Shown here: positions 1 through 64,000 of the stretch, in pieces
How the letters are laid out: each line of letters starts with the position of its first letter
Numbering within the stretch: position 1 is the first letter of the stretch
The notes under the pieces: model-generated
What the model was told of the DNA's origin: nothing
What the model saw: only the letters and a program-made list of their open reading frames with translations
The model's database searches: none
Program-made: the position numbers and the translations under genes
Source: Methylotenera versatilis 79
GTDB lineage: Bacteria > Pseudomonadota > Gammaproteobacteria > Burkholderiales > Methylophilaceae
Length of the DNA: 64,000 nucleotides
Direction of reading: 5' to 3'
Assembly (NCBI RefSeq): GCF_000384375.1
Contig: NZ_ARVX01000001.1
Span: 1,984,001-2,048,000, forward strand

Positions 1-330
1 GCTACAAATCACCAATGCACCGCGAATTATTTCGTGGCCTGGCAAGACATTAAACCAAGCGTTATCTATCCATTGTAAACCGCCACCAATGGTCAATACA
101 GCTAATAATAATGCTTGAATTGCTACTTCAATTAAAGCTAGTTTACTTTTTGCGCTGGTGTAATCAGCCGCTTTTTGATGGGATTCTAAGGTGATATTGC
201 CTGAAAATGCTGTTGGTACGGCACCGCGATGCGCTTGCACATAATTAATATGTCGCGAGCCAAGCCAAATGCGCGTGGCTGTCGTTGCGATTAATAAGAA
301 AATAAAAACAAATGTGAGCGTGGATGCCAT
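1..330 (-). CDS. M48 family peptidase, N-terminal part (cut by window edge)
   Basis: The 110 visible residues start MASTLTFVFIFLLIATTA and run off the left edge without a stop. There is a hydrophobic segment at about residues 3-20, then the polar stretch GSRHINYVQAHRG, then a second hydrophobic segment at about residues 65-85. This pattern resembles the N-terminal membrane domain of Ste24/CAAX-type M48 metalloproteases, which act in the inner membrane. The catalytic HExxH motif would lie outside the window, so the family call rests on the N-terminal domain only. Its position divergent from orn is usual in betaproteobacteria (recalled). It shares a 114-bp AT-rich intergenic region with orn. 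Confidence 0.7.
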   Translation of the reverse strand, partial: MASTLTFVFIFLLIATTATRIWLGSRHINYVQAHRGAVPTAFSGNITLESHQKAADYTSAKSKLALIEVAIQALLLAVLTIGGGLQWIDNAWFNVLPGHEIIRGALVICS

Positions 331-444
331 ACGGTTAAAAGCTTAAATATTAAATATAATGTTATTGTGAAGCATTTATGCGCAGTACGTTCAATTTTGC
401 GCTGAATAATTTAATTTTTTTAACTGTATTTAATGGAAATCATG

Positions 445-1005
445 ATGAGCGCTCCCAGCAATAACCAAAATAATGACAATTTAATCTGGCTAGATATGGA
501 AATGAGTGGTTTGCTGCCAGATAGCGATCGTATTTTAGAGCTTGCCGCTGTGGTGACTGATGCCGATTTAAACGTACTAGGCGAATCGCCAGTGCTAGTT
601 ATTCATCAAGCAGATAGTGTATTAGATGGCATGGATGCTTGGAATAAAGGTACACATGGACGCAGTGGCTTAATCGAAAAGGTAAAAGCCAGTACACTGG
701 ATGAACAAACTGCAACGGAACAAATGATTGCGTTCTTAAAGCAATATGTGCCGGCTGGTAAGTCGCCGATGTGTGGTAATTCTATCTGCCAAGATAGACG
801 ATTTATGGCGCGCTACATGCCAGAGTTGGAAACCTATTTCCATTACCGTAATTTAGATGTCAGCGTATTTAAAGAACTGGCACGCCGTTGGAAACCGACG
901 ATTTATTCTGGGTTTAAAAAAGCCAGCAAGCATGAAGCATTAGCTGATATCTATGAATCGATTGATGAACTTAAATATTATCGCGAACATTTTATTGTTA
1001 AGTAG
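445..1005 (+). CDS. orn: Oligoribonuclease
   Basis: Orn is a 3'-5' exoribonuclease that degrades 2-5 nt RNA oligomers and pGpG in the cytoplasm. The protein shows the DEDDh-family signatures WLDMEMSGL near the N-terminus, [17 protein letters not shown] in the middle, [21 protein letters not shown], and a C-terminal KYYREHFI. It aligns along its length with the family at about 186 residues. Three in-frame ATGs are available (433, 442, 445). I chose 445 because GGAAA at 435-439 is correctly spaced and because known Orn proteins start MSA. The 433 start would add four residues. Confidence 0.95.
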
Positions 1006-1143
1006 TTTTGATATTTAATATTCTTACTTTAAGCGTTGTACTTAAAAGCTAAATATTCAAGCAAAAAAGCGTTAACAAAAAGTTGCTCAATAATAAAGTG
1101 TTAAGTAGCTTAATTTGGGCAAAGTTAACACAAAATCACAGGG

Positions 1144-1179
1144 CAAAAAAAGGGGCATAACTATTAAAGTTATACCCCT
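1144..1179 (-). terminator. Rho-independent terminator of glgA
   Basis: Read on the minus strand, an 11-bp stem (AGGGGTATAAC / GTTATGCCCCT, one mismatch) with a short loop is followed by seven T residues. It begins 68 nt past the glgA stop, so it should end glgA transcription. On the plus strand the T-tract is missing. Confidence 0.8.
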
Positions 1180-1246
1180 AGGGAGGAGAAGTTGGCTTTG
1201 GAGAAGCTTAATTATGTATAAGCATTAGCTGTGCCAACTTTTCATC

Positions 1247-2707
1247 CTATTTAATTAATAGTGTTTTTTCGTATAAATTTAAATAAATTTGCGCACTAAA
1301 TGCCCAACTCACTTCGCGATTCATGCCATTTTTTTGCACTTTCCGCCACGTAATTCTATCTTTCCAGACATCAACTGCACGGTGAATAGCCGTTAAAAGT
1401 GCTACAGAAGTGGCAGATTCGATGACAAATCCTGTCGCAGTATTATCCTTAATCGTTGCATCGTTTGTATCCTTCACGGAGTCTGCTAAACCACCTGTGG
1501 CTGTTACAATTGGCGGTGTTCCACATGTTAATCCATACAGTTGATTTAAGCCGCAAGGCTCAAAACGAGATGGCATGATAAAAAAATCTGCACCTGCCAT
1601 AATGTTGTGCGAAAGTGATTCATGGTAGCCGGTGCTCATGCTAACTTGATCTGGAAAGCGTTCAGCTAAATCGATAAAGCTCGCTTCAAGAATTTTATCG
1701 CCACTACCCAAAATCGCAAATTGGCAACCTTGCTGAATGAGTTGCGGCATGATTGAAGGTAACAAATCCAAGCCTTTTTGATGAGTAAGCCGACTAACGA
1801 TGCCCAATAATGGGGCATTTGCATCAATTTGAAGCCCTAACTGTTGTTGTAGCGACATTTTTACCACTTGTTTGCCAGCAATACGTTTATTGCTGTAATT
1901 TTTAGGTAAATGTACATCGGTTGCTGGGTTCCAATCTTGCGTATCGATGCCGTTTAAAATACCAGTTAAATCATCACTACGCGCTGCTAACAAACCTTGT
2001 AAGCCAAAACCAAATGCCTCGGTTTGAATCTCTTGTGCGTAGGTCGGGCTTACGGTGCTTAATTGGTCTGCGTAAAACAGCCCAGCCTTTAAAAAAGATA
2101 CTTGATTAAAATATTCGTAACCATTGATACTAAAATCAGCAATCGGCAGTTCCAGCGCAGTTATCCAGCTGGCATTAAAATTACCTTGAAAAGCCAAATT
2201 GTGAATGCTGAAAATTGATTTGGTTTGGCTATCGTCAACTAACTTCATATAAGCAGGCGCCAAACCAGTTTGCCAATCATTACATTGAATCAGGTCAGGA
2301 ATCCAATCTGGTAACGGGCTTTGCGCGCTACATAAAAGGCTGGCAACGCGTGAAAGCACGCCGAATCTCAATGGATTATCTAGCCAGTCTTTACCATTTT
2401 CATCGCTATATGGTCCGCCAACGCGCTCATATAATTGTGCATTTTTAATCACAATCACTTCTAAATCGCTATCGGGCATCGTGCCTGTCATGATTGAACA
2501 AGGCTGATTTAACACTAGAATATTAGTCACAACTTTGGTGTTTTTTAATTTAGCCAACACAGCGCTATAACCTGGCATTACTAATTTGATATCGCCATCG
2601 AATGTTGGCAATTGTTGAATCGCTTTTGGTAGCGCCCCGCTAACATCTGCAAGGCCGCCTGTTTTGATGAGTGGATAAGCTTCTGATGTGGCAAATAAAA
2701 CGCGCAA
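1247..2707 (-). CDS. glgA: Glycogen synthase (ADP-glucose, GT5)
   Basis: GlgA transfers glucose from ADP-glucose to the growing alpha-1,4-glucan chain. The 486-residue length is normal for the bacterial family. The ADP-glucose-binding KTGGLADVSGALP motif is at residues 15-27, and the C-terminal GT-B domain carries PSRFEPCGLNQLYG and GTPPIVTATGGLADSV. The gene lies about 20 kb from the main glycogen cluster (pgi, glgB, glgC, GH57, malQ) and has its own terminator. It is divergent from crcB, with 105 bp between the starts. There is no sign of damage. Confidence 0.96.
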   Translation of the reverse strand: MRVLFATSEAYPLIKTGGLADVSGALPKAIQQLPTFDGDIKLVMPGYSAVLAKLKNTKVVTNILVLNQPCSIMTGTMPDSDLEVIVIKNAQLYERVGGPYSDENGKDWLDNPLRFGVLSRVASLLCSAQSPLPDWIPDLIQCNDWQTGLAPAYMKLVDDSQTKSIFSIHNLAFQGNFNASWITALELPIADFSINGYEYFNQVSFLKAGLFYADQLSTVSPTYAQEIQTEAFGFGLQGLLAARSDDLTGILNGIDTQDWNPATDVHLPKNYSNKRIAGKQVVKMSLQQQLGLQIDANAPLLGIVSRLTHQKGLDLLPSIMPQLIQQGCQFAILGSGDKILEASFIDLAERFPDQVSMSTGYHESLSHNIMAGADFFIMPSRFEPCGLNQLYGLTCGTPPIVTATGGLADSVKDTNDATIKDNTATGFVIESATSVALLTAIHRAVDVWKDRITWRKVQKNGMNREVSWAFSAQIYLNLYEKTLLIK

Positions 2708-2812
2708 AATGTGCTTTCATGAATTAGATGGTATATTTAATATTATAGTGGTTAAGCGAATTATTCTTAAACACAAAGATTTTATCAATATTAGACAATA
2801 AGAAAGTACGAT

Positions 2813-3187
2813 ATGGCAGCAGGGCAATGGCTTGCAGTAGGCGGTGGGGCGGCAATAGGGGCTTGGGTGCGCTGGGGTTTAGGCCTTGCGTTCAATGTCA
2901 GTTTATTCCCATTAGGCACCTTAATCGCCAATTTGGTCGGTGGTTTTTTAATGGGTATGGCAATGGCCTATTTTGTAGCGACGCCACTCCAAAACGAGCT
3001 GCGCTTATTTGTCACCACAGGTTTTTTAGGCGGATTGACGACATTTTCCGCATTTTCTGCAGAAGCTTTTAATTATCTGCATAAACAAGAATACGCATGG
3101 GCGGCAGGGCATATTGCCAGCCATGTGTTGGGCAGTTTAGTGATGACTGCAATTGGTTTTGCGTTCATCCAATATTGGCGTAATTAA
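2813..3187 (+). CDS. crcB: Fluoride ion channel CrcB/Fluc
   Basis: This is a 124-residue, four-helix membrane protein of the Fluc family, which exports fluoride as a dual-topology dimer. The family signatures are GTLIANLVGGF (Asn40) and GFLGGLTTFSAFSAE (residues 70-84). I found no fluoride riboswitch in the 105-bp leader. The stop codon overlaps the stop of the convergent PepSY gene on the other strand in a shared TTAA, so there is no room for a terminator between them. Confidence 0.95.
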   Translation: MAAGQWLAVGGGAAIGAWVRWGLGLAFNVSLFPLGTLIANLVGGFLMGMAMAYFVATPLQNELRLFVTTGFLGGLTTFSAFSAEAFNYLHKQEYAWAAGHIASHVLGSLVMTAIGFAFIQYWRN

Positions 3188-4503
3188 TGGGTTAACTCAA
3201 CTGCTTCAGTTTGAGTAGATTTAGATTTTTTATGGATATTGGCATTTTTAAGCTGATGTACAATTGCGCGAGATTTTCGTTTTTTAAGCCAGATGATGAC
3301 GCCAGTGATGGATAAGCCAGTAATAACTAAGCCCATTAAACAGACAAATATTTGCATCGGCAAACCCCAAATTTTTGCCATATGCAATGTCACGATCCAA
3401 CTGGTCAATGTGTCACCAGCATCTTCCCCACTGGGTAAACTTAGTACAATAAATTGTCCAGAATTCGCATCGAAAGTCACACGTGTACTGCCATATTTTG
3501 CGTTAACATCGCGGCTACTTTTTACACGGTATTGATAAATTCCTTGCGCAGGCTTATAACTAATGGCCTGTGGCGCAATTACGCTAAATCCTTTTAATTG
3601 CGCTTGGGTAGCCATCAGTGATTTACCAATTTCAAAGGCTTGTTCAAAGCTTAAAACTGGTACTTCAAGCGGAACGGCTAGTTTTTTAATTTCTGGCTTT
3701 TGTTCTTGCATGAAAATAAACTTAGTGACGGGGCTATATATTTCATCGCCTAAATTAAATGCCACGCTACTCCAGGCAAAGACCAATAATACCGCCCACA
3801 GCCATAGACCGCCTGCGCGATGGAAATCAAAATTGACTTTGTGAAAGCCGCCATTCCAGCGAATTTTCCATGATTTCCACCAGCGCGCTGACCATGATTG
3901 TTCTTTTTTAAGTTTTACTTTTGTTGCGTTTGATTGCAGTTGTGCTTTATTCGCCATTTTTTGACGTTGCATAGGAAAAGTTAAATAGGCGCCAACAAAA
4001 CAGTCTATCGTCCAAAATAGCGCAACAATGCCCAATACATAACCTCCAAATGTGCCGAGTGCGAGTGCGTAATGCAGCTCAAAAATAAACGGCATCATAT
4101 TTTTCCAGCTTTCAGAAATTTCATTGGAATTGCGTTCGCCGATGATGTTAGCGGTGTATGGATTGACATAAATCTGCCTATGTTTGAGCGTATACGGTTT
4201 GTTATTAACAGGATTTATTTTTGGTGTTAAATAAAATACAGCGGAGTGATTGTCTTTTTGCGATAACTCTAAATAATTAATATTGGCATTTGGATATTGC
4301 GCAAGCACTTTGTTACGCAAGGTAAAAGGGTCTATTAATGGTGCCGTTTCAAATGGCTTGTCAGCATACGTTAAATCGTGATTAATATAACCATCAATCT
4401 CATCATAAAACGTGATTAATGCACCAGTAAGCCCGACAATAATCAAGAAAACAGCCATCACAAGGCCAACATAACGATGCATTAAAACAAAAAACTGTCG
4501 CAT
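3184..4503 (-). CDS. PepSY-associated transmembrane protein, putative ferri-siderophore reductase
   Basis: The 439-residue protein has an N-terminal helix at about 10-33 (HRYVGLVMAVFLIIVGLTGA), a large periplasmic PepSY-type region with WKNMMPFIFELHYALALG, further helices near 147-170 and 230-250, and a last one near 380-407 followed by a basic tail. This is the PepSY_TM architecture common beside siderophore receptors, where members act in reductive iron release in the periplasm (family knowledge). It lies 186 bp downstream of a TonB siderophore receptor on the same strand, with a strong hairpin between them. The substrate cannot be read from sequence. Confidence 0.85.
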   Translation of the reverse strand: MRQFFVLMHRYVGLVMAVFLIIVGLTGALITFYDEIDGYINHDLTYADKPFETAPLIDPFTLRNKVLAQYPNANINYLELSQKDNHSAVFYLTPKINPVNNKPYTLKHRQIYVNPYTANIIGERNSNEISESWKNMMPFIFELHYALALGTFGGYVLGIVALFWTIDCFVGAYLTFPMQRQKMANKAQLQSNATKVKLKKEQSWSARWWKSWKIRWNGGFHKVNFDFHRAGGLWLWAVLLVFAWSSVAFNLGDEIYSPVTKFIFMQEQKPEIKKLAVPLEVPVLSFEQAFEIGKSLMATQAQLKGFSVIAPQAISYKPAQGIYQYRVKSSRDVNAKYGSTRVTFDANSGQFIVLSLPSGEDAGDTLTSWIVTLHMAKIWGLPMQIFVCLMGLVITGLSITGVIIWLKKRKSRAIVHQLKNANIHKKSKSTQTEAVELTH

Positions 4504-4619
4504 TAAAATCTAAAATTCCACGTATATATTAAAGACATAGCAATGAATCAATGTCTGGCTAGATTCAAACCCCTAAATTTAACTATTACAATTTTTACAA
4601 ACAATATTGATAAATGTTA

Positions 4620-4662
4620 TTTCTCTCATCATCTATTTGCATCATTAGTTTGATGAGAGAAA
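4620..4662. other. Perfect 12-bp inverted repeat between receptor and PepSY gene
   Basis: TTTCTCTCATCA at 4620-4631 and TGATGAGAGAAA at 4651-4662 form a 12-bp perfect stem with a 19-nt loop. It begins 28 nt past the receptor stop codon. No T-tract follows on either strand, so it may be an mRNA-processing or partial-termination hairpin that sets the ratio of receptor to PepSY protein, rather than a classical terminator. Confidence 0.6.
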
Positions 4663-4689
4663 CGTTATTTATGCTGACAATTAGGCAGA

Positions 4690-7116
4690 TTAAAAGTCGG
4701 CCGAGACAGAAAGCAAGACTGTTCTTGGCGCGCCGACGGTCAAACCTCCACGCGCTGCAGAAAGCCAGTAATCATTATCGAATAGATTCTCAATAGTCGC
4801 TCTAACGTTGACGGGAATATTTCCACTCGTAAATGCGTAGCGTGCACCAAGGTCATAACGGTTCCATGATGGAATTTTTTGCGTATTCTCTGCATTCACA
4901 TATTGCTGGCTGGTGTGTAGCATGCGGGCCGTCAGTGTTAAACCAGTGAGGGCGGGAATATCCCATTCGCCTGCGAGATTAAATTGTAATCGTGGCACTG
5001 CTGGTGCCGTATTGCCGTCATTGAAGCCGTTTTCTGTTTTAGTCAGCTTTCCATCAGTCAAAGCCAAGCCACCCAATACACGTACATGATCGATAGCCTC
5101 ACCTTGGGTAAGTAATTCAATGCCGCGATTACGTTGTACACCATTCATAGAATACCTCAAGGTGGTCGGGTTTATTAAACCACTTGGACGCTCAATCTCA
5201 AACGCACTCACTGTGGTGGCAAAGCGACCAAAGTCATATTTCAAACCCGCCTCGCGTTGTTTGGAAACGGCTGGCGCAAACATCTGCCCAGGATTTGACG
5301 TGGATCCATCATCTGGCGATCTATCCCCTTGATTGAGCGCTTCAATATAGTTGCCGTAGAAAGACAATTGCGTTGTTGGTCGAATGACGAATGCGACTGC
5401 TGGCGTGAGTTTAGATTTATCGTAGTGATCATCTAATCTATTGCCTGTATCTGCGTCAAAATTTGAGCTGATCACCTGCTGATGCCGCGCACCAAGTGTG
5501 AGCTGAACTTTGTTATCTAGCATTGAAACCGTATCGGCCAACGCAATGCTACGTAGCCTGGACTCACTACTTTTTGGCACATTTCCGCCAATAGCGATAT
5601 TCGGTTTCGCCGAAGCTTGAGGCGAATAGACGTTTGAAAAAATTGCGCTTGACCTGACAAACAACCCACCATATTCCATAGCATAATTCGTTACACTTAG
5701 TACAGATTGATGATTTAAAGCGCCTGTATCGAATTTCCCTTTTACACCTACTTCACCTGTAAAGGTGTTGACATATTGTTTAGTACGTGTCGGCAACGCC
5801 CTAATATTTCCCTGCTCATTTGACAATAACCAGCTGGTTTGCAAACTGCTAAAGTCATATTGCGATCCACCTGCTGCGCCATAAACAGTCCAGTCTGGCG
5901 TCAGATCAAACTCCACGCGTGCTGTGCCTGATAACTGATTGCTGTTCCAGTAAGTCCATTTGGGTAGGTAATTGCTTTTTGCATCTGGCGCTGAACCAAT
6001 ATCGAAACCACCGCCCGCGAATAGCAGGCCACTGCGTGCATGTGTAAGTCGATTTTGATAGTTCAAGTCACCTTCAATGCGAAAACGCTCGCCCTGAAAA
6101 TCGATGCCTATCGCAAAAGCATCTAGTTTTTCTTTAGAATTATCTACAGGCGTATCACCTGAGCTAGTGATAATGTTAGCGCGCACGCCCAACTCTTGCT
6201 CTGCGCCAAAGCGACGTGCGACATCAACATGCGCAGCAAGTTGACTATCATCAATAAATGACAAAGTCAGGCGGTTAAGTGGATTTGCGCCCGCGCGTTT
6301 AGGTACAAGGTTGATTGCGCCGCCTACTGAGCCAGCAGGAGCCATACCGTTGAGTAGCGCGTTTGGGCCTCTCAGCACTTCAATGCGTTCAATACCAATC
6401 AATGAACTGGAATCACGTGGCGCAACTCCATACAAACCGTTATACATCGCATCATAGTTATACAAAGTAAAACCACGGATGTTAAATTCATCGCGGCCTG
6501 AACCGCGTGAGTAGGTATTGCGTACAGCAGGATCGTTGACGAGAATATCTCCGATATTTTGCGCTTGTTGATCTTCAATCAACTTGGAAGTGTATTGCGT
6601 TGCACTAAAAGGGGTGTCCATAAAATCTTTATTGCCTAGCAATCCTGCTCTACCTTCACGAGCTACCTGTCCGCCAGCGTAATATGTAGACAGTGCATCA
6701 GTCTTGGCATTTACTGCCACCTCTGGCAATGTATCAGCTTCGGTTTCAGCTTTGATTTCTGGCGCTTTAACAATAATAAATGTGCCGTTCGCTTGTTCAG
6801 TTGCGATTAAATTGGTGCCTTCCAGCAGTTGAGTTAACGCTTGTTTTGCACTCAAATTGCCTTTAAGCGCAGTGGATTTTTGATTGGCAGTGATTTCGCT
6901 AGCGAATAAAATTTGCACACCAGTTTGTTTGGCTAAGCTATTCAGTGCTTTGTCTAGCGGTTTACTTTGTATTTCTACAGCGCTTTTTGGTTCTGCTTGC
7001 GCAGATAATGCCAAGCACATGTAAGCGATTAAGGTTGGTATACGTAAATGCTTTAGCTGTAATGGGTTTAAAAATGGCTGATTGGCTTGCAGATGATTTA
7101 ATGGTGCGGGGTTCAA
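4690..7116 (-). CDS. TonB-dependent siderophore receptor with STN signalling domain
   Basis: The 808-residue outer-membrane receptor starts at a TTG preceded by GAGAG. It has a signal sequence ending ALSAQA (about residue 41), then an STN domain (about 45-115; SKPLDKALNSLAKQTGVQILF) that signals to a FecR-type regulator. The plug domain runs about 165-275 (FNIRGFTLYNYDAM; IERIEVLRGPNALL) and a 22-strand beta-barrel ends in a terminal Phe (LLSVSADF). The plug signatures fit FoxA/FpvA-like siderophore receptors. The sigma and FecR genes lie directly upstream, so the receptor is probably induced by its own ligand. The siderophore is unknown. Confidence 0.93.
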   Translation of the reverse strand: MNPAPLNHLQANQPFLNPLQLKHLRIPTLIAYMCLALSAQAEPKSAVEIQSKPLDKALNSLAKQTGVQILFASEITANQKSTALKGNLSAKQALTQLLEGTNLIATEQANGTFIIVKAPEIKAETEADTLPEVAVNAKTDALSTYYAGGQVAREGRAGLLGNKDFMDTPFSATQYTSKLIEDQQAQNIGDILVNDPAVRNTYSRGSGRDEFNIRGFTLYNYDAMYNGLYGVAPRDSSSLIGIERIEVLRGPNALLNGMAPAGSVGGAINLVPKRAGANPLNRLTLSFIDDSQLAAHVDVARRFGAEQELGVRANIITSSGDTPVDNSKEKLDAFAIGIDFQGERFRIEGDLNYQNRLTHARSGLLFAGGGFDIGSAPDAKSNYLPKWTYWNSNQLSGTARVEFDLTPDWTVYGAAGGSQYDFSSLQTSWLLSNEQGNIRALPTRTKQYVNTFTGEVGVKGKFDTGALNHQSVLSVTNYAMEYGGLFVRSSAIFSNVYSPQASAKPNIAIGGNVPKSSESRLRSIALADTVSMLDNKVQLTLGARHQQVISSNFDADTGNRLDDHYDKSKLTPAVAFVIRPTTQLSFYGNYIEALNQGDRSPDDGSTSNPGQMFAPAVSKQREAGLKYDFGRFATTVSAFEIERPSGLINPTTLRYSMNGVQRNRGIELLTQGEAIDHVRVLGGLALTDGKLTKTENGFNDGNTAPAVPRLQFNLAGEWDIPALTGLTLTARMLHTSQQYVNAENTQKIPSWNRYDLGARYAFTSGNIPVNVRATIENLFDNDYWLSAARGGLTVGAPRTVLLSVSADF

Positions 7117-7233
7117 TTTGGCTCTCTTTTAAAATATTTAGTGTGAATGTTGCTTCAAAGAGTAGCCGTATCAGAAAGCGCTTAACCCTACCTTAACCAT
7201 CAAAAATATTTTGCACTGAGTTGTGTTGTACAT

Positions 7234-8148
7234 TTATTTTGTACCAATATAAATAGCATCATTAGCACCGCGCGTGACTTTCACCGGCAAAATGTTCGGT
7301 AACAACTGAATGATGTCATCGGTAGAATTGGTGTTGAACGTGCCAGATATTTTTAAATTGGCTAATTGTGCGTTAGTTAAAATAATCGGCGTGGTTTTAT
7401 AGCGTTGCATTTCCGCCAAGGCCTGATTCAGCGGTGTGCGTTCAAAGATAATTTTGCCATCTGTCCACGCCGTTTTTAAGGCGGAATCGACTGTTAAGGT
7501 TGATGAAATTTCACCTTGGTTAACGGTTACTTGCTCATTTTTGGTTAGATAAGTTTGTTGATACTGTGTACGCGCTTGGTTGTAACCACGCACTTGCACT
7601 TTGCCTTGCAACACTGTGACGGTGACCTGTTCATTTTTGCGCAACACATCAAAAATAGTACCAACTACTTTTATTTGAGTGGCGCCAGCCTGTACGTAAA
7701 AAGGGCGATATTGCTGGTGCGTAACATGGAACATAGCGCGGCCAGAATGTAATGTAATTTGCCTTGAGCGCAGGTGCCAATCCACTTGCAATTGTGTATT
7801 GGTGTCTAAAGTAAGTTGACTATTGTCAGCCAGCGTCAATGTTTTATGTTCGCCAATCACTGAAGCGATCTTTTCTGTTTTGTAAGTTGGGTCAATCCAT
7901 GCGAGTAGAAAAATTGCCACAAAAAATAGGGTTAATAGTGGCAACGCTTTTTTAATATTGCGCTTTACTTTCAGCTTTAGCGCAGACGTATTTTGTTGAT
8001 AAAGTGATTGATGATGGATAGAAAAATCGGGTAGCGGAAACAGCTGCTGCAATTGCATGCGGTTCGTTGCAATTGCAGCATCTTCAGTCAAAAATTCTGC
8101 TTGAGTTGAAGTTTGCTTTTGTGAGCTGTTTGGTTTCACGAGATTCAA
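7234..8148 (-). CDS. FecR-type transmembrane anti-sigma/sigma regulator (cassette 1)
   Basis: The 304-residue protein has one membrane span at about 67-87 (LLTLFFVAIFLLAWI). A FecR domain follows in the periplasm (about 98-195; LTLADNSQLTLDTNTQLQ, RAMFHVTHQ, VVGTIFDVLRK, VTVLQGKVQV) and the C-terminal region (NQALAEMQRYKTTPIIL) should contact the receptor STN domain. The cytoplasmic N-terminus lacks an obvious DUF4880 (FecR_N) motif. The TTG start overlaps the sigma stop in TTGA, which implies translational coupling. It transmits the siderophore signal from receptor to sigma factor. Confidence 0.9.
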   Translation of the reverse strand: MNLVKPNSSQKQTSTQAEFLTEDAAIATNRMQLQQLFPLPDFSIHHQSLYQQNTSALKLKVKRNIKKALPLLTLFFVAIFLLAWIDPTYKTEKIASVIGEHKTLTLADNSQLTLDTNTQLQVDWHLRSRQITLHSGRAMFHVTHQQYRPFYVQAGATQIKVVGTIFDVLRKNEQVTVTVLQGKVQVRGYNQARTQYQQTYLTKNEQVTVNQGEISSTLTVDSALKTAWTDGKIIFERTPLNQALAEMQRYKTTPIILTNAQLANLKISGTFNTNSTDDIIQLLPNILPVKVTRGANDAIYIGTK

Positions 8149-8714
8149 GTAAGCTTAGTACGATTAAGTTTAGTGCGACAGGCGAGCATGCCAGTGCGCA
8201 AATGTTTCTCTACCATTTTAATGGAAATATGCATTTTGGCCGCGATTTCGGCTTGTGGCAGTTCGTGGATTTTATGCATGATAAAAACCATTTTACAACG
8301 TTCTGGCAAGGTATTAATCGCGTCCGCAAGTAAGTGTAAATCTTGCTTTGCACTTAGAATGCGTGATGCGCAGGGCGCATTTGAGGCAACATCAGGCAAG
8401 TTTTCATACGATTGAACATAGGCATGACGCGAATCTTCTGCACGACAACGATCCACCGCAATATCGTGCGAAATGCGCTTTAATAACGCCAATGGAATGC
8501 GAGCTGGCTCTTTTGGCGTGCGTTCCAACAGATGTACGCAAACATCTTGTATCACATCTTGCGCAAAAATAGGATTACCAAAACGCCGACGCACATAATC
8601 CACTAAATGATCGTAATGCTGAATCAACGCCAAAGTCAGCAAAGACTTGTTCGGCAAATCATCTGGCATGCCAAGCGATGGATTATTTGAGTGTTGATGA
8701 GCGAGGGGTGACAT
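8145..8714 (-). CDS. FecI-type ECF sigma factor (cassette 1)
   Basis: The protein has 189 residues. Sigma region 2 includes HYDHLVDYVRRRFG and DVIQDVCVHLLER, and region 4 includes LPERCKMVFIMHKIHEL followed by an HTH (QAEIAAKMHISIKMVEKHL). Iron-starvation sigma factors of this type direct RNA polymerase to the cognate receptor promoter once FecR is activated. A strong Fur-like box sits 29-43 nt upstream of the start, which suggests repression when iron is plentiful. It is the first gene of a run continuing through fecR-like, receptor and possibly PepSY genes. Confidence 0.93.
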   Translation of the reverse strand: MSPLAHQHSNNPSLGMPDDLPNKSLLTLALIQHYDHLVDYVRRRFGNPIFAQDVIQDVCVHLLERTPKEPARIPLALLKRISHDIAVDRCRAEDSRHAYVQSYENLPDVASNAPCASRILSAKQDLHLLADAINTLPERCKMVFIMHKIHELPQAEIAAKMHISIKMVEKHLRTGMLACRTKLNRTKLT

Positions 8715-8742
8715 TTAATGCGATAAATCTGCAAATTGTTAA

Positions 8743-8757
8743 TGATAATTATTCTCA
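8743..8757 (-). promoter_or_regulatory. Fur box upstream of FecI-type sigma 1
   Basis: TGATAATTATTCTCA matches the 7-1-7 Fur consensus TGATAATGATTATCA at 13 of 15 positions; the differences are the central base and one arm base. It lies 29 nt upstream of the sigma start codon, where Fur binding would block the promoter. Confidence 0.8.
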
Positions 8758-8818
8758 TCTTAACATTTTTGGCTTTGTAAAGGCAACCCAAAGAATCCCT
8801 AGCTTAAGAACTTATAGC

Positions 8819-8852
8819 TAGTGGATTTAAATCTTTCAATTTAAATCCACTA
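8819..8852. other. 13-bp perfect inverted repeat downstream of receptor 2
   Basis: TAGTGGATTTAAA and TTTAAATCCACTA form a 13-bp perfect stem with an 8-nt loop. It begins 86 nt past the receptor 2 stop codon on the minus strand and lies upstream of the sigma 1 promoter. There is no T-tract, so it looks like a 3'-end stabilising hairpin or factor-dependent terminator. It could also insulate the two cassettes. Confidence 0.6.
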
Positions 8853-8937
8853 TCAAGTTTGCAAGTCAAACCGATCTAATGCTAATAAGGTCTGTAATGT
8901 GGACAAAACAAAGTAACTTTTTTGCCCGCACTATTAT

Positions 8938-11172
8938 CTAAAACGTGGCTGATACACTTAGCAGTAGACTGCGCCCAGCTTGATAAAGCGGCGTAACGGT
9001 GCCAAATCCTTGATAAGTAGCGCGGTCTGCGTAGGTGTCATCAAATATGTTGCGTACATCCAGTCTTAACTTAGTATTAACTGACCAAGCAGGCTGATAT
9101 TCTGCAAATAGGTTAAACACTTCATAAGATGGAAACGATAATGTGCCATTGCTGACTTTATTGTACTTTTGCGCAAGCTCAGCATCGCCGCCCACAGTGA
9201 GGTGCAGAGCAGGGAAATGATGACCTGCAGTTAAATAAAGAATTTCACCCGCTGGTGTTGCAAGATAATTTCCTGCATCGCTATCGGTACTTGTGCCATT
9301 AATCGTGACATCAATATCCGCAAATCTAGCACGTACATAGCTTTGTTCCCATTGATAACCGATACCTAATTCGTAACCGCGTGAACGTACATCACTCGCT
9401 AAATTAGCGCTATTCACCGCAAATCTGGCGACACGGGCATTCTCTATACGCGTTTCAAACACTTTGGCTTCTGCCGAAAATCCATGATAACGGGTTTCTA
9501 AACCAAAGAAATAGTTATCTGCCTTAGTAGGTTTGGGGCCGTTTCCGTAGTTCCAATCTGTGTTCATGATAAAGTTCTCTGCCATCTGACTACCGCTGAA
9601 TACATGCGAAAAGCCCGCTTTGACAGTCAGTAGTTCCGGCACAATCGCTAATTCGCCAGAAGCATTAGAGCTTAAGCCAGAATGCGACCAGCTATCTCCT
9701 TGCGTGCCTGTTAGGCGATGATGATCACCGCGCACACCAGCAGAAACTTGCAAAGGCTGCCAAGGGTTTATTCTGGCTTGCACGTAAGCACCTTTATTGC
9801 TGGCTTTTTCTTCTACCTGATAAGTAGGGTCTTTGTAATCGGCTTTGTCACGATAAAAATCCACGCCTGCAGTAATGCTGCCGATATCTAGTGGAAATTT
9901 GTTCTCAAACTTGCCGTTAAAGCTACCCGTTTCGCCACTACCTGGGAAAACCACTGTGCCGCCACGTGTGAAGATGGGCACGGTAATTTCAGTTTTGCTG
10001 TAGGCTAATACCACATTCGGATTCCACCACTGTTCAGGGTTGTCTTGAAAGTAACGTAGTACGGTGTTGTCACGGATCATTTCGTAATCACGCACACGCG
10101 GCTCCCACGCTGGTCGACCAGTAATAAAACCAATGTTGCCACGGAATGGGCGGGCAGCATCGTCGCGCACACGCTCATGGCTCAATTGCAAGCGGTGTCC
10201 GCCTTCAGCCTCTGCACCCAATTTAACATAGCCACTGACTAAGTCTGTTCCCGTACCGTCTACTTTATCGCCATTGCCAGCCTCAAAACTATTGCCATTT
10301 GCAACCGTTAAGTAGGCTAATCCATCCAACTGTTCAGAAGCGCCATAGCCTGCGAGTGTTTGACTAAAAATATTACCATTGGTGTTAAAGCTGGAGCGAA
10401 TATAAGCGCCTAGGTCAGGAGACGTTAAGAAATCACGCGCATTTCTAGTTTCGTAGGCAATAGAGCCTGCGATTGCGCCAGGCCCAGCATCTGATGGCGC
10501 AACACCCGCATTAACACTCACAGCTTTAAGGAATATTGGGTCAATAAGCGTTGTACCGTTATGATGGAATACTTTATTATTTTGGCGGCTGCCATCGATA
10601 GTTACTGCTAAATTGGTTTCTTCAATCCCGTTCACATAGACTTTTTGCGACATAGGCGTTGACCCGCCGACTTTGACTGAAGGCTGGCCATTAAATACAC
10701 CACGAACGTCGCTAGGATTGTTGCGTGCCAATGCTTCTGTATCGATTAACAATGTGCCAGGTTCTGTCACAGGTAACAGTTTTGCTGCAGTTGCTGATAC
10801 GGCAACTTCTGGCAGTGTTTCTTCGCTGGTCTGCGCATTGGTTATTGGTTTTTTAATTACCGTAAAGCCTTGTGCAGCATCGCCTTGTAATATTAAGCCG
10901 CTATTTTTTAACAAAGCGTCTAACGCTTCACGCGTATTCAAATTACCTTTTACTGCAGGCGCAGTGATTTTTTCAGTTAAATCGGTCGAAAACACAATGC
11001 GTTCGCCAGATTGTTTGGCTAAAGTGTTTAAAGCTTTATCTAAGGGTTGAGCAGGAATATCTATTTCTGCTGCCATTAGTTGCAAACTGCTACTGAGCAA
11101 AATAGCCAAAGTAGTGTGTTTAAAATAAGCGGGCAGGGTGTTTTGTTTCGTTTTGTTCAGTTGCGGGTGCAT
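8938..11172 (-). CDS. TonB-dependent receptor with STN domain (cassette 2), possibly heme-type
   Basis: The 744-residue receptor starts at ATG 11172, with GGAG upstream; a TTG one codon earlier is less likely. A signal sequence (about 1-35, ending LQLMA) precedes an STN domain (AQPLDKALNTLAKQSGERIVF). The plug contains VYVNGIEETNLAVTIDGSRQ, then HHNGTTLIDPIFLKAVSV and AGPGAIAGSIAYETR. The barrel ends LLLSVSATF. The DGSRQN...H...G plug pattern is closer to heme/hemoglobin-type receptors than to hydroxamate receptors, but I do not see clear FRAP/NPNL heme motifs, so the ligand is open. It is the output gene of the second sigma/FecR cassette. Confidence 0.88.
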   Translation of the reverse strand: MHPQLNKTKQNTLPAYFKHTTLAILLSSSLQLMAAEIDIPAQPLDKALNTLAKQSGERIVFSTDLTEKITAPAVKGNLNTREALDALLKNSGLILQGDAAQGFTVIKKPITNAQTSEETLPEVAVSATAAKLLPVTEPGTLLIDTEALARNNPSDVRGVFNGQPSVKVGGSTPMSQKVYVNGIEETNLAVTIDGSRQNNKVFHHNGTTLIDPIFLKAVSVNAGVAPSDAGPGAIAGSIAYETRNARDFLTSPDLGAYIRSSFNTNGNIFSQTLAGYGASEQLDGLAYLTVANGNSFEAGNGDKVDGTGTDLVSGYVKLGAEAEGGHRLQLSHERVRDDAARPFRGNIGFITGRPAWEPRVRDYEMIRDNTVLRYFQDNPEQWWNPNVVLAYSKTEITVPIFTRGGTVVFPGSGETGSFNGKFENKFPLDIGSITAGVDFYRDKADYKDPTYQVEEKASNKGAYVQARINPWQPLQVSAGVRGDHHRLTGTQGDSWSHSGLSSNASGELAIVPELLTVKAGFSHVFSGSQMAENFIMNTDWNYGNGPKPTKADNYFFGLETRYHGFSAEAKVFETRIENARVARFAVNSANLASDVRSRGYELGIGYQWEQSYVRARFADIDVTINGTSTDSDAGNYLATPAGEILYLTAGHHFPALHLTVGGDAELAQKYNKVSNGTLSFPSYEVFNLFAEYQPAWSVNTKLRLDVRNIFDDTYADRATYQGFGTVTPLYQAGRSLLLSVSATF

Positions 11173-11307
11173 CAAAATAACTCCAATATTGATAGTTGAT
11201 TTAACTTAAACCTTCAACCCTATGGCGTTTGAGCACTTGCAAATGTTGATGTCTGTTTTGAAAACAGTTGAATTAAATGCAATATTTTTTAATATTGAGA
11301 CTTTATT

Positions 11308-12165
11308 TTATTTACGATTAGAAATGATCACGCTCCCATCCGTTTGGCGGGTCACTTTTACCGCAACGCTAATTGGTAGCGTATCAATTAACGATTCAAT
11401 GCCTTTAATATCGTATGCGCCGGATATGCGCAGTTTTCCAACTTTGGCATCGTTTAAGGTGATTGGCGCTTTGCGATAGCGCTGTATCTCACTCACAACT
11501 GTTGTTAACGGCGTGCCATCAAATAACAGCTTGCCTTGTTGCCACGCCATTGTTGTATTGGCATCTTCTACTATTGACGGATTAAGTTGATTAATTGATG
11601 TAGTTAATGACTGGTTTTTGGTCAGCAGATAGGTTTTATCATGCGTCGTTACTTCTACTGCGCCATCTAAAACAGTGACAATTGCGCCATCGTAAGTGTT
11701 GCGCACATTGAAAACCGTGCCGATATCGCGAATATACGCATTGTTTGCTTGCACAGTAAAACTGCGCCATTCGTGTGTGACATTGAGTAATGCTTCACCT
11801 TGCACTAATTCCAAACGTCTTGAACGCAAGCGGATTTCTGATTTGACAATACTATTGGTATTCAAAGTCACGTTGCTGCCATCAGTCAGCGTGTAGCTAA
11901 TTTGTTGACCAATCTGCGTGTTTAAATAATCACTTTTGATAATCGGGTCAATGATCCAAGTGAGTAAAAATAGTGATAAAACGCTACCCAAAGCGGCGTT
12001 TTTAAGTAGGCGTTTACGTGCTTGATTTTTCTGCGTTAATGCTTGTGCTTCGAGCAAAATCGCCTCGCGCGATGGAAAATAATCTTTAAGCACTTTGGTG
12101 TAAGGGCTGATATTGTTATTTAGCTGTTCAGCTTGTACTTCAGTATTGTTTGCTCGGTTTTGCAT
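11308..12165 (-). CDS. FecR-type transmembrane regulator (cassette 2)
   Basis: The 285-residue protein has a membrane span at about 56-72 (GSVLSLFLLTWII). A periplasmic FecR domain follows (ISYTLTDGSNVTLNTNSIV, GEALLNVTHEWRSFTV, IGTVFNVRNTYDGA, VTVLDGAVEVTT), and then a C-terminal receptor-interaction region (LLFDGTPLTTVVSEIQRYR). Like its counterpart in cassette 1, it lacks a recognisable DUF4880 N-terminal motif. It lies 16 bp downstream of its sigma gene and 135 bp upstream of receptor 2. Confidence 0.9.
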   Translation of the reverse strand: MQNRANNTEVQAEQLNNNISPYTKVLKDYFPSREAILLEAQALTQKNQARKRLLKNAALGSVLSLFLLTWIIDPIIKSDYLNTQIGQQISYTLTDGSNVTLNTNSIVKSEIRLRSRRLELVQGEALLNVTHEWRSFTVQANNAYIRDIGTVFNVRNTYDGAIVTVLDGAVEVTTHDKTYLLTKNQSLTTSINQLNPSIVEDANTTMAWQQGKLLFDGTPLTTVVSEIQRYRKAPITLNDAKVGKLRISGAYDIKGIESLIDTLPISVAVKVTRQTDGSVIISNRK

Positions 12166-12181
12166 GGGTGAAGTTAACCAT

Positions 12182-12712
12182 CTAAACTAGGTAAATTTGC
12201 CACTGTTGCGTGATCGCAAGCACGGCGCGGTTGAAGTGCTGAGTCACCATATTGCGCGAAATACTCAGTGCATTGGCGATTTCTAATTGCGGCATTTCAT
12301 GTAAACGATGCAACAGAAATACTTGGCGCTGGCGCGGCGGCAGTGCTTCAATAATACGTTTCAATGCTTCAAATTTTTGTGAAAAATCCAGCGCACTGGC
12401 GCCATCTTGATGATGCTGATGATGATCTGGAATGTCGCCTACATAATCGACATAACGCTGTCTTGTTTGCTCATTTCGGCAACGGTCAATCGCACGGTTT
12501 TTAATCGCTAAGCGCAAAAAAGCCAGTGGTGTATGAATATTTTGCGGCGGTGGACTATCGATTAACGCAATGCAAACATCATGAATCACTTCATGCGCAA
12601 ACTGATGATCGTTTCTGGCATAAGTGAAGTTACGGCGCACGTAATCTAACAAACTATCGTAATGATAAGTGAGCGCAACAACGATTGGGGAGTGGATGGG
12701 TAACGATTTCAC
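12182..12712 (-). CDS. FecI-type ECF sigma factor (cassette 2)
   Basis: The 176-residue protein starts at GTG. Sigma region 2 is visible as YHYDSLLDYVRRNF and FAHEVIHDVCIALID. Region 4 is LPPRQRQVFLLHRLHEM followed by an HTH (LEIANALSISRNMVTQHF). It is similar in layout to the first sigma factor but clearly diverged, so the two cassettes are paralogous rather than a recent duplication. A Fur-like element with a perfect palindrome lies 59-82 nt upstream. Confidence 0.92.
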   Translation of the reverse strand: MKSLPIHSPIVVALTYHYDSLLDYVRRNFTYARNDHQFAHEVIHDVCIALIDSPPPQNIHTPLAFLRLAIKNRAIDRCRNEQTRQRYVDYVGDIPDHHQHHQDGASALDFSQKFEALKRIIEALPPRQRQVFLLHRLHEMPQLEIANALSISRNMVTQHFNRAVLAITQQWQIYLV

Positions 12713-12770
12713 GGATTAAACAATTAGATCAATTGATTAAATTATTGCATATTGCACACTCAAATACAAA

Positions 12771-12794
12771 TAGAAATTATTCTCATTTGAGAAT
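12771..12794 (-). promoter_or_regulatory. Composite Fur-like site with palindrome upstream of sigma 2
   Basis: TAGAAATTATTCTCA (12771-12785) matches the 7-1-7 Fur consensus at 10 of 15 positions. It overlaps the perfect inverted repeat ATTCTCA-TT-TGAGAAT (12779-12794). The repeated half-sites suggest overlapping Fur dimers. Assignment is by pattern and by analogy with the site before sigma 1. Confidence 0.6.
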
Positions 12795-12889
12795 ATTTAG
12801 ATGATATATTAAATAAAAGTTAACACTTTTTTAGGGTTAACTTTTGGCTTATATCATTGAAAAAACATCTTTAACTTGCTACAAGCAAT

Positions 12890-12919
12890 AAAAAAAGCCT
12901 GAACAAGTCAGGCTTTTTT
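12890..12919. terminator. Bidirectional rho-independent terminator after rne
   Basis: GCCTGA / TCAGGC (12897-12902, 12908-12913) form a stem with loop ACAAG. It is flanked by an A-run on one side and a T-run on the other, so it works as an intrinsic terminator in both orientations. It lies 19 nt past the rne stop codon. Confidence 0.88.
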
Positions 12920-12937
12920 ATTAACGATTATTGAAAG

Positions 12938-15703
12938 CTATTTTTGCGTTTCAACCATCACCAAAGGTGCTTCTTCTTTTGATTCAGCATCTTTTTTCCA
13001 GTTAGGCGCTTTACGTGGCACACGGGGTTTAGCTGGTTCAGTTGGAGTAACAGCAGCTTTTGCTTCACCTTTCGTTTCCACCAATTGCAGACCGCTAGCG
13101 CTTAAATCAACCGGTTTGGCAGCTGCTGGTTTAGCGGCTTTAGTCGGTTTACGTGCAGCAGGTTTTTTCTCAGCTTTTGCTTTTGCAGGCTTGTCAGTCG
13201 CCGCTGTTTCACTCACAGCTTCAGCGTTTACCGTTGCATCAACTTTTTCATTAACAGATTTTTCTGATTTTAATTCAGGGTCTGCTTTTGCTTTAGCCTC
13301 TGTTTTAGTTGCTTTTGCCGTAGGTGCTTTTGATTGTGCAGGCTTTTGTGTTTGAGCAGGTTTCTCTTGAACCACTGTATTTTCAGCAGCTTTCGCTTGC
13401 GTTACATTATCTTGCACTGCTTGTTTTTGAATAGCAGGTTCAGATGATGATGCAATTTGCACAATAATTGGCGTGTTGTCTACCGCCACATCATTGGGTA
13501 CAAAAGCAGGTGCTGCTGCATTTGGGTCACGTGGTTCACGATTCTCATCACGGTTTTTACGATTACGACCACCACGACTGCGGCGACCACTACGTTCTGG
13601 ACGTGGCGTCTGATTTGCATCAATAGCAGGATTGCCTTGTGTTGGCAGATTCGTTGTCACAACTTCCACTTGACTTGCTGCATCCGCACGTACTTCATTG
13701 TTTTGAGAGTTGTTACTTAACACATTTTTAGACTCAACTTTTTCTTGCGATCTGTCTTGAGGTCTATCTTGGCGTTGTGGACGTTCCTGACGCGCTTGTT
13801 GTGGTTTCGCCTGTTGCTGCTGTTGCGGTCTATCGTTACGCTCACCACCCGTTGTATTGTTGCGATCACGGTTGTTCGCATTACGGTCGTTATTGCGGGT
13901 GCGATTACGATTATTGTTGCGATTACGGTCGTTATTGCGCGCATTTTCACGTGTTTCGCGTGTTGTTTTATCAGCAGCAGTTTCTTCTACTTTTACTTCC
14001 GGTTTAGCACCAAACCATTGTTTAATGCGGCCAAATAGTCCCACTTTTGGCGCAGGCGCAATAATTTGAGCAGTCTTCTCTTCAACTAGCGGCGCAGATG
14101 TAGCAGTTTTAATGCCTTTCACTAATGCTTCTGGTGCTTTTGGTTTAGCTTCTTCGCTTAAACCGCGCTCATAAGCCGTTTCTGCTGGTAATTCAACCAT
14201 TTTGTAGCTGGCTTGCGATGTTTCTTCTGTGACATCATCTTGCTTAATGCGTGTGATACTGTAATTCGGCGTTTCCATATGAATGTTTGGAATTAAAATC
14301 ACTTCAACACCCATGCGCTGTTCGATTTTATGGATATCAGCACGTTTTTCGTTCAACAAGAAAGTCGCCGCTTCAACAGGCAATTGCACTTGAATAATCG
14401 CGCTGTTGTCTTTCATCGCTTCTTCTTGTGTGATGCGCAAGATATGCAACGCAGTCGATTCGATACCACGAATATGGCCTGTGCCGCTACAGCGTGGACA
14501 GGCTGCGTGATTGGTTTCACCTAAGCTTGGACGTAAGCGTTGGCGTGAAAGCTCTAACAAGCCAAAACGTGAGATTTTGCCCGTTTGAACGCGCGCACGG
14601 TCGGCATGCAAAGCATCGCGTAGCGTATTTTCTACTTCGCGCTGATTGCGTTGGCTTTCCATATCGATAAAGTCAATCACCACCAAGCCGCCAAGGTCGC
14701 GTAAGCGCAATTGGCGCGCCACTTCTTCAGCAGCTTCCAAGTTGGTATTAAACGCCGTTTGCTCAATATCTGCGCCTTTAATGCTGCGGCCAGAGTTAAC
14801 GTCAACAGAAACTAAAGCTTCAGTATGGTCAATCACAATTGCGCCGCCGGAAGGCAAACGCACTTCACGTGAAAATGCGGATTCAATCTGATGTTCGATT
14901 TGAAAGCGTGAGAATAGCGGGATTTCATCTTGGTACAATTTCACTCGCGCCACATTGCCTGGCATCACGTGATTCATAAACTGCACAGCTTGTTCGTGCA
15001 CATCTGGCGTGTCGATTAAAATCTCACCGATATCGGCACTAAAGTAATCACGAATCGCGCGAATGACTAAGCTGCCTTCTTGGTAGATTAAGAACGCGCC
15101 AGGTTGAATATGTGAGGCTTCTTCAACTGCAGTCCATAACTGTGTTAAATAGTTTAAATCCCACTGTAATTCTTCTGCATTTCTGCCGATACCTGCAGTA
15201 CGCGCAATGATGCTCATGCCATTTGGCACTTCTAATTGCGCCATCACATCACGTAGTTCGTTGCGATCTTCGCCTTCAATGCGGCGAGAAACGCCACCGC
15301 CACGTGGATTGTTTGGCATTAAAACCAAGTAACGTCCAGCCAGTGAGATATATGTGGTTAAAGCAGCGCCTTTATTACCACGCTCATCTTTATCTACTTG
15401 AACGATTAATTCTTGACCTTCTTTGATCACGTCTTGAATACGTGCTTTGCCGCCTTCTACTTTTTCTGAGTAGTAGCTGCGTGAGATTTCTTTAAAGGGT
15501 AAAAAGCCATGACGCTCATTGCCATAATCGACAAAAGCGGCCTCAAGGGATGGTTCTACACGGGTAATAACGCCTTTGTAAATATTGCTTTTACGCTGCT
15601 CTTTACCTGCGTGTTCAATATCTAAATCGACGAGTTTTTGCCCGTCTACGATTGCAACGCGTAATTCTTCTGATTGCGTTGCATTAAATAACATGCGTTT
15701 CAT
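12938..15703 (-). CDS. rne: Ribonuclease E
   Basis: RNase E is the main mRNA-decay and rRNA/tRNA-processing endonuclease and the scaffold of the degradosome. The 921-residue protein has an S1 domain at about 38-120 ([20 protein letters not shown]), DNase I-like catalytic motifs VSVDVNSG and VVIDFIDME, and the Zn-link CPRCSGTGH near residue 405. A long disordered C-terminal half from about residue 510 has an Arg/Asn-rich tract and then Ala/Lys/Pro-rich sequence. The start has a strong GGGAG site 6 nt upstream. The gene has about 650 bp of non-coding DNA upstream, which fits a long autoregulatory leader as in E. coli (analogy). Confidence 0.96.
13859..13941 (-). repeat. Arg/Asn-rich low-complexity tract inside rne
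   Basis: This part of the RNase E C-terminal half encodes a near-alternating Arg/Asn tract (for example [16 protein letters not shown]) made from repeated CGT/CGC/AAT/AAC codons. It probably forms a disordered RNA-binding segment. On the opposite strand the codon bias creates long open frames that are not genes. Confidence 0.75.
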
Positions 15704-16352
15704 TGTTTGCTCCCGCGCTCAGAGCAATGCAGACGCTAATCATTTAATGTAAAAATCCCTTAAGTGCATGTAATTAAATACGTGTACTTAAGAATAATTT
15801 ACTTCGAGTTAAAGTGGCTGAAGAATATCAAGGCGCATGTGATTTAAATTGCGCTACATTTAAGCATGCATGAGCATTGGCGCAGCGTCTGGGCTGCTTA
15901 AAATCAATCGGACGCTTGTAGCGTTTTAGTTAATTGTAACCGTTTCTAATAATAGAAATAGCTTGGTTACGTTTTTTTAATTGATTGAAAAATGTCTCAT
16001 CATCTTAAAATGGATGATATTAAAATTTATGCGCATTAATTTATATATAGTTTTTGAATTTTATATATAGTTGGGCATAAATTCGTTAAAATTCGGTCTT
16101 CAGTAACTTTAGTCGCGTTTATGTTTATTTGTCTGCGGCGGCTAGAGCGCAATTGTTTTATCGCTACTTAAATATGGCGAGCGGTATTAGCCAAATATTT
16201 TTGTCATCCATTTATTCATTTAGCATACTTAAATATTGACATGCTAAATGATGAATAAGTGAATAAATAAGTGTTTGTCGAGATGCTTGTAAGCAATAAA
16301 TTCAACAACATCAATAGTATAGGCGTAATCAGCCGTTTAAGCAAAAGTTAAC
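15704..16352. promoter_or_regulatory. 650-bp gene-free divergent region rne/rluC (rne leader)
   Basis: No credible coding sequence is seen. The region contains a small hairpin (TTTCTA-ATAA-TAGAAA, 15943-15958) and two identical TTATATATAG elements exactly 20 bp apart (16041-16050, 16061-16070). Overall it is AT-rich. It must hold the divergent promoters of rne and rluC. The long distance to rne suggests a long 5' UTR of the kind through which RNase E controls its own mRNA in E. coli. This is inference; the conserved hairpins of the E. coli leader were not recognised. Confidence 0.5.
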
Positions 16353-17378
16353 ATGCAAACAGAACAAATAAACCAGCCAGAAAAACCAATAGGCGCACAT
16401 GCTGCGGCCAATGTCATCATCGATGAAGCCAGTGAAGGGCAGCGTATTGATAATTTTCTGGCAAAAGTGCTAAAAGGTGTGCCAAAAAGTCATATTTACC
16501 GTATTTTGCGTAGTGGCGAAGTGCGTGTGAATAAAGGCCGTATCGATGCTTCGTACAAATTAATAATTGGCGATATTGTACGCGTGCCGCCGATTCGTAT
16601 TGCCGCCAATGATAAAGAGTTACTGGAAAATCAACAGTCTGATCAGCCTGCAAAATCGGTATTAGAAAGCACGATTATTTTTGAAGATGATGCGTTGCTG
16701 GTGATTGATAAACCAGCCGGTTTTGCTGTACATGGCGGTAGTGGAATCAGTCGTGGTGTGATTGAGCAATTGCGTATGGAGCGGCCAAAAGCCAAATTTT
16801 TAGAGTTAGTGCATCGGCTTGATCGCGAAACTTCTGGTGTACTGATGCTGGCGAAAAAGCGCGCTGCATTGGTTGCCTTGCATGAAATGATTCGGAACAA
16901 TCAAACCGACAAGCGTTATTTGATGCTTGTTGCGGGTGAGTGGACTGAAAAAAAGAAACGCGTCGCGATGGATTTGCAAAAATATGTGCTACCAAATGGT
17001 GAGCGGCGTGTGAATGTGGTGACGGATAAAAGTAAGGACAAATACGACCAAGCGCAACATTCAGAAACGATTTTTTACTTGAAGCAGGCTTTTGCAGGCT
17101 TTAGCTTATTAGAGGCGCAACTAATCACCGGCCGCACGCATCAACTGCGTGTGCAATTGGCGCATTTGGGCTTTCCGATTTTGGGGGATGATAAGTACGG
17201 CGATTTTGCTAATAATAAAGCGTTGCAGAAAAAAGGCTTGAAGCGCATGTTTTTACATTCGGTTGAAACAAATCTGCGGCATCCTGTGTCTGCAGAAAAG
17301 TTAAAGTTAATTGCGCCGTTGCCGCAAGAATTAAAAAAGTTTTTAATCAGTTTAAAAGCTCAAAATCTGGATACTTAA
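16353..17378 (+). CDS. rluC: 23S rRNA pseudouridine synthase RluC
   Basis: RluC converts uridines 955, 2504 and 2580 of 23S rRNA (E. coli numbering) to pseudouridine. The 341-residue protein has an N-terminal S4 RNA-binding domain (about 29-75; QRIDNFLAKVL, HIYRILRSGEVRVNKGR) and an RluA-type catalytic domain with HRLDRETSGVLMLAKK, catalytic Asp157. It also has the C-terminal ITGRTHQLRVQLAHLGFPI motif. It is the first gene of a plus-strand run with the HAD, Rieske and S49 genes, an order common in betaproteobacteria. The N-terminus is slightly longer than in E. coli. Confidence 0.93.
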   Translation: MQTEQINQPEKPIGAHAAANVIIDEASEGQRIDNFLAKVLKGVPKSHIYRILRSGEVRVNKGRIDASYKLIIGDIVRVPPIRIAANDKELLENQQSDQPAKSVLESTIIFEDDALLVIDKPAGFAVHGGSGISRGVIEQLRMERPKAKFLELVHRLDRETSGVLMLAKKRAALVALHEMIRNNQTDKRYLMLVAGEWTEKKKRVAMDLQKYVLPNGERRVNVVTDKSKDKYDQAQHSETIFYLKQAFAGFSLLEAQLITGRTHQLRVQLAHLGFPILGDDKYGDFANNKALQKKGLKRMFLHSVETNLRHPVSAEKLKLIAPLPQELKKFLISLKAQNLDT

Positions 17379-17434
17379 CACTCTAAAAGTACTAAAAAAA
17401 TAATTAAAAATTTAGCAATTAGAAAATCTCGACA

Positions 17435-18121
17435 ATGACAGTAAATAAAATAGAAAAACAAATTAAAGGCAAAAAGTTTGATCTCATTGTGTGGGATTGG
17501 GATGGCACGGTTGCCAATTCGACTGGCATGATTACTGATGCGTTGGTGAAAGCTGCTGAAGAAGTTGGCTTGCCGAAACTAGACCCGAAAGCCGCCAGTA
17601 ATATTATTGGTTTGGGTTTAAAAGAATCGATTTTTGCACTTTTTGGTGATATTCCAGTTGAAAAAGCACAGGCTTTGGCTGTGCGTTACAGCGCCAATTA
17701 TTATTCTGGCGAAAGTGAAATACCATTATTCGCTGGCGCAAAAGAAACGATTATTGAGCTAAATAGGCGCGGTTTTAAATTGGCGGTAGCGACGGGAAAA
17801 GGTCGGCGTGGTTTAAACTTAGCTTTGCAACATTGCGGATTGACTAATTATTTTCACACCACGCGTACGGTGGATGAGTGTTTTTCTAAGCCGCATCCAC
17901 AAATGCTGGATGAGATCATGGATACATTAGTGATTACGCCAGAGCGCACTTTAATGATTGGCGACACCAGTTATGATTTGCAGATGGCGCAAAATGCTGG
18001 CGTAAGCGCGGTTGGCGTGACTTTTGGTGCGCAAGCGGGCGAAAAATTATTGAGCTATAATCCTTTGCAATTATTTCATCATTTTGATGCGTTAAGTACT
18101 TGGCTATTAACAGAAAATTAG
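17435..18121 (+). CDS. HAD-superfamily phosphatase (phosphoglycolate phosphatase-like)
   Basis: The 228-residue protein is a class IA HAD hydrolase. Motif I is DWDGTVANST (nucleophile Asp21, acid Asp23), motif II lies around VATGKGRRGL, motif III is a Lys in SKPHPQML, and motif IV is IGDTSYDLQMA. The cap between residues 30 and 100 is helical. It resembles Gph and rluC-linked YrfG/GmhB-like phosphatases, but the substrate cannot be deduced. It lies 56 bp after rluC and probably in its operon. Confidence 0.85.
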   Translation: MTVNKIEKQIKGKKFDLIVWDWDGTVANSTGMITDALVKAAEEVGLPKLDPKAASNIIGLGLKESIFALFGDIPVEKAQALAVRYSANYYSGESEIPLFAGAKETIIELNRRGFKLAVATGKGRRGLNLALQHCGLTNYFHTTRTVDECFSKPHPQMLDEIMDTLVITPERTLMIGDTSYDLQMAQNAGVSAVGVTFGAQAGEKLLSYNPLQLFHHFDALSTWLLTEN

Positions 18122-18201
18122 ACTTGTAAAGCGCTGACTTAACACCATATTAACACTAAGTTTTAACGCAAATTATTCATTAAACATTTACTTAACCAGT
18201 C

Positions 18202-18567
18202 ATGCAAAAACATACCATCACTTTAAATAGTCATGATTTAGTCGAAAAATCACTAGGTTTAAGGTTTGATTTGCCGCAATTAGGCGAAATGGTGACAGGC
18301 TTTGTGATTCGTTTTCATGGCAAAGCGCATGCCTATGTCAACCGCTGTGCGCATGTGCCAATTGAGCTGGATTGGAATCAAGGCGAATTTTTTACAGTGA
18401 GTAAAGATTATTTAATTTGCGCAACCCACGGCGCGCATTATGAACCAGATACGGGATATTGTATGATGGGACCATGCAAAGGTAAAAATCTGCAAGCACT
18501 AACGGTTACTGAACAAAATCAACAAATTACGATACATTTAGACCAACTACATAAAACCCGCAAATAG
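18202..18567 (+). CDS. Rieske [2Fe-2S] protein
   Basis: The 121-residue protein has the Rieske ligand pairs C49-A-H51 and C73-A-T-H76, which bind one [2Fe-2S] cluster through two Cys and two His. There is no signal peptide or membrane segment, so it is probably cytoplasmic. The short length fits the stand-alone ferredoxin-like Rieske proteins commonly found between a HAD phosphatase and an S49 peptidase in betaproteobacteria. The electron partner is unknown. Confidence 0.85.
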   Translation: MQKHTITLNSHDLVEKSLGLRFDLPQLGEMVTGFVIRFHGKAHAYVNRCAHVPIELDWNQGEFFTVSKDYLICATHGAHYEPDTGYCMMGPCKGKNLQALTVTEQNQQITIHLDQLHKTRK

Positions 18568-18576
18568 GAAAATTGA

Positions 18577-19530
18577 ATGTCTGACCCAAATCAACAAGAT
18601 AGTAATTGGCAACAACAAACCATCGAAAAGTTGGCTTTATCTGGCTTAAAAGAACAAAAAAGCACTAGACGCTGGGGTATCTTTTTTAAAGTATTAACGT
18701 TTGGATATTTGTTTATCCTTCTGTTCTATTTTTTAGGCTGGCTTGGCGGCGGTAAAACGGCGACGGGTGAACACACAGCTTTAATCGAAATTTCTGGCGT
18801 GATAGAAGCGGGCGGTGAAGTCAATGCCGATTCTGTCATGAGCAGCTTAAGCGATGCCTACGATAACAAAGGTACAAAAGGCATTATTTTTCGCATCAAT
18901 AGTCCAGGCGGTAGCCCAGTGCAAGCAGGTATTATTTACGATGAAATCAGACGCCAAAAGAAACTGCATCCCACTATTCCAGTTTATGCGGTAGTAGAAG
19001 ATATTTGTGCATCTGGCGGCTATTACATTGCAGCAGCGACAGATAAGATTTATGTAGATAAAGCCAGTATTGTCGGCTCAATCGGCGTGTTAATGGATGG
19101 CTACGGTTTTACCGAAGTGATGAAAAAGGTAGGGGTAGAGCGCCGATTATTAACCGCTGGTGAAAACAAAGCCATGTTAGATCCTTTCTCACCGGTTAAC
19201 CCAAAACATCAACAACTAGCGCAAGCCATGCTGAATCAAATTCATGAACAGTTTAAAACAGTAGTACGTGAAGGTCGTGGCAAACGTTTAGTGGAAGATA
19301 ACGAAACGTTTAGTGGTTTATTTTGGAGCGGTGAGCAAAGCATTAAAATCGGTTTGGCTGATGCATTAGGTAGTGCGGATTACGTCGCACGTGAAGTGAT
19401 TAAACAAGACGAAATAGTAGACTTTACTTACCAAGACTCGATTGCAGACCGCTTTGCAAAACGCTTAGGCGCGAGTATGGCTAAATCGGTTGGCTTGGAT
19501 GCGATGGTTAAAGGGATTACGTTAAGGTAG
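18577..19530 (+). CDS. Signal peptide peptidase SppA-type S49 protease
   Basis: The 317-residue protein has an N-terminal membrane anchor (about 34-57) and a periplasm-facing S49 protease domain. The catalytic serine is Ser146 in CASGGYY and the catalytic Lys is Lys198 in AGENKAM, giving the Ser/Lys dyad of short SppA enzymes. It degrades residual signal peptides in the membrane (family knowledge). AGGAAA precedes the ATG, and the gene begins 9 nt after the Rieske gene. A 20-bp palindromic repeat lies 20 bp after the stop. Confidence 0.92.
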   Translation: MSDPNQQDSNWQQQTIEKLALSGLKEQKSTRRWGIFFKVLTFGYLFILLFYFLGWLGGGKTATGEHTALIEISGVIEAGGEVNADSVMSSLSDAYDNKGTKGIIFRINSPGGSPVQAGIIYDEIRRQKKLHPTIPVYAVVEDICASGGYYIAAATDKIYVDKASIVGSIGVLMDGYGFTEVMKKVGVERRLLTAGENKAMLDPFSPVNPKHQQLAQAMLNQIHEQFKTVVREGRGKRLVEDNETFSGLFWSGEQSIKIGLADALGSADYVAREVIKQDEIVDFTYQDSIADRFAKRLGASMAKSVGLDAMVKGITLR

Positions 19531-19549
19531 TAATTTAGATTACCGAATG

Positions 19550-19569
19550 ATTCCTGCGAAAGCAGGAAT
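19550..19569. repeat. dRS3-like palindrome (ATTCCTGC-GAAA-GCAGGAAT)
   Basis: This is a perfect 8-bp inverted repeat around a GAAA tetraloop, followed by CCATTTATTGGG. The ATTCC-N-GGAAT arms and GCGAAAGC core resemble the ATTCCCGCGAAAGCGGGAAT family (neisserial dRS3 and similar repeats elsewhere). Only this copy was noticed in the window. It may also act as a termination hairpin for the rluC-S49 run. Confidence 0.65.
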
Positions 19570-19599
19570 CCATTTATTGGGTTTTGTTGTAAGTTGTAA

Positions 19600-19926
19600 T
19601 TATTCTTTACTTCTACTTTTGAATTTCAGTCCGATTACACGCAAGATGCTGGGGTTAGAATGGTTATCAAGTGGCCATGAGAGAGTGCCGACTGGAAAGT
19701 ACTTGGCTGGGTTGCGCCCAGTGACCGCAACGTAACAAAATAGAAAGTTTATATAAACGAAAAGCAGACCAGAAATAAAGCTCTCCGATTGACCTGGAAA
19801 CGATGTAGGGAGTCCATTTAGCAATTGCTCGAAAGCAAACCAGCTAGCGAAAATTAGACAAAAAAAGTATATGAGTGCCAGACATCTTACCCACCTCGCT
19901 ACTTTTTCACGCTCATTAAGTTTCAC
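19600..19926 (-). CDS. Small membrane protein, unrecognised
   Basis: The 108-residue protein starts at GTG with AGGA upstream. It has two likely membrane helices, about 12-34 (VRCLALIYFFCLIFASWFAF) and about 50-68 (FISGLLFVYINFLFCYVAV). A conserved-looking motif GRNPAKYFPVGTLSWP follows, and the tail is basic. The coding character (charged N-terminus, two helices, polar tail) is protein-like rather than random. No family was recognised. It lies alone between the dRS3-like repeat and pgi, on the pgi strand. Confidence 0.55.
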   Translation of the reverse strand: MKLNEREKVARWVRCLALIYFFCLIFASWFAFEQLLNGLPTSFPGQSESFISGLLFVYINFLFCYVAVTGRNPAKYFPVGTLSWPLDNHSNPSILRVIGLKFKSRSKE

Positions 19927-19968
19927 AATAGTATGTCCTAAATTTTGCTAACTCATATTAATACTAGG

Positions 19969-19995
19969 TGGTGAGAAAGCTTTGTTTGCTCACCA
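19969..19995 (-). terminator. Possible hairpin after pgi
   Basis: TGGTGAG / CTCACCA form a 7-bp stem with a 13-nt loop, 9 nt past the pgi stop on the minus strand. There is no clear T-tract, so a terminator role is tentative. Confidence 0.35.
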
Positions 19996-20003
19996 TGCAA
20001 AAC

Positions 20004-21656
20004 TTACTTCAACTCTTTGGTATGGTTTATCAACCCATTCGTTGAGCTATCGTAATTGCTCACTTTTTCATCACTGATTAATTGTGGCAAGATTTGTTTT
20101 GCAATTTGCTTGCCGTATTCCACGCCCCATTGGTCGTAGCTATTAATATCCCACATGATGCCTTGCACGAATATTTTGTGTTCGTATAGCGCAATTAACT
20201 TGCCTAATGTGTTCGGCGTTAACTTGTCGAACAAGATGGAAGTAGTGGGGCGGTTGCCTTCAAATACTTTGTGCGGCAATAATTTTTCCAATTCGTCACC
20301 GCTTAAGCCTTGTTTTTCCAACTCAGCACGCGCTTCTTCTTTGGTTTTACCCAGCATTAACGATTGCGTTTGTGCAAAAAAGTTAGCCAATAGAATTTTG
20401 TGATGCGCGTAGCCGTGTTTGCCGATTGCATAATGGCTGTGCACTGGCATTAAAAAGTCAGCAGGCACAATTTGCGTGCCTTGATGAATTAATTGATAGA
20501 ACGCATGTTGGCCATTGGTGCCAGCCTCCCCCCAAATTACAGGGCCAGTTTTATATTTTACTCGGCTGCCATCGCGGCAGATAAATTTGCCGTTACTTTC
20601 CATATCTGCTTGTTGCATATAAGCAGGGAAGCGTGCCATTCCTTGGTCGTAAGGCAAAATCGCATGCGTATCCACATGAAAGAAGTTGTTATACCAAATG
20701 CCGATTAACGCCAAAATCACTGGCATATTTTGCTCTAAGGGTGCAGTTTTGAAATGGTTGTCCATTTCATGCGCGCCATCTAATAACGCTTCGAAATTGT
20801 CCATGCCAACATATAAGGCAATACTTAAGCCGATGGCAGACCATAATGAATAGCGGCCGCCGACCCAATCCCAAAACGCGAACATATTGGCGGTATCAAT
20901 ACCAAAATCGGCCACTGCTTTTGCATTGGTAGATAAAGCCACAAAGTGTTTAGCCACATGGCTATTCTCTTTAGCCGCATCTAAGAACCAAGTTCTAGCC
21001 GTTGTGGCATTAGTCATGGTTTCTTGTGTGGTAAATGTTTTTGAAGCGACGATAAATAAGGTCGTTTCTGGATTACACTTTTCCAGCGCACGCATTAAAT
21101 GCGCGCCATCAATATTCGATACAAAATGGATGTTAAGTTCTGGGCTAGCGTAAGGTTTTAACGCGTCGCACACCATCACAGGGCCTAAATCAGAGCCGCC
21201 AATACCGATATTTACGATATCAGTGATGCGTTTGCCTGTGTAACCTTTCCAGCTGCCGTTGCGTACTTTCTCTGAAAACTCCCGCATTTGTTTCAGCACC
21301 GCGTTAACATCAGGCATGACATCTTTGCCATCTACATAAACCGGCGTGTTACTGCGATTGCGCAACGCAGTGTGCAATACAGCGCGATTTTCAGTGATAT
21401 TGATCTTTTCACCTGCAAACATTTTATCGCGCCATTGTTCGATTTTGGCTTCGCGCGCCATTTGAAACAGCAAAGGCAGCGTTTCATCGGTGATGCGATG
21501 TTTAGAGTAATCAAACAGTAAGTCAGCAAATTTTAAGCTGTATTTATCAAAGCGTTTTGGGTCTGTTGCGAATAAATCGCGCATATGTAAAGACTCTATT
21601 GATTTTTGGTGCGCACAAAGTTTTTGCCAAGCGGGGAATTGAGTAAGAGTTGTCAT
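20004..21656 (-). CDS. pgi: Glucose-6-phosphate isomerase
   Basis: Pgi interconverts glucose-6-phosphate and fructose-6-phosphate, linking gluconeogenesis or the RuMP cycle to glycogen synthesis. The 550-residue length is standard. Family signatures are [46 protein letters not shown] and the C-terminal [17 protein letters not shown]. The gene follows glgB on the same strand after a 218-bp gap that contains a large inverted repeat. It is the hexose-phosphate entry point of the cluster. Confidence 0.97.
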
Positions 21657-21801
21657 TTATTATTTAAAACAATTGGTTATTCTATATTTTTAATGTGATT
21701 TATCATTAATTATGCAGTGTTTTCGCATCTAACTAATGACACTTAATGTTAATATTTTTGTTAGTAAAACATGTTAATAAAGCGTGTTGAAACTGTTAAA
21801 C

Positions 21802-21853
21802 CATTCATAAAACTTTGTGCTATTCAGAATATATTAATAAAGCTTTATGAATG
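21802..21853. repeat. 15-bp inverted repeat between glgB and pgi
   Basis: CATTCATAAAACTTT (21802-21816) pairs with AAAGCTTTATGAATG (21839-21853) at 14 of 15 positions across a 22-nt AT-rich loop. It lies 22 nt past the glgB stop codon and 146 nt upstream of the pgi start. It could be a weak terminator, an mRNA-stability hairpin or an operator for pgi. Confidence 0.55.
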
Positions 21854-21874
21854 AATGATTAAATCCATTGTTCA

Positions 21875-24049
21875 TCAATTCTTTTTAACAATAATTAAGC
21901 CTGCTAATGGTGGCAGCGTAATCAAAAGCGATTGGTCTCTGCCCATCCAGGCAACATTGTCGCTTTGTAAACCTGCGCCATTGCCTTTATTTCCACCACC
22001 ATAATACGCTGCATCGCTATTAAAAATCTCGGTATATTGGCCTGCTTGCGGCACACCAATTCGGTAATTTTCACGTAACACAGGCGTAAAATTCAACACT
22101 ATTATAGCAAAAGAATTATCCAGCCCATGCCTGATGAAGCTAATAATTGATTGTTCGGAATCATTACAGTCAATCCACTCAAAACCTTGCACATCAAAAT
22201 CTAGTGTGTGCAGGCAGTTAAGGTTAAGGTAATGCTTATTTAGATCGCGTGCAGTGCGTTGTATTCCTCTATGTGATTCATGTTCAAGCAGATGCCAATC
22301 TAGGCTGCGATTCACATTCCATTCAAACCCTTGCGCAATTTCGTTGCCCATAAAATTGAGTTTTTTGCCGGGGCTGGTCATTTGTAATGTCATTAACAAA
22401 CGCAAGTTAGCAAATTTCTGCCAAGAGTCGCCTGGCATTTTGGCGATTAGTGAGCCTTTGCCGTGTACGACTTCATCATGTGAGAACGGTAATACAAAAT
22501 TTTCAGAATAGGCGTAAAGCTGCCCAAAAGTGAGCATGCTGTGATGATATTTGCGATGCACAGGCTCATTTTCAATATAACTCAGCGTGTCGTTCATCCA
22601 GCCCATGTTCCATTTCATGCTAAAACCGAGCCCGCCAAGATAAATAGGGCGCGATACCGCTGGCCATGAGGTCGACTCTTCTGCAATGGTCAGTGCGCCT
22701 GGAAAATCTTGATGGGCGACGATATTCAATTGTTTAAGGAATTCGATCGCCTCTAGATTTTCACGTCCGCCAAATTTATTCGGCAACCATTCACCTGCTT
22801 TGCGTGAGTAATCCAAATAAAGCATCGACGCAACCGCATCTACACGAATACCGTCGATATGAAATTCTTTTAGCCAAAAATAAGCGCTGGAAATTAAGAA
22901 GTTGCGTACTTCATTGCGACCATAATTGAAAATCAACGTACCCCAATCTTGATGTTCGCCGATACGCGGATCTTCATGCTCATATAATGCAGTGCCGTCA
23001 AAACGCGCCAATGCCCAATCATCTTTAGGGAAATGACCTGGTACCCAATCTAAAATCACGCCAATATTCGCCTGATGGCAAGCGTCAATCAGAAACTTCA
23101 AATCATCGGGTGAGCCGAATCGATTGGTTACGCCAAAATAGCCAGTGGTTTGATAACCCCAAGATTCATTGAGCGGATGTTCGGTAATCGGCAGCAGTTC
23201 AATGTGCGTAAAACCCATCTCAACCACATAAGGCACAAGTTCTGCGGCTAAATCACGATAAGTCAGTAATTGGTTATTATTTTTACGGCGCCACGATCCA
23301 ATATGTACTTCGTAACAATTAAATGGTGCATGCAGCCAATCATTGCTGGCGCGTTTGTCTAACCAAGCTTTATCTTGCCATTGGAACGCTTGATTGCTAG
23401 AAATTTTAGATGCTGTTCCTGGACGGAATTCAAATTCGCGCGCGAATGGATCGGTTTTGACTAGTACCGCGTGTGAATGGCGATTGCGGATTTCATATTT
23501 ATAGAGTGAGTCAGTCGTTAAGTGCGGAATAAACAGCTCCCAAACGCCCGTTTCGCCGCGAATACGCATGGGGTTAACGCGACCATCCCACTGATTAAAA
23601 TTGCCCACAACACTGACGCGCTCTGCATTTGGCGCCCAAACGGCGAATCGCACACCTTGTACACCTTGATGTTCAACGATATGCGCGCCAAAGGTGTTGT
23701 AGGCTTGATTTAAACGCCCCTCGCTAAATAGATGCAACTCGTCGTTAGTTAATAAGGGGTTAAAACTATAAGTGTCTATTATTTCTTGCGTTTGATTATT
23801 GGCCTCAACTTTAATCAAGCAAGGTGAAGTTGGCGCAGTTTTGCCTTGCCATTCAAAAAGCCCAGCATCATTAACACGTGCGCATTCAACCCATTTTGAG
23901 TTGATTTTTAAGCTGACTTTTTGCACATAAGGTAAGAATGTGCGAAAGACAAATTGGGCGCCTACTTTATGCAATCCTAAATACGAAAAAGCGTCATGAT
24001 GCTTTGCGTCAAGAATCAGTGAAAAGCTGTGTTCAGATGCGTTAATCAC
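21875..24049 (-). CDS. glgB: 1,4-alpha-glucan branching enzyme
   Basis: GlgB creates alpha-1,6 branches in glycogen. The 724-residue protein starts at GTG. It has an N-terminal GBE/CBM48 module (about 110-210; [20 protein letters not shown]) and a GH13 domain. Motifs are [24 protein letters not shown] (nucleophile Asp), [10 protein letters not shown] (acid Glu) and [14 protein letters not shown] (transition-state Asp). A C-terminal beta-domain completes it. It is divergent from glgC, with a 20-bp near-palindrome in the shared promoter region. Confidence 0.97.
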
Positions 24050-24124
24050 AATAATTAATTTCTATAAAATTAGGTTAATTAGACTAGATTATAACCTGTA
24101 TCTAAGCCTATAATTAACTTGTAG

Positions 24125-24153
24125 TTGACACGGATGGACGAACGTTCGTTCAT
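24125..24153 (+). promoter_or_regulatory. Perfect -35 box and 20-bp near-palindrome in the glgB/glgC promoter region
   Basis: TTGACA at 24125-24130 is a consensus -35 hexamer pointing towards glgC. It is followed at once by ATGGACGAACGTTCGTTCAT (24134-24153), which is 18/20 self-complementary with a perfect 12-bp core ACGAACGTTCGT. The shape is typical of a TetR-family operator placed over the promoter spacer and -10 region. No clear -10 hexamer was found. No regulator gene is encoded nearby. Confidence 0.6.
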
Positions 24154-24261
24154 GCTATTTGATAGTAATTTTATTGCCCGATATGGCTCAACCCGATAAA
24201 GGTTAGCAGTCTGCATGACAATAATGTTTATTCTTTATTGACTCAATTTGAGAGGGCAACC

Positions 24262-25542
24262 ATGGCACAAGATATAAATAATTCTCGATTTATTAGCGCG
24301 ATGACCAAAAACACGGTTGCGCTGATTCTAGCTGGTGGACGCGGTAGCCGATTAAAAGATCTCACCAACCGTCGCGCTAAGCCTGCAGTACCATTTGGCG
24401 GTAAATTCCGCATTATCGATTTTCCACTATCTAATTGCATTAACTCGGGTATTCGACGCGTTGGCGTGATTACCCAATACAAATCGCATAGCTTAATCCG
24501 ACATATTCAGCGTGGCTGGAGTTTTTTAAACGGCGAATTCAACGAATATATTGAATTGTTGCCAGCATCACAGCGCAACGATAATGAAGACTGGTATAAA
24601 GGCACGGCTGATGCTGTGTATCAGAATATCGATATTCTGTTATCAAGCAATGCGCAATATGTGGTTATTTTGGCTGGCGATCATATCTACAAGATGGATT
24701 ATGGCCAAATGTTGGCCACGCACGTTAAAAATAATGCCGATATGACGATTGCCTGCTTGAACGTGCCTTTAGAAGAGGCCAAAGGTTTCGGCGTGATGGC
24801 GGTCGATGATGAAGATCGCATTATTGAATTCGCAGAAAAACCGGATCAACCCAAACACATGCCTGGCGATACGACGCAGGCTCTGGCCAGTATGGGCATT
24901 TATGTATTTAATGCGCAGTTTTTATATGAAGAGCTAGCACGTGATGCAGCAGATGAAAACTCTACCAAAGATTTTGGTGGCGATGTTATTCCTTACTTGA
25001 TTTCACGCGCACGTGTTTACGCGCATCGATTCGCAGAGAGTTGTGTAGGCGCAAAAAATGGCTTTTATTATTGGCGCGATGTCGGCACGGTAGATGCCTA
25101 TTGGGAAGCGAACATGGAGTTAACGCGTGTGACGCCAGAACTGAATATGTACGATAACGCATGGCCGATCTGGACATACCAAGAGCAAGTGCCACCAGCT
25201 AAATTCGTATTCAATGATGATGGCAGAACAGGAAAAGCGAGCGACTCAATCGTTTCTGGCGGTTGCTTGATTAGCGGCTCTTGCGTGACCAGTTCTGTAC
25301 TATTTTCAAATGTGCGTGTACATAGTTATTGCGATATTGAAGGTGCAGTATTGTTGCCAAATGTGGTGATACACCGGCACGCTAAACTTAAAAATGTGGT
25401 GGTGGATAAAGGCGTACAAATTCCTGAGGGTATTCAAATCGGCTACGACTTAGCGGAAGACAAAAAGCGTTTTTACGTGTCTGAAAAAGGCACCGTTTTA
25501 GTGACTGCGCCAATGCTGCTTAAGTTGCCCAATGCTACTTAA
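24262..25542 (+). CDS. glgC: Glucose-1-phosphate adenylyltransferase (ADP-glucose pyrophosphorylase)
   Basis: GlgC makes ADP-glucose from ATP and glucose-1-phosphate, the committed and allosterically controlled step of glycogen synthesis. ATG 24262 is preceded by AGAGGG with 5-nt spacing, giving 426 residues; an in-frame TTG at 24238 is less likely. Signatures are [20 protein letters not shown] (nucleotide-binding), [21 protein letters not shown] and [20 protein letters not shown]-terminal left-handed beta-helix follows. It heads a plus-strand run with the GH57, malQ and ROK genes. Confidence 0.96.
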
Positions 25543-25659
25543 ATTAATAAGTAACTATATAAATGTATCAGCTTTAAATTTATAAATTTTTAGCCAGCTT
25601 AAATATTTTTAAAGTAAATATTTTAGAACACAAACTTTTACAAAAAGTGAACCTTAAAA

Positions 25660-27402
25660 ATGATTAATCAACCTAAATTATTAATTTCACTGTACTGGCA
25701 TATGCACCAGCCAGATTACCGCGATTCAATCTCAGGCGAATACGTATTGCCTTGGACTTATTTGCATGCCATTAAAGATTATTCGGATATGGCTTATCAT
25801 TTAGAGAAGAACCCAAAGGCCAAAGTAAGCTTTAACTTTGTGCCTATTTTATTGGATCAATTAGAAGATTATGCGCAGCAATTTAAAACCAATTGCGTTA
25901 AAGATCCCATATTAAAACTGCTCAGTACCAATGATTTATGGGTCATTACGCCAGAAGAACGTCGCTTGATCAAAGATAGCTGTTTCAAAAGCTATCACGA
26001 AAAAATGTTAAAGCCGTTCCCTGATTACGAACGACTTTACAAGATGTTTGAGTTTTTAACCGAAGATGGTCGTGATGACTTAATCTATTTATCTGGTCAA
26101 TATTTAGCGGATTTATTGGTTTGGTATCACTTGGCTTGGATGGGCGAAAGCGTCCGCCAAAATAATGCTTTTATACAAAACCTAATGACCAAAGGCAAAA
26201 AATTCACCAACGAAGACAGGTTGGCCTTATTTGACTTGATCGGTGAGTTAATCGGTAATTTAATTCCGCGGTATAAAAAATTGGCAGAAACCGGTCAAAT
26301 TGAAATATCCAGCACGCCGCATTACCACCCGATTTTGCCATTATTGCTCGATTTTGAAAGTACGCACGATGCGATGGCGAATGCGACATTGCCCAAAACC
26401 GCCAATTATCCAGGTGGTGAGGCACGTGCAATTGATCATTTAAAAGATGCTACCGCTTCTCATAAACGCCGTTTTGGCATGGCACCCAACGGTATGTGGC
26501 CGTCTGAAGGTGCCGTTTCCAAAGAAAGCTTGTTGTTAATGGCCAACCAAGGTGTGAAATGGGCAGCCTCTGGCGAAGGCGTTTTAGCCAATAGCTTGCG
26601 TAAATCTAATCCTAAAAAAGCCTTATTGTCACGCCACGATTATTTATACAAACCTTATAGTGTGAGCCATGGCGATGATGAAATTATCTGCTTTTTTAGA
26701 GATGACAGACTATCGGACAAGATCGGTTTTGAATATTCAAAAATGCATAGCAGCGAAGCTGTGAGTGATTTCATTCAAACTTTAGAGCACATTTACAACA
26801 CATATCAACGTGAAGAAAACCCTGTGGTGAGCGTGATTTTAGATGGCGAAAACGCTTGGGAATATTATCCATACAACGGGCATTACTTTTTAACTGAACT
26901 TTATGAAGCTTTAGCTAATCATCCTAATATAGAAATGGTGACACAATCAGAAGTGTTGAAAGTCATTAACGCGCCTAGCAAGAGTGCTTACAAAATTCAC
27001 TGTGGTAGCTTGCCAGAGATTTCGGCTGGCAGTTGGGTATATGGCAGCTTTAGTACGTGGATTGGTAGTGTCGATAAGAATTATGGCTGGGATTTATTAT
27101 GCGAAGCTAAAAAATCCTATGACAAAGTATTGAAATCGGGCAAATTAACTGCGGAAGAAAAACAGCGTGCAGAAGATCAGTTGTCGGTCTGTGAAGGCTC
27201 TGATTGGTTTTGGTGGTTGGGTGATTACAATGCGGCAATGAGTGTCAGTAGTTTTGATCAGCTATATCGTCGCAATCTGATGAATTTATATCGTTTATTA
27301 AAATTGTCGATTCCTGAGCATCTGAATGCTTCGATTAGCATGGGCGATAGTCAAGCGGCAAATGATTCAAATAGTGGCACGATGCGAAGAGGGCAAGAGT
27401 AA
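25660..27402 (+). CDS. GH57 family glucanase (alpha-amylase / 4-alpha-glucanotransferase type)
   Basis: The 580-residue protein has the GH57 conserved regions in order: WHMHQPDYRDS at residues 13-23, a middle region with GMWPSEGAVSKES (conserved Glu), CFFRDDRLSDKIGFEYS (conserved Asp), and ILDGENAWEYYPYNGHYF. GH57 enzymes hydrolyse or transfer alpha-1,4 (some alpha-1,6) glucan bonds. No signal peptide is seen, so it should act on cytoplasmic glycogen. It sits between glgC and malQ in the glycogen cluster. Exact specificity cannot be read from sequence. Confidence 0.92.
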   Translation: MINQPKLLISLYWHMHQPDYRDSISGEYVLPWTYLHAIKDYSDMAYHLEKNPKAKVSFNFVPILLDQLEDYAQQFKTNCVKDPILKLLSTNDLWVITPEERRLIKDSCFKSYHEKMLKPFPDYERLYKMFEFLTEDGRDDLIYLSGQYLADLLVWYHLAWMGESVRQNNAFIQNLMTKGKKFTNEDRLALFDLIGELIGNLIPRYKKLAETGQIEISSTPHYHPILPLLLDFESTHDAMANATLPKTANYPGGEARAIDHLKDATASHKRRFGMAPNGMWPSEGAVSKESLLLMANQGVKWAASGEGVLANSLRKSNPKKALLSRHDYLYKPYSVSHGDDEIICFFRDDRLSDKIGFEYSKMHSSEAVSDFIQTLEHIYNTYQREENPVVSVILDGENAWEYYPYNGHYFLTELYEALANHPNIEMVTQSEVLKVINAPSKSAYKIHCGSLPEISAGSWVYGSFSTWIGSVDKNYGWDLLCEAKKSYDKVLKSGKLTAEEKQRAEDQLSVCEGSDWFWWLGDYNAAMSVSSFDQLYRRNLMNLYRLLKLSIPEHLNASISMGDSQAANDSNSGTMRRGQE

Positions 27403-27535
27403 TTCAAATTACTGCTTTATATCCCACGCTTTTTAATAAGCGTATTTAAAACTTCATTTTAAAAAAAGTATTGGTCAGTGTTAAGAAATAAAAATTAGAA
27501 AATAATCAGTTAATTTAAGTTAATAAAGAAATAAG

Positions 27536-29104
27536 ATGAAAAAATCACAACAACGCAAGGCTGGCGTTTTATTGCATATTAGTTCTTTGCCAGATGGCAC
27601 ACTTGGTGAGCAGGCTTTGCAATTTGTGGATTTTTTAAGTGAAACAGGTGTAAGCGTTTGGCAAACGCTACCCTTGAATATGCCGCACGGCGATGGCTCG
27701 CCATATCAATGTTTGAGCGCACATGCGGGTAATCCCGCTTTTATTAACCTTAAAAAACTCGGTGAACATTTAGAAAAAGTCGGCGTGATATCGGCGGCTG
27801 AAAGCCAATTGTATGACGAAAAATTAGTTGCTTTAAATGCAGATTCAGAAGCTAACCCACAGTCAGAAGTTAACCCAAATTTAGTAGTAATTTCCCACTC
27901 AGAATATCGCCAACAAATGTTCGAAAAAGCTTTTGCGGCTTTGTCTCAGCAGGTGGATTCCAGCGAATATATCGCGTACCGAAAGTTTTGCAAAAAACAC
28001 AATAGTTGGTTAAAAGACTTTGCTTTGTTTTTGGTGTTGCATAAACGATTTGACCAAGGCAGTTGGAGTAATTGGCCAGAAGCTTATAAAAAACGTGAAA
28101 CCAAAACACTTAACCTTGCAAAAAAACAACACGCAGCAGAAATTAGCCTGATCCAATTTACGCAGTTTGTATTTTTTGAACAGTGGGGCGCGTTAAAGCA
28201 ATATGCCAACAGTAAAAATATTGCCATGTTTGGCGATATCCCGATTTTTGTAGCGTTTGATAGCGCTGATGTCTGGGCTGACCCGAGCTTATTCAAACTG
28301 GATAAACGTTGCAATATGACGGTGATTGCAGGCGTGCCGCCTGACTACTTCTCAATTACTGGCCAGCGTTGGGGAAACCCACATTACAACTGGAGCGCGA
28401 TGAAAAACCATGGCTTCAAATGGTGGATTCAACGTATGGCGACACAAAATAGAATGTTCGATATGGTTCGTATCGATCATTTTAGAGGCTTGCAAGCCGC
28501 TTGGGAAATCCCAGCAAATGAAGCAACGGCAATGAACGGTGTATGGTGCGAGGCGCCAGGTTATGAACTGTTGGGTGCGATTAAAAAACATTTTAAAAAA
28601 ATGTGTTTAGTGGCAGAAGATTTAGGCATTATTACCGATGAAGTGAATGCGTTAAGGCATCATTACCATCTGCCTGGTATGAAAATATTACAATTTGCAT
28701 TTGGCGGTGGCGATGACAATTTGTACTTGCCACATAATATTGAGCCAAATAGCGTGGTTTATACGGGTACGCACGACAATGACACCAGTTTGGGCTGGTA
28801 TTTAAGTTTAGAAGAACATGCTAAACATCATCTACATACTGTGCTAAATAATTATGAACCAGCGATGCCAGCCGCGTTGATTGATATGGCAATGGCGACA
28901 AATGGGGATTTAGTGATTATTCCGATGCAAGATATTTTAGGTTTAGACACTCAATCACGCATGAATACGCCAGGTACTGTGGGCAGAAACTGGCTTTGGA
29001 AATTTGATTGGCAGCAATTAACACCAGAATTAAAACAGGCATTTGCTGATTCCGTTTTAAGACACGGCAGGGCTAGCGGTATTAACTCCAGCGGTATTCA
29101 CTAA
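27536..29104 (+). CDS. malQ: 4-alpha-glucanotransferase (amylomaltase, GH77)
   Basis: MalQ transfers maltosyl units between alpha-1,4-glucans and releases glucose. The 522-residue protein is typical of the short bacterial GH77 family. Motifs are HISSLPDG near the N-terminus, MVRIDHFRGLQAAWEIP (nucleophile Asp), LVAEDLGIITDEV (acid/base Glu) and YTGTHDNDTSLGWY (third Asp). The stop codon directly abuts the ATG of the ROK glucokinase gene (TAAATG), so the released glucose is probably phosphorylated by its neighbour. Confidence 0.96.
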   Translation: MKKSQQRKAGVLLHISSLPDGTLGEQALQFVDFLSETGVSVWQTLPLNMPHGDGSPYQCLSAHAGNPAFINLKKLGEHLEKVGVISAAESQLYDEKLVALNADSEANPQSEVNPNLVVISHSEYRQQMFEKAFAALSQQVDSSEYIAYRKFCKKHNSWLKDFALFLVLHKRFDQGSWSNWPEAYKKRETKTLNLAKKQHAAEISLIQFTQFVFFEQWGALKQYANSKNIAMFGDIPIFVAFDSADVWADPSLFKLDKRCNMTVIAGVPPDYFSITGQRWGNPHYNWSAMKNHGFKWWIQRMATQNRMFDMVRIDHFRGLQAAWEIPANEATAMNGVWCEAPGYELLGAIKKHFKKMCLVAEDLGIITDEVNALRHHYHLPGMKILQFAFGGGDDNLYLPHNIEPNSVVYTGTHDNDTSLGWYLSLEEHAKHHLHTVLNNYEPAMPAALIDMAMATNGDLVIIPMQDILGLDTQSRMNTPGTVGRNWLWKFDWQQLTPELKQAFADSVLRHGRASGINSSGIH

Positions 29105-30034
29105 ATGAGTCAGTCAATCGGTATTGATATCGGTGGCACCAATTGTCGATTAGGCGTATTTGAGAACTTACATTTAGTACACGAAACGCGCTTTCAGGCA
29201 GATTTTATGCAGATTTGCAAAAATAATTCGCCCGATGACGCTTGGCAGCAAATACTTTCCATCATCTCTACAGCCATTCAATCGGTATTTGTGCAATATC
29301 CAACTGTTGAAACCATTGGCATCGGCTTTCCTGGATTTATCCATCCGCAAACGCAATTAATTGCACAAGCGCCTAACTTGCCCGGTTTGAAAGATGTCAA
29401 TTTAAGTCAAGATTTAAGTGCGTTAATCGGGAAAAAAGTCATTGTGGAAAATGATGCTTTGGTCGCCGCTTATGGCGAATATTGCTTAAACGACCGACCT
29501 AGCGATGGCCTTATTTATATTGGACTTGGTACGGGTGTAGGTGGCGGCTTAATCGTTGCAGGCAAGCCATTTTCTGGTGCAAATGGCGTGGCGATGGAAG
29601 TTGGACATATCATCGTTGAGCCAAATGGCAGATTATGCGGTTGTGGCAATCGCGGTTGTTTAGAACAATATGCCTCAGCCACAGGCGTGGCCAATAGTTA
29701 TTTTCTTACCACGCAAAATAGACTTAACGCCTTTGAGATTGCTAAATTGGCAGCCGATGGTGATGCTCATGCAAAAGCAACATTTAATCAAGCGGGTCGT
29801 GCACTTGGTCAAGTAGTGGCCCATCTGCAAAAAATCGTCGATGTGCCAAATGTATTGATTGGTGGCGGTTTAAGCGCCTCTTGGGATTTAATGCGGCATA
29901 GTTTTTATGCGCAATTAGAGGCAGATTTAATCGCGGTATTACGTGGAAAAGTCCATGTAAAAATCTCACAAGCGGGAGATACCGCAGGCATGCTGGGCGC
30001 TGCAATGCTAGCTGCTACGATGTTATCCGTTTAG
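29105..30034 (+). CDS. ROK family glucokinase
   Basis: The 309-residue ROK kinase has the ATP-binding IGIDIGGTNCRLGVF at the N-terminus, a central IGLGTGVGGGLIVAGKPF, and the zinc-binding CGCGNRGCLEQYAS preceded by EVGHIIVEPNGR. There is no HTH domain, so it is a kinase rather than a NagC-type repressor. The zero-base junction with malQ indicates phosphorylation of glucose released during maltodextrin turnover, returning glucose-6-phosphate to Pgi. Fructokinase or another sugar-kinase activity is the main alternative. Confidence 0.88.
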   Translation: MSQSIGIDIGGTNCRLGVFENLHLVHETRFQADFMQICKNNSPDDAWQQILSIISTAIQSVFVQYPTVETIGIGFPGFIHPQTQLIAQAPNLPGLKDVNLSQDLSALIGKKVIVENDALVAAYGEYCLNDRPSDGLIYIGLGTGVGGGLIVAGKPFSGANGVAMEVGHIIVEPNGRLCGCGNRGCLEQYASATGVANSYFLTTQNRLNAFEIAKLAADGDAHAKATFNQAGRALGQVVAHLQKIVDVPNVLIGGGLSASWDLMRHSFYAQLEADLIAVLRGKVHVKISQAGDTAGMLGAAMLAATMLSV

Positions 30035-30045
30035 GCCGTACACTT

Positions 30046-30090
30046 AAACTTAACCAATTTTTTCGATCAAAAATAGTGTTAAGTTTTTAG
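30046..30090. terminator. Possible terminator between convergent ROK kinase and queG
   Basis: AAACTTAAC (30046-30054) and GTTAAGTTT (30078-30086) form a 9-bp AT-rich stem enclosing a smaller ATTTTT/AAAAAT stem, followed by T residues on the plus strand. It lies in the 58-bp convergent gap. The low GC of the stem makes it a weak candidate. Confidence 0.4.
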
Positions 30091-30092
30091 AT

Positions 30093-31184
30093 TCAAATTT
30101 TACTATGCTGCTGTAGCGCCCAGCCAACATGTTCACGCACCAATGCGTCCTCATCATTTTTTCGTGTTTCCAAAGCGTTAACTATCGCAGGCGATGTGCT
30201 TGCATTGCCTAAACCAACCGCAATATTGCGTAACCATTGCTTAAAACCAATTCTGTAAATCGCGCTGCCAGCCATTTTTTGCTGAAATTCTGCTTCACTC
30301 CAGCCAAAACATTCAATCAAGCTCACATCGTCTAAACCGTGACGAACATTGAAATCGGGCTCTTGGGTGATTTCTGCAAATTTATTCCAAGGACAAGCTA
30401 GCTGACAATCGTCACAACCGTAAACACGATTACCAATCAATGGCCTAAATTCAAGTGGAATAGCAGTTTTAAGCTCAATGGTTAAATAAGAAATGCAACG
30501 CCGCGCGTCGACTTCATAAGGCGCAGTAATGGCGCGGGTAGGGCAAATATCGATACAAGCGGTGCAAGTGCCGCAATGATTGCTGGCTTCCGCATCGATT
30601 GGCAAAGGCAAGTTTGTGTAGATCTCGCCCAAAAAAAACCATGAGCCGTGATTCTTATTCAGTAATAAAGTATGTTTTCCGCGCCAGCCTAAACCGGCTT
30701 TTTCGGCAAGCGCCACTTCTAGCACTGGCGCGCTATCGGTAAATGCGCGATATTCAAATGCGTTTAATTCGCTTGGCAATTCAGTTTGAATCTTGTCACA
30801 CAGCTTTTGCAGTTTTTGACGCATCACCTTGTGATAATCGCGTCCCAAAGCATAGCGTGAGATAAAAGCTTGGTTATTGTCATTGATAACTTGCCAACTA
30901 TTTTTGGCTTTAGGCGGCAAATAATCCAGTCTTGCCGAAATCACACGCACGGTATTTGGCACTAATTCGGCAGGTCGGCTTCGCTTCGTGCCGTGTTTTG
31001 CCATATAATCCATATCACCATGAAAGCCTTTTTTAATCCACGCTTGGTGTTTTGTTTCCGCATTTGCCAGATTCGTATCCGTAATGCCTATTTCGGCAAA
31101 GCCCAATTCCCGACCCCAACGTTTGATGTCAGCCGCCAGTTTGGCCCAATCGCTAGCCGTATTAATTGATTGATTTGATTGCAT
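30093..31184 (-). CDS. queG: Epoxyqueuosine reductase
   Basis: QueG carries out the last step of queuosine synthesis in tRNA anticodons, using cobalamin and two [4Fe-4S] clusters. The 363-residue protein has the N-terminal WGRELGFAEIGITDT, the first cluster CGTCTACIDICPTRAI, and the second in NRVYGCDDCQLACPWNKF. A C-terminal HEAT-like region follows. The ATG directly abuts the ATG of tsaE on the other strand (CATATG), so each promoter must lie inside the other gene. Confidence 0.95.
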   Translation of the reverse strand: MQSNQSINTASDWAKLAADIKRWGRELGFAEIGITDTNLANAETKHQAWIKKGFHGDMDYMAKHGTKRSRPAELVPNTVRVISARLDYLPPKAKNSWQVINDNNQAFISRYALGRDYHKVMRQKLQKLCDKIQTELPSELNAFEYRAFTDSAPVLEVALAEKAGLGWRGKHTLLLNKNHGSWFFLGEIYTNLPLPIDAEASNHCGTCTACIDICPTRAITAPYEVDARRCISYLTIELKTAIPLEFRPLIGNRVYGCDDCQLACPWNKFAEITQEPDFNVRHGLDDVSLIECFGWSEAEFQQKMAGSAIYRIGFKQWLRNIAVGLGNASTSPAIVNALETRKNDEDALVREHVGWALQQHSKI

Positions 31185-31742
31185 ATGGCGAATGATATTA
31201 CATTTTCTTCTGCGCTTATCAGCGTTTTGTTAGACGAGCCGTTGGTCAAACAAGCAGCGTTGTCCGATGAGGCGGCCACTTTGTCTGCCGGTGCGCAATT
31301 TGCGAAATACCTCACCTCACTATCTAGCAATCAAGCCCGCAATCAAGAAACATCAGGTTTGGTGATTTATTTGCATGGCGATTTAGGCGCAGGAAAAACG
31401 ACATTCACGCGCGGATTTATACAAAGTTTAGGCTTTGTTGGCAAAGTTAAAAGTCCTACTTATACTTTGGTAGAACCTTATGTATTTTCTAGTTATAATA
31501 TCTATCATTTTGATTTATATCGCTTTACAGATACAGAAGATTGGGAAGCGAGTGGTTTCAGAGAATATTTTAATGCGCAAAGTATTTGCTTAATTGAATG
31601 GCCAGAAAAAGCTGCAGATTTATTGCCAGAAGCAGATATTCATGTGTATTTAATACATGATGATTTGCAAAGAAAGATTCACTTTTTAGTGAATAATGAA
31701 CAAGATAAGCGTTTTAACTTAACCCAATTTAAGCTTCAATAA
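31185..31742 (+). CDS. tsaE: tRNA threonylcarbamoyladenosine synthesis ATPase
   Basis: TsaE is the ATPase that cycles the TsaBD complex in t6A formation on ANN-decoding tRNAs. The Walker A is HGDLGAGKTTFTRGF, followed by VKSPTYTLVEPY, YHFDLYRFTD and ICLIEWPEKA, all family signatures. ATG 31185 gives 185 residues, about 30 more at the N-terminus than E. coli TsaE, so a start further inside is possible. It is the first gene of a run with the downstream amidase. Confidence 0.92.
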   Translation: MANDITFSSALISVLLDEPLVKQAALSDEAATLSAGAQFAKYLTSLSSNQARNQETSGLVIYLHGDLGAGKTTFTRGFIQSLGFVGKVKSPTYTLVEPYVFSSYNIYHFDLYRFTDTEDWEASGFREYFNAQSICLIEWPEKAADLLPEADIHVYLIHDDLQRKIHFLVNNEQDKRFNLTQFKLQ

Positions 31743-31833
31743 TCAAAACAGATAATAATCAACTGGATTTAATGCTGACTAAGCAAATAATATTTAGGCT
31801 CAAAATGAATGGTGACTCAAAAAGATCAAAAGC

Positions 31834-33201
31834 ATGTTAAGTAGCGCTATCAATCCATTTATCCGCAATCTTTTAGTTGTTTTTGCTTTATTGCTAGTCA
31901 GTATCAACGCCTATTCTGCTAATACAATCACCGCTGCACGCGTGTGGCCTGCACAGGATTACACGCGGATTACGTTGGAATCTGAAACGCCAATCAAGCA
32001 TCAATTGATTATTTTAAAAAATCCTGACCGTTTGGTGTTAGATATTGAAAATATTGATTTAAATAGCACGCTTAAAACTTTATCAGACAAGATTTTAGCT
32101 AGCGATCCATACATCAAACAAGTGCGTGTAGCCAATTTTAAACCCAATGTGGTACGCGTTGCGGTGGATTTAAAAGGCGAAGTGAAGCCGAATATTTTTG
32201 CATTAACGCCAGCGGGTGAATACAAATACCGATTGGTACTAGATATTTATCCACTACAAGATGAGTTAATGGCAATGCTGGGCAAAAAAAGTACAGCAGA
32301 TGCAACTGAAGCCGCCAATGAGGTTGCTAATCAACCCAAACCAATCGTTGAGCCATTACCGCCTAATGCTGGGGATATCACAGAAACAATTGAGCTGCCT
32401 GGCGTATCGACAACCACTAATCCGACAAGCCCAACAAACCCAGCGGTAAATACTGAGCCTGCAATAACGGCTGAAACCCCTATTAAGAATAAAGAAGATC
32501 CAAAATTAATCACTATTGCAATTGATGCAGGTCATGGTGGGGAAGATCCTGGTGCGCGTGGTGCGAATGGTAGCCACGAAAAAGTCATTACGTTAGCGAT
32601 TGCCAAAAAACTCAAAGCTAAAATCGATGCAGAATCGAATATGCGGGGCGTATTAACGCGTGATGGCGATTACTTTGTGCCGCTGGGCATGCGCGTGGTA
32701 AAAGCGCGTAAATTAAGAGCCGATTTATTTGTGTCGATTCATGCTGATGCGTTTACCAATCCTGCAGCGAATGGCTCATCGGTCTTTGCATTATCTGAAA
32801 AAGGCGCGACCAGTGCTGGTGCGCGCTATTTGGCCAAAAAGGAAAATGAATCCGATCTAATTGGCGGCGTGAGCTTGGGTGGAAGAGATCCTGTTTTAGC
32901 GCGAACGCTATTAGATTTATCGCAAACCGCGATGATTAACGACAGTTTAAAATTAGGCAAAGCCGTATTAGCGCAAATTGGCGATATTAATAAATTACAT
33001 AAAAATCATGTCGAGCAAGCGGGTTTTGCGGTATTAAAATCGCCTGATATTCCATCCATTTTGGTTGAAACGGCGTTCATCAGTAACCCTGAAGAAGAGC
33101 GCAGATTGAATGATGAAGCGTATCAAGATAAATTAGTTAACTCTATTTTAAACGGCATTAAAAAATACTTTTCTACTCAGCCTGCATTCGCACGAAACTA
33201 A
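31834..33201 (+). CDS. amiC: N-acetylmuramoyl-L-alanine amidase with AMIN domain
   Basis: The 455-residue periplasmic cell-wall amidase cuts septal peptidoglycan during daughter-cell separation. A signal peptide (about 1-29, ending NAYSA) is followed by an AMIN domain (about 30-135; ARVWPAQDYTRITLES), a Pro/Thr-rich linker (about 160-225) and an Amidase_3 domain. Zinc ligands are in AIDAGHGGEDPG, GSHEKV and SIHADA, and the catalytic Glu is in LVETAFISNPEEE. The tsaE-amidase pairing is usual, but here mutL is separated from it by about 3.8 kb of other genes. AmiB is an equally valid name. Confidence 0.93.
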   Translation: MLSSAINPFIRNLLVVFALLLVSINAYSANTITAARVWPAQDYTRITLESETPIKHQLIILKNPDRLVLDIENIDLNSTLKTLSDKILASDPYIKQVRVANFKPNVVRVAVDLKGEVKPNIFALTPAGEYKYRLVLDIYPLQDELMAMLGKKSTADATEAANEVANQPKPIVEPLPPNAGDITETIELPGVSTTTNPTSPTNPAVNTEPAITAETPIKNKEDPKLITIAIDAGHGGEDPGARGANGSHEKVITLAIAKKLKAKIDAESNMRGVLTRDGDYFVPLGMRVVKARKLRADLFVSIHADAFTNPAANGSSVFALSEKGATSAGARYLAKKENESDLIGGVSLGGRDPVLARTLLDLSQTAMINDSLKLGKAVLAQIGDINKLHKNHVEQAGFAVLKSPDIPSILVETAFISNPEEERRLNDEAYQDKLVNSILNGIKKYFSTQPAFARN

Positions 33202-33532
33202 ACTTTTTCATACTTAAAGTAATAAATTAAGCTTTTTAAAGTGTTAAGTAACAGCGCACTTAAGTTAAGTTTTCAAATAAAGTTGTATGCTTTTGTCATC
33301 ACGCTAATTTCAATTCTAGCAATCCAAAAAACTCAATCTACGTAAAGCTATCGCCACGTCAGATTATTCCTATCTTTAATTCATCCGCCGTCTTACGACG
33401 ATTTTCTGTCTGGACTTGTATATTCATAGCATAAATTTTTATACATATATTTTGCATCTCACTTAACTTTATTCACTTAAATTTCTAGAGTAACTTAATT
33501 GATGGTGACCATATTAAAGATTGAATACAGCG
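33202..33532. other. AT-rich intergenic stretch without recognised features
   Basis: About 330 bp between the amidase and the transglutaminase-like gene hold no credible coding frame, RNA gene or strong hairpin. The sequence is AT-rich with several CTTAA/TTAAG runs. It probably carries a promoter for the next gene. Confidence 0.5.
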
Positions 33533-34321
33533 ATGAAAAAAATAAAAGTGGATTGTGAGTTGCAATACGTAGCATCTGATAGTTCAGATTTTGTATTCAA
33601 TATACAAGTGGCACAAATGCCTTGGCAGGATATTTTCGAAGAAAAACTCACGTTTAATCCAGAGGCGGAAGCGACTTTTGGCATCGGCCATACAGGTCAA
33701 AATCGCTTGCTCCGAGTCAGCAATATGATTGGCCCGTTTAGTCTTCGTTATCAGGCAACCGTGAATGTCCATTACCCTGAACCGACGAGCGTAGAAGCGG
33801 AAATGAGGATTTGCGAATTACCACTGGAAATTATTCCTTATACTTGGTCTAGCCGTTATTGTGAGTCAGACCAAATTGCAAAATTAGCCAACGAACTTTT
33901 TGGCAATTTGCCACATGGCTATTCAAGAGTTGAAGCGATTTGCGAATGGATTCACAGCAATATCCAATACGAAATCGGCATCACTAATTCCACTACATCG
34001 TCTATACAAGTGTTAGATGGCGGCGTAGGGGTGTGCAGAGATTTCGCACATTTGGGCATTAGTTTTTGCCGTGCGCTGAATATTCCCGCCAGATTTGTCA
34101 CCGGTTATGCCTATTTTGATGAGCCGCCCAGTGATTTCCATGCCATTTTTGAAGTGTATTTAGGCCATCGCTGGATTTTATTCGATGCCACAAAAATGTC
34201 GCCGGTGAATCAATTGGTGTGAATCGCGACAGGGCGTGATGCGTCAGATACTGCATTTAGCACCATATTTGGGCCAGTAACCATGAGTTATATGAATCCG
34301 TACGTTGAAGTGATTCAATAA
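33533..34321 (+). pseudogene. Transglutaminase-like protein with one in-frame TGA
   Basis: The reading frame encodes a bacterial transglutaminase-like protein. A beta-rich N-terminal half is followed by the papain-like core with Cys in GGVGVCRDFAHLGISFCRAL, His in PPSDFHAIFEVYL and Asp in WILFDATKMSPVNQLV. A TGA at 34220-34222 then stops translation. The same frame continues for 32 codons as IATGRDASDTAFSTIFGPVT...NPYVEVIQ, which matches the usual C-terminus of this family, where an Arg normally precedes the IATGRDA-type motif. A single CGA-to-TGA change explains this. The truncated product (about 229 residues from ATG 33533) keeps the catalytic triad and might still fold. A TTG at 33521 is an alternative start. 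Confidence 0.75.
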
Positions 34322-34434
34322 ATGTGACTAATTTTATGGCATTAATTTTGTTGAATTATTCTTAAACCATTTAGATGACTATTACAAATGTGATAAATTC
34401 ACAATCAAGTTTATTAATAAAATGAGCATCCAAA

Positions 34435-35448
34435 ATGAAAGCAGTCGCTCTTACTAAATATTTACCGATTGATCATCCAGAGTCTTTGATCAATGTCGAA
34501 CTGGAAATTCCGAAACCATTAAGCCGAGATGTTTTGGTGAAAGTGCAAGCCATTGCGGTTAACCCAGTCGATACAAAAATCCGCAAGCCAAAAGACAAAG
34601 TGGAAACCACGCCTAAAGTGTTAGGCTGGGATGCCGCGGGCGAGGTGATTGCCGTGGGCGATGCGGTGACTTTATTTAAAGTGGGCGATTTGGTGTATTA
34701 CGCGGGCGATGTTACCCGTAGCGGCTGTAACGCGGAATATCAAGTGATGGATGAGCGCATTGTGGGGCGCAAACCGCAAAGTTTAAATTTTGAAGCTGCC
34801 GCTGCATTGCCGCTTACCGCAGTGACTGCTTGGGAAGCGTTATTTGACCGTTTAGGTATCGCGCAAGACGCGGTTAAAAACAAAGCTAAAAGCATTTTAA
34901 TTATTGGCGGCGCCGGCGGAGTTGGTTCTATTGCGATTCAATTGGCTAAAAAAGTGGCGGGATTAAACGTCATTGCAACAGCCTCGCGCCCAGAAACCAT
35001 CGACTGGGTGCGCAATTTGGGTGCAGACCATGTCGTGAATCATCATCAATTACAGCAAGAAATGGTACAACTGAATATTCAACCAGATTATATTTTGTGC
35101 AATAACAATACAGATGGCTATTTTGAAACCATAGCAGCGATTATCAAGCCGCAAGGCAAAATCTGCTCAATTGTAGAAACGACAAAACCCGTGAATTTGG
35201 ATTTATTAAAAAGTAAAAGCGCGACATTTGTGTGGGAGTTTATGTTTACGCGATCCATGTTCAAAACCGATGACATGATTGCGCAACATCAGATTTTGCA
35301 GCGCGTTGCGCAATTGATAGATGATGGCATTTTAATGACCACACTTAACCAAGTTTTAAGCCCAATAAATGCGGAGAATTTGCGTAAAGCCCATGCGCAG
35401 TTAGAATCTGGTAACACAATCGGCAAATTGGTATTGTCTGGCTGGTAA
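34435..35448 (+). CDS. Zinc-binding-alcohol-dehydrogenase-family MDR oxidoreductase
   Basis: The 337-residue medium-chain dehydrogenase/reductase has a GroES-like N-terminal domain (VKVQAIAVNPVDTKIRKP, VLGWDAAGEVIAVGD) and a Rossmann domain with ILIIGGAGGVGSIAIQLAKK. The catalytic-zinc cysteines and structural-zinc cluster of classical ADHs are absent, so it is likely an NADPH-dependent quinone or enone reductase. It is convergent with the SUV3-like helicase gene, with only 4 bp between stop codons. Confidence 0.88.
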   Translation: MKAVALTKYLPIDHPESLINVELEIPKPLSRDVLVKVQAIAVNPVDTKIRKPKDKVETTPKVLGWDAAGEVIAVGDAVTLFKVGDLVYYAGDVTRSGCNAEYQVMDERIVGRKPQSLNFEAAAALPLTAVTAWEALFDRLGIAQDAVKNKAKSILIIGGAGGVGSIAIQLAKKVAGLNVIATASRPETIDWVRNLGADHVVNHHQLQQEMVQLNIQPDYILCNNNTDGYFETIAAIIKPQGKICSIVETTKPVNLDLLKSKSATFVWEFMFTRSMFKTDDMIAQHQILQRVAQLIDDGILMTTLNQVLSPINAENLRKAHAQLESGNTIGKLVLSGW

Positions 35449-35452
35449 TTAG

Positions 35453-36982
35453 TTAACGGCTAATATGTTTCAATAAATCGTTTTCGCGTTGTGTGTCGCC
35501 GTAACCAGTTTGGGTAAGCAGCGCACGCTCTATGTAGCGGCTGACCGACTTTCTGAAATGCGGAATGTGTTCAGCATCAACAAAAATCTGTGGAAATTTA
35601 TAACTTAACCAAGCGTATAAGCTGATATTTTGACTTAATATTTCCGCAGCTTCTAAATGCTTGGCGCTATTTGAATCCAGCCAAGCTGGCGCAGACGGCA
35701 AATGACGAATCGTATGCTCAACCACGCTTTTTAAGCACAGCAAAAAATAATCTTTTTCAATATTCACGTTAATGGCAATGGGCGCGCAAGTAAAAATAAA
35801 TTTATCTTTTAACGATAACTTTGGCGCAAACGCATCCACCAACAAGGCCTGGTTTAGTTGCGCGGCGATTTTACTTAACGCAAATAAAGCATGATTAAAT
35901 TGCAGCCGATTGGCAAAATACTCCAAACATTCTGCAATTTTTGCGGTGTGTAATTGGTTTGAAATGGCTTCTATCTGCCCGATATTCGCGGCAATCGGCA
36001 GCTTTTGCAAATCAGATGTATCGTCAGTCGCCAGCATGTGTACGATATGGAATCGCTCATCATCTTCCATGATGTTCACATAACCATTATGGTAAATACC
36101 AAAACGCCCAGCGCGACCTGCTATCTGGCGCACTTCAGTCGCATTTAATAAACGCGATGCTACGCCATCAAATTTAAAAATATTGGCAAAAATAACGCGC
36201 CGTATCGGCAAATTTAAGCCCATGCCAATCGCATCGGTGGCGACTAAAATATCCGCTTCGCCACTACAAAATCGGGCAGATTCATGCCTGCGTACTTCGG
36301 GCGAAAGCGCGCCGTAAATACTGGCGACTGTATATCCCCATTGGCGAAATCTGGCTGAAAAGGTCAGTACATCTTTACGCGAAAAGGCAATAATCGCATC
36401 GCCTTTTTGCAGCTTAGCTTTCAACTTTGGCTTGCTGTATCGCACACCGCATAAGCTGTCATCTTCCAGTATTAATGGCGTCATGCGTTGTAACTCTGTG
36501 ATTTCTGCCGTTTCATTTAAATGCTCAATTACCTTTAGACAAGGTTGAGTGACAGCGTTTGAGCCGCAAATAAACACTTGTCTGGCAGGCACGCCGACCA
36601 GTGCAGCAGTCCAAGCGCTGCCGCGGTCAGGGTCTTGCAGCATCTGAATCTCATCAATAATTGCTACATCCACCAGCTTTGTGGGATTCATCATTTCAAT
36701 GGTAGAGGCGGTGTGTTGCGCGCCTGCGATAATCACGCGTTCTTCACCCGTAATCAGGTTACACGGCACGCCGGATTCCATTAGTTTATCGCGTACTTCC
36801 ATTGCTAATAGACGCAATGGTGCAAGGTAAACGCCAGATTTGGCCGCAATTAAAGTGTTCAATGCATAGTAAGTTTTACCCGAATTGGTAGGGCCAATAT
36901 AGAAATGATGATGCCGCTGGATGGCACGCGCTTTTGCAAAGCTGTATGCGTAATCATCTAAATTTAGATTGGCTAATTTCAT
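35453..36982 (-). CDS. SUV3-like RNA helicase (SF2)
   Basis: The 509-residue helicase has Walker A GPTNSGKT at residues 30-37, the unusual motif II DEIQ (AIIDEIQMLQDPDRG), VFICGSNAV, motif V/VI region LVATDAIGMGLNLP, and QIAGRAGRFG. The HxxxGPTNSGKT/DEIQ combination is the hallmark of SUV3, the helicase of the mitochondrial RNA degradosome (family knowledge). The bacterial form lacks a mitochondrial leader. Its role is probably 3'-end RNA unwinding for PNPase or RNase R, by analogy. It is divergent from mutL with a 57-bp gap. Confidence 0.85.
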   Translation of the reverse strand: MKLANLNLDDYAYSFAKARAIQRHHHFYIGPTNSGKTYYALNTLIAAKSGVYLAPLRLLAMEVRDKLMESGVPCNLITGEERVIIAGAQHTASTIEMMNPTKLVDVAIIDEIQMLQDPDRGSAWTAALVGVPARQVFICGSNAVTQPCLKVIEHLNETAEITELQRMTPLILEDDSLCGVRYSKPKLKAKLQKGDAIIAFSRKDVLTFSARFRQWGYTVASIYGALSPEVRRHESARFCSGEADILVATDAIGMGLNLPIRRVIFANIFKFDGVASRLLNATEVRQIAGRAGRFGIYHNGYVNIMEDDERFHIVHMLATDDTSDLQKLPIAANIGQIEAISNQLHTAKIAECLEYFANRLQFNHALFALSKIAAQLNQALLVDAFAPKLSLKDKFIFTCAPIAINVNIEKDYFLLCLKSVVEHTIRHLPSAPAWLDSNSAKHLEAAEILSQNISLYAWLSYKFPQIFVDAEHIPHFRKSVSRYIERALLTQTGYGDTQRENDLLKHISR

Positions 36983-37039
36983 GGTGCGAGATTGTGCGTT
37001 AAAACAGGTAAAATATCACGAAATAAACTGTAGCTAATT

Positions 37040-38890
37040 ATGTCACGCATACCACCTAACTCAATCAAATTACTGCCAGACCAGCTTATCAGCCAAATCG
37101 CCGCGGGCGAGGTGGTGGAACGACCAGCCTCTGCGCTTAAAGAACTATTAGAGAATAGTTTAGATGCAGGTAGCAGCGACATTCAGGTTTCATTGATGCA
37201 AGGCGGTATTAAGCAATTACGCGTGGCGGATAATGGTAACGGCATACCGCAAGATGATTTGAAAATGGCTCTAACCCGCCATGCCACCAGCAAAATTTTT
37301 AGTTTAGAAGATCTAGAAGCCGTTGCCAGTTTGGGTTTTCGTGGTGAAGCATTAGCCAGTATCGCATCGGTTTCGCGGACGGCAGTTATCAGCCGCGCAT
37401 TTGAGACTAAACACGCGTGGCGCATTGCTAGTGACGGCAGTGAAATCAGTGCAATCGAACCTGCGGCATTGGAAATTGGCACTGTGATTGAAGTCAACGA
37501 TTTATATTTTAATACGCCAGCAAGACGCAAATTTTTAAAAACCGATGGCACAGAGTTTGGCCATTGCGAAGCAGCATTTACGCGCGTGGCACTATCGCGC
37601 CCGGATGTGAGCTTTACCTTGCAGCATAATGGCAGAGTGCTTAGTCGCTTTACTGCTGGCGCGGCAGCCAAAAGATTCAATGAAATATTAGGCGCAGAAT
37701 TCGCTGCTGAAAGTATTACCATAGATGAAGAAGCGGCAGGTTTACGCTTGTGGGGTGTGGCGGCAAAGCCAACCTTTAACCGTAACAGTCGCGATACGCA
37801 ATATGTGTATGTCAATGGCCGTTTTGTGCGCGATAAACTCATTGCGCATGCCATTCGCCAGGCCTATCAGGATGTACTGCATCATGATAGGCATCCTGCG
37901 TTTGTGCTATTTTTAGAACTTGACCCAAGCTTGGTGGATGTAAACGTACACCCCAGCAAAACCGAAGTACGCTTTAGAGATGGCCAAGCGATTCACCGTT
38001 TTATCTATCACAGCTTGAATAAAAATCTTGCCACGCCAACGGGCATGTCGAATGCGGCTACTGCCAGTCAAGCCACACATAATCCTTTTGCTTCGCAATA
38101 CACTAATTCGCCTAATTATCCCCAGTACCAAAATCTACAGCACCAAACGCAAATCAACTTAAATGCCAACCAGCCATCCGCATTTTATGAAACTTTATTT
38201 GGCGCTAATAACCAATCAGAGCGTCAGTTTGCAAGTCCAGTCTGTTATGCGGAAGAGTTTGATAGTAATTCGCCAGCTAAACCAGTAGAGGATTTTCCGC
38301 TAGGCTTTGCTGTTGCGCAGATACATGGCGTGTATATATTGGCGCAGAATAAACTGGGCTTGGTAGTGGTCGATATGCATGCCGCGCATGAGCGCATTAT
38401 GTATGAGCGACTTAAAAATGCGCTGGATGAGAAAGCGGCAGTACCGATGCAACCTTTGCTCATCCCCGTCAGCTTTAATGCAGATAGATTAGAAGTAGCC
38501 ACTGTGCAAGATGAATTGAGTTCAGGGCTTGGCAATTTGCAACAATTGGGTTTTGAATTTGCCATTCTATCGCCCAACACCTTAGCCGTGCGCGCTGTGC
38601 CAACTATGTTGCAAGATGCAGACGCAGTCACTTTAGCGCGCGATGTGCTTAAAGATTTACGCGAATTTGGCGCAACCAGAGCGTTAACTGAACGCAGAAA
38701 CGAATTGCTAGGCACAATGGCATGCCACGCTGCCGTGCGCGCAAATCGTATTTTAACTATCCCTGAAATGAACGGCTTATTGCGCGATATGGAAGCAACA
38801 GAACGCAGCGGTATGTGCAATCACGGCCGCCCGACTTGGTTTCAAGTGAGCATGAATGATTTGGATAAAATGTTTATGCGGGGTAAATAG
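37040..38890 (+). CDS. mutL: DNA mismatch repair protein MutL
   Basis: MutL couples MutS mismatch recognition to strand removal. The 616-residue protein has the GHKL ATPase motifs LLENSLDAGSSDIQV, VADNGNGI, FRGEALASIASV and KPTFNRNSRDTQYVYVNGR. A Gln/Asn-rich linker (about 330-410) leads to a C-terminal dimerisation domain. DMHAAHERIMYE closely matches the endonuclease motif DQHA(X)2E(X)4E, with Met for Gln, so this MutL is probably a latent nicking endonuclease. The usual neighbour miaA follows after an inserted gene. Confidence 0.96.
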   Translation: MSRIPPNSIKLLPDQLISQIAAGEVVERPASALKELLENSLDAGSSDIQVSLMQGGIKQLRVADNGNGIPQDDLKMALTRHATSKIFSLEDLEAVASLGFRGEALASIASVSRTAVISRAFETKHAWRIASDGSEISAIEPAALEIGTVIEVNDLYFNTPARRKFLKTDGTEFGHCEAAFTRVALSRPDVSFTLQHNGRVLSRFTAGAAAKRFNEILGAEFAAESITIDEEAAGLRLWGVAAKPTFNRNSRDTQYVYVNGRFVRDKLIAHAIRQAYQDVLHHDRHPAFVLFLELDPSLVDVNVHPSKTEVRFRDGQAIHRFIYHSLNKNLATPTGMSNAATASQATHNPFASQYTNSPNYPQYQNLQHQTQINLNANQPSAFYETLFGANNQSERQFASPVCYAEEFDSNSPAKPVEDFPLGFAVAQIHGVYILAQNKLGLVVVDMHAAHERIMYERLKNALDEKAAVPMQPLLIPVSFNADRLEVATVQDELSSGLGNLQQLGFEFAILSPNTLAVRAVPTMLQDADAVTLARDVLKDLREFGATRALTERRNELLGTMACHAAVRANRILTIPEMNGLLRDMEATERSGMCNHGRPTWFQVSMNDLDKMFMRGK

Positions 38891-38892
38891 TT

Positions 38893-39405
38893 TTGGCTGA
38901 TTATGAAGTGGTAGATAAGATTAGCGCTGCCAGCAGACAAATTAAAACTGCTATTTGGATGCATTTTGAGCGGAAAGATTCTGTATCGATTCACACATTA
39001 TCATGGGCTGGATACCAAATATTAATAGATTTATGCGCAAAAAATGGAATACAAAGAGAAATTGAAGACTCGCCTATTCTTAAAGAGATGGGTAAATTAA
39101 GTGAAGTAATAACTGTTATCAGAAAACCACATAATTTTTTTAAACATTCCGATAAAGATATAGATTCAACAGTAAAGCATTTCCCTGATTCAAATTTCAT
39201 TATTTTGCTAATGGCATGTCAGTATTTTTCAAAATTAACTGGTGATTTATTTTTTGAGGGAAGGATATTACAAGCATGGTTTTGCTTAAAATATCCAGAA
39301 CATGCTCCTAAAGAATGGATTAGCAATTTAGACAACATTGCAAAAATAATTAATCCTAATGACTACGAGTTTTTCCTTGAGATGATTTTAAGAAATAAAA
39401 CTTGA
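38893..39405 (+). CDS. Unrecognised 170-residue protein inserted between mutL and miaA
   Basis: The gene starts at TTG, 2 nt past the mutL stop and with GGGG about 9 nt upstream, and ends 1 nt before miaA, so it is translationally packed into the operon. The sequence ([65 protein letters not shown]) is soluble, mostly helical and His/Lys-rich. Codon use is visibly more AT-rich than in mutL or miaA, which suggests acquisition. No family is recognised and no function is proposed. Confidence 0.75.
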
Positions 39406-39406
39406 T

Positions 39407-40342
39407 ATGTCGAATTTAGCAATTTTCCTAATGGGCCCAACCGCCAGCGGCAAAACCGGCGCGGCGGTTTATTTGCATTCAAAGCTTCCAGTTGAAATCA
39501 TCAGTGTCGATTCTGCTTTAGTGTTTAAAGACATGAATATCGGTACGGCCAAGCCAGATGCTGAAACGCTGGCTAATGCACCGCATCATCTGATTGATAT
39601 AATCGATCCGACAAGTGCCTATTCGGCAGCGAATTTTAGAAGCGATGCATTACGTTTGATGGCGAATATTACAGCGCGGGGTAAGATTCCTTTATTAGTC
39701 GGTGGAACGATGTTGTATTTTAAAGCGCTGGAAGGTGGTTTAAGTGGATTGCCTGAGGCGAACCCAGAAGTACGTGCAAGGTTGGATGCGCGTGCGGCAT
39801 TTATCGGCTGGCCTGCCATGCATGAAAAACTGACGTTAGTTGACCCAGAAACCGCAGCACGTTTACAACCGAATGATGCGCAACGTATTCAACGCGCATT
39901 GGAAGTGTTTGAAATAACGGGCGAAAGTTTGTCTAGTTTGTTTGCTAAACAAAGCAGTGAGGCTTTGCCTTATAACGTGCTTAAAATTGCGCTGGTGCCA
40001 AGTGAGCGCAAAGTGTTGCATGAGCGCATCGCGTTGCGATTTGAGCAAATGCTGGCGGCTGGATTTTTAGATGAAGTGAAAACGCTATTAGCTAAATATC
40101 CCAATTTAACCGCTGAATCAACCGCTATGCGTTGCGTGGGTTATCGCCAGGCTTTAGAGCATTTAAGCGGCGAGTATGACGCTGATGAGTTGCGCGATAG
40201 GGGTATTTTTGCGACGCGGCAATTAGCTAAGCGCCAACTCACATGGCTGCGTGGCATGGATGACATCACCGAACTAGATTGTTTGAACGCCGATTTAAAT
40301 ACCGTAATATTGCAGCAAGTTGAGCAATTTATTGCTAAATAA
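39407..40342 (+). CDS. miaA: tRNA dimethylallyltransferase
   Basis: MiaA adds a dimethylallyl group to A37 of tRNAs reading UNN codons. The 311-residue protein has the P-loop [15 protein letters not shown], the substrate motif [59 protein letters not shown] and C-terminal [16 protein letters not shown]. The mutL-miaA order is widely conserved in proteobacteria, here interrupted by one small gene. Hfq, which often follows miaA, is not present next to it. Confidence 0.96.
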
Positions 40343-40385
40343 GTACGATTAACAAGTTAAGTCCATTTAAAAGGCTAAAAATATA

Positions 40386-40973
40386 ATGAAAAACTTTATT
40401 AAAGAAAACTTGGTTTTGGTGATTGGGCTTAGCTTACCGATTCTATTGATTGTGCTATTTTTTCTGGCAACGGTCGTACCGAAGTCATTTGGCACACCGC
40501 CACAGTATGAGTTGCTATTTACCACTTTAAAATATGAGTATGAAAGCTCACCAGTTTATCTTGTTGATTTTAAAGTGGTTAATCATCAATTAATGGCCAA
40601 AGTGAAGAAAAACGACGATAAGAGCAGGAATTACAATTCAAAAAAATTAATGGCTTATAACGCTAAAACGGAAACGGTGCGCGAAATAATCATTGATTTG
40701 CCCAAAGCGGCAGAAGCAGGTGATGGCAATGACGTGATTTTGGAAGAAACCAAAGGATTAAAGATCGATGCGGCTATGGTTTCGCCAGATGGCTATCAAT
40801 TAGAAGGTTCTAATTACAGCAACAACGGCTTGGTGGGCGGATTATTTGGCGGCGGCAATCGTAACAGCGGCTACCGCATCAAAAAGGGCGCAGTAGCGTA
40901 TAAAGTGGAAACGACGCAGCCCGATTATTACTACAGTGACTTTAAATTTGTCGGTTGGATAATTGGTCAATAA
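40386..40973 (+). CDS. Membrane-anchored hypothetical protein
   Basis: The 195-residue protein has one N-terminal hydrophobic segment (about 9-31, LVLVIGLSLPILLIVLFFLA). A soluble, probably periplasmic domain rich in Lys, Tyr and Asp follows, with a glycine-rich loop (GLVGGLFGGGNRNSGYR). The C-terminus has YYYSDFKFVGWIIGQ. It is followed after 12 bp by a polytopic membrane protein and probably forms a two-gene unit with it. No family recognised. Confidence 0.75.
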   Translation: MKNFIKENLVLVIGLSLPILLIVLFFLATVVPKSFGTPPQYELLFTTLKYEYESSPVYLVDFKVVNHQLMAKVKKNDDKSRNYNSKKLMAYNAKTETVREIIIDLPKAAEAGDGNDVILEETKGLKIDAAMVSPDGYQLEGSNYSNNGLVGGLFGGGNRNSGYRIKKGAVAYKVETTQPDYYYSDFKFVGWIIGQ

Positions 40974-40985
40974 TAGGGGGCTGCT

Positions 40986-41954
40986 ATGTCGCAAAAGATA
41001 GATATGTCAGTTGCATCCATTCCGCCAGCAAAAAAAGCTGCGTTGCAGGATATTGTGCATTTGGCCAAGCATCACCAGATAACGCTGGATGAGATTTCTC
41101 ATGCATTTGCAAATGTAAGCGCACAAGCAAACAAGCCATCTCCCAGTGTGCTGTCGCAACTATTTGGTTACATTGGCGGCATTTTTGTATTTGCGGGTAT
41201 TGGCGTCTTCATCTCAATGTATTGGGATGATTTTGGTTCTGCCGCACGCGTGCTTGTCACGTTGGGCACAGGTTTAGTGGCTTTTATCATGGCACTGGTC
41301 TGCCTGACAGATAAACGTTATGAACGTGCTGCAACACCATTATTTTTAATAGCGGCTTTACTACAGCCAACTGGCATTTTAGTCATGTTAAATGAGTATT
41401 CATCAGGCGGTGATGCACGTCACGGCTTGCTGTTTATGGCTACTTATATGCTGATTCAGCAGGCTGCGACGTTTTGGGCCAAACAAAGAACCGTATTGGC
41501 TTTTAGCGCGATTTTATTTGGCTGTATTTTCTTTGCCAATCTATTCGATATCTGGGATGCGAATGAAAAGCTAATTGGCATCGTCTTGGGCATATCTTTA
41601 ATCTGCGTCGCTTATGCGCTTAATCAATCGCGACATTTACCCATTGCGCCTTTTTGGTATTTTGTCGGTTCGGCTATTTTAATGTGGTCAGTATTTGAGG
41701 CTGTTGAAAAAACACCGTTTGAGATTATTTATTTAGGCCTTGCAGCAGCGTTAATATTTTTAAGTACTGCTGTACGGAGTAGGGCGTTGCTTGCTGTGGG
41801 TTCGCTTTCAATGCTGGCTTATATTGGATATTTTACCGCCAAGCATTTCGCCAATACATTAGGCTGGCCAATCGCATTGGTGATTATCGGCATTGCCTTA
41901 ATTGGCATGAGTGCGTTTGCGGTAAAGTTAAATAATCAATATATTAAGCAGTAG
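40986..41954 (+). CDS. Polytopic membrane protein, DUF2157-like
   Basis: The 322-residue protein begins with a short soluble helical region (about 1-55) and then has about ten hydrophobic segments from residue 58 (LFGYIGGIFVFAGIGVFISM) to the end. The soluble-start/multi-helix layout resembles DUF2157 and related predicted membrane proteins. An AGGGGG site precedes the ATG. Function unknown; it is probably co-expressed with the upstream anchored protein. Confidence 0.75.
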   Translation: MSQKIDMSVASIPPAKKAALQDIVHLAKHHQITLDEISHAFANVSAQANKPSPSVLSQLFGYIGGIFVFAGIGVFISMYWDDFGSAARVLVTLGTGLVAFIMALVCLTDKRYERAATPLFLIAALLQPTGILVMLNEYSSGGDARHGLLFMATYMLIQQAATFWAKQRTVLAFSAILFGCIFFANLFDIWDANEKLIGIVLGISLICVAYALNQSRHLPIAPFWYFVGSAILMWSVFEAVEKTPFEIIYLGLAAALIFLSTAVRSRALLAVGSLSMLAYIGYFTAKHFANTLGWPIALVIIGIALIGMSAFAVKLNNQYIKQ

Positions 41955-42041
41955 AAATTTAAATTTAATGTATTTTGTGTGAAGTTTTTACAAATAACTT
42001 CAAATCTTTTCGCATAAAAAATCTGTTTAAACCAAGCTTTT

Positions 42042-43277
42042 CTAGCTCATGTTTTGAATGCGATTTGCCGCTTCCACACACTCTTCTAAACTAGCCACTA
42101 ATGCTAAGCGAATAAAATTTTTGCCTGGATTAATGCTGTTAATTTCACGCGCTAAATAGCTGCCTGGCAACACTGTGATGTTTAAATCGCGATAGAGTTT
42201 TAATGCAAAATCCGTATCAGTCACTGCAGGATTTTTAATTTTTGCCCACAAATAAAATGCCGCATCTGGCATTTCGACTTCTAAAACGCTACTTAACATT
42301 GGCGTAACCATTTTAAATTTCTCAGCATAAAGCCGACGATTCTCAATCACATGAGCATCATCATTCCAAGCGGTAAGCGACGCTGCTTGTACCGCTGGAT
42401 TCATCGCGCAGCCATGATAGGTGCGGTATAACGTAAATGCTTCGATAATGCTTGCATCACCCGCCACAAAGCCAGAACGCATACCTGGCACATTGGAGCG
42501 TTTTGAAAGTGAGCTGAACACAACTAGGTTTTTGTAATCTCTGCCCAACTGATACGCCGCTTGCAAAGCACCTAATGGCGGATTTGCTTCATCAAAATAA
42601 ATTTCCGCATAACATTCATCTGCGGCAATGACAAAGCCATATTGATCAGATAATGCAAATAAGGTTTTCCACTGCGCTAGGTTCATTACCTTGCCAGATG
42701 GGTTGCCAGGGCTACAAACATAAACCAATTGTGTGCGATTAAGTATTTCAGCAGGCACCTGCTCGAAATCCATTGCATGGCCATTTTCTGGCGTGGTATT
42801 CAAAAAATAAGGTGTAGCGCCTGCTAAAAAAGCGGCACCTTCATAAATCTGATAAAAAGGATTGGGCGAAATCACAATCGGGTTGGATTTTGTACGGTCA
42901 ATCACCACTTGCGCAAAGGAAAATAGGGCTTCGCGGCTACCATTCACTGGCAAAATACTGGTTTCTGGATTAAGCGCGGGCAGGTTGTAACGGCGCGTAA
43001 TCCATTGTGAGATTGCAGTACGCAGCGCCAAGCTACCAAGAGTCGTGGGATAATTAGCCAAACCAGCCAAATTATTCACCAAAGCATCGGTAATCAGTGT
43101 TGGTGTCGCATGTTTTGGCTCACCAATCGATAAATTAATCGGTTTTAATGCTGGATTAGGTGTGGTGCCAGCAAACAAATCACGCAGACGTTGAAACGGG
43201 TAGGGTTGCAACAGACCCAAATTAGGATTAAGTGGACTTGGATTTAAAGAAATTGGGTTCAAAGCGATTGGATCCAT
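42042..43277 (-). CDS. dapC: Succinyldiaminopimelate transaminase
   Basis: DapC is a PLP-dependent class I/II aminotransferase that makes N-succinyl-LL-diaminopimelate in lysine and peptidoglycan synthesis. The 411-residue protein has LGLLQPYPFQRLRDLF and INLSIGEPKHATP, typical of DapC. It also has VYVCSPGNPSGKVMN, AADECYAEIYF and the PLP-Lys region VVFSSLSKRSNVPGMRSGF. The N-terminus carries an extra Leu-Asn-Pro repeat (ALNPISLNPSPLNPNL) encoded by degenerate tandem DNA. It is divergent from a DMT transporter gene. Confidence 0.9.
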   Translation of the reverse strand: MDPIALNPISLNPSPLNPNLGLLQPYPFQRLRDLFAGTTPNPALKPINLSIGEPKHATPTLITDALVNNLAGLANYPTTLGSLALRTAISQWITRRYNLPALNPETSILPVNGSREALFSFAQVVIDRTKSNPIVISPNPFYQIYEGAAFLAGATPYFLNTTPENGHAMDFEQVPAEILNRTQLVYVCSPGNPSGKVMNLAQWKTLFALSDQYGFVIAADECYAEIYFDEANPPLGALQAAYQLGRDYKNLVVFSSLSKRSNVPGMRSGFVAGDASIIEAFTLYRTYHGCAMNPAVQAASLTAWNDDAHVIENRRLYAEKFKMVTPMLSSVLEVEMPDAAFYLWAKIKNPAVTDTDFALKLYRDLNITVLPGSYLAREINSINPGKNFIRLALVASLEECVEAANRIQNMS

Positions 43278-43334
43278 CAGAGTTTAATTCGTAAAGCACT
43301 ATTATAATTTAGTAAGCCATTAATTAGGAAATAC

Positions 43335-44228
43335 ATGGGCAACAGCAAACAAAACTATCTGGCCATATTCGGCCTGTTATTTGGCGCCATGTGTTGGGGC
43401 ATTATCTGGTATCCGTACCGCATCATGAGCGATGCTGGCGTTTCTGGTGTCACTTCAAGCTTTTATACCTATTGCATTGCGATTATTTTGGGAATAGCTC
43501 TGTTTGCCAGGCATTGGCGTGGTGTATTCAAGCTGCCCAAAAGTGCCATTTGGTTGAGCATTGTTGCGGGTTGGACTAACTTAAGTTATGTGCTGGCAGT
43601 GATTGATGGAGAAGTCATGCGCGTGATGTTGCTGTTTTACTTGGCGCCACTTTGGACGTTACTTTTAGCGCACTTTTGGCTAAAAGAAACGATCACTAAA
43701 GCAGGGTTGGCTTCGATTTTAATCGCTATGATTGGTGCTTATATTATGTTGGCTAATCCATTTGACCCCGCGACCAATCACATTCCCATGCCGCAAAATA
43801 GCGCTGAATGGTTGGCATTGTCTGCGGGAATTGGTTTTTCATTCACTAATGTGATTGCGCGTAAATCTGCGCATTTAAGCTTGGCAGCAAAATCTATGTT
43901 GATATGGGTCGGTGTGGCTGGCGTGTCACTTTTATTCATACCTTTTCTGACGGACACCTTTCCAAGTCCGCAGTTTTTCACGCTAAATAATTGGTTAATC
44001 ATGGGGATTATCGCCATATTAATTATGGCCGCCACTATATTTGTGCAATATGGCGTGACAAAAATGCCCGCTTTACGCGCATCGGTATTGTTCTTGTTTG
44101 AACTGGTTGTGGCGGCAATTGCAGCCTATTATCTGGCAAATGAGGCGATGCTGTTAAACGAATGGATAGGCGGCGCTTTTATTATCGCCGCGGGTTTATT
44201 GGCGGCGTTTAATCATGCTGACAATTGA
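43335..44228 (+). CDS. DMT-superfamily (EamA) transporter
   Basis: The 297-residue protein has ten predicted membrane helices in two EamA repeats, for example LAIFGLLFGAMCWGIIWYPY at the N-terminus, MLLFYLAPLWTLLLAHFWLK at the end of repeat one, and ASVLFLFELVVAAIAAYYLA near the C-terminus. Such transporters export or import amino acids and other metabolites. The substrate cannot be assigned. It lies between dapC and pilU. Confidence 0.87.
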   Translation: MGNSKQNYLAIFGLLFGAMCWGIIWYPYRIMSDAGVSGVTSSFYTYCIAIILGIALFARHWRGVFKLPKSAIWLSIVAGWTNLSYVLAVIDGEVMRVMLLFYLAPLWTLLLAHFWLKETITKAGLASILIAMIGAYIMLANPFDPATNHIPMPQNSAEWLALSAGIGFSFTNVIARKSAHLSLAAKSMLIWVGVAGVSLLFIPFLTDTFPSPQFFTLNNWLIMGIIAILIMAATIFVQYGVTKMPALRASVLFLFELVVAAIAAYYLANEAMLLNEWIGGAFIIAAGLLAAFNHADN

Positions 44229-44258
44229 TTTAAAAGAAAATATACCGCTAATTTTGTG

Positions 44259-45353
44259 TTAACCGCCAAAACCGCCGCGTGTGCCTTCTGCGGCAAAACG
44301 TATTTTCAAAGATAAATCGTTGCGTGAATCGGCATTGGCCAGCGCGTGATCTTCGCTGATTTTTCCATCGCTATAGAGTTTGAATAATGCCTGGTCAAAC
44401 GTAATCATGCCAATATCGTTGTTATCGGCCATGATGTCTTTCATTTCGCTTAACTTTTGTTTCTGGATGAGTTCTGACATGTAGGGAGAGTTAATCATTA
44501 CCTCAACCGCAGCAGCGCGTTTTTGGGTAATGCCAGGCACCAAACGTTGCGAAATAATACCCACCAAATTAAGTGACAAACCCAATAATAAGCCATGTTT
44601 AGCATCGGTTGGGAAGAATGAAATCACGCGCTCTAAGGCTTGATTGGCATTATTGGCATGCAAAGTAGCTAAACACAAATGCCCCGTTTCGGCATAAGCC
44701 AGCGCCTGTTTCATGCTTTCCATATCGCGTACTTCACCGATTAAAATCACATCTGGCGCTTGGCGCATGGCATTTTTTAAAGCGTTATCAAAGCTTAAGG
44801 TATCAATGCCTACTTCACGTTGATCGACGATAGATTTTTTGTGTGCATACACAAATTCAATCGGGTCTTCAATGGTAATAATATGACCGGTTTCGTTTTC
44901 ATTTCGGTGGTCAATCATGGATGCAAGTGATGTGGATTTACCAGAGCCCGTCGCGCCAACCATGAGTATCAGTCCACGTTTACGCATAATCAAGTCTTTT
45001 AAAACGTCTGGCAAGCCCAGTTTTTCCAATGTAGGAATATCCGTTTTAATGTGCCGAATCACCATGCCTACTTCACCACGCTGGCGAAACACATTCACGC
45101 GAAAACGTCCCACATCTTTGCGGCCAATGGCGAAATTACATTCCAATGTCGTTTCAAATTCTTTGATTTGCTCCGCACTCATAATGCCGTAAGCGATTTC
45201 TTTAATCATGCCCGGCGCCATTACCTGGTTATTGATTGAAACCGTTTCGCCTTCAATATCCATATGTATGGACGTATTCGTGCTGAAAAAGAGGTCAGAA
45301 CCGCCTTTATCAGTCATGAATTTGAGTACAGGGGTAATGTCGATGGCTGCCAT
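44259..45353 (-). CDS. pilU: Type IV pilus retraction ATPase PilU
   Basis: PilU is a PilT-dependent hexameric ATPase that helps retract type IV pili. The 364-residue protein has the family N-terminus KGGSDLFFSTNTSIHMDIEG, Walker A LMVGATGSGKSTSLASM, the Asp box IITIEDPIEF, Walker B APDVILIGEVRDMESM and the His box HLCLATLHANNANQALER. SIVDQREVG and the C-terminal Gly-rich tail fit PilU better than PilT. No pilT lies beside it in the window. It is 82 bp downstream of a TPR glycosyltransferase gene on the same strand. Confidence 0.92.
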   Translation of the reverse strand: MAAIDITPVLKFMTDKGGSDLFFSTNTSIHMDIEGETVSINNQVMAPGMIKEIAYGIMSAEQIKEFETTLECNFAIGRKDVGRFRVNVFRQRGEVGMVIRHIKTDIPTLEKLGLPDVLKDLIMRKRGLILMVGATGSGKSTSLASMIDHRNENETGHIITIEDPIEFVYAHKKSIVDQREVGIDTLSFDNALKNAMRQAPDVILIGEVRDMESMKQALAYAETGHLCLATLHANNANQALERVISFFPTDAKHGLLLGLSLNLVGIISQRLVPGITQKRAAAVEVMINSPYMSELIQKQKLSEMKDIMADNNDIGMITFDQALFKLYSDGKISEDHALANADSRNDLSLKIRFAAEGTRGGFGG

Positions 45354-45435
45354 TTGATGACTATCTTATTTGATTAATTGTGCTGAACTTTAGCACAAGC
45401 CGCGGTTTTATTACAGTGGGCGAGATGCTGATTGG

Positions 45436-47385
45436 TTATTTGTTGGCAGTAGCTTGCTGTTGGTAAGTCTGCCAAATTTGCTGATACTGTTGCTCTAAAT
45501 TGCGTGAGAACTGGGCAGGATTAAACGGGCTTGAATCCGAAAGTGAGTTGCTTTTAATTTGTGCTTTCAATTGCTGCTCTAATTGGCTGAACATGACCGG
45601 GTCATGCGCCAAAGAAACTGCTTTTTGTTCATACTCTTGCCAGTTTTGGGTGATTAACTCTGGCAGATTAATATACTGCAATAAGCTTGTTGCCACCCGC
45701 GAAGCAAAGGTTTCGCCAGTACAAGTTAATAGTGGCAAACCCATTAATAGCGCATCACTAGCCGTAGTGTGCGCATTATACGGCGCAGTATCTAAAAATA
45801 AATCCGCATGCGCATGACGTGCTAAATGCTCTGCAATCGTTACACGTGGCGCAAATATTAATCTTGTTTCATCAACACCCGCTTTTGTCGCTGCTTGCCG
45901 CAAATTGGCAGATGCCCAAGAGTTGCAATCCAACAGCCAAAGCACGCTACCAGGTGTTTGCTGCAAAATGCGCATCCAAACCGCGAATACTTCTTGCGTG
46001 ATTTTAAAGCTCTGGTTAAAACAGCAAAATACAAAACTGTCTTCTGGCAAGTTGTGTTCAGATTTTTGCGTTGCTTTACCAATGGGACGTTGGCTATTAT
46101 TGGGTTGATAGCAGGGTAAGTAGAGCAATTTTTCACTAAAGTCAGGTGCATTTGGCGCAATTACTTTATCTGCTAGCAGGTAGTCGAATAGTGGTTTGGT
46201 ATGTATTTCCCCTACTTTTTCAATAGTTACTCCGCCTTTGATTTCACTCCCTATTTCGCCCATTGTCCCTGGAAAACCCAACCAATTAATACTGATTGGC
46301 GCAGGCCTGAATGCCACGATGCCAGTGCGGCTGTTTTGCGTAAATCCAGTTAAATCTACCAAAATCGCAACGCCATCTTTGTGAATTTTTTGCGCGGCTT
46401 CAATATCGGATAATTGCCGAATGTCATTAAAAGTATCAAATGCGCCTTCTAGGCGTTTGCGGTCAGGTGTTTTGTCATCTGCGCCATAAGAGTAAGCGAT
46501 GGTTTCAAAACGGGTTTTATCGCTATTTTCAATCAATTCGGTGATTAAAAATGCCAATGGATGCAGTCTGAAATCAGCCGATAGATAACCGATTTTTAGC
46601 TTGGCTTGTAATATGTTTTGCGATGCTTTTAATTGGTTAAAGTCAAAGCCTGCATGTTGTTGAATCAGTTTGCCGTAAAAACTATTTGCCCAATTGCTAG
46701 CACACTGCTTTTGCTCATCTGCAGCAGTGCTGGGCATACTTAAAAAAGCAAAAGGCGATATTTGCGCATTTGGTGTTGTCATTACCCATTCGCGCAACTG
46801 CTTGATTTGCTGATCAATATTCTCCCAATCGCAGATATGCTGTTTTTGGTGCACCAAATGCGCCAGTGCATGATGCAAATCTGGCTTTAGCTGCAGTGCA
46901 TTTTCATAGCTGGAAACGGCATGGTCCAATTGACCTAATTCACGTTGAATATTGCCCAGATTATTATGCGCATCAGCGTCATTCGGGTTTAATTTTATGG
47001 ATTGTTTAAAGCTGTTGAGCGCTGCGCTAGGCTTGTTTAACTGGCGTTGTGCGTTGCCTAAGTTAAACCAATACGCTGCGTTAAGTGGCTGATATTCGAG
47101 CGCTTCTTGGAAGCGGGCTTCTGCCTGTATAAATCGGCCGCTGGCGTGTGATTCATTTCCTAGTTCTTGCAAGCAAAAACACAGTGCATCGCGCACATAC
47201 GAGTTGTTTTTAAGCGCGCGTACAAGGCGGCGAAAATAGCCAGCAGCTTCTTCAAATCGCTTTAGTTCTACACACAAATTTGCACAATGAATTTGTACGT
47301 CTAAATCTTTGGGATTGTGCAGTAACGCTTGTTGATAGTGTTTAAGCGTGTTTTCAGCGGATTGGATTGGCTCGTTGGCTTGCAT
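45436..47385 (-). CDS. TPR protein with SPINDLY/O-GlcNAc-transferase domain (GT41)
   Basis: The 649-residue protein has TPR repeats over about 10-190 (for example AAYWFNLGNAQRQLNKPSAAL and DADAHNNLGNIQRELGQLD). A GT41 catalytic region runs about 265-640 with KIGYLSADFRLHPLAFLI, SINWLGFPGTMG, FVFCCFNQSFKIT and LFLDTAPYNAHTTASDALLMG, the family's nucleotide-sugar-binding motifs. Such bacterial OGT-like enzymes glycosylate Ser/Thr of proteins, with sugar donor and targets mostly unknown. Proximity to pilU suggests a possible link to pili, but this is only context. Confidence 0.9.
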   Translation of the reverse strand: MQANEPIQSAENTLKHYQQALLHNPKDLDVQIHCANLCVELKRFEEAAGYFRRLVRALKNNSYVRDALCFCLQELGNESHASGRFIQAEARFQEALEYQPLNAAYWFNLGNAQRQLNKPSAALNSFKQSIKLNPNDADAHNNLGNIQRELGQLDHAVSSYENALQLKPDLHHALAHLVHQKQHICDWENIDQQIKQLREWVMTTPNAQISPFAFLSMPSTAADEQKQCASNWANSFYGKLIQQHAGFDFNQLKASQNILQAKLKIGYLSADFRLHPLAFLITELIENSDKTRFETIAYSYGADDKTPDRKRLEGAFDTFNDIRQLSDIEAAQKIHKDGVAILVDLTGFTQNSRTGIVAFRPAPISINWLGFPGTMGEIGSEIKGGVTIEKVGEIHTKPLFDYLLADKVIAPNAPDFSEKLLYLPCYQPNNSQRPIGKATQKSEHNLPEDSFVFCCFNQSFKITQEVFAVWMRILQQTPGSVLWLLDCNSWASANLRQAATKAGVDETRLIFAPRVTIAEHLARHAHADLFLDTAPYNAHTTASDALLMGLPLLTCTGETFASRVATSLLQYINLPELITQNWQEYEQKAVSLAHDPVMFSQLEQQLKAQIKSNSLSDSSPFNPAQFSRNLEQQYQQIWQTYQQQATANK

Positions 47386-47439
47386 AACGCAATTTTAATC
47401 TAATTTAATTCAATTGCAGTGTTTGTATCACTGATTGAG

Positions 47440-48648
47440 TTAATACAGAGAATTAGCTAATTGTTTTAAACCTAATTCTTTGAGTAAAAAACGACTAGGA
47501 TTCAGCTTGCTTACTAGGTTTCCGTCAAGGCTTAACGATTCATTTGTAATTATATTGGCAATCAGTTCGCCACAAATCGGCGCAGTAATCATGCCTTTAG
47601 AACCATGACCAGCGTTAATATACAGGCCGTTTAACCATGGAAAATCCACAGGCTTAGCGTTATAACGGGGCGGTTTGGCACGTAACGATTTTTCATCTAT
47701 TAATTGGCCTGCCAGCGGCATGTAATCTTGCGTGTGACTACGCCAAGCAACGCGACCTTGTTCTTGGTAAGGCTGAAGGCTATTAAAAATGGCAGGTGAG
47801 ATTTGTTTTAAAGCCTGCATATTTTCTAAAGTATCTGCTTCGCTTAATAGCGAGTTAAGATTATTGGGTGCGTAAGTCGCACCGATTGAATGCAGCCCAT
47901 CAACTGCTGGGCTTAAATAATGTGTGCTGCAAATAATGGTTTTAATCAGTTGGCTAGCAGGTGTTGGTGCAAAAAAATTCACTTGCCCGCGTACAAGAGT
48001 GCTCGCAACGCTGGCACATAAACTAAAACGCTGCACATCATTGGCATTACATAATATCAGTATATCTGATTTAATATCAGTATGTTGTGAGTTATTTTTA
48101 ATGTATTTTATTCGAAAATTTTCATCGGTTTTTTCGAAACTAAGTACATGTGTATTGCTGATTTTGGTGATGTTGGGCAAGTTAACTAATGCTTGGCATA
48201 ATGCTTTTGGTTTGACCCAACCAGCTTGCGGCAAAAATAAACCACCGATTGCTAATGGAATGCCAGCTACTTCGCTGGCCGCTTTTGCATCCAAGGCCTG
48301 CAAAAACGCATACTCCTGTTGCGCTAACAATGCGTCTTGTCTTAATTGTTCACGCGCGTTATAAGCCAACTGAATCTGTCCGCAGTCAGCAAAAAATGCT
48401 GCGTTATTGGGCAATTGTTTAAGTAAATTTAAGGTAAATGCAAAGCCTTGCAATGCCAGCGTACTCTGTGCAGTCGGCTTAATACTCAGTTTGGGATATA
48501 AAGTTGCTATAGGGTTGCCTGAAGCTTCTTGGGCGAGTTCACTATGTTGCTCTAATAAAGTGACTGCAATGCCGCGCTTGGCCAGTGCAAACGCCGTGCT
48601 ACAACCTGCAATACCGCCACCAATCACAATCGCAGTTTTAGTTGGCAC
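47440..48648 (-). CDS. mnmC: FAD-dependent cmnm5s2U34 oxidoreductase, MnmC C-terminal module
   Basis: The 402-residue protein equals the oxidoreductase half of bifunctional MnmC, which removes the carboxymethyl group from cmnm5(s2)U34 in tRNA. The FAD motif IVIGGGIAGCSTAFALAKRG starts at residue 7, followed by SGNPIATLYPKLS and C-terminal GLYINAGHGSKGM. The GTG start has no visible Shine-Dalgarno and lies inside the end of the methyltransferase gene, 11 bp overlapping in another frame. A lost frame in an ancestral fusion, or a natural split with coupling, are both possible. Confidence 0.88.
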   Translation of the reverse strand: MPTKTAIVIGGGIAGCSTAFALAKRGIAVTLLEQHSELAQEASGNPIATLYPKLSIKPTAQSTLALQGFAFTLNLLKQLPNNAAFFADCGQIQLAYNAREQLRQDALLAQQEYAFLQALDAKAASEVAGIPLAIGGLFLPQAGWVKPKALCQALVNLPNITKISNTHVLSFEKTDENFRIKYIKNNSQHTDIKSDILILCNANDVQRFSLCASVASTLVRGQVNFFAPTPASQLIKTIICSTHYLSPAVDGLHSIGATYAPNNLNSLLSEADTLENMQALKQISPAIFNSLQPYQEQGRVAWRSHTQDYMPLAGQLIDEKSLRAKPPRYNAKPVDFPWLNGLYINAGHGSKGMITAPICGELIANIITNESLSLDGNLVSKLNPSRFLLKELGLKQLANSLY

Positions 48649-49465
48649 TTGGTTTTTCTATCGATTGTTTGACGTTAACTGGTTTTTCATCAAACGATTC
48701 GCCAATAAAATCACCCGTTAACATTTCCCGTTTTTTGCCAAAACCAGCTTGTTTGCTGACATGAAATCCAGCCGTTTGCAGGCCACGCTTAACCATGCCG
48801 GCACTGGTGAACGTGGCAAATGATGTATTCCGGTTAGATAATCTTGCCATTTGTGCGAACAAAGCAGGCTGCCACATATCAGGATTTTTTGAGGGTGAAA
48901 ACCCGTCTAAAAACCAAGCGTCAGCGAGAGTTGTTATCTTTGTTAGGCTGTCTGTCGCATCGCCAACCAAAATCGTTAGTTGCACGCGATTATCAAATAG
49001 CCAAATGCTTTTATCGCTATTTATTAACGCTTTATATATAGCTAAAAACTGGCCAGAAAGATTATTTAATGTCGGCCAAAGCTGTAAAGTGCTGGTGATT
49101 TCCTGCAAGCTGAGCGGGTACTTTTCAGTGCTAATAAAATGCAGGCGGGCGTTTTTGGGCGCATGATTCAGCCACAATTGCGCAGCACATAAAAAATTTA
49201 AACCTGTGCCAAAACCTGTTTCAATAATGGTGAATGTTTGGGTTGCTAATTGCTGCCAACGCGGTGTTAGGTTGTTGCCTTCCAAAAAGACATGCTCGGT
49301 TTCAAGCAGGCCATTATCACTGGAATAATAGACATCCTGAAAGATGGTGGAGTAGGGTTGAGCCAAGCCATCCTGATTAACGCGCCATTCGACAGGGCTT
49401 GATTCAATCGGGCTTAATTTAATAAGACTGCTTGATTTAATAAGACTGTTAGTAGAATTTTGCAT
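48638..49465 (-). CDS. mnmD: tRNA 5-methylaminomethyl-2-thiouridine methyltransferase MnmD
   Basis: The 275-residue protein equals the N-terminal methyltransferase module of MnmC, which makes mnm5(s2)U34. Signatures are FQDVYYSSDNGLLETEHVF, the SAM motif FTIIETGFGTGLNFL, AWFLDGFSPSKNPDMWQ and RGLQTAGFHVSKQAGFGKKREML. It ends 11 bp inside the oxidoreductase gene. Removing one A from the A5 run near 48655-48660 would fuse both modules. The N-terminus holds a duplicated SLIK peptide encoded by an 18-bp repeat. Confidence 0.88.
   Translation of the reverse strand: MQNSTNSLIKSSSLIKLSPIESSPVEWRVNQDGLAQPYSTIFQDVYYSSDNGLLETEHVFLEGNNLTPRWQQLATQTFTIIETGFGTGLNFLCAAQLWLNHAPKNARLHFISTEKYPLSLQEITSTLQLWPTLNNLSGQFLAIYKALINSDKSIWLFDNRVQLTILVGDATDSLTKITTLADAWFLDGFSPSKNPDMWQPALFAQMARLSNRNTSFATFTSAGMVKRGLQTAGFHVSKQAGFGKKREMLTGDFIGESFDEKPVNVKQSIEKPSAN
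49417..49448 (-). repeat. 18-bp-period tandem repeat in the 5' end of mnmD
   Basis: ATTTAATAAGACTG occurs at 49417-49430 and again at 49435-49448, an 18-bp period that keeps the reading frame. It duplicates a SLIK-type hexapeptide at the poorly conserved N-terminus, so the true start could lie downstream of it. Confidence 0.7.
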
Positions 49466-49559
49466 GCATTGAGTTGGTTAACTTGTACCGCCTCATTTTA
49501 AAGCAAACTAGTGAAAGCTGTTTAGGCAAATCCTAAACAATTCTTGAGCCGAATAAAAT

Positions 49560-50852
49560 TTAAATTAGCGCAGCTCTGCGATTCTCTGGTTTGGCTAATA
49601 GTAGATGGACATCACCCAGAGCGCGCTCTGCAAAGCCGCCTTCGCAATAGCACAAATAAAATTCCCACATCCTAATAAATTCTTCCGAATAACCCAGCCT
49701 GCGGACGGCATCGACATGCGTGAAAAAGTTTTCGCGCCAAGCCGCCAAAGTAGTTGCGTAATGCGGGCCTATATCTTCGCAATCGAACAAGCGTAAATCG
49801 CTAGTTTTGGTGATGCTATTTAACATGGCGGTGTTGGACGGAATGCATGAGCCAGGGAAAATATAGCGTTGAATAAAATCCACACTATTCTTGGCTGCTT
49901 CAAAACGTTGGTCGGCGATGGTAATCGCTTGTATCAAAGCCAAGCCGTTTGGTTTGAGCAGTTTTCCTACTTTGGCAAAATAGGTATCGTAATATTGATG
50001 TCCTACCGCTTCAATCATTTCAATTGAAACTAATTTATCAAATTGTCCTTCTAACTCTCTGTAATCATTTAATAAAACTGTTACGACTGAATCTAAGTTA
50101 GCTGCTTTTACGCGCTCAACTGCTAGTGCATATTGCTGTTTTGAGATAGTCGTTGTGGTGACTTTACAGCCGTAATGTCTTGCCGCATAAATCGCAAAAC
50201 CGCCCCAGCCAGTGCCAATTTCAACCAAATGGTCTGTGGTTTTTAAATCTAATTTATCGCATATGACCTTTAATTTTTTGAGCGAGGCAGCCTCTAAACT
50301 GCTACTAGGATGATCTATGGTCGAATGTTCAAAAATACCCGATGAATACATCATGGTCGGGTCTAGCCATAGCTTGAAAAAATCATTGCCCAGATCATAA
50401 TGCGCGGCAATATTTTTACGGCTACCTTCTGTTGTGTTGCTATTTAACCAGTGCAATGCTTTAAATAATGGCTTGGTCGCCCATTGGTAGCCGCCTTCCA
50501 GCGTATCCATCACCGATTGGTTCACGCACATTAGTCTGATGACATCAGTTAGGTTATCTGCGGTCCAGTAACCCAGCATAAAAGCCTCTCCCGCGCCAAT
50601 GCTGCCGCCGAAAGCAATCTCGCCATAAAAACGCGCATCATGGACATGAATCGTCGTTTTAATACCGTTTGATTGGCCGAAAACGTATTTTTCATTACCA
50701 TCAATAATGGTTAAGCAACCCGTTTGCAGATGATTAAGACGCTTAATAATCTGTGTTTTGGCAAACTTAGCCACCCGTTTAGAGCGGCTTTTTTGTTTAA
50801 GCGCTGTGGTTAAGGTTTCTTGCGGTAAGTTGGTATTGGTCAGTGTATTCAT
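49560..50852 (-). CDS. cfa: Cyclopropane-fatty-acyl-phospholipid synthase family protein
   Basis: The 430-residue SAM-dependent enzyme of the CFA synthase family modifies cis double bonds of phospholipid acyl chains. It has an N-terminal lipid-binding region (about 40-140; FYGEIAFGGSIGAGEAFMLG) and the catalytic domain with AAHYDLGNDFFKLWLDP, MMYSSGIF, the SAM motif LVEIGTGWGGFAIYAA and SIEMIEAVGHQYYDTYF. C-terminal motifs IQRYIFPGSCIPS and WEFYLCYCEGGF are present. It is the last gene of the ECF-headed minus-strand array. Confidence 0.93.
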   Translation of the reverse strand: MNTLTNTNLPQETLTTALKQKSRSKRVAKFAKTQIIKRLNHLQTGCLTIIDGNEKYVFGQSNGIKTTIHVHDARFYGEIAFGGSIGAGEAFMLGYWTADNLTDVIRLMCVNQSVMDTLEGGYQWATKPLFKALHWLNSNTTEGSRKNIAAHYDLGNDFFKLWLDPTMMYSSGIFEHSTIDHPSSSLEAASLKKLKVICDKLDLKTTDHLVEIGTGWGGFAIYAARHYGCKVTTTTISKQQYALAVERVKAANLDSVVTVLLNDYRELEGQFDKLVSIEMIEAVGHQYYDTYFAKVGKLLKPNGLALIQAITIADQRFEAAKNSVDFIQRYIFPGSCIPSNTAMLNSITKTSDLRLFDCEDIGPHYATTLAAWRENFFTHVDAVRRLGYSEEFIRMWEFYLCYCEGGFAERALGDVHLLLAKPENRRAALI

Positions 50853-50961
50853 GATTGTTTATACGGCAACCGTTAGTGTTCAGATTCAAAAAAACCTATT
50901 ATTTAATAAGACCATGAAAGGCATGTTAGTCAACGATTTCGTCCAATTCAGCCTTGCTTAA

Positions 50962-51744
50962 TTAATGCGCAGGATGCGAGTAAAGCGGTACGCGTTTTAA
51001 CCACAACTTAAGCGCATTCCAATAAATCGCTGCGACTACTTTTATGGTCATGAATGGATACTGGATTAACAACCAATTTAATGCAGATTCCGTGATCTCT
51101 GTGCGTTGTAAAGCCAGCGTTGCATAGAATATCGTCTGATTATTTTGCAGAGTTTTCATATGCACTAACAGTTGTTTTTCAGCTAATTTAAACGCCCAAT
51201 CGTATTCAATATCCATTGGCATAAAAGGCGAAACATGAAAGTCTTTATGCAGTTTAAATACTGTAATTTCGCCATTTTTGGTTTTCTTAACCGCTTTTTC
51301 TGATGAATCCTGACTCATAAAATCGTGCACATAAGCATAATCTTCACCCCACGGCGTATTGGTGATATGCGTGACGATGGCTTGCAGTGTTTTCCCATCC
51401 GCCTCAAAACAATAGTAAAAAGTCACCGGGTTAAAGCAATGCCCAAAATAGCGCATATTAGTGAGCATGCGAATTGATCCGCGTGGTGCGTGATCTGTGA
51501 CGGCAGTAATTAAGTCGCTGATTTCTGCTTTTAGCGATTTTGCAGGATTGCCATAATAATCAGCGCGTTTAAAGTAGGCAATGTTGGATTTTTTTAGCGA
51601 CCAAAAGCGCGATTTGCTAAAAAGTTGCGGCAATTCATCTAAATCTAAATACATCATAAACACGCGATAACGAAAACCATGCGGTTTAGGTGAATGGCGC
51701 TGATGTTCAACCCAGCCTTTATAAATGGCGCTGTGCACAGTCAA
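50962..51744 (-). CDS. DUF1365 family protein
   Basis: The 260-residue protein begins SAIYKGWVEHQRHSPKPHGF and has MRYFGHCFNPVTFYYCF and FHVSPFMPMDIEYDWAF, all DUF1365 signatures. The family is almost always encoded between an FAD amine-oxidase-like protein and a CFA synthase, as here. Homologues take part in unusual fatty-acid formation in Rhodobacter (recalled, enzyme chemistry not certain here). Its start overlaps the stop of the FAD protein gene by 4 bp. Confidence 0.9.
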   Translation of the reverse strand: MTVHSAIYKGWVEHQRHSPKPHGFRYRVFMMYLDLDELPQLFSKSRFWSLKKSNIAYFKRADYYGNPAKSLKAEISDLITAVTDHAPRGSIRMLTNMRYFGHCFNPVTFYYCFEADGKTLQAIVTHITNTPWGEDYAYVHDFMSQDSSEKAVKKTKNGEITVFKLHKDFHVSPFMPMDIEYDWAFKLAEKQLLVHMKTLQNNQTIFYATLALQRTEITESALNWLLIQYPFMTIKVVAAIYWNALKLWLKRVPLYSHPAH

Positions 51745-53036
51745 TCACTTTTTGTTTGTGTGTTTAGATGTTGTTTAAAATGTTCAAGCGCAGTTAAAGC
51801 GCTGGCAACGCCATCCTCATGAAAACCATTCAGCCAATATGCGCCTGCATAACCAGTCAAATTCTGGCCGCTGATTTCCGCGTGCCTTGCTTGTGCAGCC
51901 ACGCCATCAATCGTGTAAACGGGATGCATGTATTTAAGGCGTTTAATGACTTTTGCCGGATTAATAAAATCGGTATGGTTAAGCGTGACTAAAATCGGCT
52001 CTGGCGACTGGATATTTTGCAGAATATTCATGTTGTAAGTCACTTGTACCTTATTTGATTGATTGACATCTGATGATTTGGGATCAGATGGCTTTGCTGT
52101 CACATGATAATTCCACGCCGCCCACGCCAATCTTCGTTTTGGCAGCAGGCTTATATCATGGTGTAGATAAACCGTATTTTCCTGGTAAGGAATCGCGCTT
52201 AAAATTTCGCGTTCTTGTGCAGTTGCATCGGTACCTAATATTTTCAACGCTTGGTCACTGTGGCAGGCAAAAAATACGTAATCAAAAGTTTGTTCTTCGC
52301 TATTTACTGGCTTGATTTTGACAGAATTTTTTAAGCGTTTGACACTAGCAATTGGCGTATTCAGCCAGATTTTGTATTTAAAATCTTCGGTTAATTTTTC
52401 AACATATCTGGCTGATCCGCCAGTAATGGTGCGCCATTGCGGCCTGTTGTTTACCGTTAACATGCCGTGATGATGAAAGAATCGCACCAAAAAGCGGGTA
52501 GGGAAGTCCAGCATCTGTGCCGCATCAGTAGACCAAATCGCAGCGCCCATCGGCAGAATATAATTGTTGATAAATGCAGGGTTGTAATGATTCTGCGTTA
52601 AATAATCACCCAATTTAATCTCGCTATCGCTTTCTAATAATGCCAGCGATTGCTTGTTAAAACGCAAAATATCGCGAATCATGCCGTAAAAGCTGGGCTT
52701 GAAAAAATTGCGCCGTTGCGCGAAAAGGCTATTTAAAGTCGTGCCGTTGTATTCCAAACCCGTCACTTCATTATGTACGCTAAAGCTCATTTGGCTTGGT
52801 TGCCAGGCGACTTTTAACTTGTCTAGCAACCCAATAAAGTTGGGGTATGTGCGGTCGTTAAATACAATAAAGCCAGTATCTATGGCATATTTGTTACCAA
52901 ATAACTCAACATCATGTGTATGCGTGTGGCCGCCAATATGGCTATTGGCTTCAAACACAGTGATTTCATGTTCTGAATGCAAGTGGTGTGCGATGGTGTT
53001 GCCAGCGATGCCGCTGCCAATAATAGCAATCTTCAA
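51741..53036 (-). CDS. FAD/NAD(P)-dependent oxidoreductase (amine-oxidase-like)
   Basis: The 431-residue flavoprotein has the N-terminal dinucleotide motif IAIIGSGIAGNTIAHHLH, the acidic residue in ITVFEANSHIGGHT, and a C-terminal GYAGAYWLNGFHEDGVASA. It belongs to the amine-oxidase-like family coupled to DUF1365 and CFA synthase. It likely performs a redox step on a membrane lipid. Overlap with DUF1365 and a 19-bp gap to the desaturase show operon packing. Confidence 0.9.
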   Translation of the reverse strand: MKIAIIGSGIAGNTIAHHLHSEHEITVFEANSHIGGHTHTHDVELFGNKYAIDTGFIVFNDRTYPNFIGLLDKLKVAWQPSQMSFSVHNEVTGLEYNGTTLNSLFAQRRNFFKPSFYGMIRDILRFNKQSLALLESDSEIKLGDYLTQNHYNPAFINNYILPMGAAIWSTDAAQMLDFPTRFLVRFFHHHGMLTVNNRPQWRTITGGSARYVEKLTEDFKYKIWLNTPIASVKRLKNSVKIKPVNSEEQTFDYVFFACHSDQALKILGTDATAQEREILSAIPYQENTVYLHHDISLLPKRRLAWAAWNYHVTAKPSDPKSSDVNQSNKVQVTYNMNILQNIQSPEPILVTLNHTDFINPAKVIKRLKYMHPVYTIDGVAAQARHAEISGQNLTGYAGAYWLNGFHEDGVASALTALEHFKQHLNTQTKSD

Positions 53037-53055
53037 ATGAGTAACTTTCTAATTA

Positions 53056-54039
53056 TTATATTTTTGGGCTGTTAAATTGCCCGTTTTTGTACTGCTTAGA
53101 TTCACGAACGGCGATTGGCACTTTGCGTAAATTCCATATCAAGCCTAACGAAGACATCAAGCGCAATCCGTAATAGGTGAAATCAATCTCCCACCAATAA
53201 AAACCTTGGCTAGCAGAGCCTGGGTAATGGTGATGATTGTTATGCCAGCCTTCGCCCAAAGTTAAAATCGCAATCAAAAAATTGTTGCGACTTTGATCGC
53301 GCGTGGCATAACGGCGCTTACCCCAAGTGTGTGATAAAGAATTCACACTAAATGTTGCGTGATACAGCACAACAGTAGATAGGACAAAGCCCCAAACCAG
53401 CAATTGCCAACCATTGGTGCCTAAACTAGGTGCATATTTTTCTAAAAACATGCCAAGGCCAAAAATACTTACCGCAAAAATAATGGGGATTAACACATCA
53501 AAACGGTCTAAAAAGCGCAATTCTGGAAATTTCGCCAATTCTTTTACGCGGTCTAATTGCGTGTGAAAATTGTTGCGCGATAAAAACCAGCCGATATGGC
53601 TCCACAAAAAACCGTGTTGAACAGGTGAATGCGCGTCAATCTCTTCATCTGAGTGAATATGATGATGGCGATGGTGTGCTGCCCACCATAACGGCCCACG
53701 TTGTACGGCGGTTGCGCCTAATACGGCAAACACAAATTGGCCAACTCGACTGGTTTGAAAGGCTTTGTGCGAAAAATATCGATGATAAAACCCTGTAATC
53801 GCAAACATTCTTAATGCATATAAAGCAATCGCAAAAATAAGCGCGAACGTGCTGTAACCCACCCAAAATAAAGCAAAACAAGCCAAATGTAATGCAACGA
53901 ATGGGATGACGCGCCAATAATCGATGCTTTCTTTAGCGTCTTCTGTAGCCGCATTTTCAGGTAAAGCGTCATTATCTAGCCAGCTAGTTAATGTGCTTAA
54001 AATGGGTTTTTCGTTAGAAAATGAATGTTTGTTTAGCAT
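53056..54039 (-). CDS. Membrane acyl-CoA (delta-9-type) desaturase
   Basis: The 327-residue integral-membrane desaturase has the three di-iron histidine boxes HRYFSH, HHRHHH and HNNHHH, with membrane helices around 50-85, 100-115 and 180-240. It introduces a cis double bond into saturated acyl chains, which would create the substrate of the two CFA-family methyltransferases in the same array. It starts 3 nt downstream of the lipocalin stop. Confidence 0.92.
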   Translation of the reverse strand: MLNKHSFSNEKPILSTLTSWLDNDALPENAATEDAKESIDYWRVIPFVALHLACFALFWVGYSTFALIFAIALYALRMFAITGFYHRYFSHKAFQTSRVGQFVFAVLGATAVQRGPLWWAAHHRHHHIHSDEEIDAHSPVQHGFLWSHIGWFLSRNNFHTQLDRVKELAKFPELRFLDRFDVLIPIIFAVSIFGLGMFLEKYAPSLGTNGWQLLVWGFVLSTVVLYHATFSVNSLSHTWGKRRYATRDQSRNNFLIAILTLGEGWHNNHHHYPGSASQGFYWWEIDFTYYGLRLMSSLGLIWNLRKVPIAVRESKQYKNGQFNSPKI

Positions 54040-54042
54040 ATG

Positions 54043-54648
54043 CTATTCGGCTTTTTTAAGCGTTTTAGATGGGCTAATTTCTTTAGACGTGCTGTTTTGT
54101 ATAGAATCGCCTGTCCAGCTTTGTGGTACTTTGCGTAGCTTGGCTGTGTCATAGCCTAATTTCGCAACGAAGTCAGTCAACTCAACATATTTCGCATCAG
54201 GAATTTGCGGCGTGCGCGCCATTATCCACACGTAATCACGCGCATTGCGGGCAATCACCGTGTATTGATAATCATCATCTAAATAAGCGATGCGATATTC
54301 CGCTTTGATTGGCCAAATAAATTGCATTCCCCACAGCGCATTGCCTGTGTCTTTAACCACAAATCCGCGTGGCTTGTAGGTTTTAAGTGGGCCGTCGAAG
54401 GCGTCTTTATAATATGTAAAAGTGGTCGCAATCGTGCCGTCACTATCCAATTTATAGTTTTCAATCGCGTTATAGGCGCTGGTTTCAATCGGCGTTGGAA
54501 TCACACCAATCACATACCAATCGCCCATAAATCGCGGTAGATCAACTTGCTTAACAATTGGTATCGAATCCATTTTTGTGCCTGCACAGCCGACAATTAA
54601 GCAGCCAAAAATTATTGAAAGTAATACTTTAAATTTGATATTTAACAT
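54043..54648 (-). CDS. Lipocalin family lipoprotein (Blc-like)
   Basis: The 201-residue protein has a lipoprotein signal with lipobox LIVGC (Cys about residue 21) and a lipocalin domain. The first structural motif is FMGDWYVIGVIPTPIETSAY, followed by YKLDSDGTIATTFTYY, the middle region MQFIWPIKAEYRIAYLDDDY, and TVIARNARDYVWIMARTP. Outer-membrane lipocalins bind fatty acids or lysophospholipids under envelope stress. Its place in a lipid-modification array fits lipid shuttling. Confidence 0.9.
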   Translation of the reverse strand: MLNIKFKVLLSIIFGCLIVGCAGTKMDSIPIVKQVDLPRFMGDWYVIGVIPTPIETSAYNAIENYKLDSDGTIATTFTYYKDAFDGPLKTYKPRGFVVKDTGNALWGMQFIWPIKAEYRIAYLDDDYQYTVIARNARDYVWIMARTPQIPDAKYVELTDFVAKLGYDTAKLRKVPQSWTGDSIQNSTSKEISPSKTLKKAE

Positions 54649-54653
54649 ATTGA

Positions 54654-55322
54654 TTAAATTAACTTATAGTTGATTTTATAGCCTTCTGGCGTAATGGATT
54701 TTAAAGCCACCCATTCATTTTTCGCGTTATACCAAAGTTCTATATTGAGCTTGTTTTTGCCGTTCAAACTACCCTTAAGTTTGTAATGTGTTACCTCAGC
54801 TGGTTGACCTTTTACAGTGATTGTTTCTTGGCCTAACTTCTCAAAGTTAGTGTCTAAATATTCTGCATTTTGAGGGTTAAGTAATTTAGATTGTGTTAGG
54901 ATTTTAGGATTCCAGTAAGCAAAAGTCATGGTGCAGGTAGGCAAAGTTTGCGTGGTTTTGCCATCACTCACTTCAAAGCCCGCGTCTTTTTTTGCGCCTT
55001 TGATATTGCTGACTACTTTGTTTTCCGTGGTATTGGCTTCCAAGCTCGCCAAGCAATCATCTTTCCATTGCTCTTTTGCCGTATGGTCGTAGTTGTAAGC
55101 TTCAATAAATAGCACTTTTACATTGAATTTAGCGCGGCTGGTTAACTGGCGATTCTGATCTAAAGTAAATGTATGTTTACCAATCTTGCTTTTATCCAAA
55201 TACACATCAAACGCCCATTCTTCTGCCATTACAGGCAATGCGATCAACGCTGTGCTTAAAAATAGACACGCCGATTTAGCTAATGCGTTATTAAATGGAT
55301 GCTTTAAAAGATGCTTGAACAT
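54654..55322 (-). CDS. Secreted DUF6134-like protein
   Basis: ATG 55322, preceded by GAGGG with close spacing, gives 222 residues; longer frames would overlap DUF1295. It has a signal peptide (about 1-35, ending LIALPVMA) and then a beta-rich domain beginning EEWAFDVYLDKSKIGKHTF. Later motifs are EANTTENKVVSNIKG and CTMTFAYWNPKILTQ. I assign it to the DUF6134 type by resemblance only. It is periplasmic and function is unknown, but the family often accompanies DUF1295, lipocalin and CFA genes. Confidence 0.82.
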   Translation of the reverse strand: MFKHLLKHPFNNALAKSACLFLSTALIALPVMAEEWAFDVYLDKSKIGKHTFTLDQNRQLTSRAKFNVKVLFIEAYNYDHTAKEQWKDDCLASLEANTTENKVVSNIKGAKKDAGFEVSDGKTTQTLPTCTMTFAYWNPKILTQSKLLNPQNAEYLDTNFEKLGQETITVKGQPAEVTHYKLKGSLNGKNKLNIELWYNAKNEWVALKSITPEGYKINYKLI

Positions 55323-55347
55323 AAAACCCTCGTTAATAAAAGCTAGT

Positions 55348-56124
55348 TCACTCGTTTTTCGGTAAACCCGGTATAAAACTATTGGTATTTTTAATATATT
55401 TAACATAAGCAGGGCGGCGTTCTGAAATGTCTTTTTCCAGCAAGCTGACACCGCTGACTTTTAATAAAAGTAATGTCATTAAAATTGGTGAGATGATTGC
55501 CCACCAAGCGCCACCGGCTAACGCGATCAAATAAAATGCCCACCAAACGCAGCATTCGCCAAAATAATTGGGATGGCGGCTGTAGCGCCATAAGCCTGCG
55601 TTGAGCACTTGACCTTTGTTTTTAGGGTTATCTTTAAACTGAGTTAACTGCCAATCGGCAACAGTTTCCCAGAAGAATCCAAATAAAAATAATGACAATC
55701 CCAGATAATCAAGCGTGTTAATCAGGGCATTTGAATCGATTGCGCCGTACAGTGAAATCGAAATAATCCAAGCCAGCACAGCTTGCAAACCAAATATAAT
55801 GTAGGCACTTTTTAACCAAAAAAGTGGCTCATTATTTTTGCGAATCTCAACGTAACGATGGTCTTCATGTGGACCCCAATTGCGCCAAGTGAGGTATGCA
55901 CATAATCGCACTGCCCAAAGCGTGACCAGAGTTAACACTAGATAAACACGTGCGCTGCCTTCATACACAAACAGTGCGCTGGTAAAAGCTGCCAGTATAA
56001 AAAACAAGCTCCACATGCTATCTACGTGGGTGACGTTATCGCGCATCAAGCTGATTACCCAGCCTAAAAGGGCGAATAAGCCGATTGCCACCAAGCTGTA
56101 ACCATAAATTGACCAATTGAACAT
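55348..56124 (-). CDS. DUF1295 membrane protein (steroid 5-alpha-reductase-like)
   Basis: The 258-residue polytopic protein has about seven membrane helices and ends with the family motif GLWRYSRHPNYFGECCVWW, then SPILMTLLLLKVSGVSLLEK. DUF1295 is related to steroid 5-alpha-reductase and isoprenylcysteine methyltransferase families, so an NAD(P)H-linked reduction of a lipid is plausible. It sits 27 bp after DUF2878 in the ECF-headed array. Confidence 0.9.
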   Translation of the reverse strand: MFNWSIYGYSLVAIGLFALLGWVISLMRDNVTHVDSMWSLFFILAAFTSALFVYEGSARVYLVLTLVTLWAVRLCAYLTWRNWGPHEDHRYVEIRKNNEPLFWLKSAYIIFGLQAVLAWIISISLYGAIDSNALINTLDYLGLSLFLFGFFWETVADWQLTQFKDNPKNKGQVLNAGLWRYSRHPNYFGECCVWWAFYLIALAGGAWWAIISPILMTLLLLKVSGVSLLEKDISERRPAYVKYIKNTNSFIPGLPKNE

Positions 56125-56151
56125 GTTAAGTATTCGCCTTAAGCTTTAGAA

Positions 56152-56673
56152 CTAATATTTAAAACCATCAAATTTTGCCGATAATCGCAGCATTAACGGC
56201 GTTAATATTGCCCAACCGATGCTGAGAGCGATATAACTGGCTGGCATCATATTGAGCGTGACTGCGCCTAATCTGGCCGCGCCCATATAAGCCAAAGGCC
56301 CGCCAATTGCACCGAATAATACGGCAATCAGCCAGCGGTCATGCATCCAGCGCAAACTTACATTTAATATCGTCACAAATTCTGCCCAAAGTGCCAATAT
56401 CCAAACGGGAACTAGTGCGTTCATCCAGCTATGTGATTCATAACTAATCAGTTGATGATTCAACATCATTTGATCAAATGTTCCGCCAATAACCAGCACA
56501 ATCAATAACAAAGCCAGTTCGCGTTTTGGCTGTTTGGCCTGTATTAAATGCCAAACCACAATCGCCAGCACCACTGCAACGCCTAACCAGGGCATTTGTT
56601 TGGCTGCGCCAATCACGCAGGCAAACCAGCCGATTTGAAACAAAATAAAGTTAATAACCATGTTGCGTTGCAT
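56152..56673 (-). CDS. DUF2878 membrane protein
   Basis: The 173-residue protein has about five membrane helices and the DUF2878 pattern FILFQIGWFACVIGAAK at the start, GTFDQMMLNHQLISY in the middle, and LFGAIGGPLAYMGAARLGAV near the end. Function unknown. The family nearly always occurs in ECF-sigma-linked lipid arrays with DUF1295 and CFA-like enzymes (recalled). It lies 14 bp after the upstream methyltransferase gene. Confidence 0.88.
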   Translation of the reverse strand: MQRNMVINFILFQIGWFACVIGAAKQMPWLGVAVVLAIVVWHLIQAKQPKRELALLLIVLVIGGTFDQMMLNHQLISYESHSWMNALVPVWILALWAEFVTILNVSLRWMHDRWLIAVLFGAIGGPLAYMGAARLGAVTLNMMPASYIALSIGWAILTPLMLRLSAKFDGFKY

Positions 56674-56687
56674 GCTATTTATTAAGA

Positions 56688-57719
56688 CTATCTTTTCTCA
56701 AATAAATAGTGTGTAACCCACCATTCTTGACCATTGTTATAACCGAATAATTCTGCACAAGCCATGTAAAACATGCGCCAGCGATTACGCCACATTTCCA
56801 CATCTTTATCACCATAAGTGGCGGCTAAAATCGGTGTAATGGCTTTTGCGTTTTTATCCATATTTTCCAGCCAAGCATTGGCGGTTTTTTCATAATGTGT
56901 GCCATCCCAGCGCCAGCGTTGGATTAACTTCAAATCATCTTGAAAATGTAGTGGTAAATCGTCACTTGGCATAATGCCGCCGCTAAAGAAAAACTGACTC
57001 ATCCAGTCATCATCGGCTTTTACATCAAAAGCATAAGGCGTGTTGCGGTGCACAAAGATATGCTTGAAGAACTTGCCTTTAGGTTTCAGCCAACTAGCGA
57101 CTTTTGCGTAAAGCACTTGGTAATTGCGCATATGTTCAAACATTTCCACTGATACCACGCGGTCATATTGCGCAGGTGCTTCAAATACATTCATATCTGC
57201 GGTGATAATGTTTAGATTAGTTAATCCACGCGATTTAGCCGTATTCATAATATATTCGCGCTGCGAATTAGAATTAGAAACGCCTGTGATGGTCGATTTT
57301 GGATATTGCGCTGCCATCCAAAGCGACAGCGAGCCCCAACCGCAACCTAGCTCTAAAACTGCTTGGCCATTTTGTAAATCGGCGTGGTCACAAGTTTGGA
57401 TTAACGCCAATCTTTCCGCCTCATCTAATGCTTCTGTATCTGGCATCCAAAAACAGCTACTGTATTTACGATGATTGCCCAAACAATAATGAAAGAATGC
57501 CGCAGGCACTTCGTAATGTTGCGCGTTTGCCAGTTCTGGCACTGGAGCAATTTCCGAAGCATTCATAGCCGCCACGAATTGACCCAATTGCGCCATACCG
57601 ATTTCACAGTTGCTGGCAGAAATCTCAACCAATCTCTGTTTAACTAACTGCCTAATACCTTGGCGCACAATAGAATCGGGCAAGCTACCCGATTCTGCTA
57701 ATTTAATGGCTAAACCCAT
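56688..57719 (-). CDS. Second CFA-synthase-family methyltransferase (coclaurine-N-methyltransferase-like)
   Basis: The 343-residue SAM-dependent enzyme lacks the N-terminal lipid-binding extension of classical CFA synthase. Motifs are HYEVPAAFFHYCLGNHRKYS, the SAM motif VLELGCGWGSLSLWMAAQYP, VVSVEMFEHMRNYQVLY, and a C-terminal RWRWDGTHYEKTANAWLENM. The last motif and the shape are shared with plant coclaurine N-methyltransferases and their bacterial homologues. It probably methylates an unsaturated lipid. It follows the anti-sigma gene after 52 bp. Confidence 0.9.
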   Translation of the reverse strand: MGLAIKLAESGSLPDSIVRQGIRQLVKQRLVEISASNCEIGMAQLGQFVAAMNASEIAPVPELANAQHYEVPAAFFHYCLGNHRKYSSCFWMPDTEALDEAERLALIQTCDHADLQNGQAVLELGCGWGSLSLWMAAQYPKSTITGVSNSNSQREYIMNTAKSRGLTNLNIITADMNVFEAPAQYDRVVSVEMFEHMRNYQVLYAKVASWLKPKGKFFKHIFVHRNTPYAFDVKADDDWMSQFFFSGGIMPSDDLPLHFQDDLKLIQRWRWDGTHYEKTANAWLENMDKNAKAITPILAATYGDKDVEMWRNRWRMFYMACAELFGYNNGQEWWVTHYLFEKR

Positions 57720-57771
57720 TGAATATTCTTTCTAGAAATGTGTTAACTACAAGCTTTTAATCAAAAACATA

Positions 57772-58467
57772 TTAAGTTTTTGCCAACTTACCTTGATACA
57801 ACACTGCGCCAGTTGGCTGACCAGTTGGCGAACCGCCTACAGGCTCCAGACTCACCGCTAAACTACCGGGCGCCATTAATGGGACCAATTGCGCAGGGAT
57901 TTTCATATTAGCAACGCCTTGTTGCGGCAATAAACCCAATGAAATAGGTTTGGATTTATCGGCTGGCAATAACCATAATTCAAACGCGTTATCTGGCTTG
58001 GTTTCTAAACTGGCTAATGAGATCGCTTTCATTTCCACTTCGTTGGCAGCATTTTTCGTTTCACTTAATAACCAGCCGTGCTGCGCTTTTTCTGATGATA
58101 GTAACGCAATTGCCTCAGGCGTTATTTCATCGGCAGGCTTTGGTGACTGCAACACCAAAATGGTTGCCAATGATGCGGCCAAAGCGGTCGATATAAAGGC
58201 AAAGCTTTTCCACCAGCTATTCGATTGTGCTGCTCGGTGTGCAAATAAGCGCGTTTCGATGGTTTTCCAAACCCGTTTTGGCGGGTTTACAGCAGGAACT
58301 GTGTCAGCCAATAAATGAATATGCGATTCCCACCACGCAAATGATTGAGCCCAATCCGCGCGTTGTTTTAAGAGTTGCTCAAAACGCGTGCGCGCTGCGC
58401 CTTTTAATGTGCCTAATATGTATTCGACTGAAAGCATATCGGCTAATTTATCATTGTCGTACCTCAT
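57772..58467 (-). CDS. Anti-sigma factor (RskA/anti-sigma-K-like)
   Basis: ATG 58467 is preceded by AGGAGA and overlaps the sigma stop in ATGA, giving 231 residues. The N-terminal cytoplasmic part (about 1-90) contains the helical sigma-binding region DMLSVEYILGTLKGAARTRFEQLL. A membrane helix lies at about 98-117 (FAFISTALAASLATILVL), and the periplasmic part resembles the anti-sigma-K domain (ALVPLMAPGSLAVSLEPVGG). It is not the zinc-cupin ChrR type. It should hold the ECF sigma inactive until an envelope signal arrives. Confidence 0.88.
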   Translation of the reverse strand: MRYDNDKLADMLSVEYILGTLKGAARTRFEQLLKQRADWAQSFAWWESHIHLLADTVPAVNPPKRVWKTIETRLFAHRAAQSNSWWKSFAFISTALAASLATILVLQSPKPADEITPEAIALLSSEKAQHGWLLSETKNAANEVEMKAISLASLETKPDNAFELWLLPADKSKPISLGLLPQQGVANMKIPAQLVPLMAPGSLAVSLEPVGGSPTGQPTGAVLYQGKLAKT

Positions 58468-59030
58468 GCTTTTTCTCCTTGCAAACAACTTTTAAGCGCA
58501 GTTAACCCGCGTCTAATCCATGTTTTTATTGTGCCTAAGGGTTGCACTAGATGTTTGGCTAATTGTTCGTGTGCCATGCCATGAAAATAGCTCAGTACGA
58601 TGGCTTGCCGTTGCAAAGGCGCTAATGTGTTCATGCAATTCAACAGTGCTTTAGATTCACTTTTTTCTGTGACTTTTTCTAAAGGACCTAAATCCTCTGA
58701 AGCCCAATCATCCAAACTGGCTTCATCCAATAATTGCGCTTCTTGCGGCATTGCGCGCAGCAAATCAAAACATTTATTGCGCACAATCGTGGTCATCCAA
58801 GTCATCACTGCGGCTTTTTCAGGGCGATAGTTTTGTGCGTGATGCCAAATATTAATAAACGCATCTTGTAACGCTTCTTCGGCTAAATCACGTCGATTCA
58901 ATATGCGCAAAGATAACCCGAACAATTTGGCAGAAGTGGCCTCGTACAAGGTTTGAAACGCCACTTTGTCCCCTTGTCCACTTAACGCGATTAAATGAAA
59001 CAATTCTTCAGACGTTTTTGTTTGGCTCAT
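58464..59030 (-). CDS. ECF sigma factor heading the lipid-modification array
   Basis: The 188-residue ECF sigma factor has region 2 motifs FQTLYEATSAKLFGLSLRIL, AEEALQDAFINIWHHA and VMTWMTTIVRNKCFDLLR. Region 4 is LAPLQRQAIVLSYFHGMAHE followed by an HTH (QLAKHLVQPLGTIKTWIRRG). It fits the SigK/ECF19-like group. It is followed, with a 4-bp overlap, by its anti-sigma and then nine lipid or envelope genes on the same strand. This implies that it controls them and itself. Confidence 0.92.
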   Translation of the reverse strand: MSQTKTSEELFHLIALSGQGDKVAFQTLYEATSAKLFGLSLRILNRRDLAEEALQDAFINIWHHAQNYRPEKAAVMTWMTTIVRNKCFDLLRAMPQEAQLLDEASLDDWASEDLGPLEKVTEKSESKALLNCMNTLAPLQRQAIVLSYFHGMAHEQLAKHLVQPLGTIKTWIRRGLTALKSCLQGEKA

Positions 59031-59043
59031 AATATTTAATCTG

Positions 59044-59057
59044 CAAGTTAAAACTTG
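59044..59057 (-). promoter_or_regulatory. Inverted repeat just before the ECF sigma start
   Basis: CAAGTT-AA-AACTTG is a 6-2-6 perfect inverted repeat lying 14 nt upstream of the sigma ATG. It may be an operator or a small leader hairpin. No confident ECF promoter hexamers were found in the 229-bp gap to the divergent PQQ gene. Confidence 0.35.
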
Positions 59058-59218
59058 ATACTACCTTCTAAATTCAATTTTAGGGTAATCACACGCCATG
59101 CCGTCTTAACGGTCAGTCGAGTATTAAAATGTCTGTCTTTATGCATATACGTTAAAGATGTTTTTTAGATTCAAATTAGTTTGTAATATTTGGATTGCTG
59201 CAAATGAATTTTCTTGAT

Positions 59219-59236
59219 GTATACTAATCGGTATAC
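59219..59236 (+). promoter_or_regulatory. GTATAC-N6-GTATAC repeat at the promoter of the PQQ-type gene
   Basis: Two GTATAC palindromes are separated by 6 bp. The second overlaps TATACT, a near-consensus -10 box about 22 nt before the start codon. The arrangement resembles an operator over a promoter. No adjacent regulator gene is seen. Confidence 0.5.
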
Positions 59237-59259
59237 TTTTATGCGGAATGTATTGAATC

Positions 59260-61044
59260 ATGAACATAATTAATCTGAGAGTAATTTGCGTACTTCTTTT
59301 CTGCATGTTACAGGCTTGTGCCGTCAATCAAAATAAAACACCGCAGCAGGTTAACAGTCAAGACTGGCCAAGTTTTGGGCATGATTTTACTAGTCAGCGT
59401 TTTTCACCTAACACACAGGTTAACCAAAAAAACGTGAAAGATTTGGTGCAAGCTTGGCAATTTAAAAGCGGCGTTGTCGGCAGCTTTCAAACCACGCCAA
59501 TTGTGCAAAATGGCATCATGTATCTATCGCTTCCTTATAATCACGTCGTCGCACTTAACGCTAAAACAGGTGAAGAATTATGGCGTTACAAGCATGATAG
59601 ACGTCCAGATTGGCAAATGTGCTGCGGCCCAGCCAACAGAGGTGTGGCAGTTGCCAACGGAAAAGTATTTATCGGCACGGTAGATGCGCGTTTGATTGCA
59701 TTAAATGCCAAAACCGGTGCAAAAGAGTGGGATATTGACGTTGTTGAAGGTGCGATTGTCCGTGAAGGGCAAGATTCATTAAATAAAGAGGATCCAAACA
59801 GCGCACGCAAAGTGACAGGCGGCACGGGCATTGGCATTGCGATGGCGCCAGTTGTGTATAAAGGTAAAGTGATTGTGGGCATCACTGGCGTTGGTTATGG
59901 TTTGCATATTGATAATCCAACTGCGGATGCGCCATTAGGCGCGGTAATCGGCGTAACTGGGCGCTTTGGACGTCCTGGCTTTTTAGCCGCTTACGATGTG
60001 ATTGACGGCAAGCGTGTGTGGCAATTTGACACGATTCCAGAAAAAGGTTGGGAAGGCAGTTTTGCGCAAACAACGGATGATGGCGTGACATTTAACCGTG
60101 ATATTGCGCAAGAAAAAGCCGATTTAGCTAAATATCCCGATTCAGCACGTTTTGGCGGCGGTTCGGCTTGGAGCACGCCAGCAATCGATACTGCAACAGA
60201 TACTTTATATTTTGGCACGGGTAATCCCAGCCCGCAAATGAATGATATTTCTCGCCCAGGTGATAATCTTTATACCGTTTCATTAGTGGCTTTAGATACG
60301 AATACAGGCAAATTAAAATGGCATTATCAACAAGTGCCACATGATTTGTGGGGTTATGATTTAGCCAGTCCGCCTGCATTATTTAATTATCAATTAAATG
60401 GAAGCAGCATTGCCGCAGTAGGGCAGGCCAGCAAAACCGGTTGGTTTTATGTGCACGACAGAGCGACTGGAAAATTGTTGAAAAAATCAGAAGCGTTTGT
60501 GCCGCAGCATAATTTATTTAAAAAAGCGACTGCTGAAGGTGTTGTTGTTTATCCTGGCATTCTTGGCGGCTCAAATTGGTCGCCAGTGAGTGTAGATGAA
60601 GCCAATCAACGTGTGTTTGTGGCAGGTATACATGCGCCGATCAACTATACCTTGCATGAAACGCCTGCTAAAGATGGCAAACCAGCGATTCGCTATGCAG
60701 CAAGTGAACCGACAAAAGATCCACGCTGGGGATTGTTATCAGCAATCGATTTAAGTAGTGGCAAAATCGCATGGCAGAATAAAACGGCGCAACCATTGGT
60801 TGGAGGTGTATTGGCGACTGCTGGTGGCGTATTGTTTACAGGCGAAGGCAATGGCAACTTTAATGCTTACAACAGCCAAACGGGCGAATTGCTCTGGCAA
60901 ACACATTCCGATTTTGGCGTAAACGCGCCACCTATTACTTATACTATTGATGGCATACAATATATTGCAGTCGCCAGTGGCGGCAATTCAATATTCGGTT
61001 ATAAACAGGGCGATGCAGTGTTAGTTTATAAACTTGGTTTGTAA
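59260..61044 (+). CDS. PQQ-dependent dehydrogenase (alcohol dehydrogenase type), predicted lipoprotein
   Basis: The 594-residue protein has a lipoprotein signal with lipobox LQAC (Cys20), so it should be membrane-anchored in the periplasm. It is an eight-bladed quinoprotein propeller: WPSFGHDFTSQRFSP, the vicinal Cys121-Cys122 pair in MCCGPANRG typical of PQQ alcohol dehydrogenases, YFGTGNPSPQM, HDLWGYDLASPPALF and a C-terminal GGVLATAGGVLFTGEGNGNF. The likely catalytic Asp in PAIDTATDTLYFGTGNP has Ala two residues on rather than Asp, which tentatively favours calcium over lanthanide. There is no heme c domain, so it needs an external electron acceptor. Confidence 0.88.
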   Translation: MNIINLRVICVLLFCMLQACAVNQNKTPQQVNSQDWPSFGHDFTSQRFSPNTQVNQKNVKDLVQAWQFKSGVVGSFQTTPIVQNGIMYLSLPYNHVVALNAKTGEELWRYKHDRRPDWQMCCGPANRGVAVANGKVFIGTVDARLIALNAKTGAKEWDIDVVEGAIVREGQDSLNKEDPNSARKVTGGTGIGIAMAPVVYKGKVIVGITGVGYGLHIDNPTADAPLGAVIGVTGRFGRPGFLAAYDVIDGKRVWQFDTIPEKGWEGSFAQTTDDGVTFNRDIAQEKADLAKYPDSARFGGGSAWSTPAIDTATDTLYFGTGNPSPQMNDISRPGDNLYTVSLVALDTNTGKLKWHYQQVPHDLWGYDLASPPALFNYQLNGSSIAAVGQASKTGWFYVHDRATGKLLKKSEAFVPQHNLFKKATAEGVVVYPGILGGSNWSPVSVDEANQRVFVAGIHAPINYTLHETPAKDGKPAIRYAASEPTKDPRWGLLSAIDLSSGKIAWQNKTAQPLVGGVLATAGGVLFTGEGNGNFNAYNSQTGELLWQTHSDFGVNAPPITYTIDGIQYIAVASGGNSIFGYKQGDAVLVYKLGL

Positions 61045-61089
61045 GTTAACTTAAAGTTAACCATAAAAACAGCGCATTTTTTTCTTAGT

Positions 61090-61773
61090 TTATGGGTTAT
61101 TTGCTCTCTTACTCGCAGCCAATCCAACTAAATGCGATATCACTACCGCGATATACATTAAACCGGTAAACATTTGTATAGAACTAATGGCGCGTGCCGC
61201 ATTAGAAACTGGCACGATATCGCCAATACCTGTGCCAGATTGAATCGAAAAGCTCATAAATAATAGTTCTACCCAAGTGCGTTGCATTTCTGGATGGATA
61301 GCAGCGGTGATGCTGCCAGGCACAATTTGCTGACAAGCAGAATAAGCCAGCGCAAATCCCCATACTAATAATGTAAATGTCGCGCCAGCAGCGTATAACT
61401 CGTCTATCGTCACCACATCGTCTGCAAACATATAACGTGTTAAACCAATTGCCGCGTAAAAATACAGCAAACTTTCAAAAATGTGTGCCCAGATTAATAG
61501 TGGTGCTTGATGGCTGAATGTAGCCGTGAGCGAAAATCCAATCGCGAGCACGACTAATACCAATCCAACCCAGCTGACAATTGGGCTGCGGTAAACCACC
61601 CAAACTGCCAGAATCGGCACAATCAAACCGATACTATTAAATACCACGTGGCTGGCTTCTGAATTGTTCATAAATCCATACATTAAGACGCTGACCAGTT
61701 GAGCGGCCAATAACATGGCAAAAGGATAGCGTTTTAAAAAAGTGACAATAGAAAAAGAAAGTAGAGATTTCAT
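61090..61773 (-). CDS. Ion-channel-like membrane protein with atypical pore motif
   Basis: The 227-residue protein has about five N-terminal helices and a C-terminal pair flanking the pore-like segment LLFMSFSIQSGTGIGDIVP (about 171-189). This is the layout of two-TM potassium channels of the Ion_trans_2 type. The selectivity filter reads TGIGD instead of TVGYGD, so potassium selectivity is uncertain. It is convergent with the PQQ-type gene. No ligand-binding or RCK domain is present. Confidence 0.75.
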   Translation of the reverse strand: MKSLLSFSIVTFLKRYPFAMLLAAQLVSVLMYGFMNNSEASHVVFNSIGLIVPILAVWVVYRSPIVSWVGLVLVVLAIGFSLTATFSHQAPLLIWAHIFESLLYFYAAIGLTRYMFADDVVTIDELYAAGATFTLLVWGFALAYSACQQIVPGSITAAIHPEMQRTWVELLFMSFSIQSGTGIGDIVPVSNAARAISSIQMFTGLMYIAVVISHLVGLAASKRANNP

Positions 61774-61892
61774 CGGATTATTTTCTAAATTTTAGACAAT
61801 ATTATTGATAAATATTACAGTAAAAATCTGGTTAATACTGCTTCAAGCAGGGCTGCTGAATAATTAACTAATAAAGTTCTTTACATCTTAAA

Positions 61893-61907
61893 TAAGAACC
61901 ATTATCA
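61893..61907 (+). promoter_or_regulatory. Fur box upstream of the S4-paralogue/hemP/tonB locus
   Basis: TAAGAACCATTATCA is, on the other strand, TGATAATGGTTCTTA, which matches the 7-1-7 Fur consensus at 12 of 15 positions. It lies 29 nt upstream of the first gene of the locus, as in classical Fur-repressed promoters. Confidence 0.72.
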
Positions 61908-61936
61908 TTTACATATCAATACAAATGGTGAATTGA

Positions 61937-62236
61937 ATGCAACTTCAAATGGTAAATGCTAAAAAAACTAGCGTTCTATATGACCCGGAATTACCAACGG
62001 CCAAAGATATCATGGCGGCAATTTGTTGTGTGGCAACACACTACGCAATGAAGCCGTCATTAGGCTTGGCGATTTTAGCCGCTGATTTGGCGTTAAAGTT
62101 CACTGCGCCAGAATATGCAGAATCCATATTGATTAAAGATATCTCTAAGCGATTATTGAATCAATGGGAAAACATCGTAGCGGAATACGATGATGCAGAC
62201 GCTCAAGTATTACCAGCACACGCAACATTGCAATAA
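61937..62236 (+). CDS. Unrecognised 99-residue protein, first gene of the Fur-linked locus
   Basis: The protein has a polar N-terminus, a moderately hydrophobic middle with adjacent cysteines (MAAICCVATHYAMKPSLGLA, Cys30-Cys31), and an acidic C-terminus (IVAEYDDADAQVLPAHATLQ). An in-frame ATG at 61949 could also serve as start. There is no signal peptide. It lies directly after a Fur-like box and 30 bp before the S4 paralogue, so it is probably iron-regulated. No family recognised. Confidence 0.7.
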   Translation: MQLQMVNAKKTSVLYDPELPTAKDIMAAICCVATHYAMKPSLGLAILAADLALKFTAPEYAESILIKDISKRLLNQWENIVAEYDDADAQVLPAHATLQ

Positions 62237-62266
62237 CATAAAAACTTAAAATTTCAAGGAAACAAC

Positions 62267-62884
62267 ATGTCAAGATTAACGGGCCCAAGATTAAAGATTA
62301 TGCGCGCATTGGGCGTGGATTTACCAGGCTTATCACGCAAGACAATCGAGGCGCGTCCAACGCCGCCAGGCCAACACGGTAATAAAGCATCACGCAAACG
62401 TCGTTCAGATTTCGGCGTAAAACTGCAAGAAAAACAAAAGATTCGTTTTAACTACGGATTAACAGAAACACAAATGCGCAGAATGATTTTAGATGCGCGT
62501 AAAGGCAAAGAGCCTACAGGCGAGCGTTTATTGCAGTTATTGGAGCGTCGTATGGATAATGTGGTTTTCCGTGCAGGTTTCGCACCTACTTTGATTGCGG
62601 CGCGTCAATTAGTGACGCACGGTCATTTAATGCTGAATGGTCGCAATGTGAATATTCCTTCTATCCGTCTAAAAGTAGGTGATGAAGTGACGATTCGTGT
62701 GAAAAGTAAAAACATTCCGATGGTTGTTGAGACGATTAAACAACCGTCTTTAGCGCGTCCAGAATGGTTAACTTGGGATGAAGCGACTACTGTTGTGAAA
62801 GTAGCGCACTTACCAGCGATTGAAGATGTACCATTTCCTGTTGATGTGCAGCAAGTGGTGGAATATTACGCTAACCGCGTGTAA
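62267..62884 (+). CDS. rpsD: Paralogue of 30S ribosomal protein S4 (cysteine-free)
   Basis: The 205-residue protein is a full-length S4: N-terminal MSRLTGPRLKIMRALGVDLP, PGQHG at 34-38, EKQKIRFNYGLTE at 55-67, and the S4 RNA-binding domain at about 94-155 (RMDNVVFRAGFAP, AARQLVTHGHLMLNGRNVNI). The C-terminus is VVEYYANRV. AAGGAA precedes the ATG. It is not in a ribosomal-protein operon; it sits between a Fur-linked unknown gene and hemP. It contains no cysteine. Its motifs (DLPGLSRK, RFNYGLTE, VEYY) resemble cyanobacterial/plastid S4 more than betaproteobacterial S4, so it is probably a second, specialised copy. Confidence 0.9.
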   Translation: MSRLTGPRLKIMRALGVDLPGLSRKTIEARPTPPGQHGNKASRKRRSDFGVKLQEKQKIRFNYGLTETQMRRMILDARKGKEPTGERLLQLLERRMDNVVFRAGFAPTLIAARQLVTHGHLMLNGRNVNIPSIRLKVGDEVTIRVKSKNIPMVVETIKQPSLARPEWLTWDEATTVVKVAHLPAIEDVPFPVDVQQVVEYYANRV

Positions 62885-62913
62885 TTTTTGTGGTTAACAC
62901 GGTTAGCAACAGA

Positions 62914-62943
62914 ATTTAAGACGTCCCTAACAACGTCTTAAAT
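62914..62943 (+). other. 10-bp perfect hairpin between S4 paralogue and hemP
   Basis: ATTTAAGACG and CGTCTTAAAT form a 10-bp stem with a 10-nt loop, beginning 29 nt past the S4 stop. No T-tract follows, so it is more likely an mRNA-processing, stability or protein-binding structure than an intrinsic terminator. Confidence 0.6.
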
Positions 62944-62946
62944 GTT

Positions 62947-62966
62947 GCAAATGCATGCAAATGCAT
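62947..62966 (+). repeat. Two tandem copies of GCAAATGCAT
   Basis: GCAAATGCAT occurs twice back to back, directly downstream of the hairpin and about 90 bp before hemP. The 10-bp period matches one helical turn. It may be a binding site or a chance duplication. Confidence 0.6.
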
Positions 62967-63053
62967 CTCCTTGATTTTATGGCCGCCTTGCACTTGGTTT
63001 GATTATATCAAATTAATGCATGTTAGTCGGTCACTTTTTTGAGCTTGGTTTTC

Positions 63054-63272
63054 ATGAAAGTAATTACACACTTAACAGCTAAAGAACACATGAGTTTTGA
63101 TGTGGCGATTGTAGCGGATGATTCTTCTAATAAAGAGATGAAAATGTCGCGTATTAAACGCTTAAACACAGAACAATTGTTCACCAATGTTAAAGAGGTA
63201 ATGATTGAACATTTGAATGAAACCTATATTTTGCGCATCACCAAACAAAATAAATTGATTTTAACCAAGTAG
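63054..63272 (+). CDS. hemP: Hemin uptake protein HemP family
   Basis: The C-terminal half carries the HemP signature RIKRLNTEQLFTNVKEVMIE followed by ETYILRITKQNKLILTK. HemP/HmuP proteins are small, Fur-linked and needed for expression or activity of heme uptake systems. ATG 63054 gives 72 residues. In-frame ATGs at 63090 and 63138 and a TTG at 63039 are alternatives, since the N-terminus is not conserved. tonB follows 0.3 kb downstream, and heme receptor genes may lie beyond the window. Confidence 0.85.
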   Translation: MKVITHLTAKEHMSFDVAIVADDSSNKEMKMSRIKRLNTEQLFTNVKEVMIEHLNETYILRITKQNKLILTK

Positions 63273-63319
63273 ATTTAGTTAACTATTCAGCGGCTCAAAT
63301 ATTAATACAGGAAAAATCC

Positions 63320-63561
63320 ATGTCACCTAAAATCAACACTCCCGTATTTTGCTCGCTAAAAATGAGAGCGGCACGATTGCTTTTTGTGAGGGCTGCGATG
63401 TGGTGGAGTTGGAAATAGGTGCAGTGAGTATGCGCATTGATGCGGAATTGTTACAAGCATTAAATGGTTTGTTCAAGGATGCGGATATTCGTCTAAATTA
63501 TTACCGTCTAGAAAAAGCCAGTTTTGAGCAAAGCCAATCGGTGGATTTAAGTTTTCATTAA
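63320..63561 (+). pseudogene. Small CxxC protein gene with an apparent 1-bp frameshift
   Basis: An ATG at 63320 with AGGA upstream begins MSPKINTPVF, but this frame stops after 33 codons. The adjacent frame, open from 63331, carries a protein-like sequence LLAKNESGTIAFCEGCDVV and LEIGAVSMRIDAELLQAL. The switch coincides with the TTTT run at 63347-63350. One extra T would join MSPKINTPVF to LLAKNESG into a protein of about 80 residues. Otherwise translation would need a TTG at 63349 that has no Shine-Dalgarno. It is either a real mutation, slippage, or an assembly error. The CEGC motif could bind metal. Family not recognised. Confidence 0.6.
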
Positions 63562-63600
63562 CAAAGCTTACGCTTATAAATTTTTTGAATCGACATTTCT

Positions 63601-64000
63601 ATGAGCAACCAAACGTCTACCGTTGTTAATTTATTTGCCGCACGTCAGGCAAAATTTAATCAGCAATCAAATCATGCAGCTGAGTCTTCAAGATTAACCA
63701 GACTATATGCTTTGCCGCTACAAGCAACGCAACCGACTAGCCCAACACCGCCACAAAAATCCTACTCATGGTTAGCGACATTATTTGTCGTATTGGCGCA
63801 TGCGGCGGTTATTTATGTATTGATTACACAAACACCGATTGAAAAAGCAAAAATAGAACCGGCAGCGCCAATGATGGTGAGCTTGATTGCGCCGCCAGCA
63901 CCTGAGCCAGAATTAGTGCCAGTGATCGAACCACCAAAACCAGAAGTAAAGCCCGTTGTTAAGCCAAAAAAAGTAGTTGAAAAAATCAAGCCAATTGAAA
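63601..64000 (+). CDS. tonB: TonB energy-transducing protein, N-terminal part (cut by window edge)
   Basis: The 133 visible residues show a cytoplasmic N-terminus longer than in E. coli TonB. The membrane anchor is at about 55-76 (YSWLATLFVVLAHAAVIYV), including the conserved His of the TonB helix (His67). A Pro/Glu/Lys-rich periplasmic spacer follows (PPAPEPELVPVIEPPKPEVK). TonB uses the proton-motive force through ExbBD to open receptors such as the two in this window. The C-terminal receptor-binding domain and any exbB/exbD genes lie outside. Confidence 0.9.
   Translation, partial: MSNQTSTVVNLFAARQAKFNQQSNHAAESSRLTRLYALPLQATQPTSPTPPQKSYSWLATLFVVLAHAAVIYVLITQTPIEKAKIEPAAPMMVSLIAPPAPEPELVPVIEPPKPEVKPVVKPKKVVEKIKPIE

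Follow-up and report, generated by a model that had tools for sequence, protein, structure and literature searches.

Flavodoxin taking the place of ferredoxin when iron is short is a familiar case of an iron-sparing isozyme, and zinc-free paralogues controlled by Zur are known for bL31B and for other ribosomal proteins. For ribosomal protein S4, Chen et al. (2009, PMC3087516) separated a four-cysteine C+ type from a cysteine-free C- type, reported C+ and C-(IV) copies in N. europaea and two C-(IV) copies with loss of C+ in Methylobacillus flagellatus, and suggested a transfer of C-(IV) S4 from Cyanobacteria. The metal of the four-cysteine site was interpreted as zinc in that paper, and Zur sites were sought near the S4 paralogues and none was found; the words "iron" and "hemin" are absent from its available text (word search). 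In Thermus, the site of uS4 once called a zinc finger holds an Fe4S4 cluster (Rozov et al. 2019, PMC6555806), as PMC10450194 agrees, and the latter ties the metal-binding residues and the four-cysteine S4 to high growth temperature. Beyond human mitochondria, ribosomal Fe-S clusters have been demonstrated in Thermus and one algal mitochondrion only (PMC11791143), and no mesophilic bacterium with an S4 cluster is named in the available text of these three papers (PMC6555806, PMC10450194 and PMC11791143). Among the matches listed from open-licence PMC papers, none described an S4 paralogue regulated by iron or Fur, and the word "iron" does not occur in the available text of two recent reviews (PMC10931766 and PMC12186496; word searches). 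In Myxococcus xanthus, which has two copies, the S4 genes change oppositely in development and are both raised in predation (PMC9548883); in other lineages the signal may thus be something other than iron.

We describe here an S4 gene, rpsD2, of Methylotenera versatilis 79, found in a window of 64 kb, that is, the whole stretch of DNA analysed. As a cluster-free protein in place of an Fe-S protein, its product would recall the exchange of flavodoxin for ferredoxin, although swaps of that kind concern electron carriers and enzymes and not a part of the ribosome. The pairing of a metal-responsive repressor with a metal-free paralogue would be shared with Zur-controlled cases such as bL31B (PMC10931766); those use Zur and zinc, whereas here Fur and iron would be used, and S4, unlike the proteins of that comparison, is a primary assembly protein of the 30S subunit. 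In Thermus thermophilus uS4 (PMC6555806) the four cysteines match in position those of the housekeeping S4 of M. versatilis 79, but this is the protein of a thermophile, with no paralogue or regulation described in the available text. The C-(IV) paralogues of PMC3087516 are likewise cysteine-free, outside an alpha operon that holds the C+ copy, and cyanobacterial-like in their placing; a cysteine-free, cyanobacterial-like S4 paralogue as such is already known. What is new is the putative control of this S4 through a Fur box, since only Zur sites were searched for in that study and its available text shows neither a Fur box or TonB locus nor an altered promoter.

A second, cysteine-free S4 gene in Methylotenera versatilis 79

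The rpsD2 gene (62267..62884, forward strand) encodes 205 amino acids, none of them cysteine. In a Pfam profile search its product matched the S4 N-terminal domain and the S4 RNA-binding domain (PF00163 and PF01479) over the curated cut-offs that define uS4, and it was above the cut-off for both bacterial S4 equivalogs of NCBIfam, NF003717 and TIGR01017, in agreement with the first-pass annotation, which had called a complete S4 homologue without cysteine. It belongs to the C-(IV) type, as it has no cysteine pairs, has an N-terminal segment shorter than that of C+ proteins, keeps the PGXHG motif and lies outside the alpha operon; aligned to Thermus uS4, it has gaps at the second cysteine pair of the latter, and PPGQHG is present. 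Methylotenera versatilis 7 was the closest named relative at the locus among the matches listed (S4 96%). dN/dS was 0.013-0.15 in 15 of 17 pairs of relatives (three pairs being between C- only genomes), and the two pairs with saturated dS had a pN/pS of about 0.1; rpsD2 is thus under strong purifying constraint.

The 2.6-Mb genome, assembled as one contig in which the window occupies 1984001-2048000, has another S4 gene at about 477 kb in the order rpsM-rpsK-rpsD-rpoA of the alpha operon, and rpsD2 is thus the second copy. This housekeeping S4 has four cysteines at positions 9, 12, 26 and 31, with the spacing of those in Thermus uS4, and by analogy a [4Fe-4S] cluster is most likely bound at its N-terminal site. 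Since in Thermus the corresponding cysteines hold such a cluster, an iron link of rpsD2 has a direct rationale, although a cluster in the partner S4 of M. versatilis 79 itself is put forward less firmly than control by Fur.

In a tree of 87 S4 proteins, made by a quick method, the proteobacterial C- clade was separate from the C+ and C-(I) S4s of betaproteobacteria, and the rpsD2 product, whose nearest relatives were other proteobacterial C-(IV) S4s, was not placed with the vertical betaproteobacterial ones. The first-pass annotation had likened the protein to the cyanobacterial and plastid type; of this the non-vertical C-(IV) type stands, and the cyanobacteria are one possible donor, the clade joining them at a weak, open fork (support 71). 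The C- copy of N. europaea was nested inside Methylophilaceae (supports 95 and 96, starred). C- type S4 was present in 56 of 187 Methylophilaceae genomes, and among 399 genomes sampled evenly across the order it was found in ten further ones outside the family (>240 bits). When 20 of the 80 listed loci were searched by genome, both S4 types were found in 14, the partner having four cysteines in every one, and the C- type only in six, some of these being draft MAGs that might lack a C+ copy only through incompleteness. A different second S4 was seen in one genome (L153, G077), as weak second hits in small genomes of the g16 genus, and in L166 and L168; this S4, with about 40% identity, an NIWG/NLWG motif and an alphaproteobacterial look by eye, may be contamination or a separate transfer.

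The Fur box and the TonB locus around rpsD2

As had been annotated, rpsD2 is not in a ribosomal operon; its neighbors are a 99-aa ORF, hemP and tonB. The upstream ORF, g1 (61937..62236, forward strand), is conserved before S4 and encodes a 99-aa predicted three-helix bundle (model mean pLDDT 78), for which Pfam and NCBIfam gave no match and a fold search with the structural model gave a best E of 0.81. On the same strand downstream are hemP (63039..63272; PF10636, E 3.7e-15), with its conserved part at 63162-63269 and an uncertain start codon, g3 (63349..63561), for a small CxxC protein of a family that recurs at Fur boxes, its start also being uncertain, and the first part of tonB (63601..64000; PF03544), which runs past the window edge and is followed there by exbB, exbD and genes for a PepSY protein and a TonB siderophore receptor. 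At 63319-63349, near the N-terminus of g3, comparison with a relative (G011) showed the ATG frame to be broken, so that a later TTG start would be needed. An inverted repeat, TAAGACGT-8-ACGTCTTA, seen by eye at 62917-62940 between S4 and hemP and lacking a T run, is possibly an attenuator or a processing site. An iron/heme link had been proposed for this S4, and its iron side is supported by the conserved, Fur-box-led TonB locus; a special heme link is not, hemP being the only gene that speaks for it, and the remaining genes resemble a general system for TonB/siderophore uptake. Fe-S sites are sensitive to oxidants, and the same sequence facts would fit a backup against cluster damage, in which oxidants derepress Fur, the cysteine-free S4 replaces an oxidation-sensitive one and stress is the selective force; we regard this as improbable, because the identified neighbors are iron-uptake genes, and no gene for oxidative stress was noticed among them.

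Upstream of g1, as the first-pass annotation had noticed, is a Fur box, AATAAGAACCATTATCATT (61891..61909), with 15 of the 18 scored positions of what we take to be the 9-1-9 Fur consensus. It overlaps the best promoter match, a sigma-70-type TTTACA-17-TATCAT (61880..61908, forward strand; 10/12), promoter matches there being no commoner than in shuffles. A score of 15 or more of 18 within 900 bp had a chance of 0.015 in the window. The whole genome has six sites of 15/18 or more, compared to four for the reversed pattern, so that by pattern matching the genome-wide count appears little above chance, whereas the location of the rpsD2 box does not. Two of the six are inside ORFs and four in promoter positions (gene names by eye), namely at this locus, at a g3 gene, at a FecI-like gene that has a TonB receptor close by, and in the gap that separates a TonB-receptor-like gene from a divergent ORF. 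A g3 gene lies at the best Fur box of this genome (L271). Within the window, genes for a FecI-like sigma factor, a FecR-like protein and a TonB receptor were recognized by eye at 7234-11175, with a 16/18 Fur box at 8741. The genes g1-S4-hemP-g3-tonB follow the box at 61891 without a second box, and a fur gene whose product passes the NCBIfam cut-off is present in the genome; from a Fur box at the promoter and a fur gene, the sequence signs of a Fur regulon, we infer that Fur would bind here and that the rpsD2 unit would respond to iron.

All 56 C- genomes were scored for Fur boxes up to 900 bp upstream of S4. Boxes of 15-18/18 were found in 44 of 45 two-copy Methylophilaceae genomes, the three genomes with an unassembled alpha operon scored 16-17/18, and the eight C- only genomes, at 9-12/18, all lacked an upstream box; with 20 shuffles each, p was 0.05 or less in 44/45, 3/3 and 0/8, respectively. 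The two-copy exception, G025, has a diverged S4 copy (65%) and no box (10/18). In fourteen two-copy genomes one box precedes the S4 unit and a further one, scoring at least 15, lies between S4 and hemP; the S4 unit therefore has its own box. The order g1-S4-hemP-g3-tonB-exbB-exbD recurs across Methylophilaceae, its variants being loci without g3, loci with an additional hemP or an extra g3 ahead of g1, and loci with g3 but neither hemP nor tonB in the stretch examined; the order of unknown gene, S4, hemP and tonB behind a Fur box is thus conserved in the family. g1 was found in 48 of 187 family genomes, namely G118 and, of the 48 C- genomes outside the C- only group, all but G025 (47). The strict idea of g1 as a partner of S4 alone was given up, since a second g1 was found in Methylophilus genomes; at two Methylophilus-type loci (L221 and L222) it belongs to a Fur box-g3-g1-g3 unit that lacks S4. 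g1 and g3 are two small-protein families that recur behind Fur boxes.

Zur control of the C- S4 was also considered and rejected: what is presumably the core consensus of E. coli Zur, with 16 positions, scored 9-11/16, with p of 0.05 or less in 0/56 genomes (20 shuffles each). The swap might still spare zinc, if the housekeeping S4 bound zinc and iron starvation, coming along with a shortage of zinc, led to the zinc-free copy being made. For other ribosomal proteins, C+/C- pairs serve as zinc swaps (PMC10931766), and the four-cysteine site of S4 was originally read as a zinc site (PMC3087516), but the box here is of the Fur type, the Zur core is no better than in shuffles, Chen et al. (PMC3087516) were likewise left without a Zur site, and the S4 site holds Fe4S4 in Thermus (PMC6555806); we consider a zinc-sparing swap unlikely. 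On another ribosomal protein, the only L31 found in genome G000 (G000:C1:1341549-1341785, L210) has no cysteine in the 80 residues read.

Outside Methylophilaceae, a 14/18 box before S4 was found only in N. europaea, where g1-S4 is apart from hemP-tonB and a TonB-receptor-like gene is upstream (by eye), and in G041; there are weaker matches in L068, L069 and L162, and Thauera (L076) has a 14/18 match 346 bp before S4. Most other betaproteobacterial loci lack a Fur box before S4, and a box directly before S4 in Rhodocyclales-type loci was rejected as a rule, being mostly missing. Among 12 other betaproteobacterial loci (L069-L082 minus L072 and L077; L071 and L078 with short flanks), hemP was <1 kb from S4 in three (L070, L073 and L075), L070 having BFD-like and ferritin-like genes too and L075 a ferritin-like gene, and tonB-exbB-exbD was about 1-2 kb off on the opposite strand in one (L080). 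Two genomes, G118 and G020, have Fur box-hemP-tonB-exbB-exbD without S4 (hemP, tonB and exbD by eye). Such loci would fit an acquired S4 gene that came to lie behind a Fur promoter and is under iron control without function, but the purifying selection on rpsD2, the separate S4 box in the 14 genomes and N. europaea, and the absence of the upstream box exactly where the C- S4 is the sole S4, G025 apart, make mere hitchhiking very improbable.

Genomes in which the cysteine-free S4 is the only S4

In eight genomes rpsK is directly followed by rpoA, and the C- S4 is the only S4 found; judged by gene content, the C- orthologue can therefore serve in ribosomes as a functional S4. Three further genomes (G120, G165 and G174) were rejected as sole-C- genomes and counted apart, as rpsK was also not found and the alpha operon is unassembled. 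The seven C- only rows of the S4 tree (six of the eight genomes and M. glycogenes, G106 being left out) formed one clade with support 92, so the loss of the C+ S4 and of the box was one event, not eight. g1 is in none of the eight, and hemP was not found beside S4 in the stretches searched (E up to 1; 1.5 kb each side for G104). Downstream of S4, a 15/18 Fur box was found in seven of them, 114-188 bp past the stop codon; in G015 no match there exceeded 13/18, and an extra 15/18 match in G001, 948 bp after S4, was left uncounted because it should lie in tonB.

Upstream of S4, TATAAT was found 179-231 nt away in all eight C- only genomes, and within 330 bp in 0/45 two-copy genomes, where g1 takes up much of the stretch. 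The C- only loci (L012, L014, L015, L047, L052, L053, L055 and L139) also share a leader RNA before S4, about 120 nt long, with four helices and 25 pairs, of which 98.5% of cells were paired and nine cells changed on both sides, compared to 20-47% paired in slid controls; single sequences folded mildly better than shuffles (z -0.48 to -3.11, five sequences). A covariance model of the leader hit 8 of 187 family genomes, exactly the C- only eight, directly before S4 (9 places); it was built from those same sequences and run with strict filters, and only its absence elsewhere is a test. The leader is possibly an autogenous S4 site. Comparison of four of these loci with Rfam gave six matches, all below the gathering score and not one of them on the leader.

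In E. coli, S4 acts as a repressor of the alpha operon (PMC10931766), and the rpsD2 product could be an mRNA regulator of that operon or of its own locus and not a ribosome part. The chance of this appears slim, because the orthologue is the only S4, hence a working ribosomal protein, in eight genomes, and Rfam found no known RNA family at gathering score in the 64-kb window; a regulatory role would also be compatible with iron sparing.

Proposed role of rpsD2 in iron shortage

We somewhat favor the reading that rpsD2 encodes a Fur-repressed, iron-sparing alternative S4, which would replace the cluster-bearing S4 when iron is short. With iron plentiful, Fur would keep rpsD2 silent; with iron scarce, Fur would leave the box at 61891-61909, and g1-S4-hemP-g3-tonB-exbB-exbD would be transcribed. 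Cysteine-free S4 would then be built into new 30S subunits instead of the housekeeping protein, and translation would continue without iron and Fe-S assembly being spent on each ribosome. The two S4 types, the Fur box, the conserved order and the missing upstream box where the C- S4 is the sole S4 are read from the genomes themselves, and a C- S4 led by a Fur box, alongside a four-cysteine S4, is the arrangement to be expected of an iron-sparing response; that S4 is exchanged in the ribosomes of two-copy species may hold too, less firmly. Counted against iron sparing are the single event behind the loss of the box, the boxless G025, the lack of a box at most other betaproteobacterial loci, the cluster known from a thermophile only, and the loci without S4.

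There is about an even chance that the wider picture is also right, namely a betaproteobacterial iron-sparing ribosome under Fur, with the spare S4 rewired to a constitutive promoter and given a structured leader that may sense S4, where the cluster S4 was lost. The Thermus uS4 [4Fe-4S] cluster has so far been regarded as a thermophile's stabilizer; if this reading is true, cells would treat the S4 cluster site as an iron cost even in a mesophile, and iron status would set the make-up of the small subunit. Metal-controlled ribosome swaps would then extend from zinc to iron, and the question of Fe-S clusters in ordinary bacterial ribosomes would become directly testable in an easily grown methylotroph.
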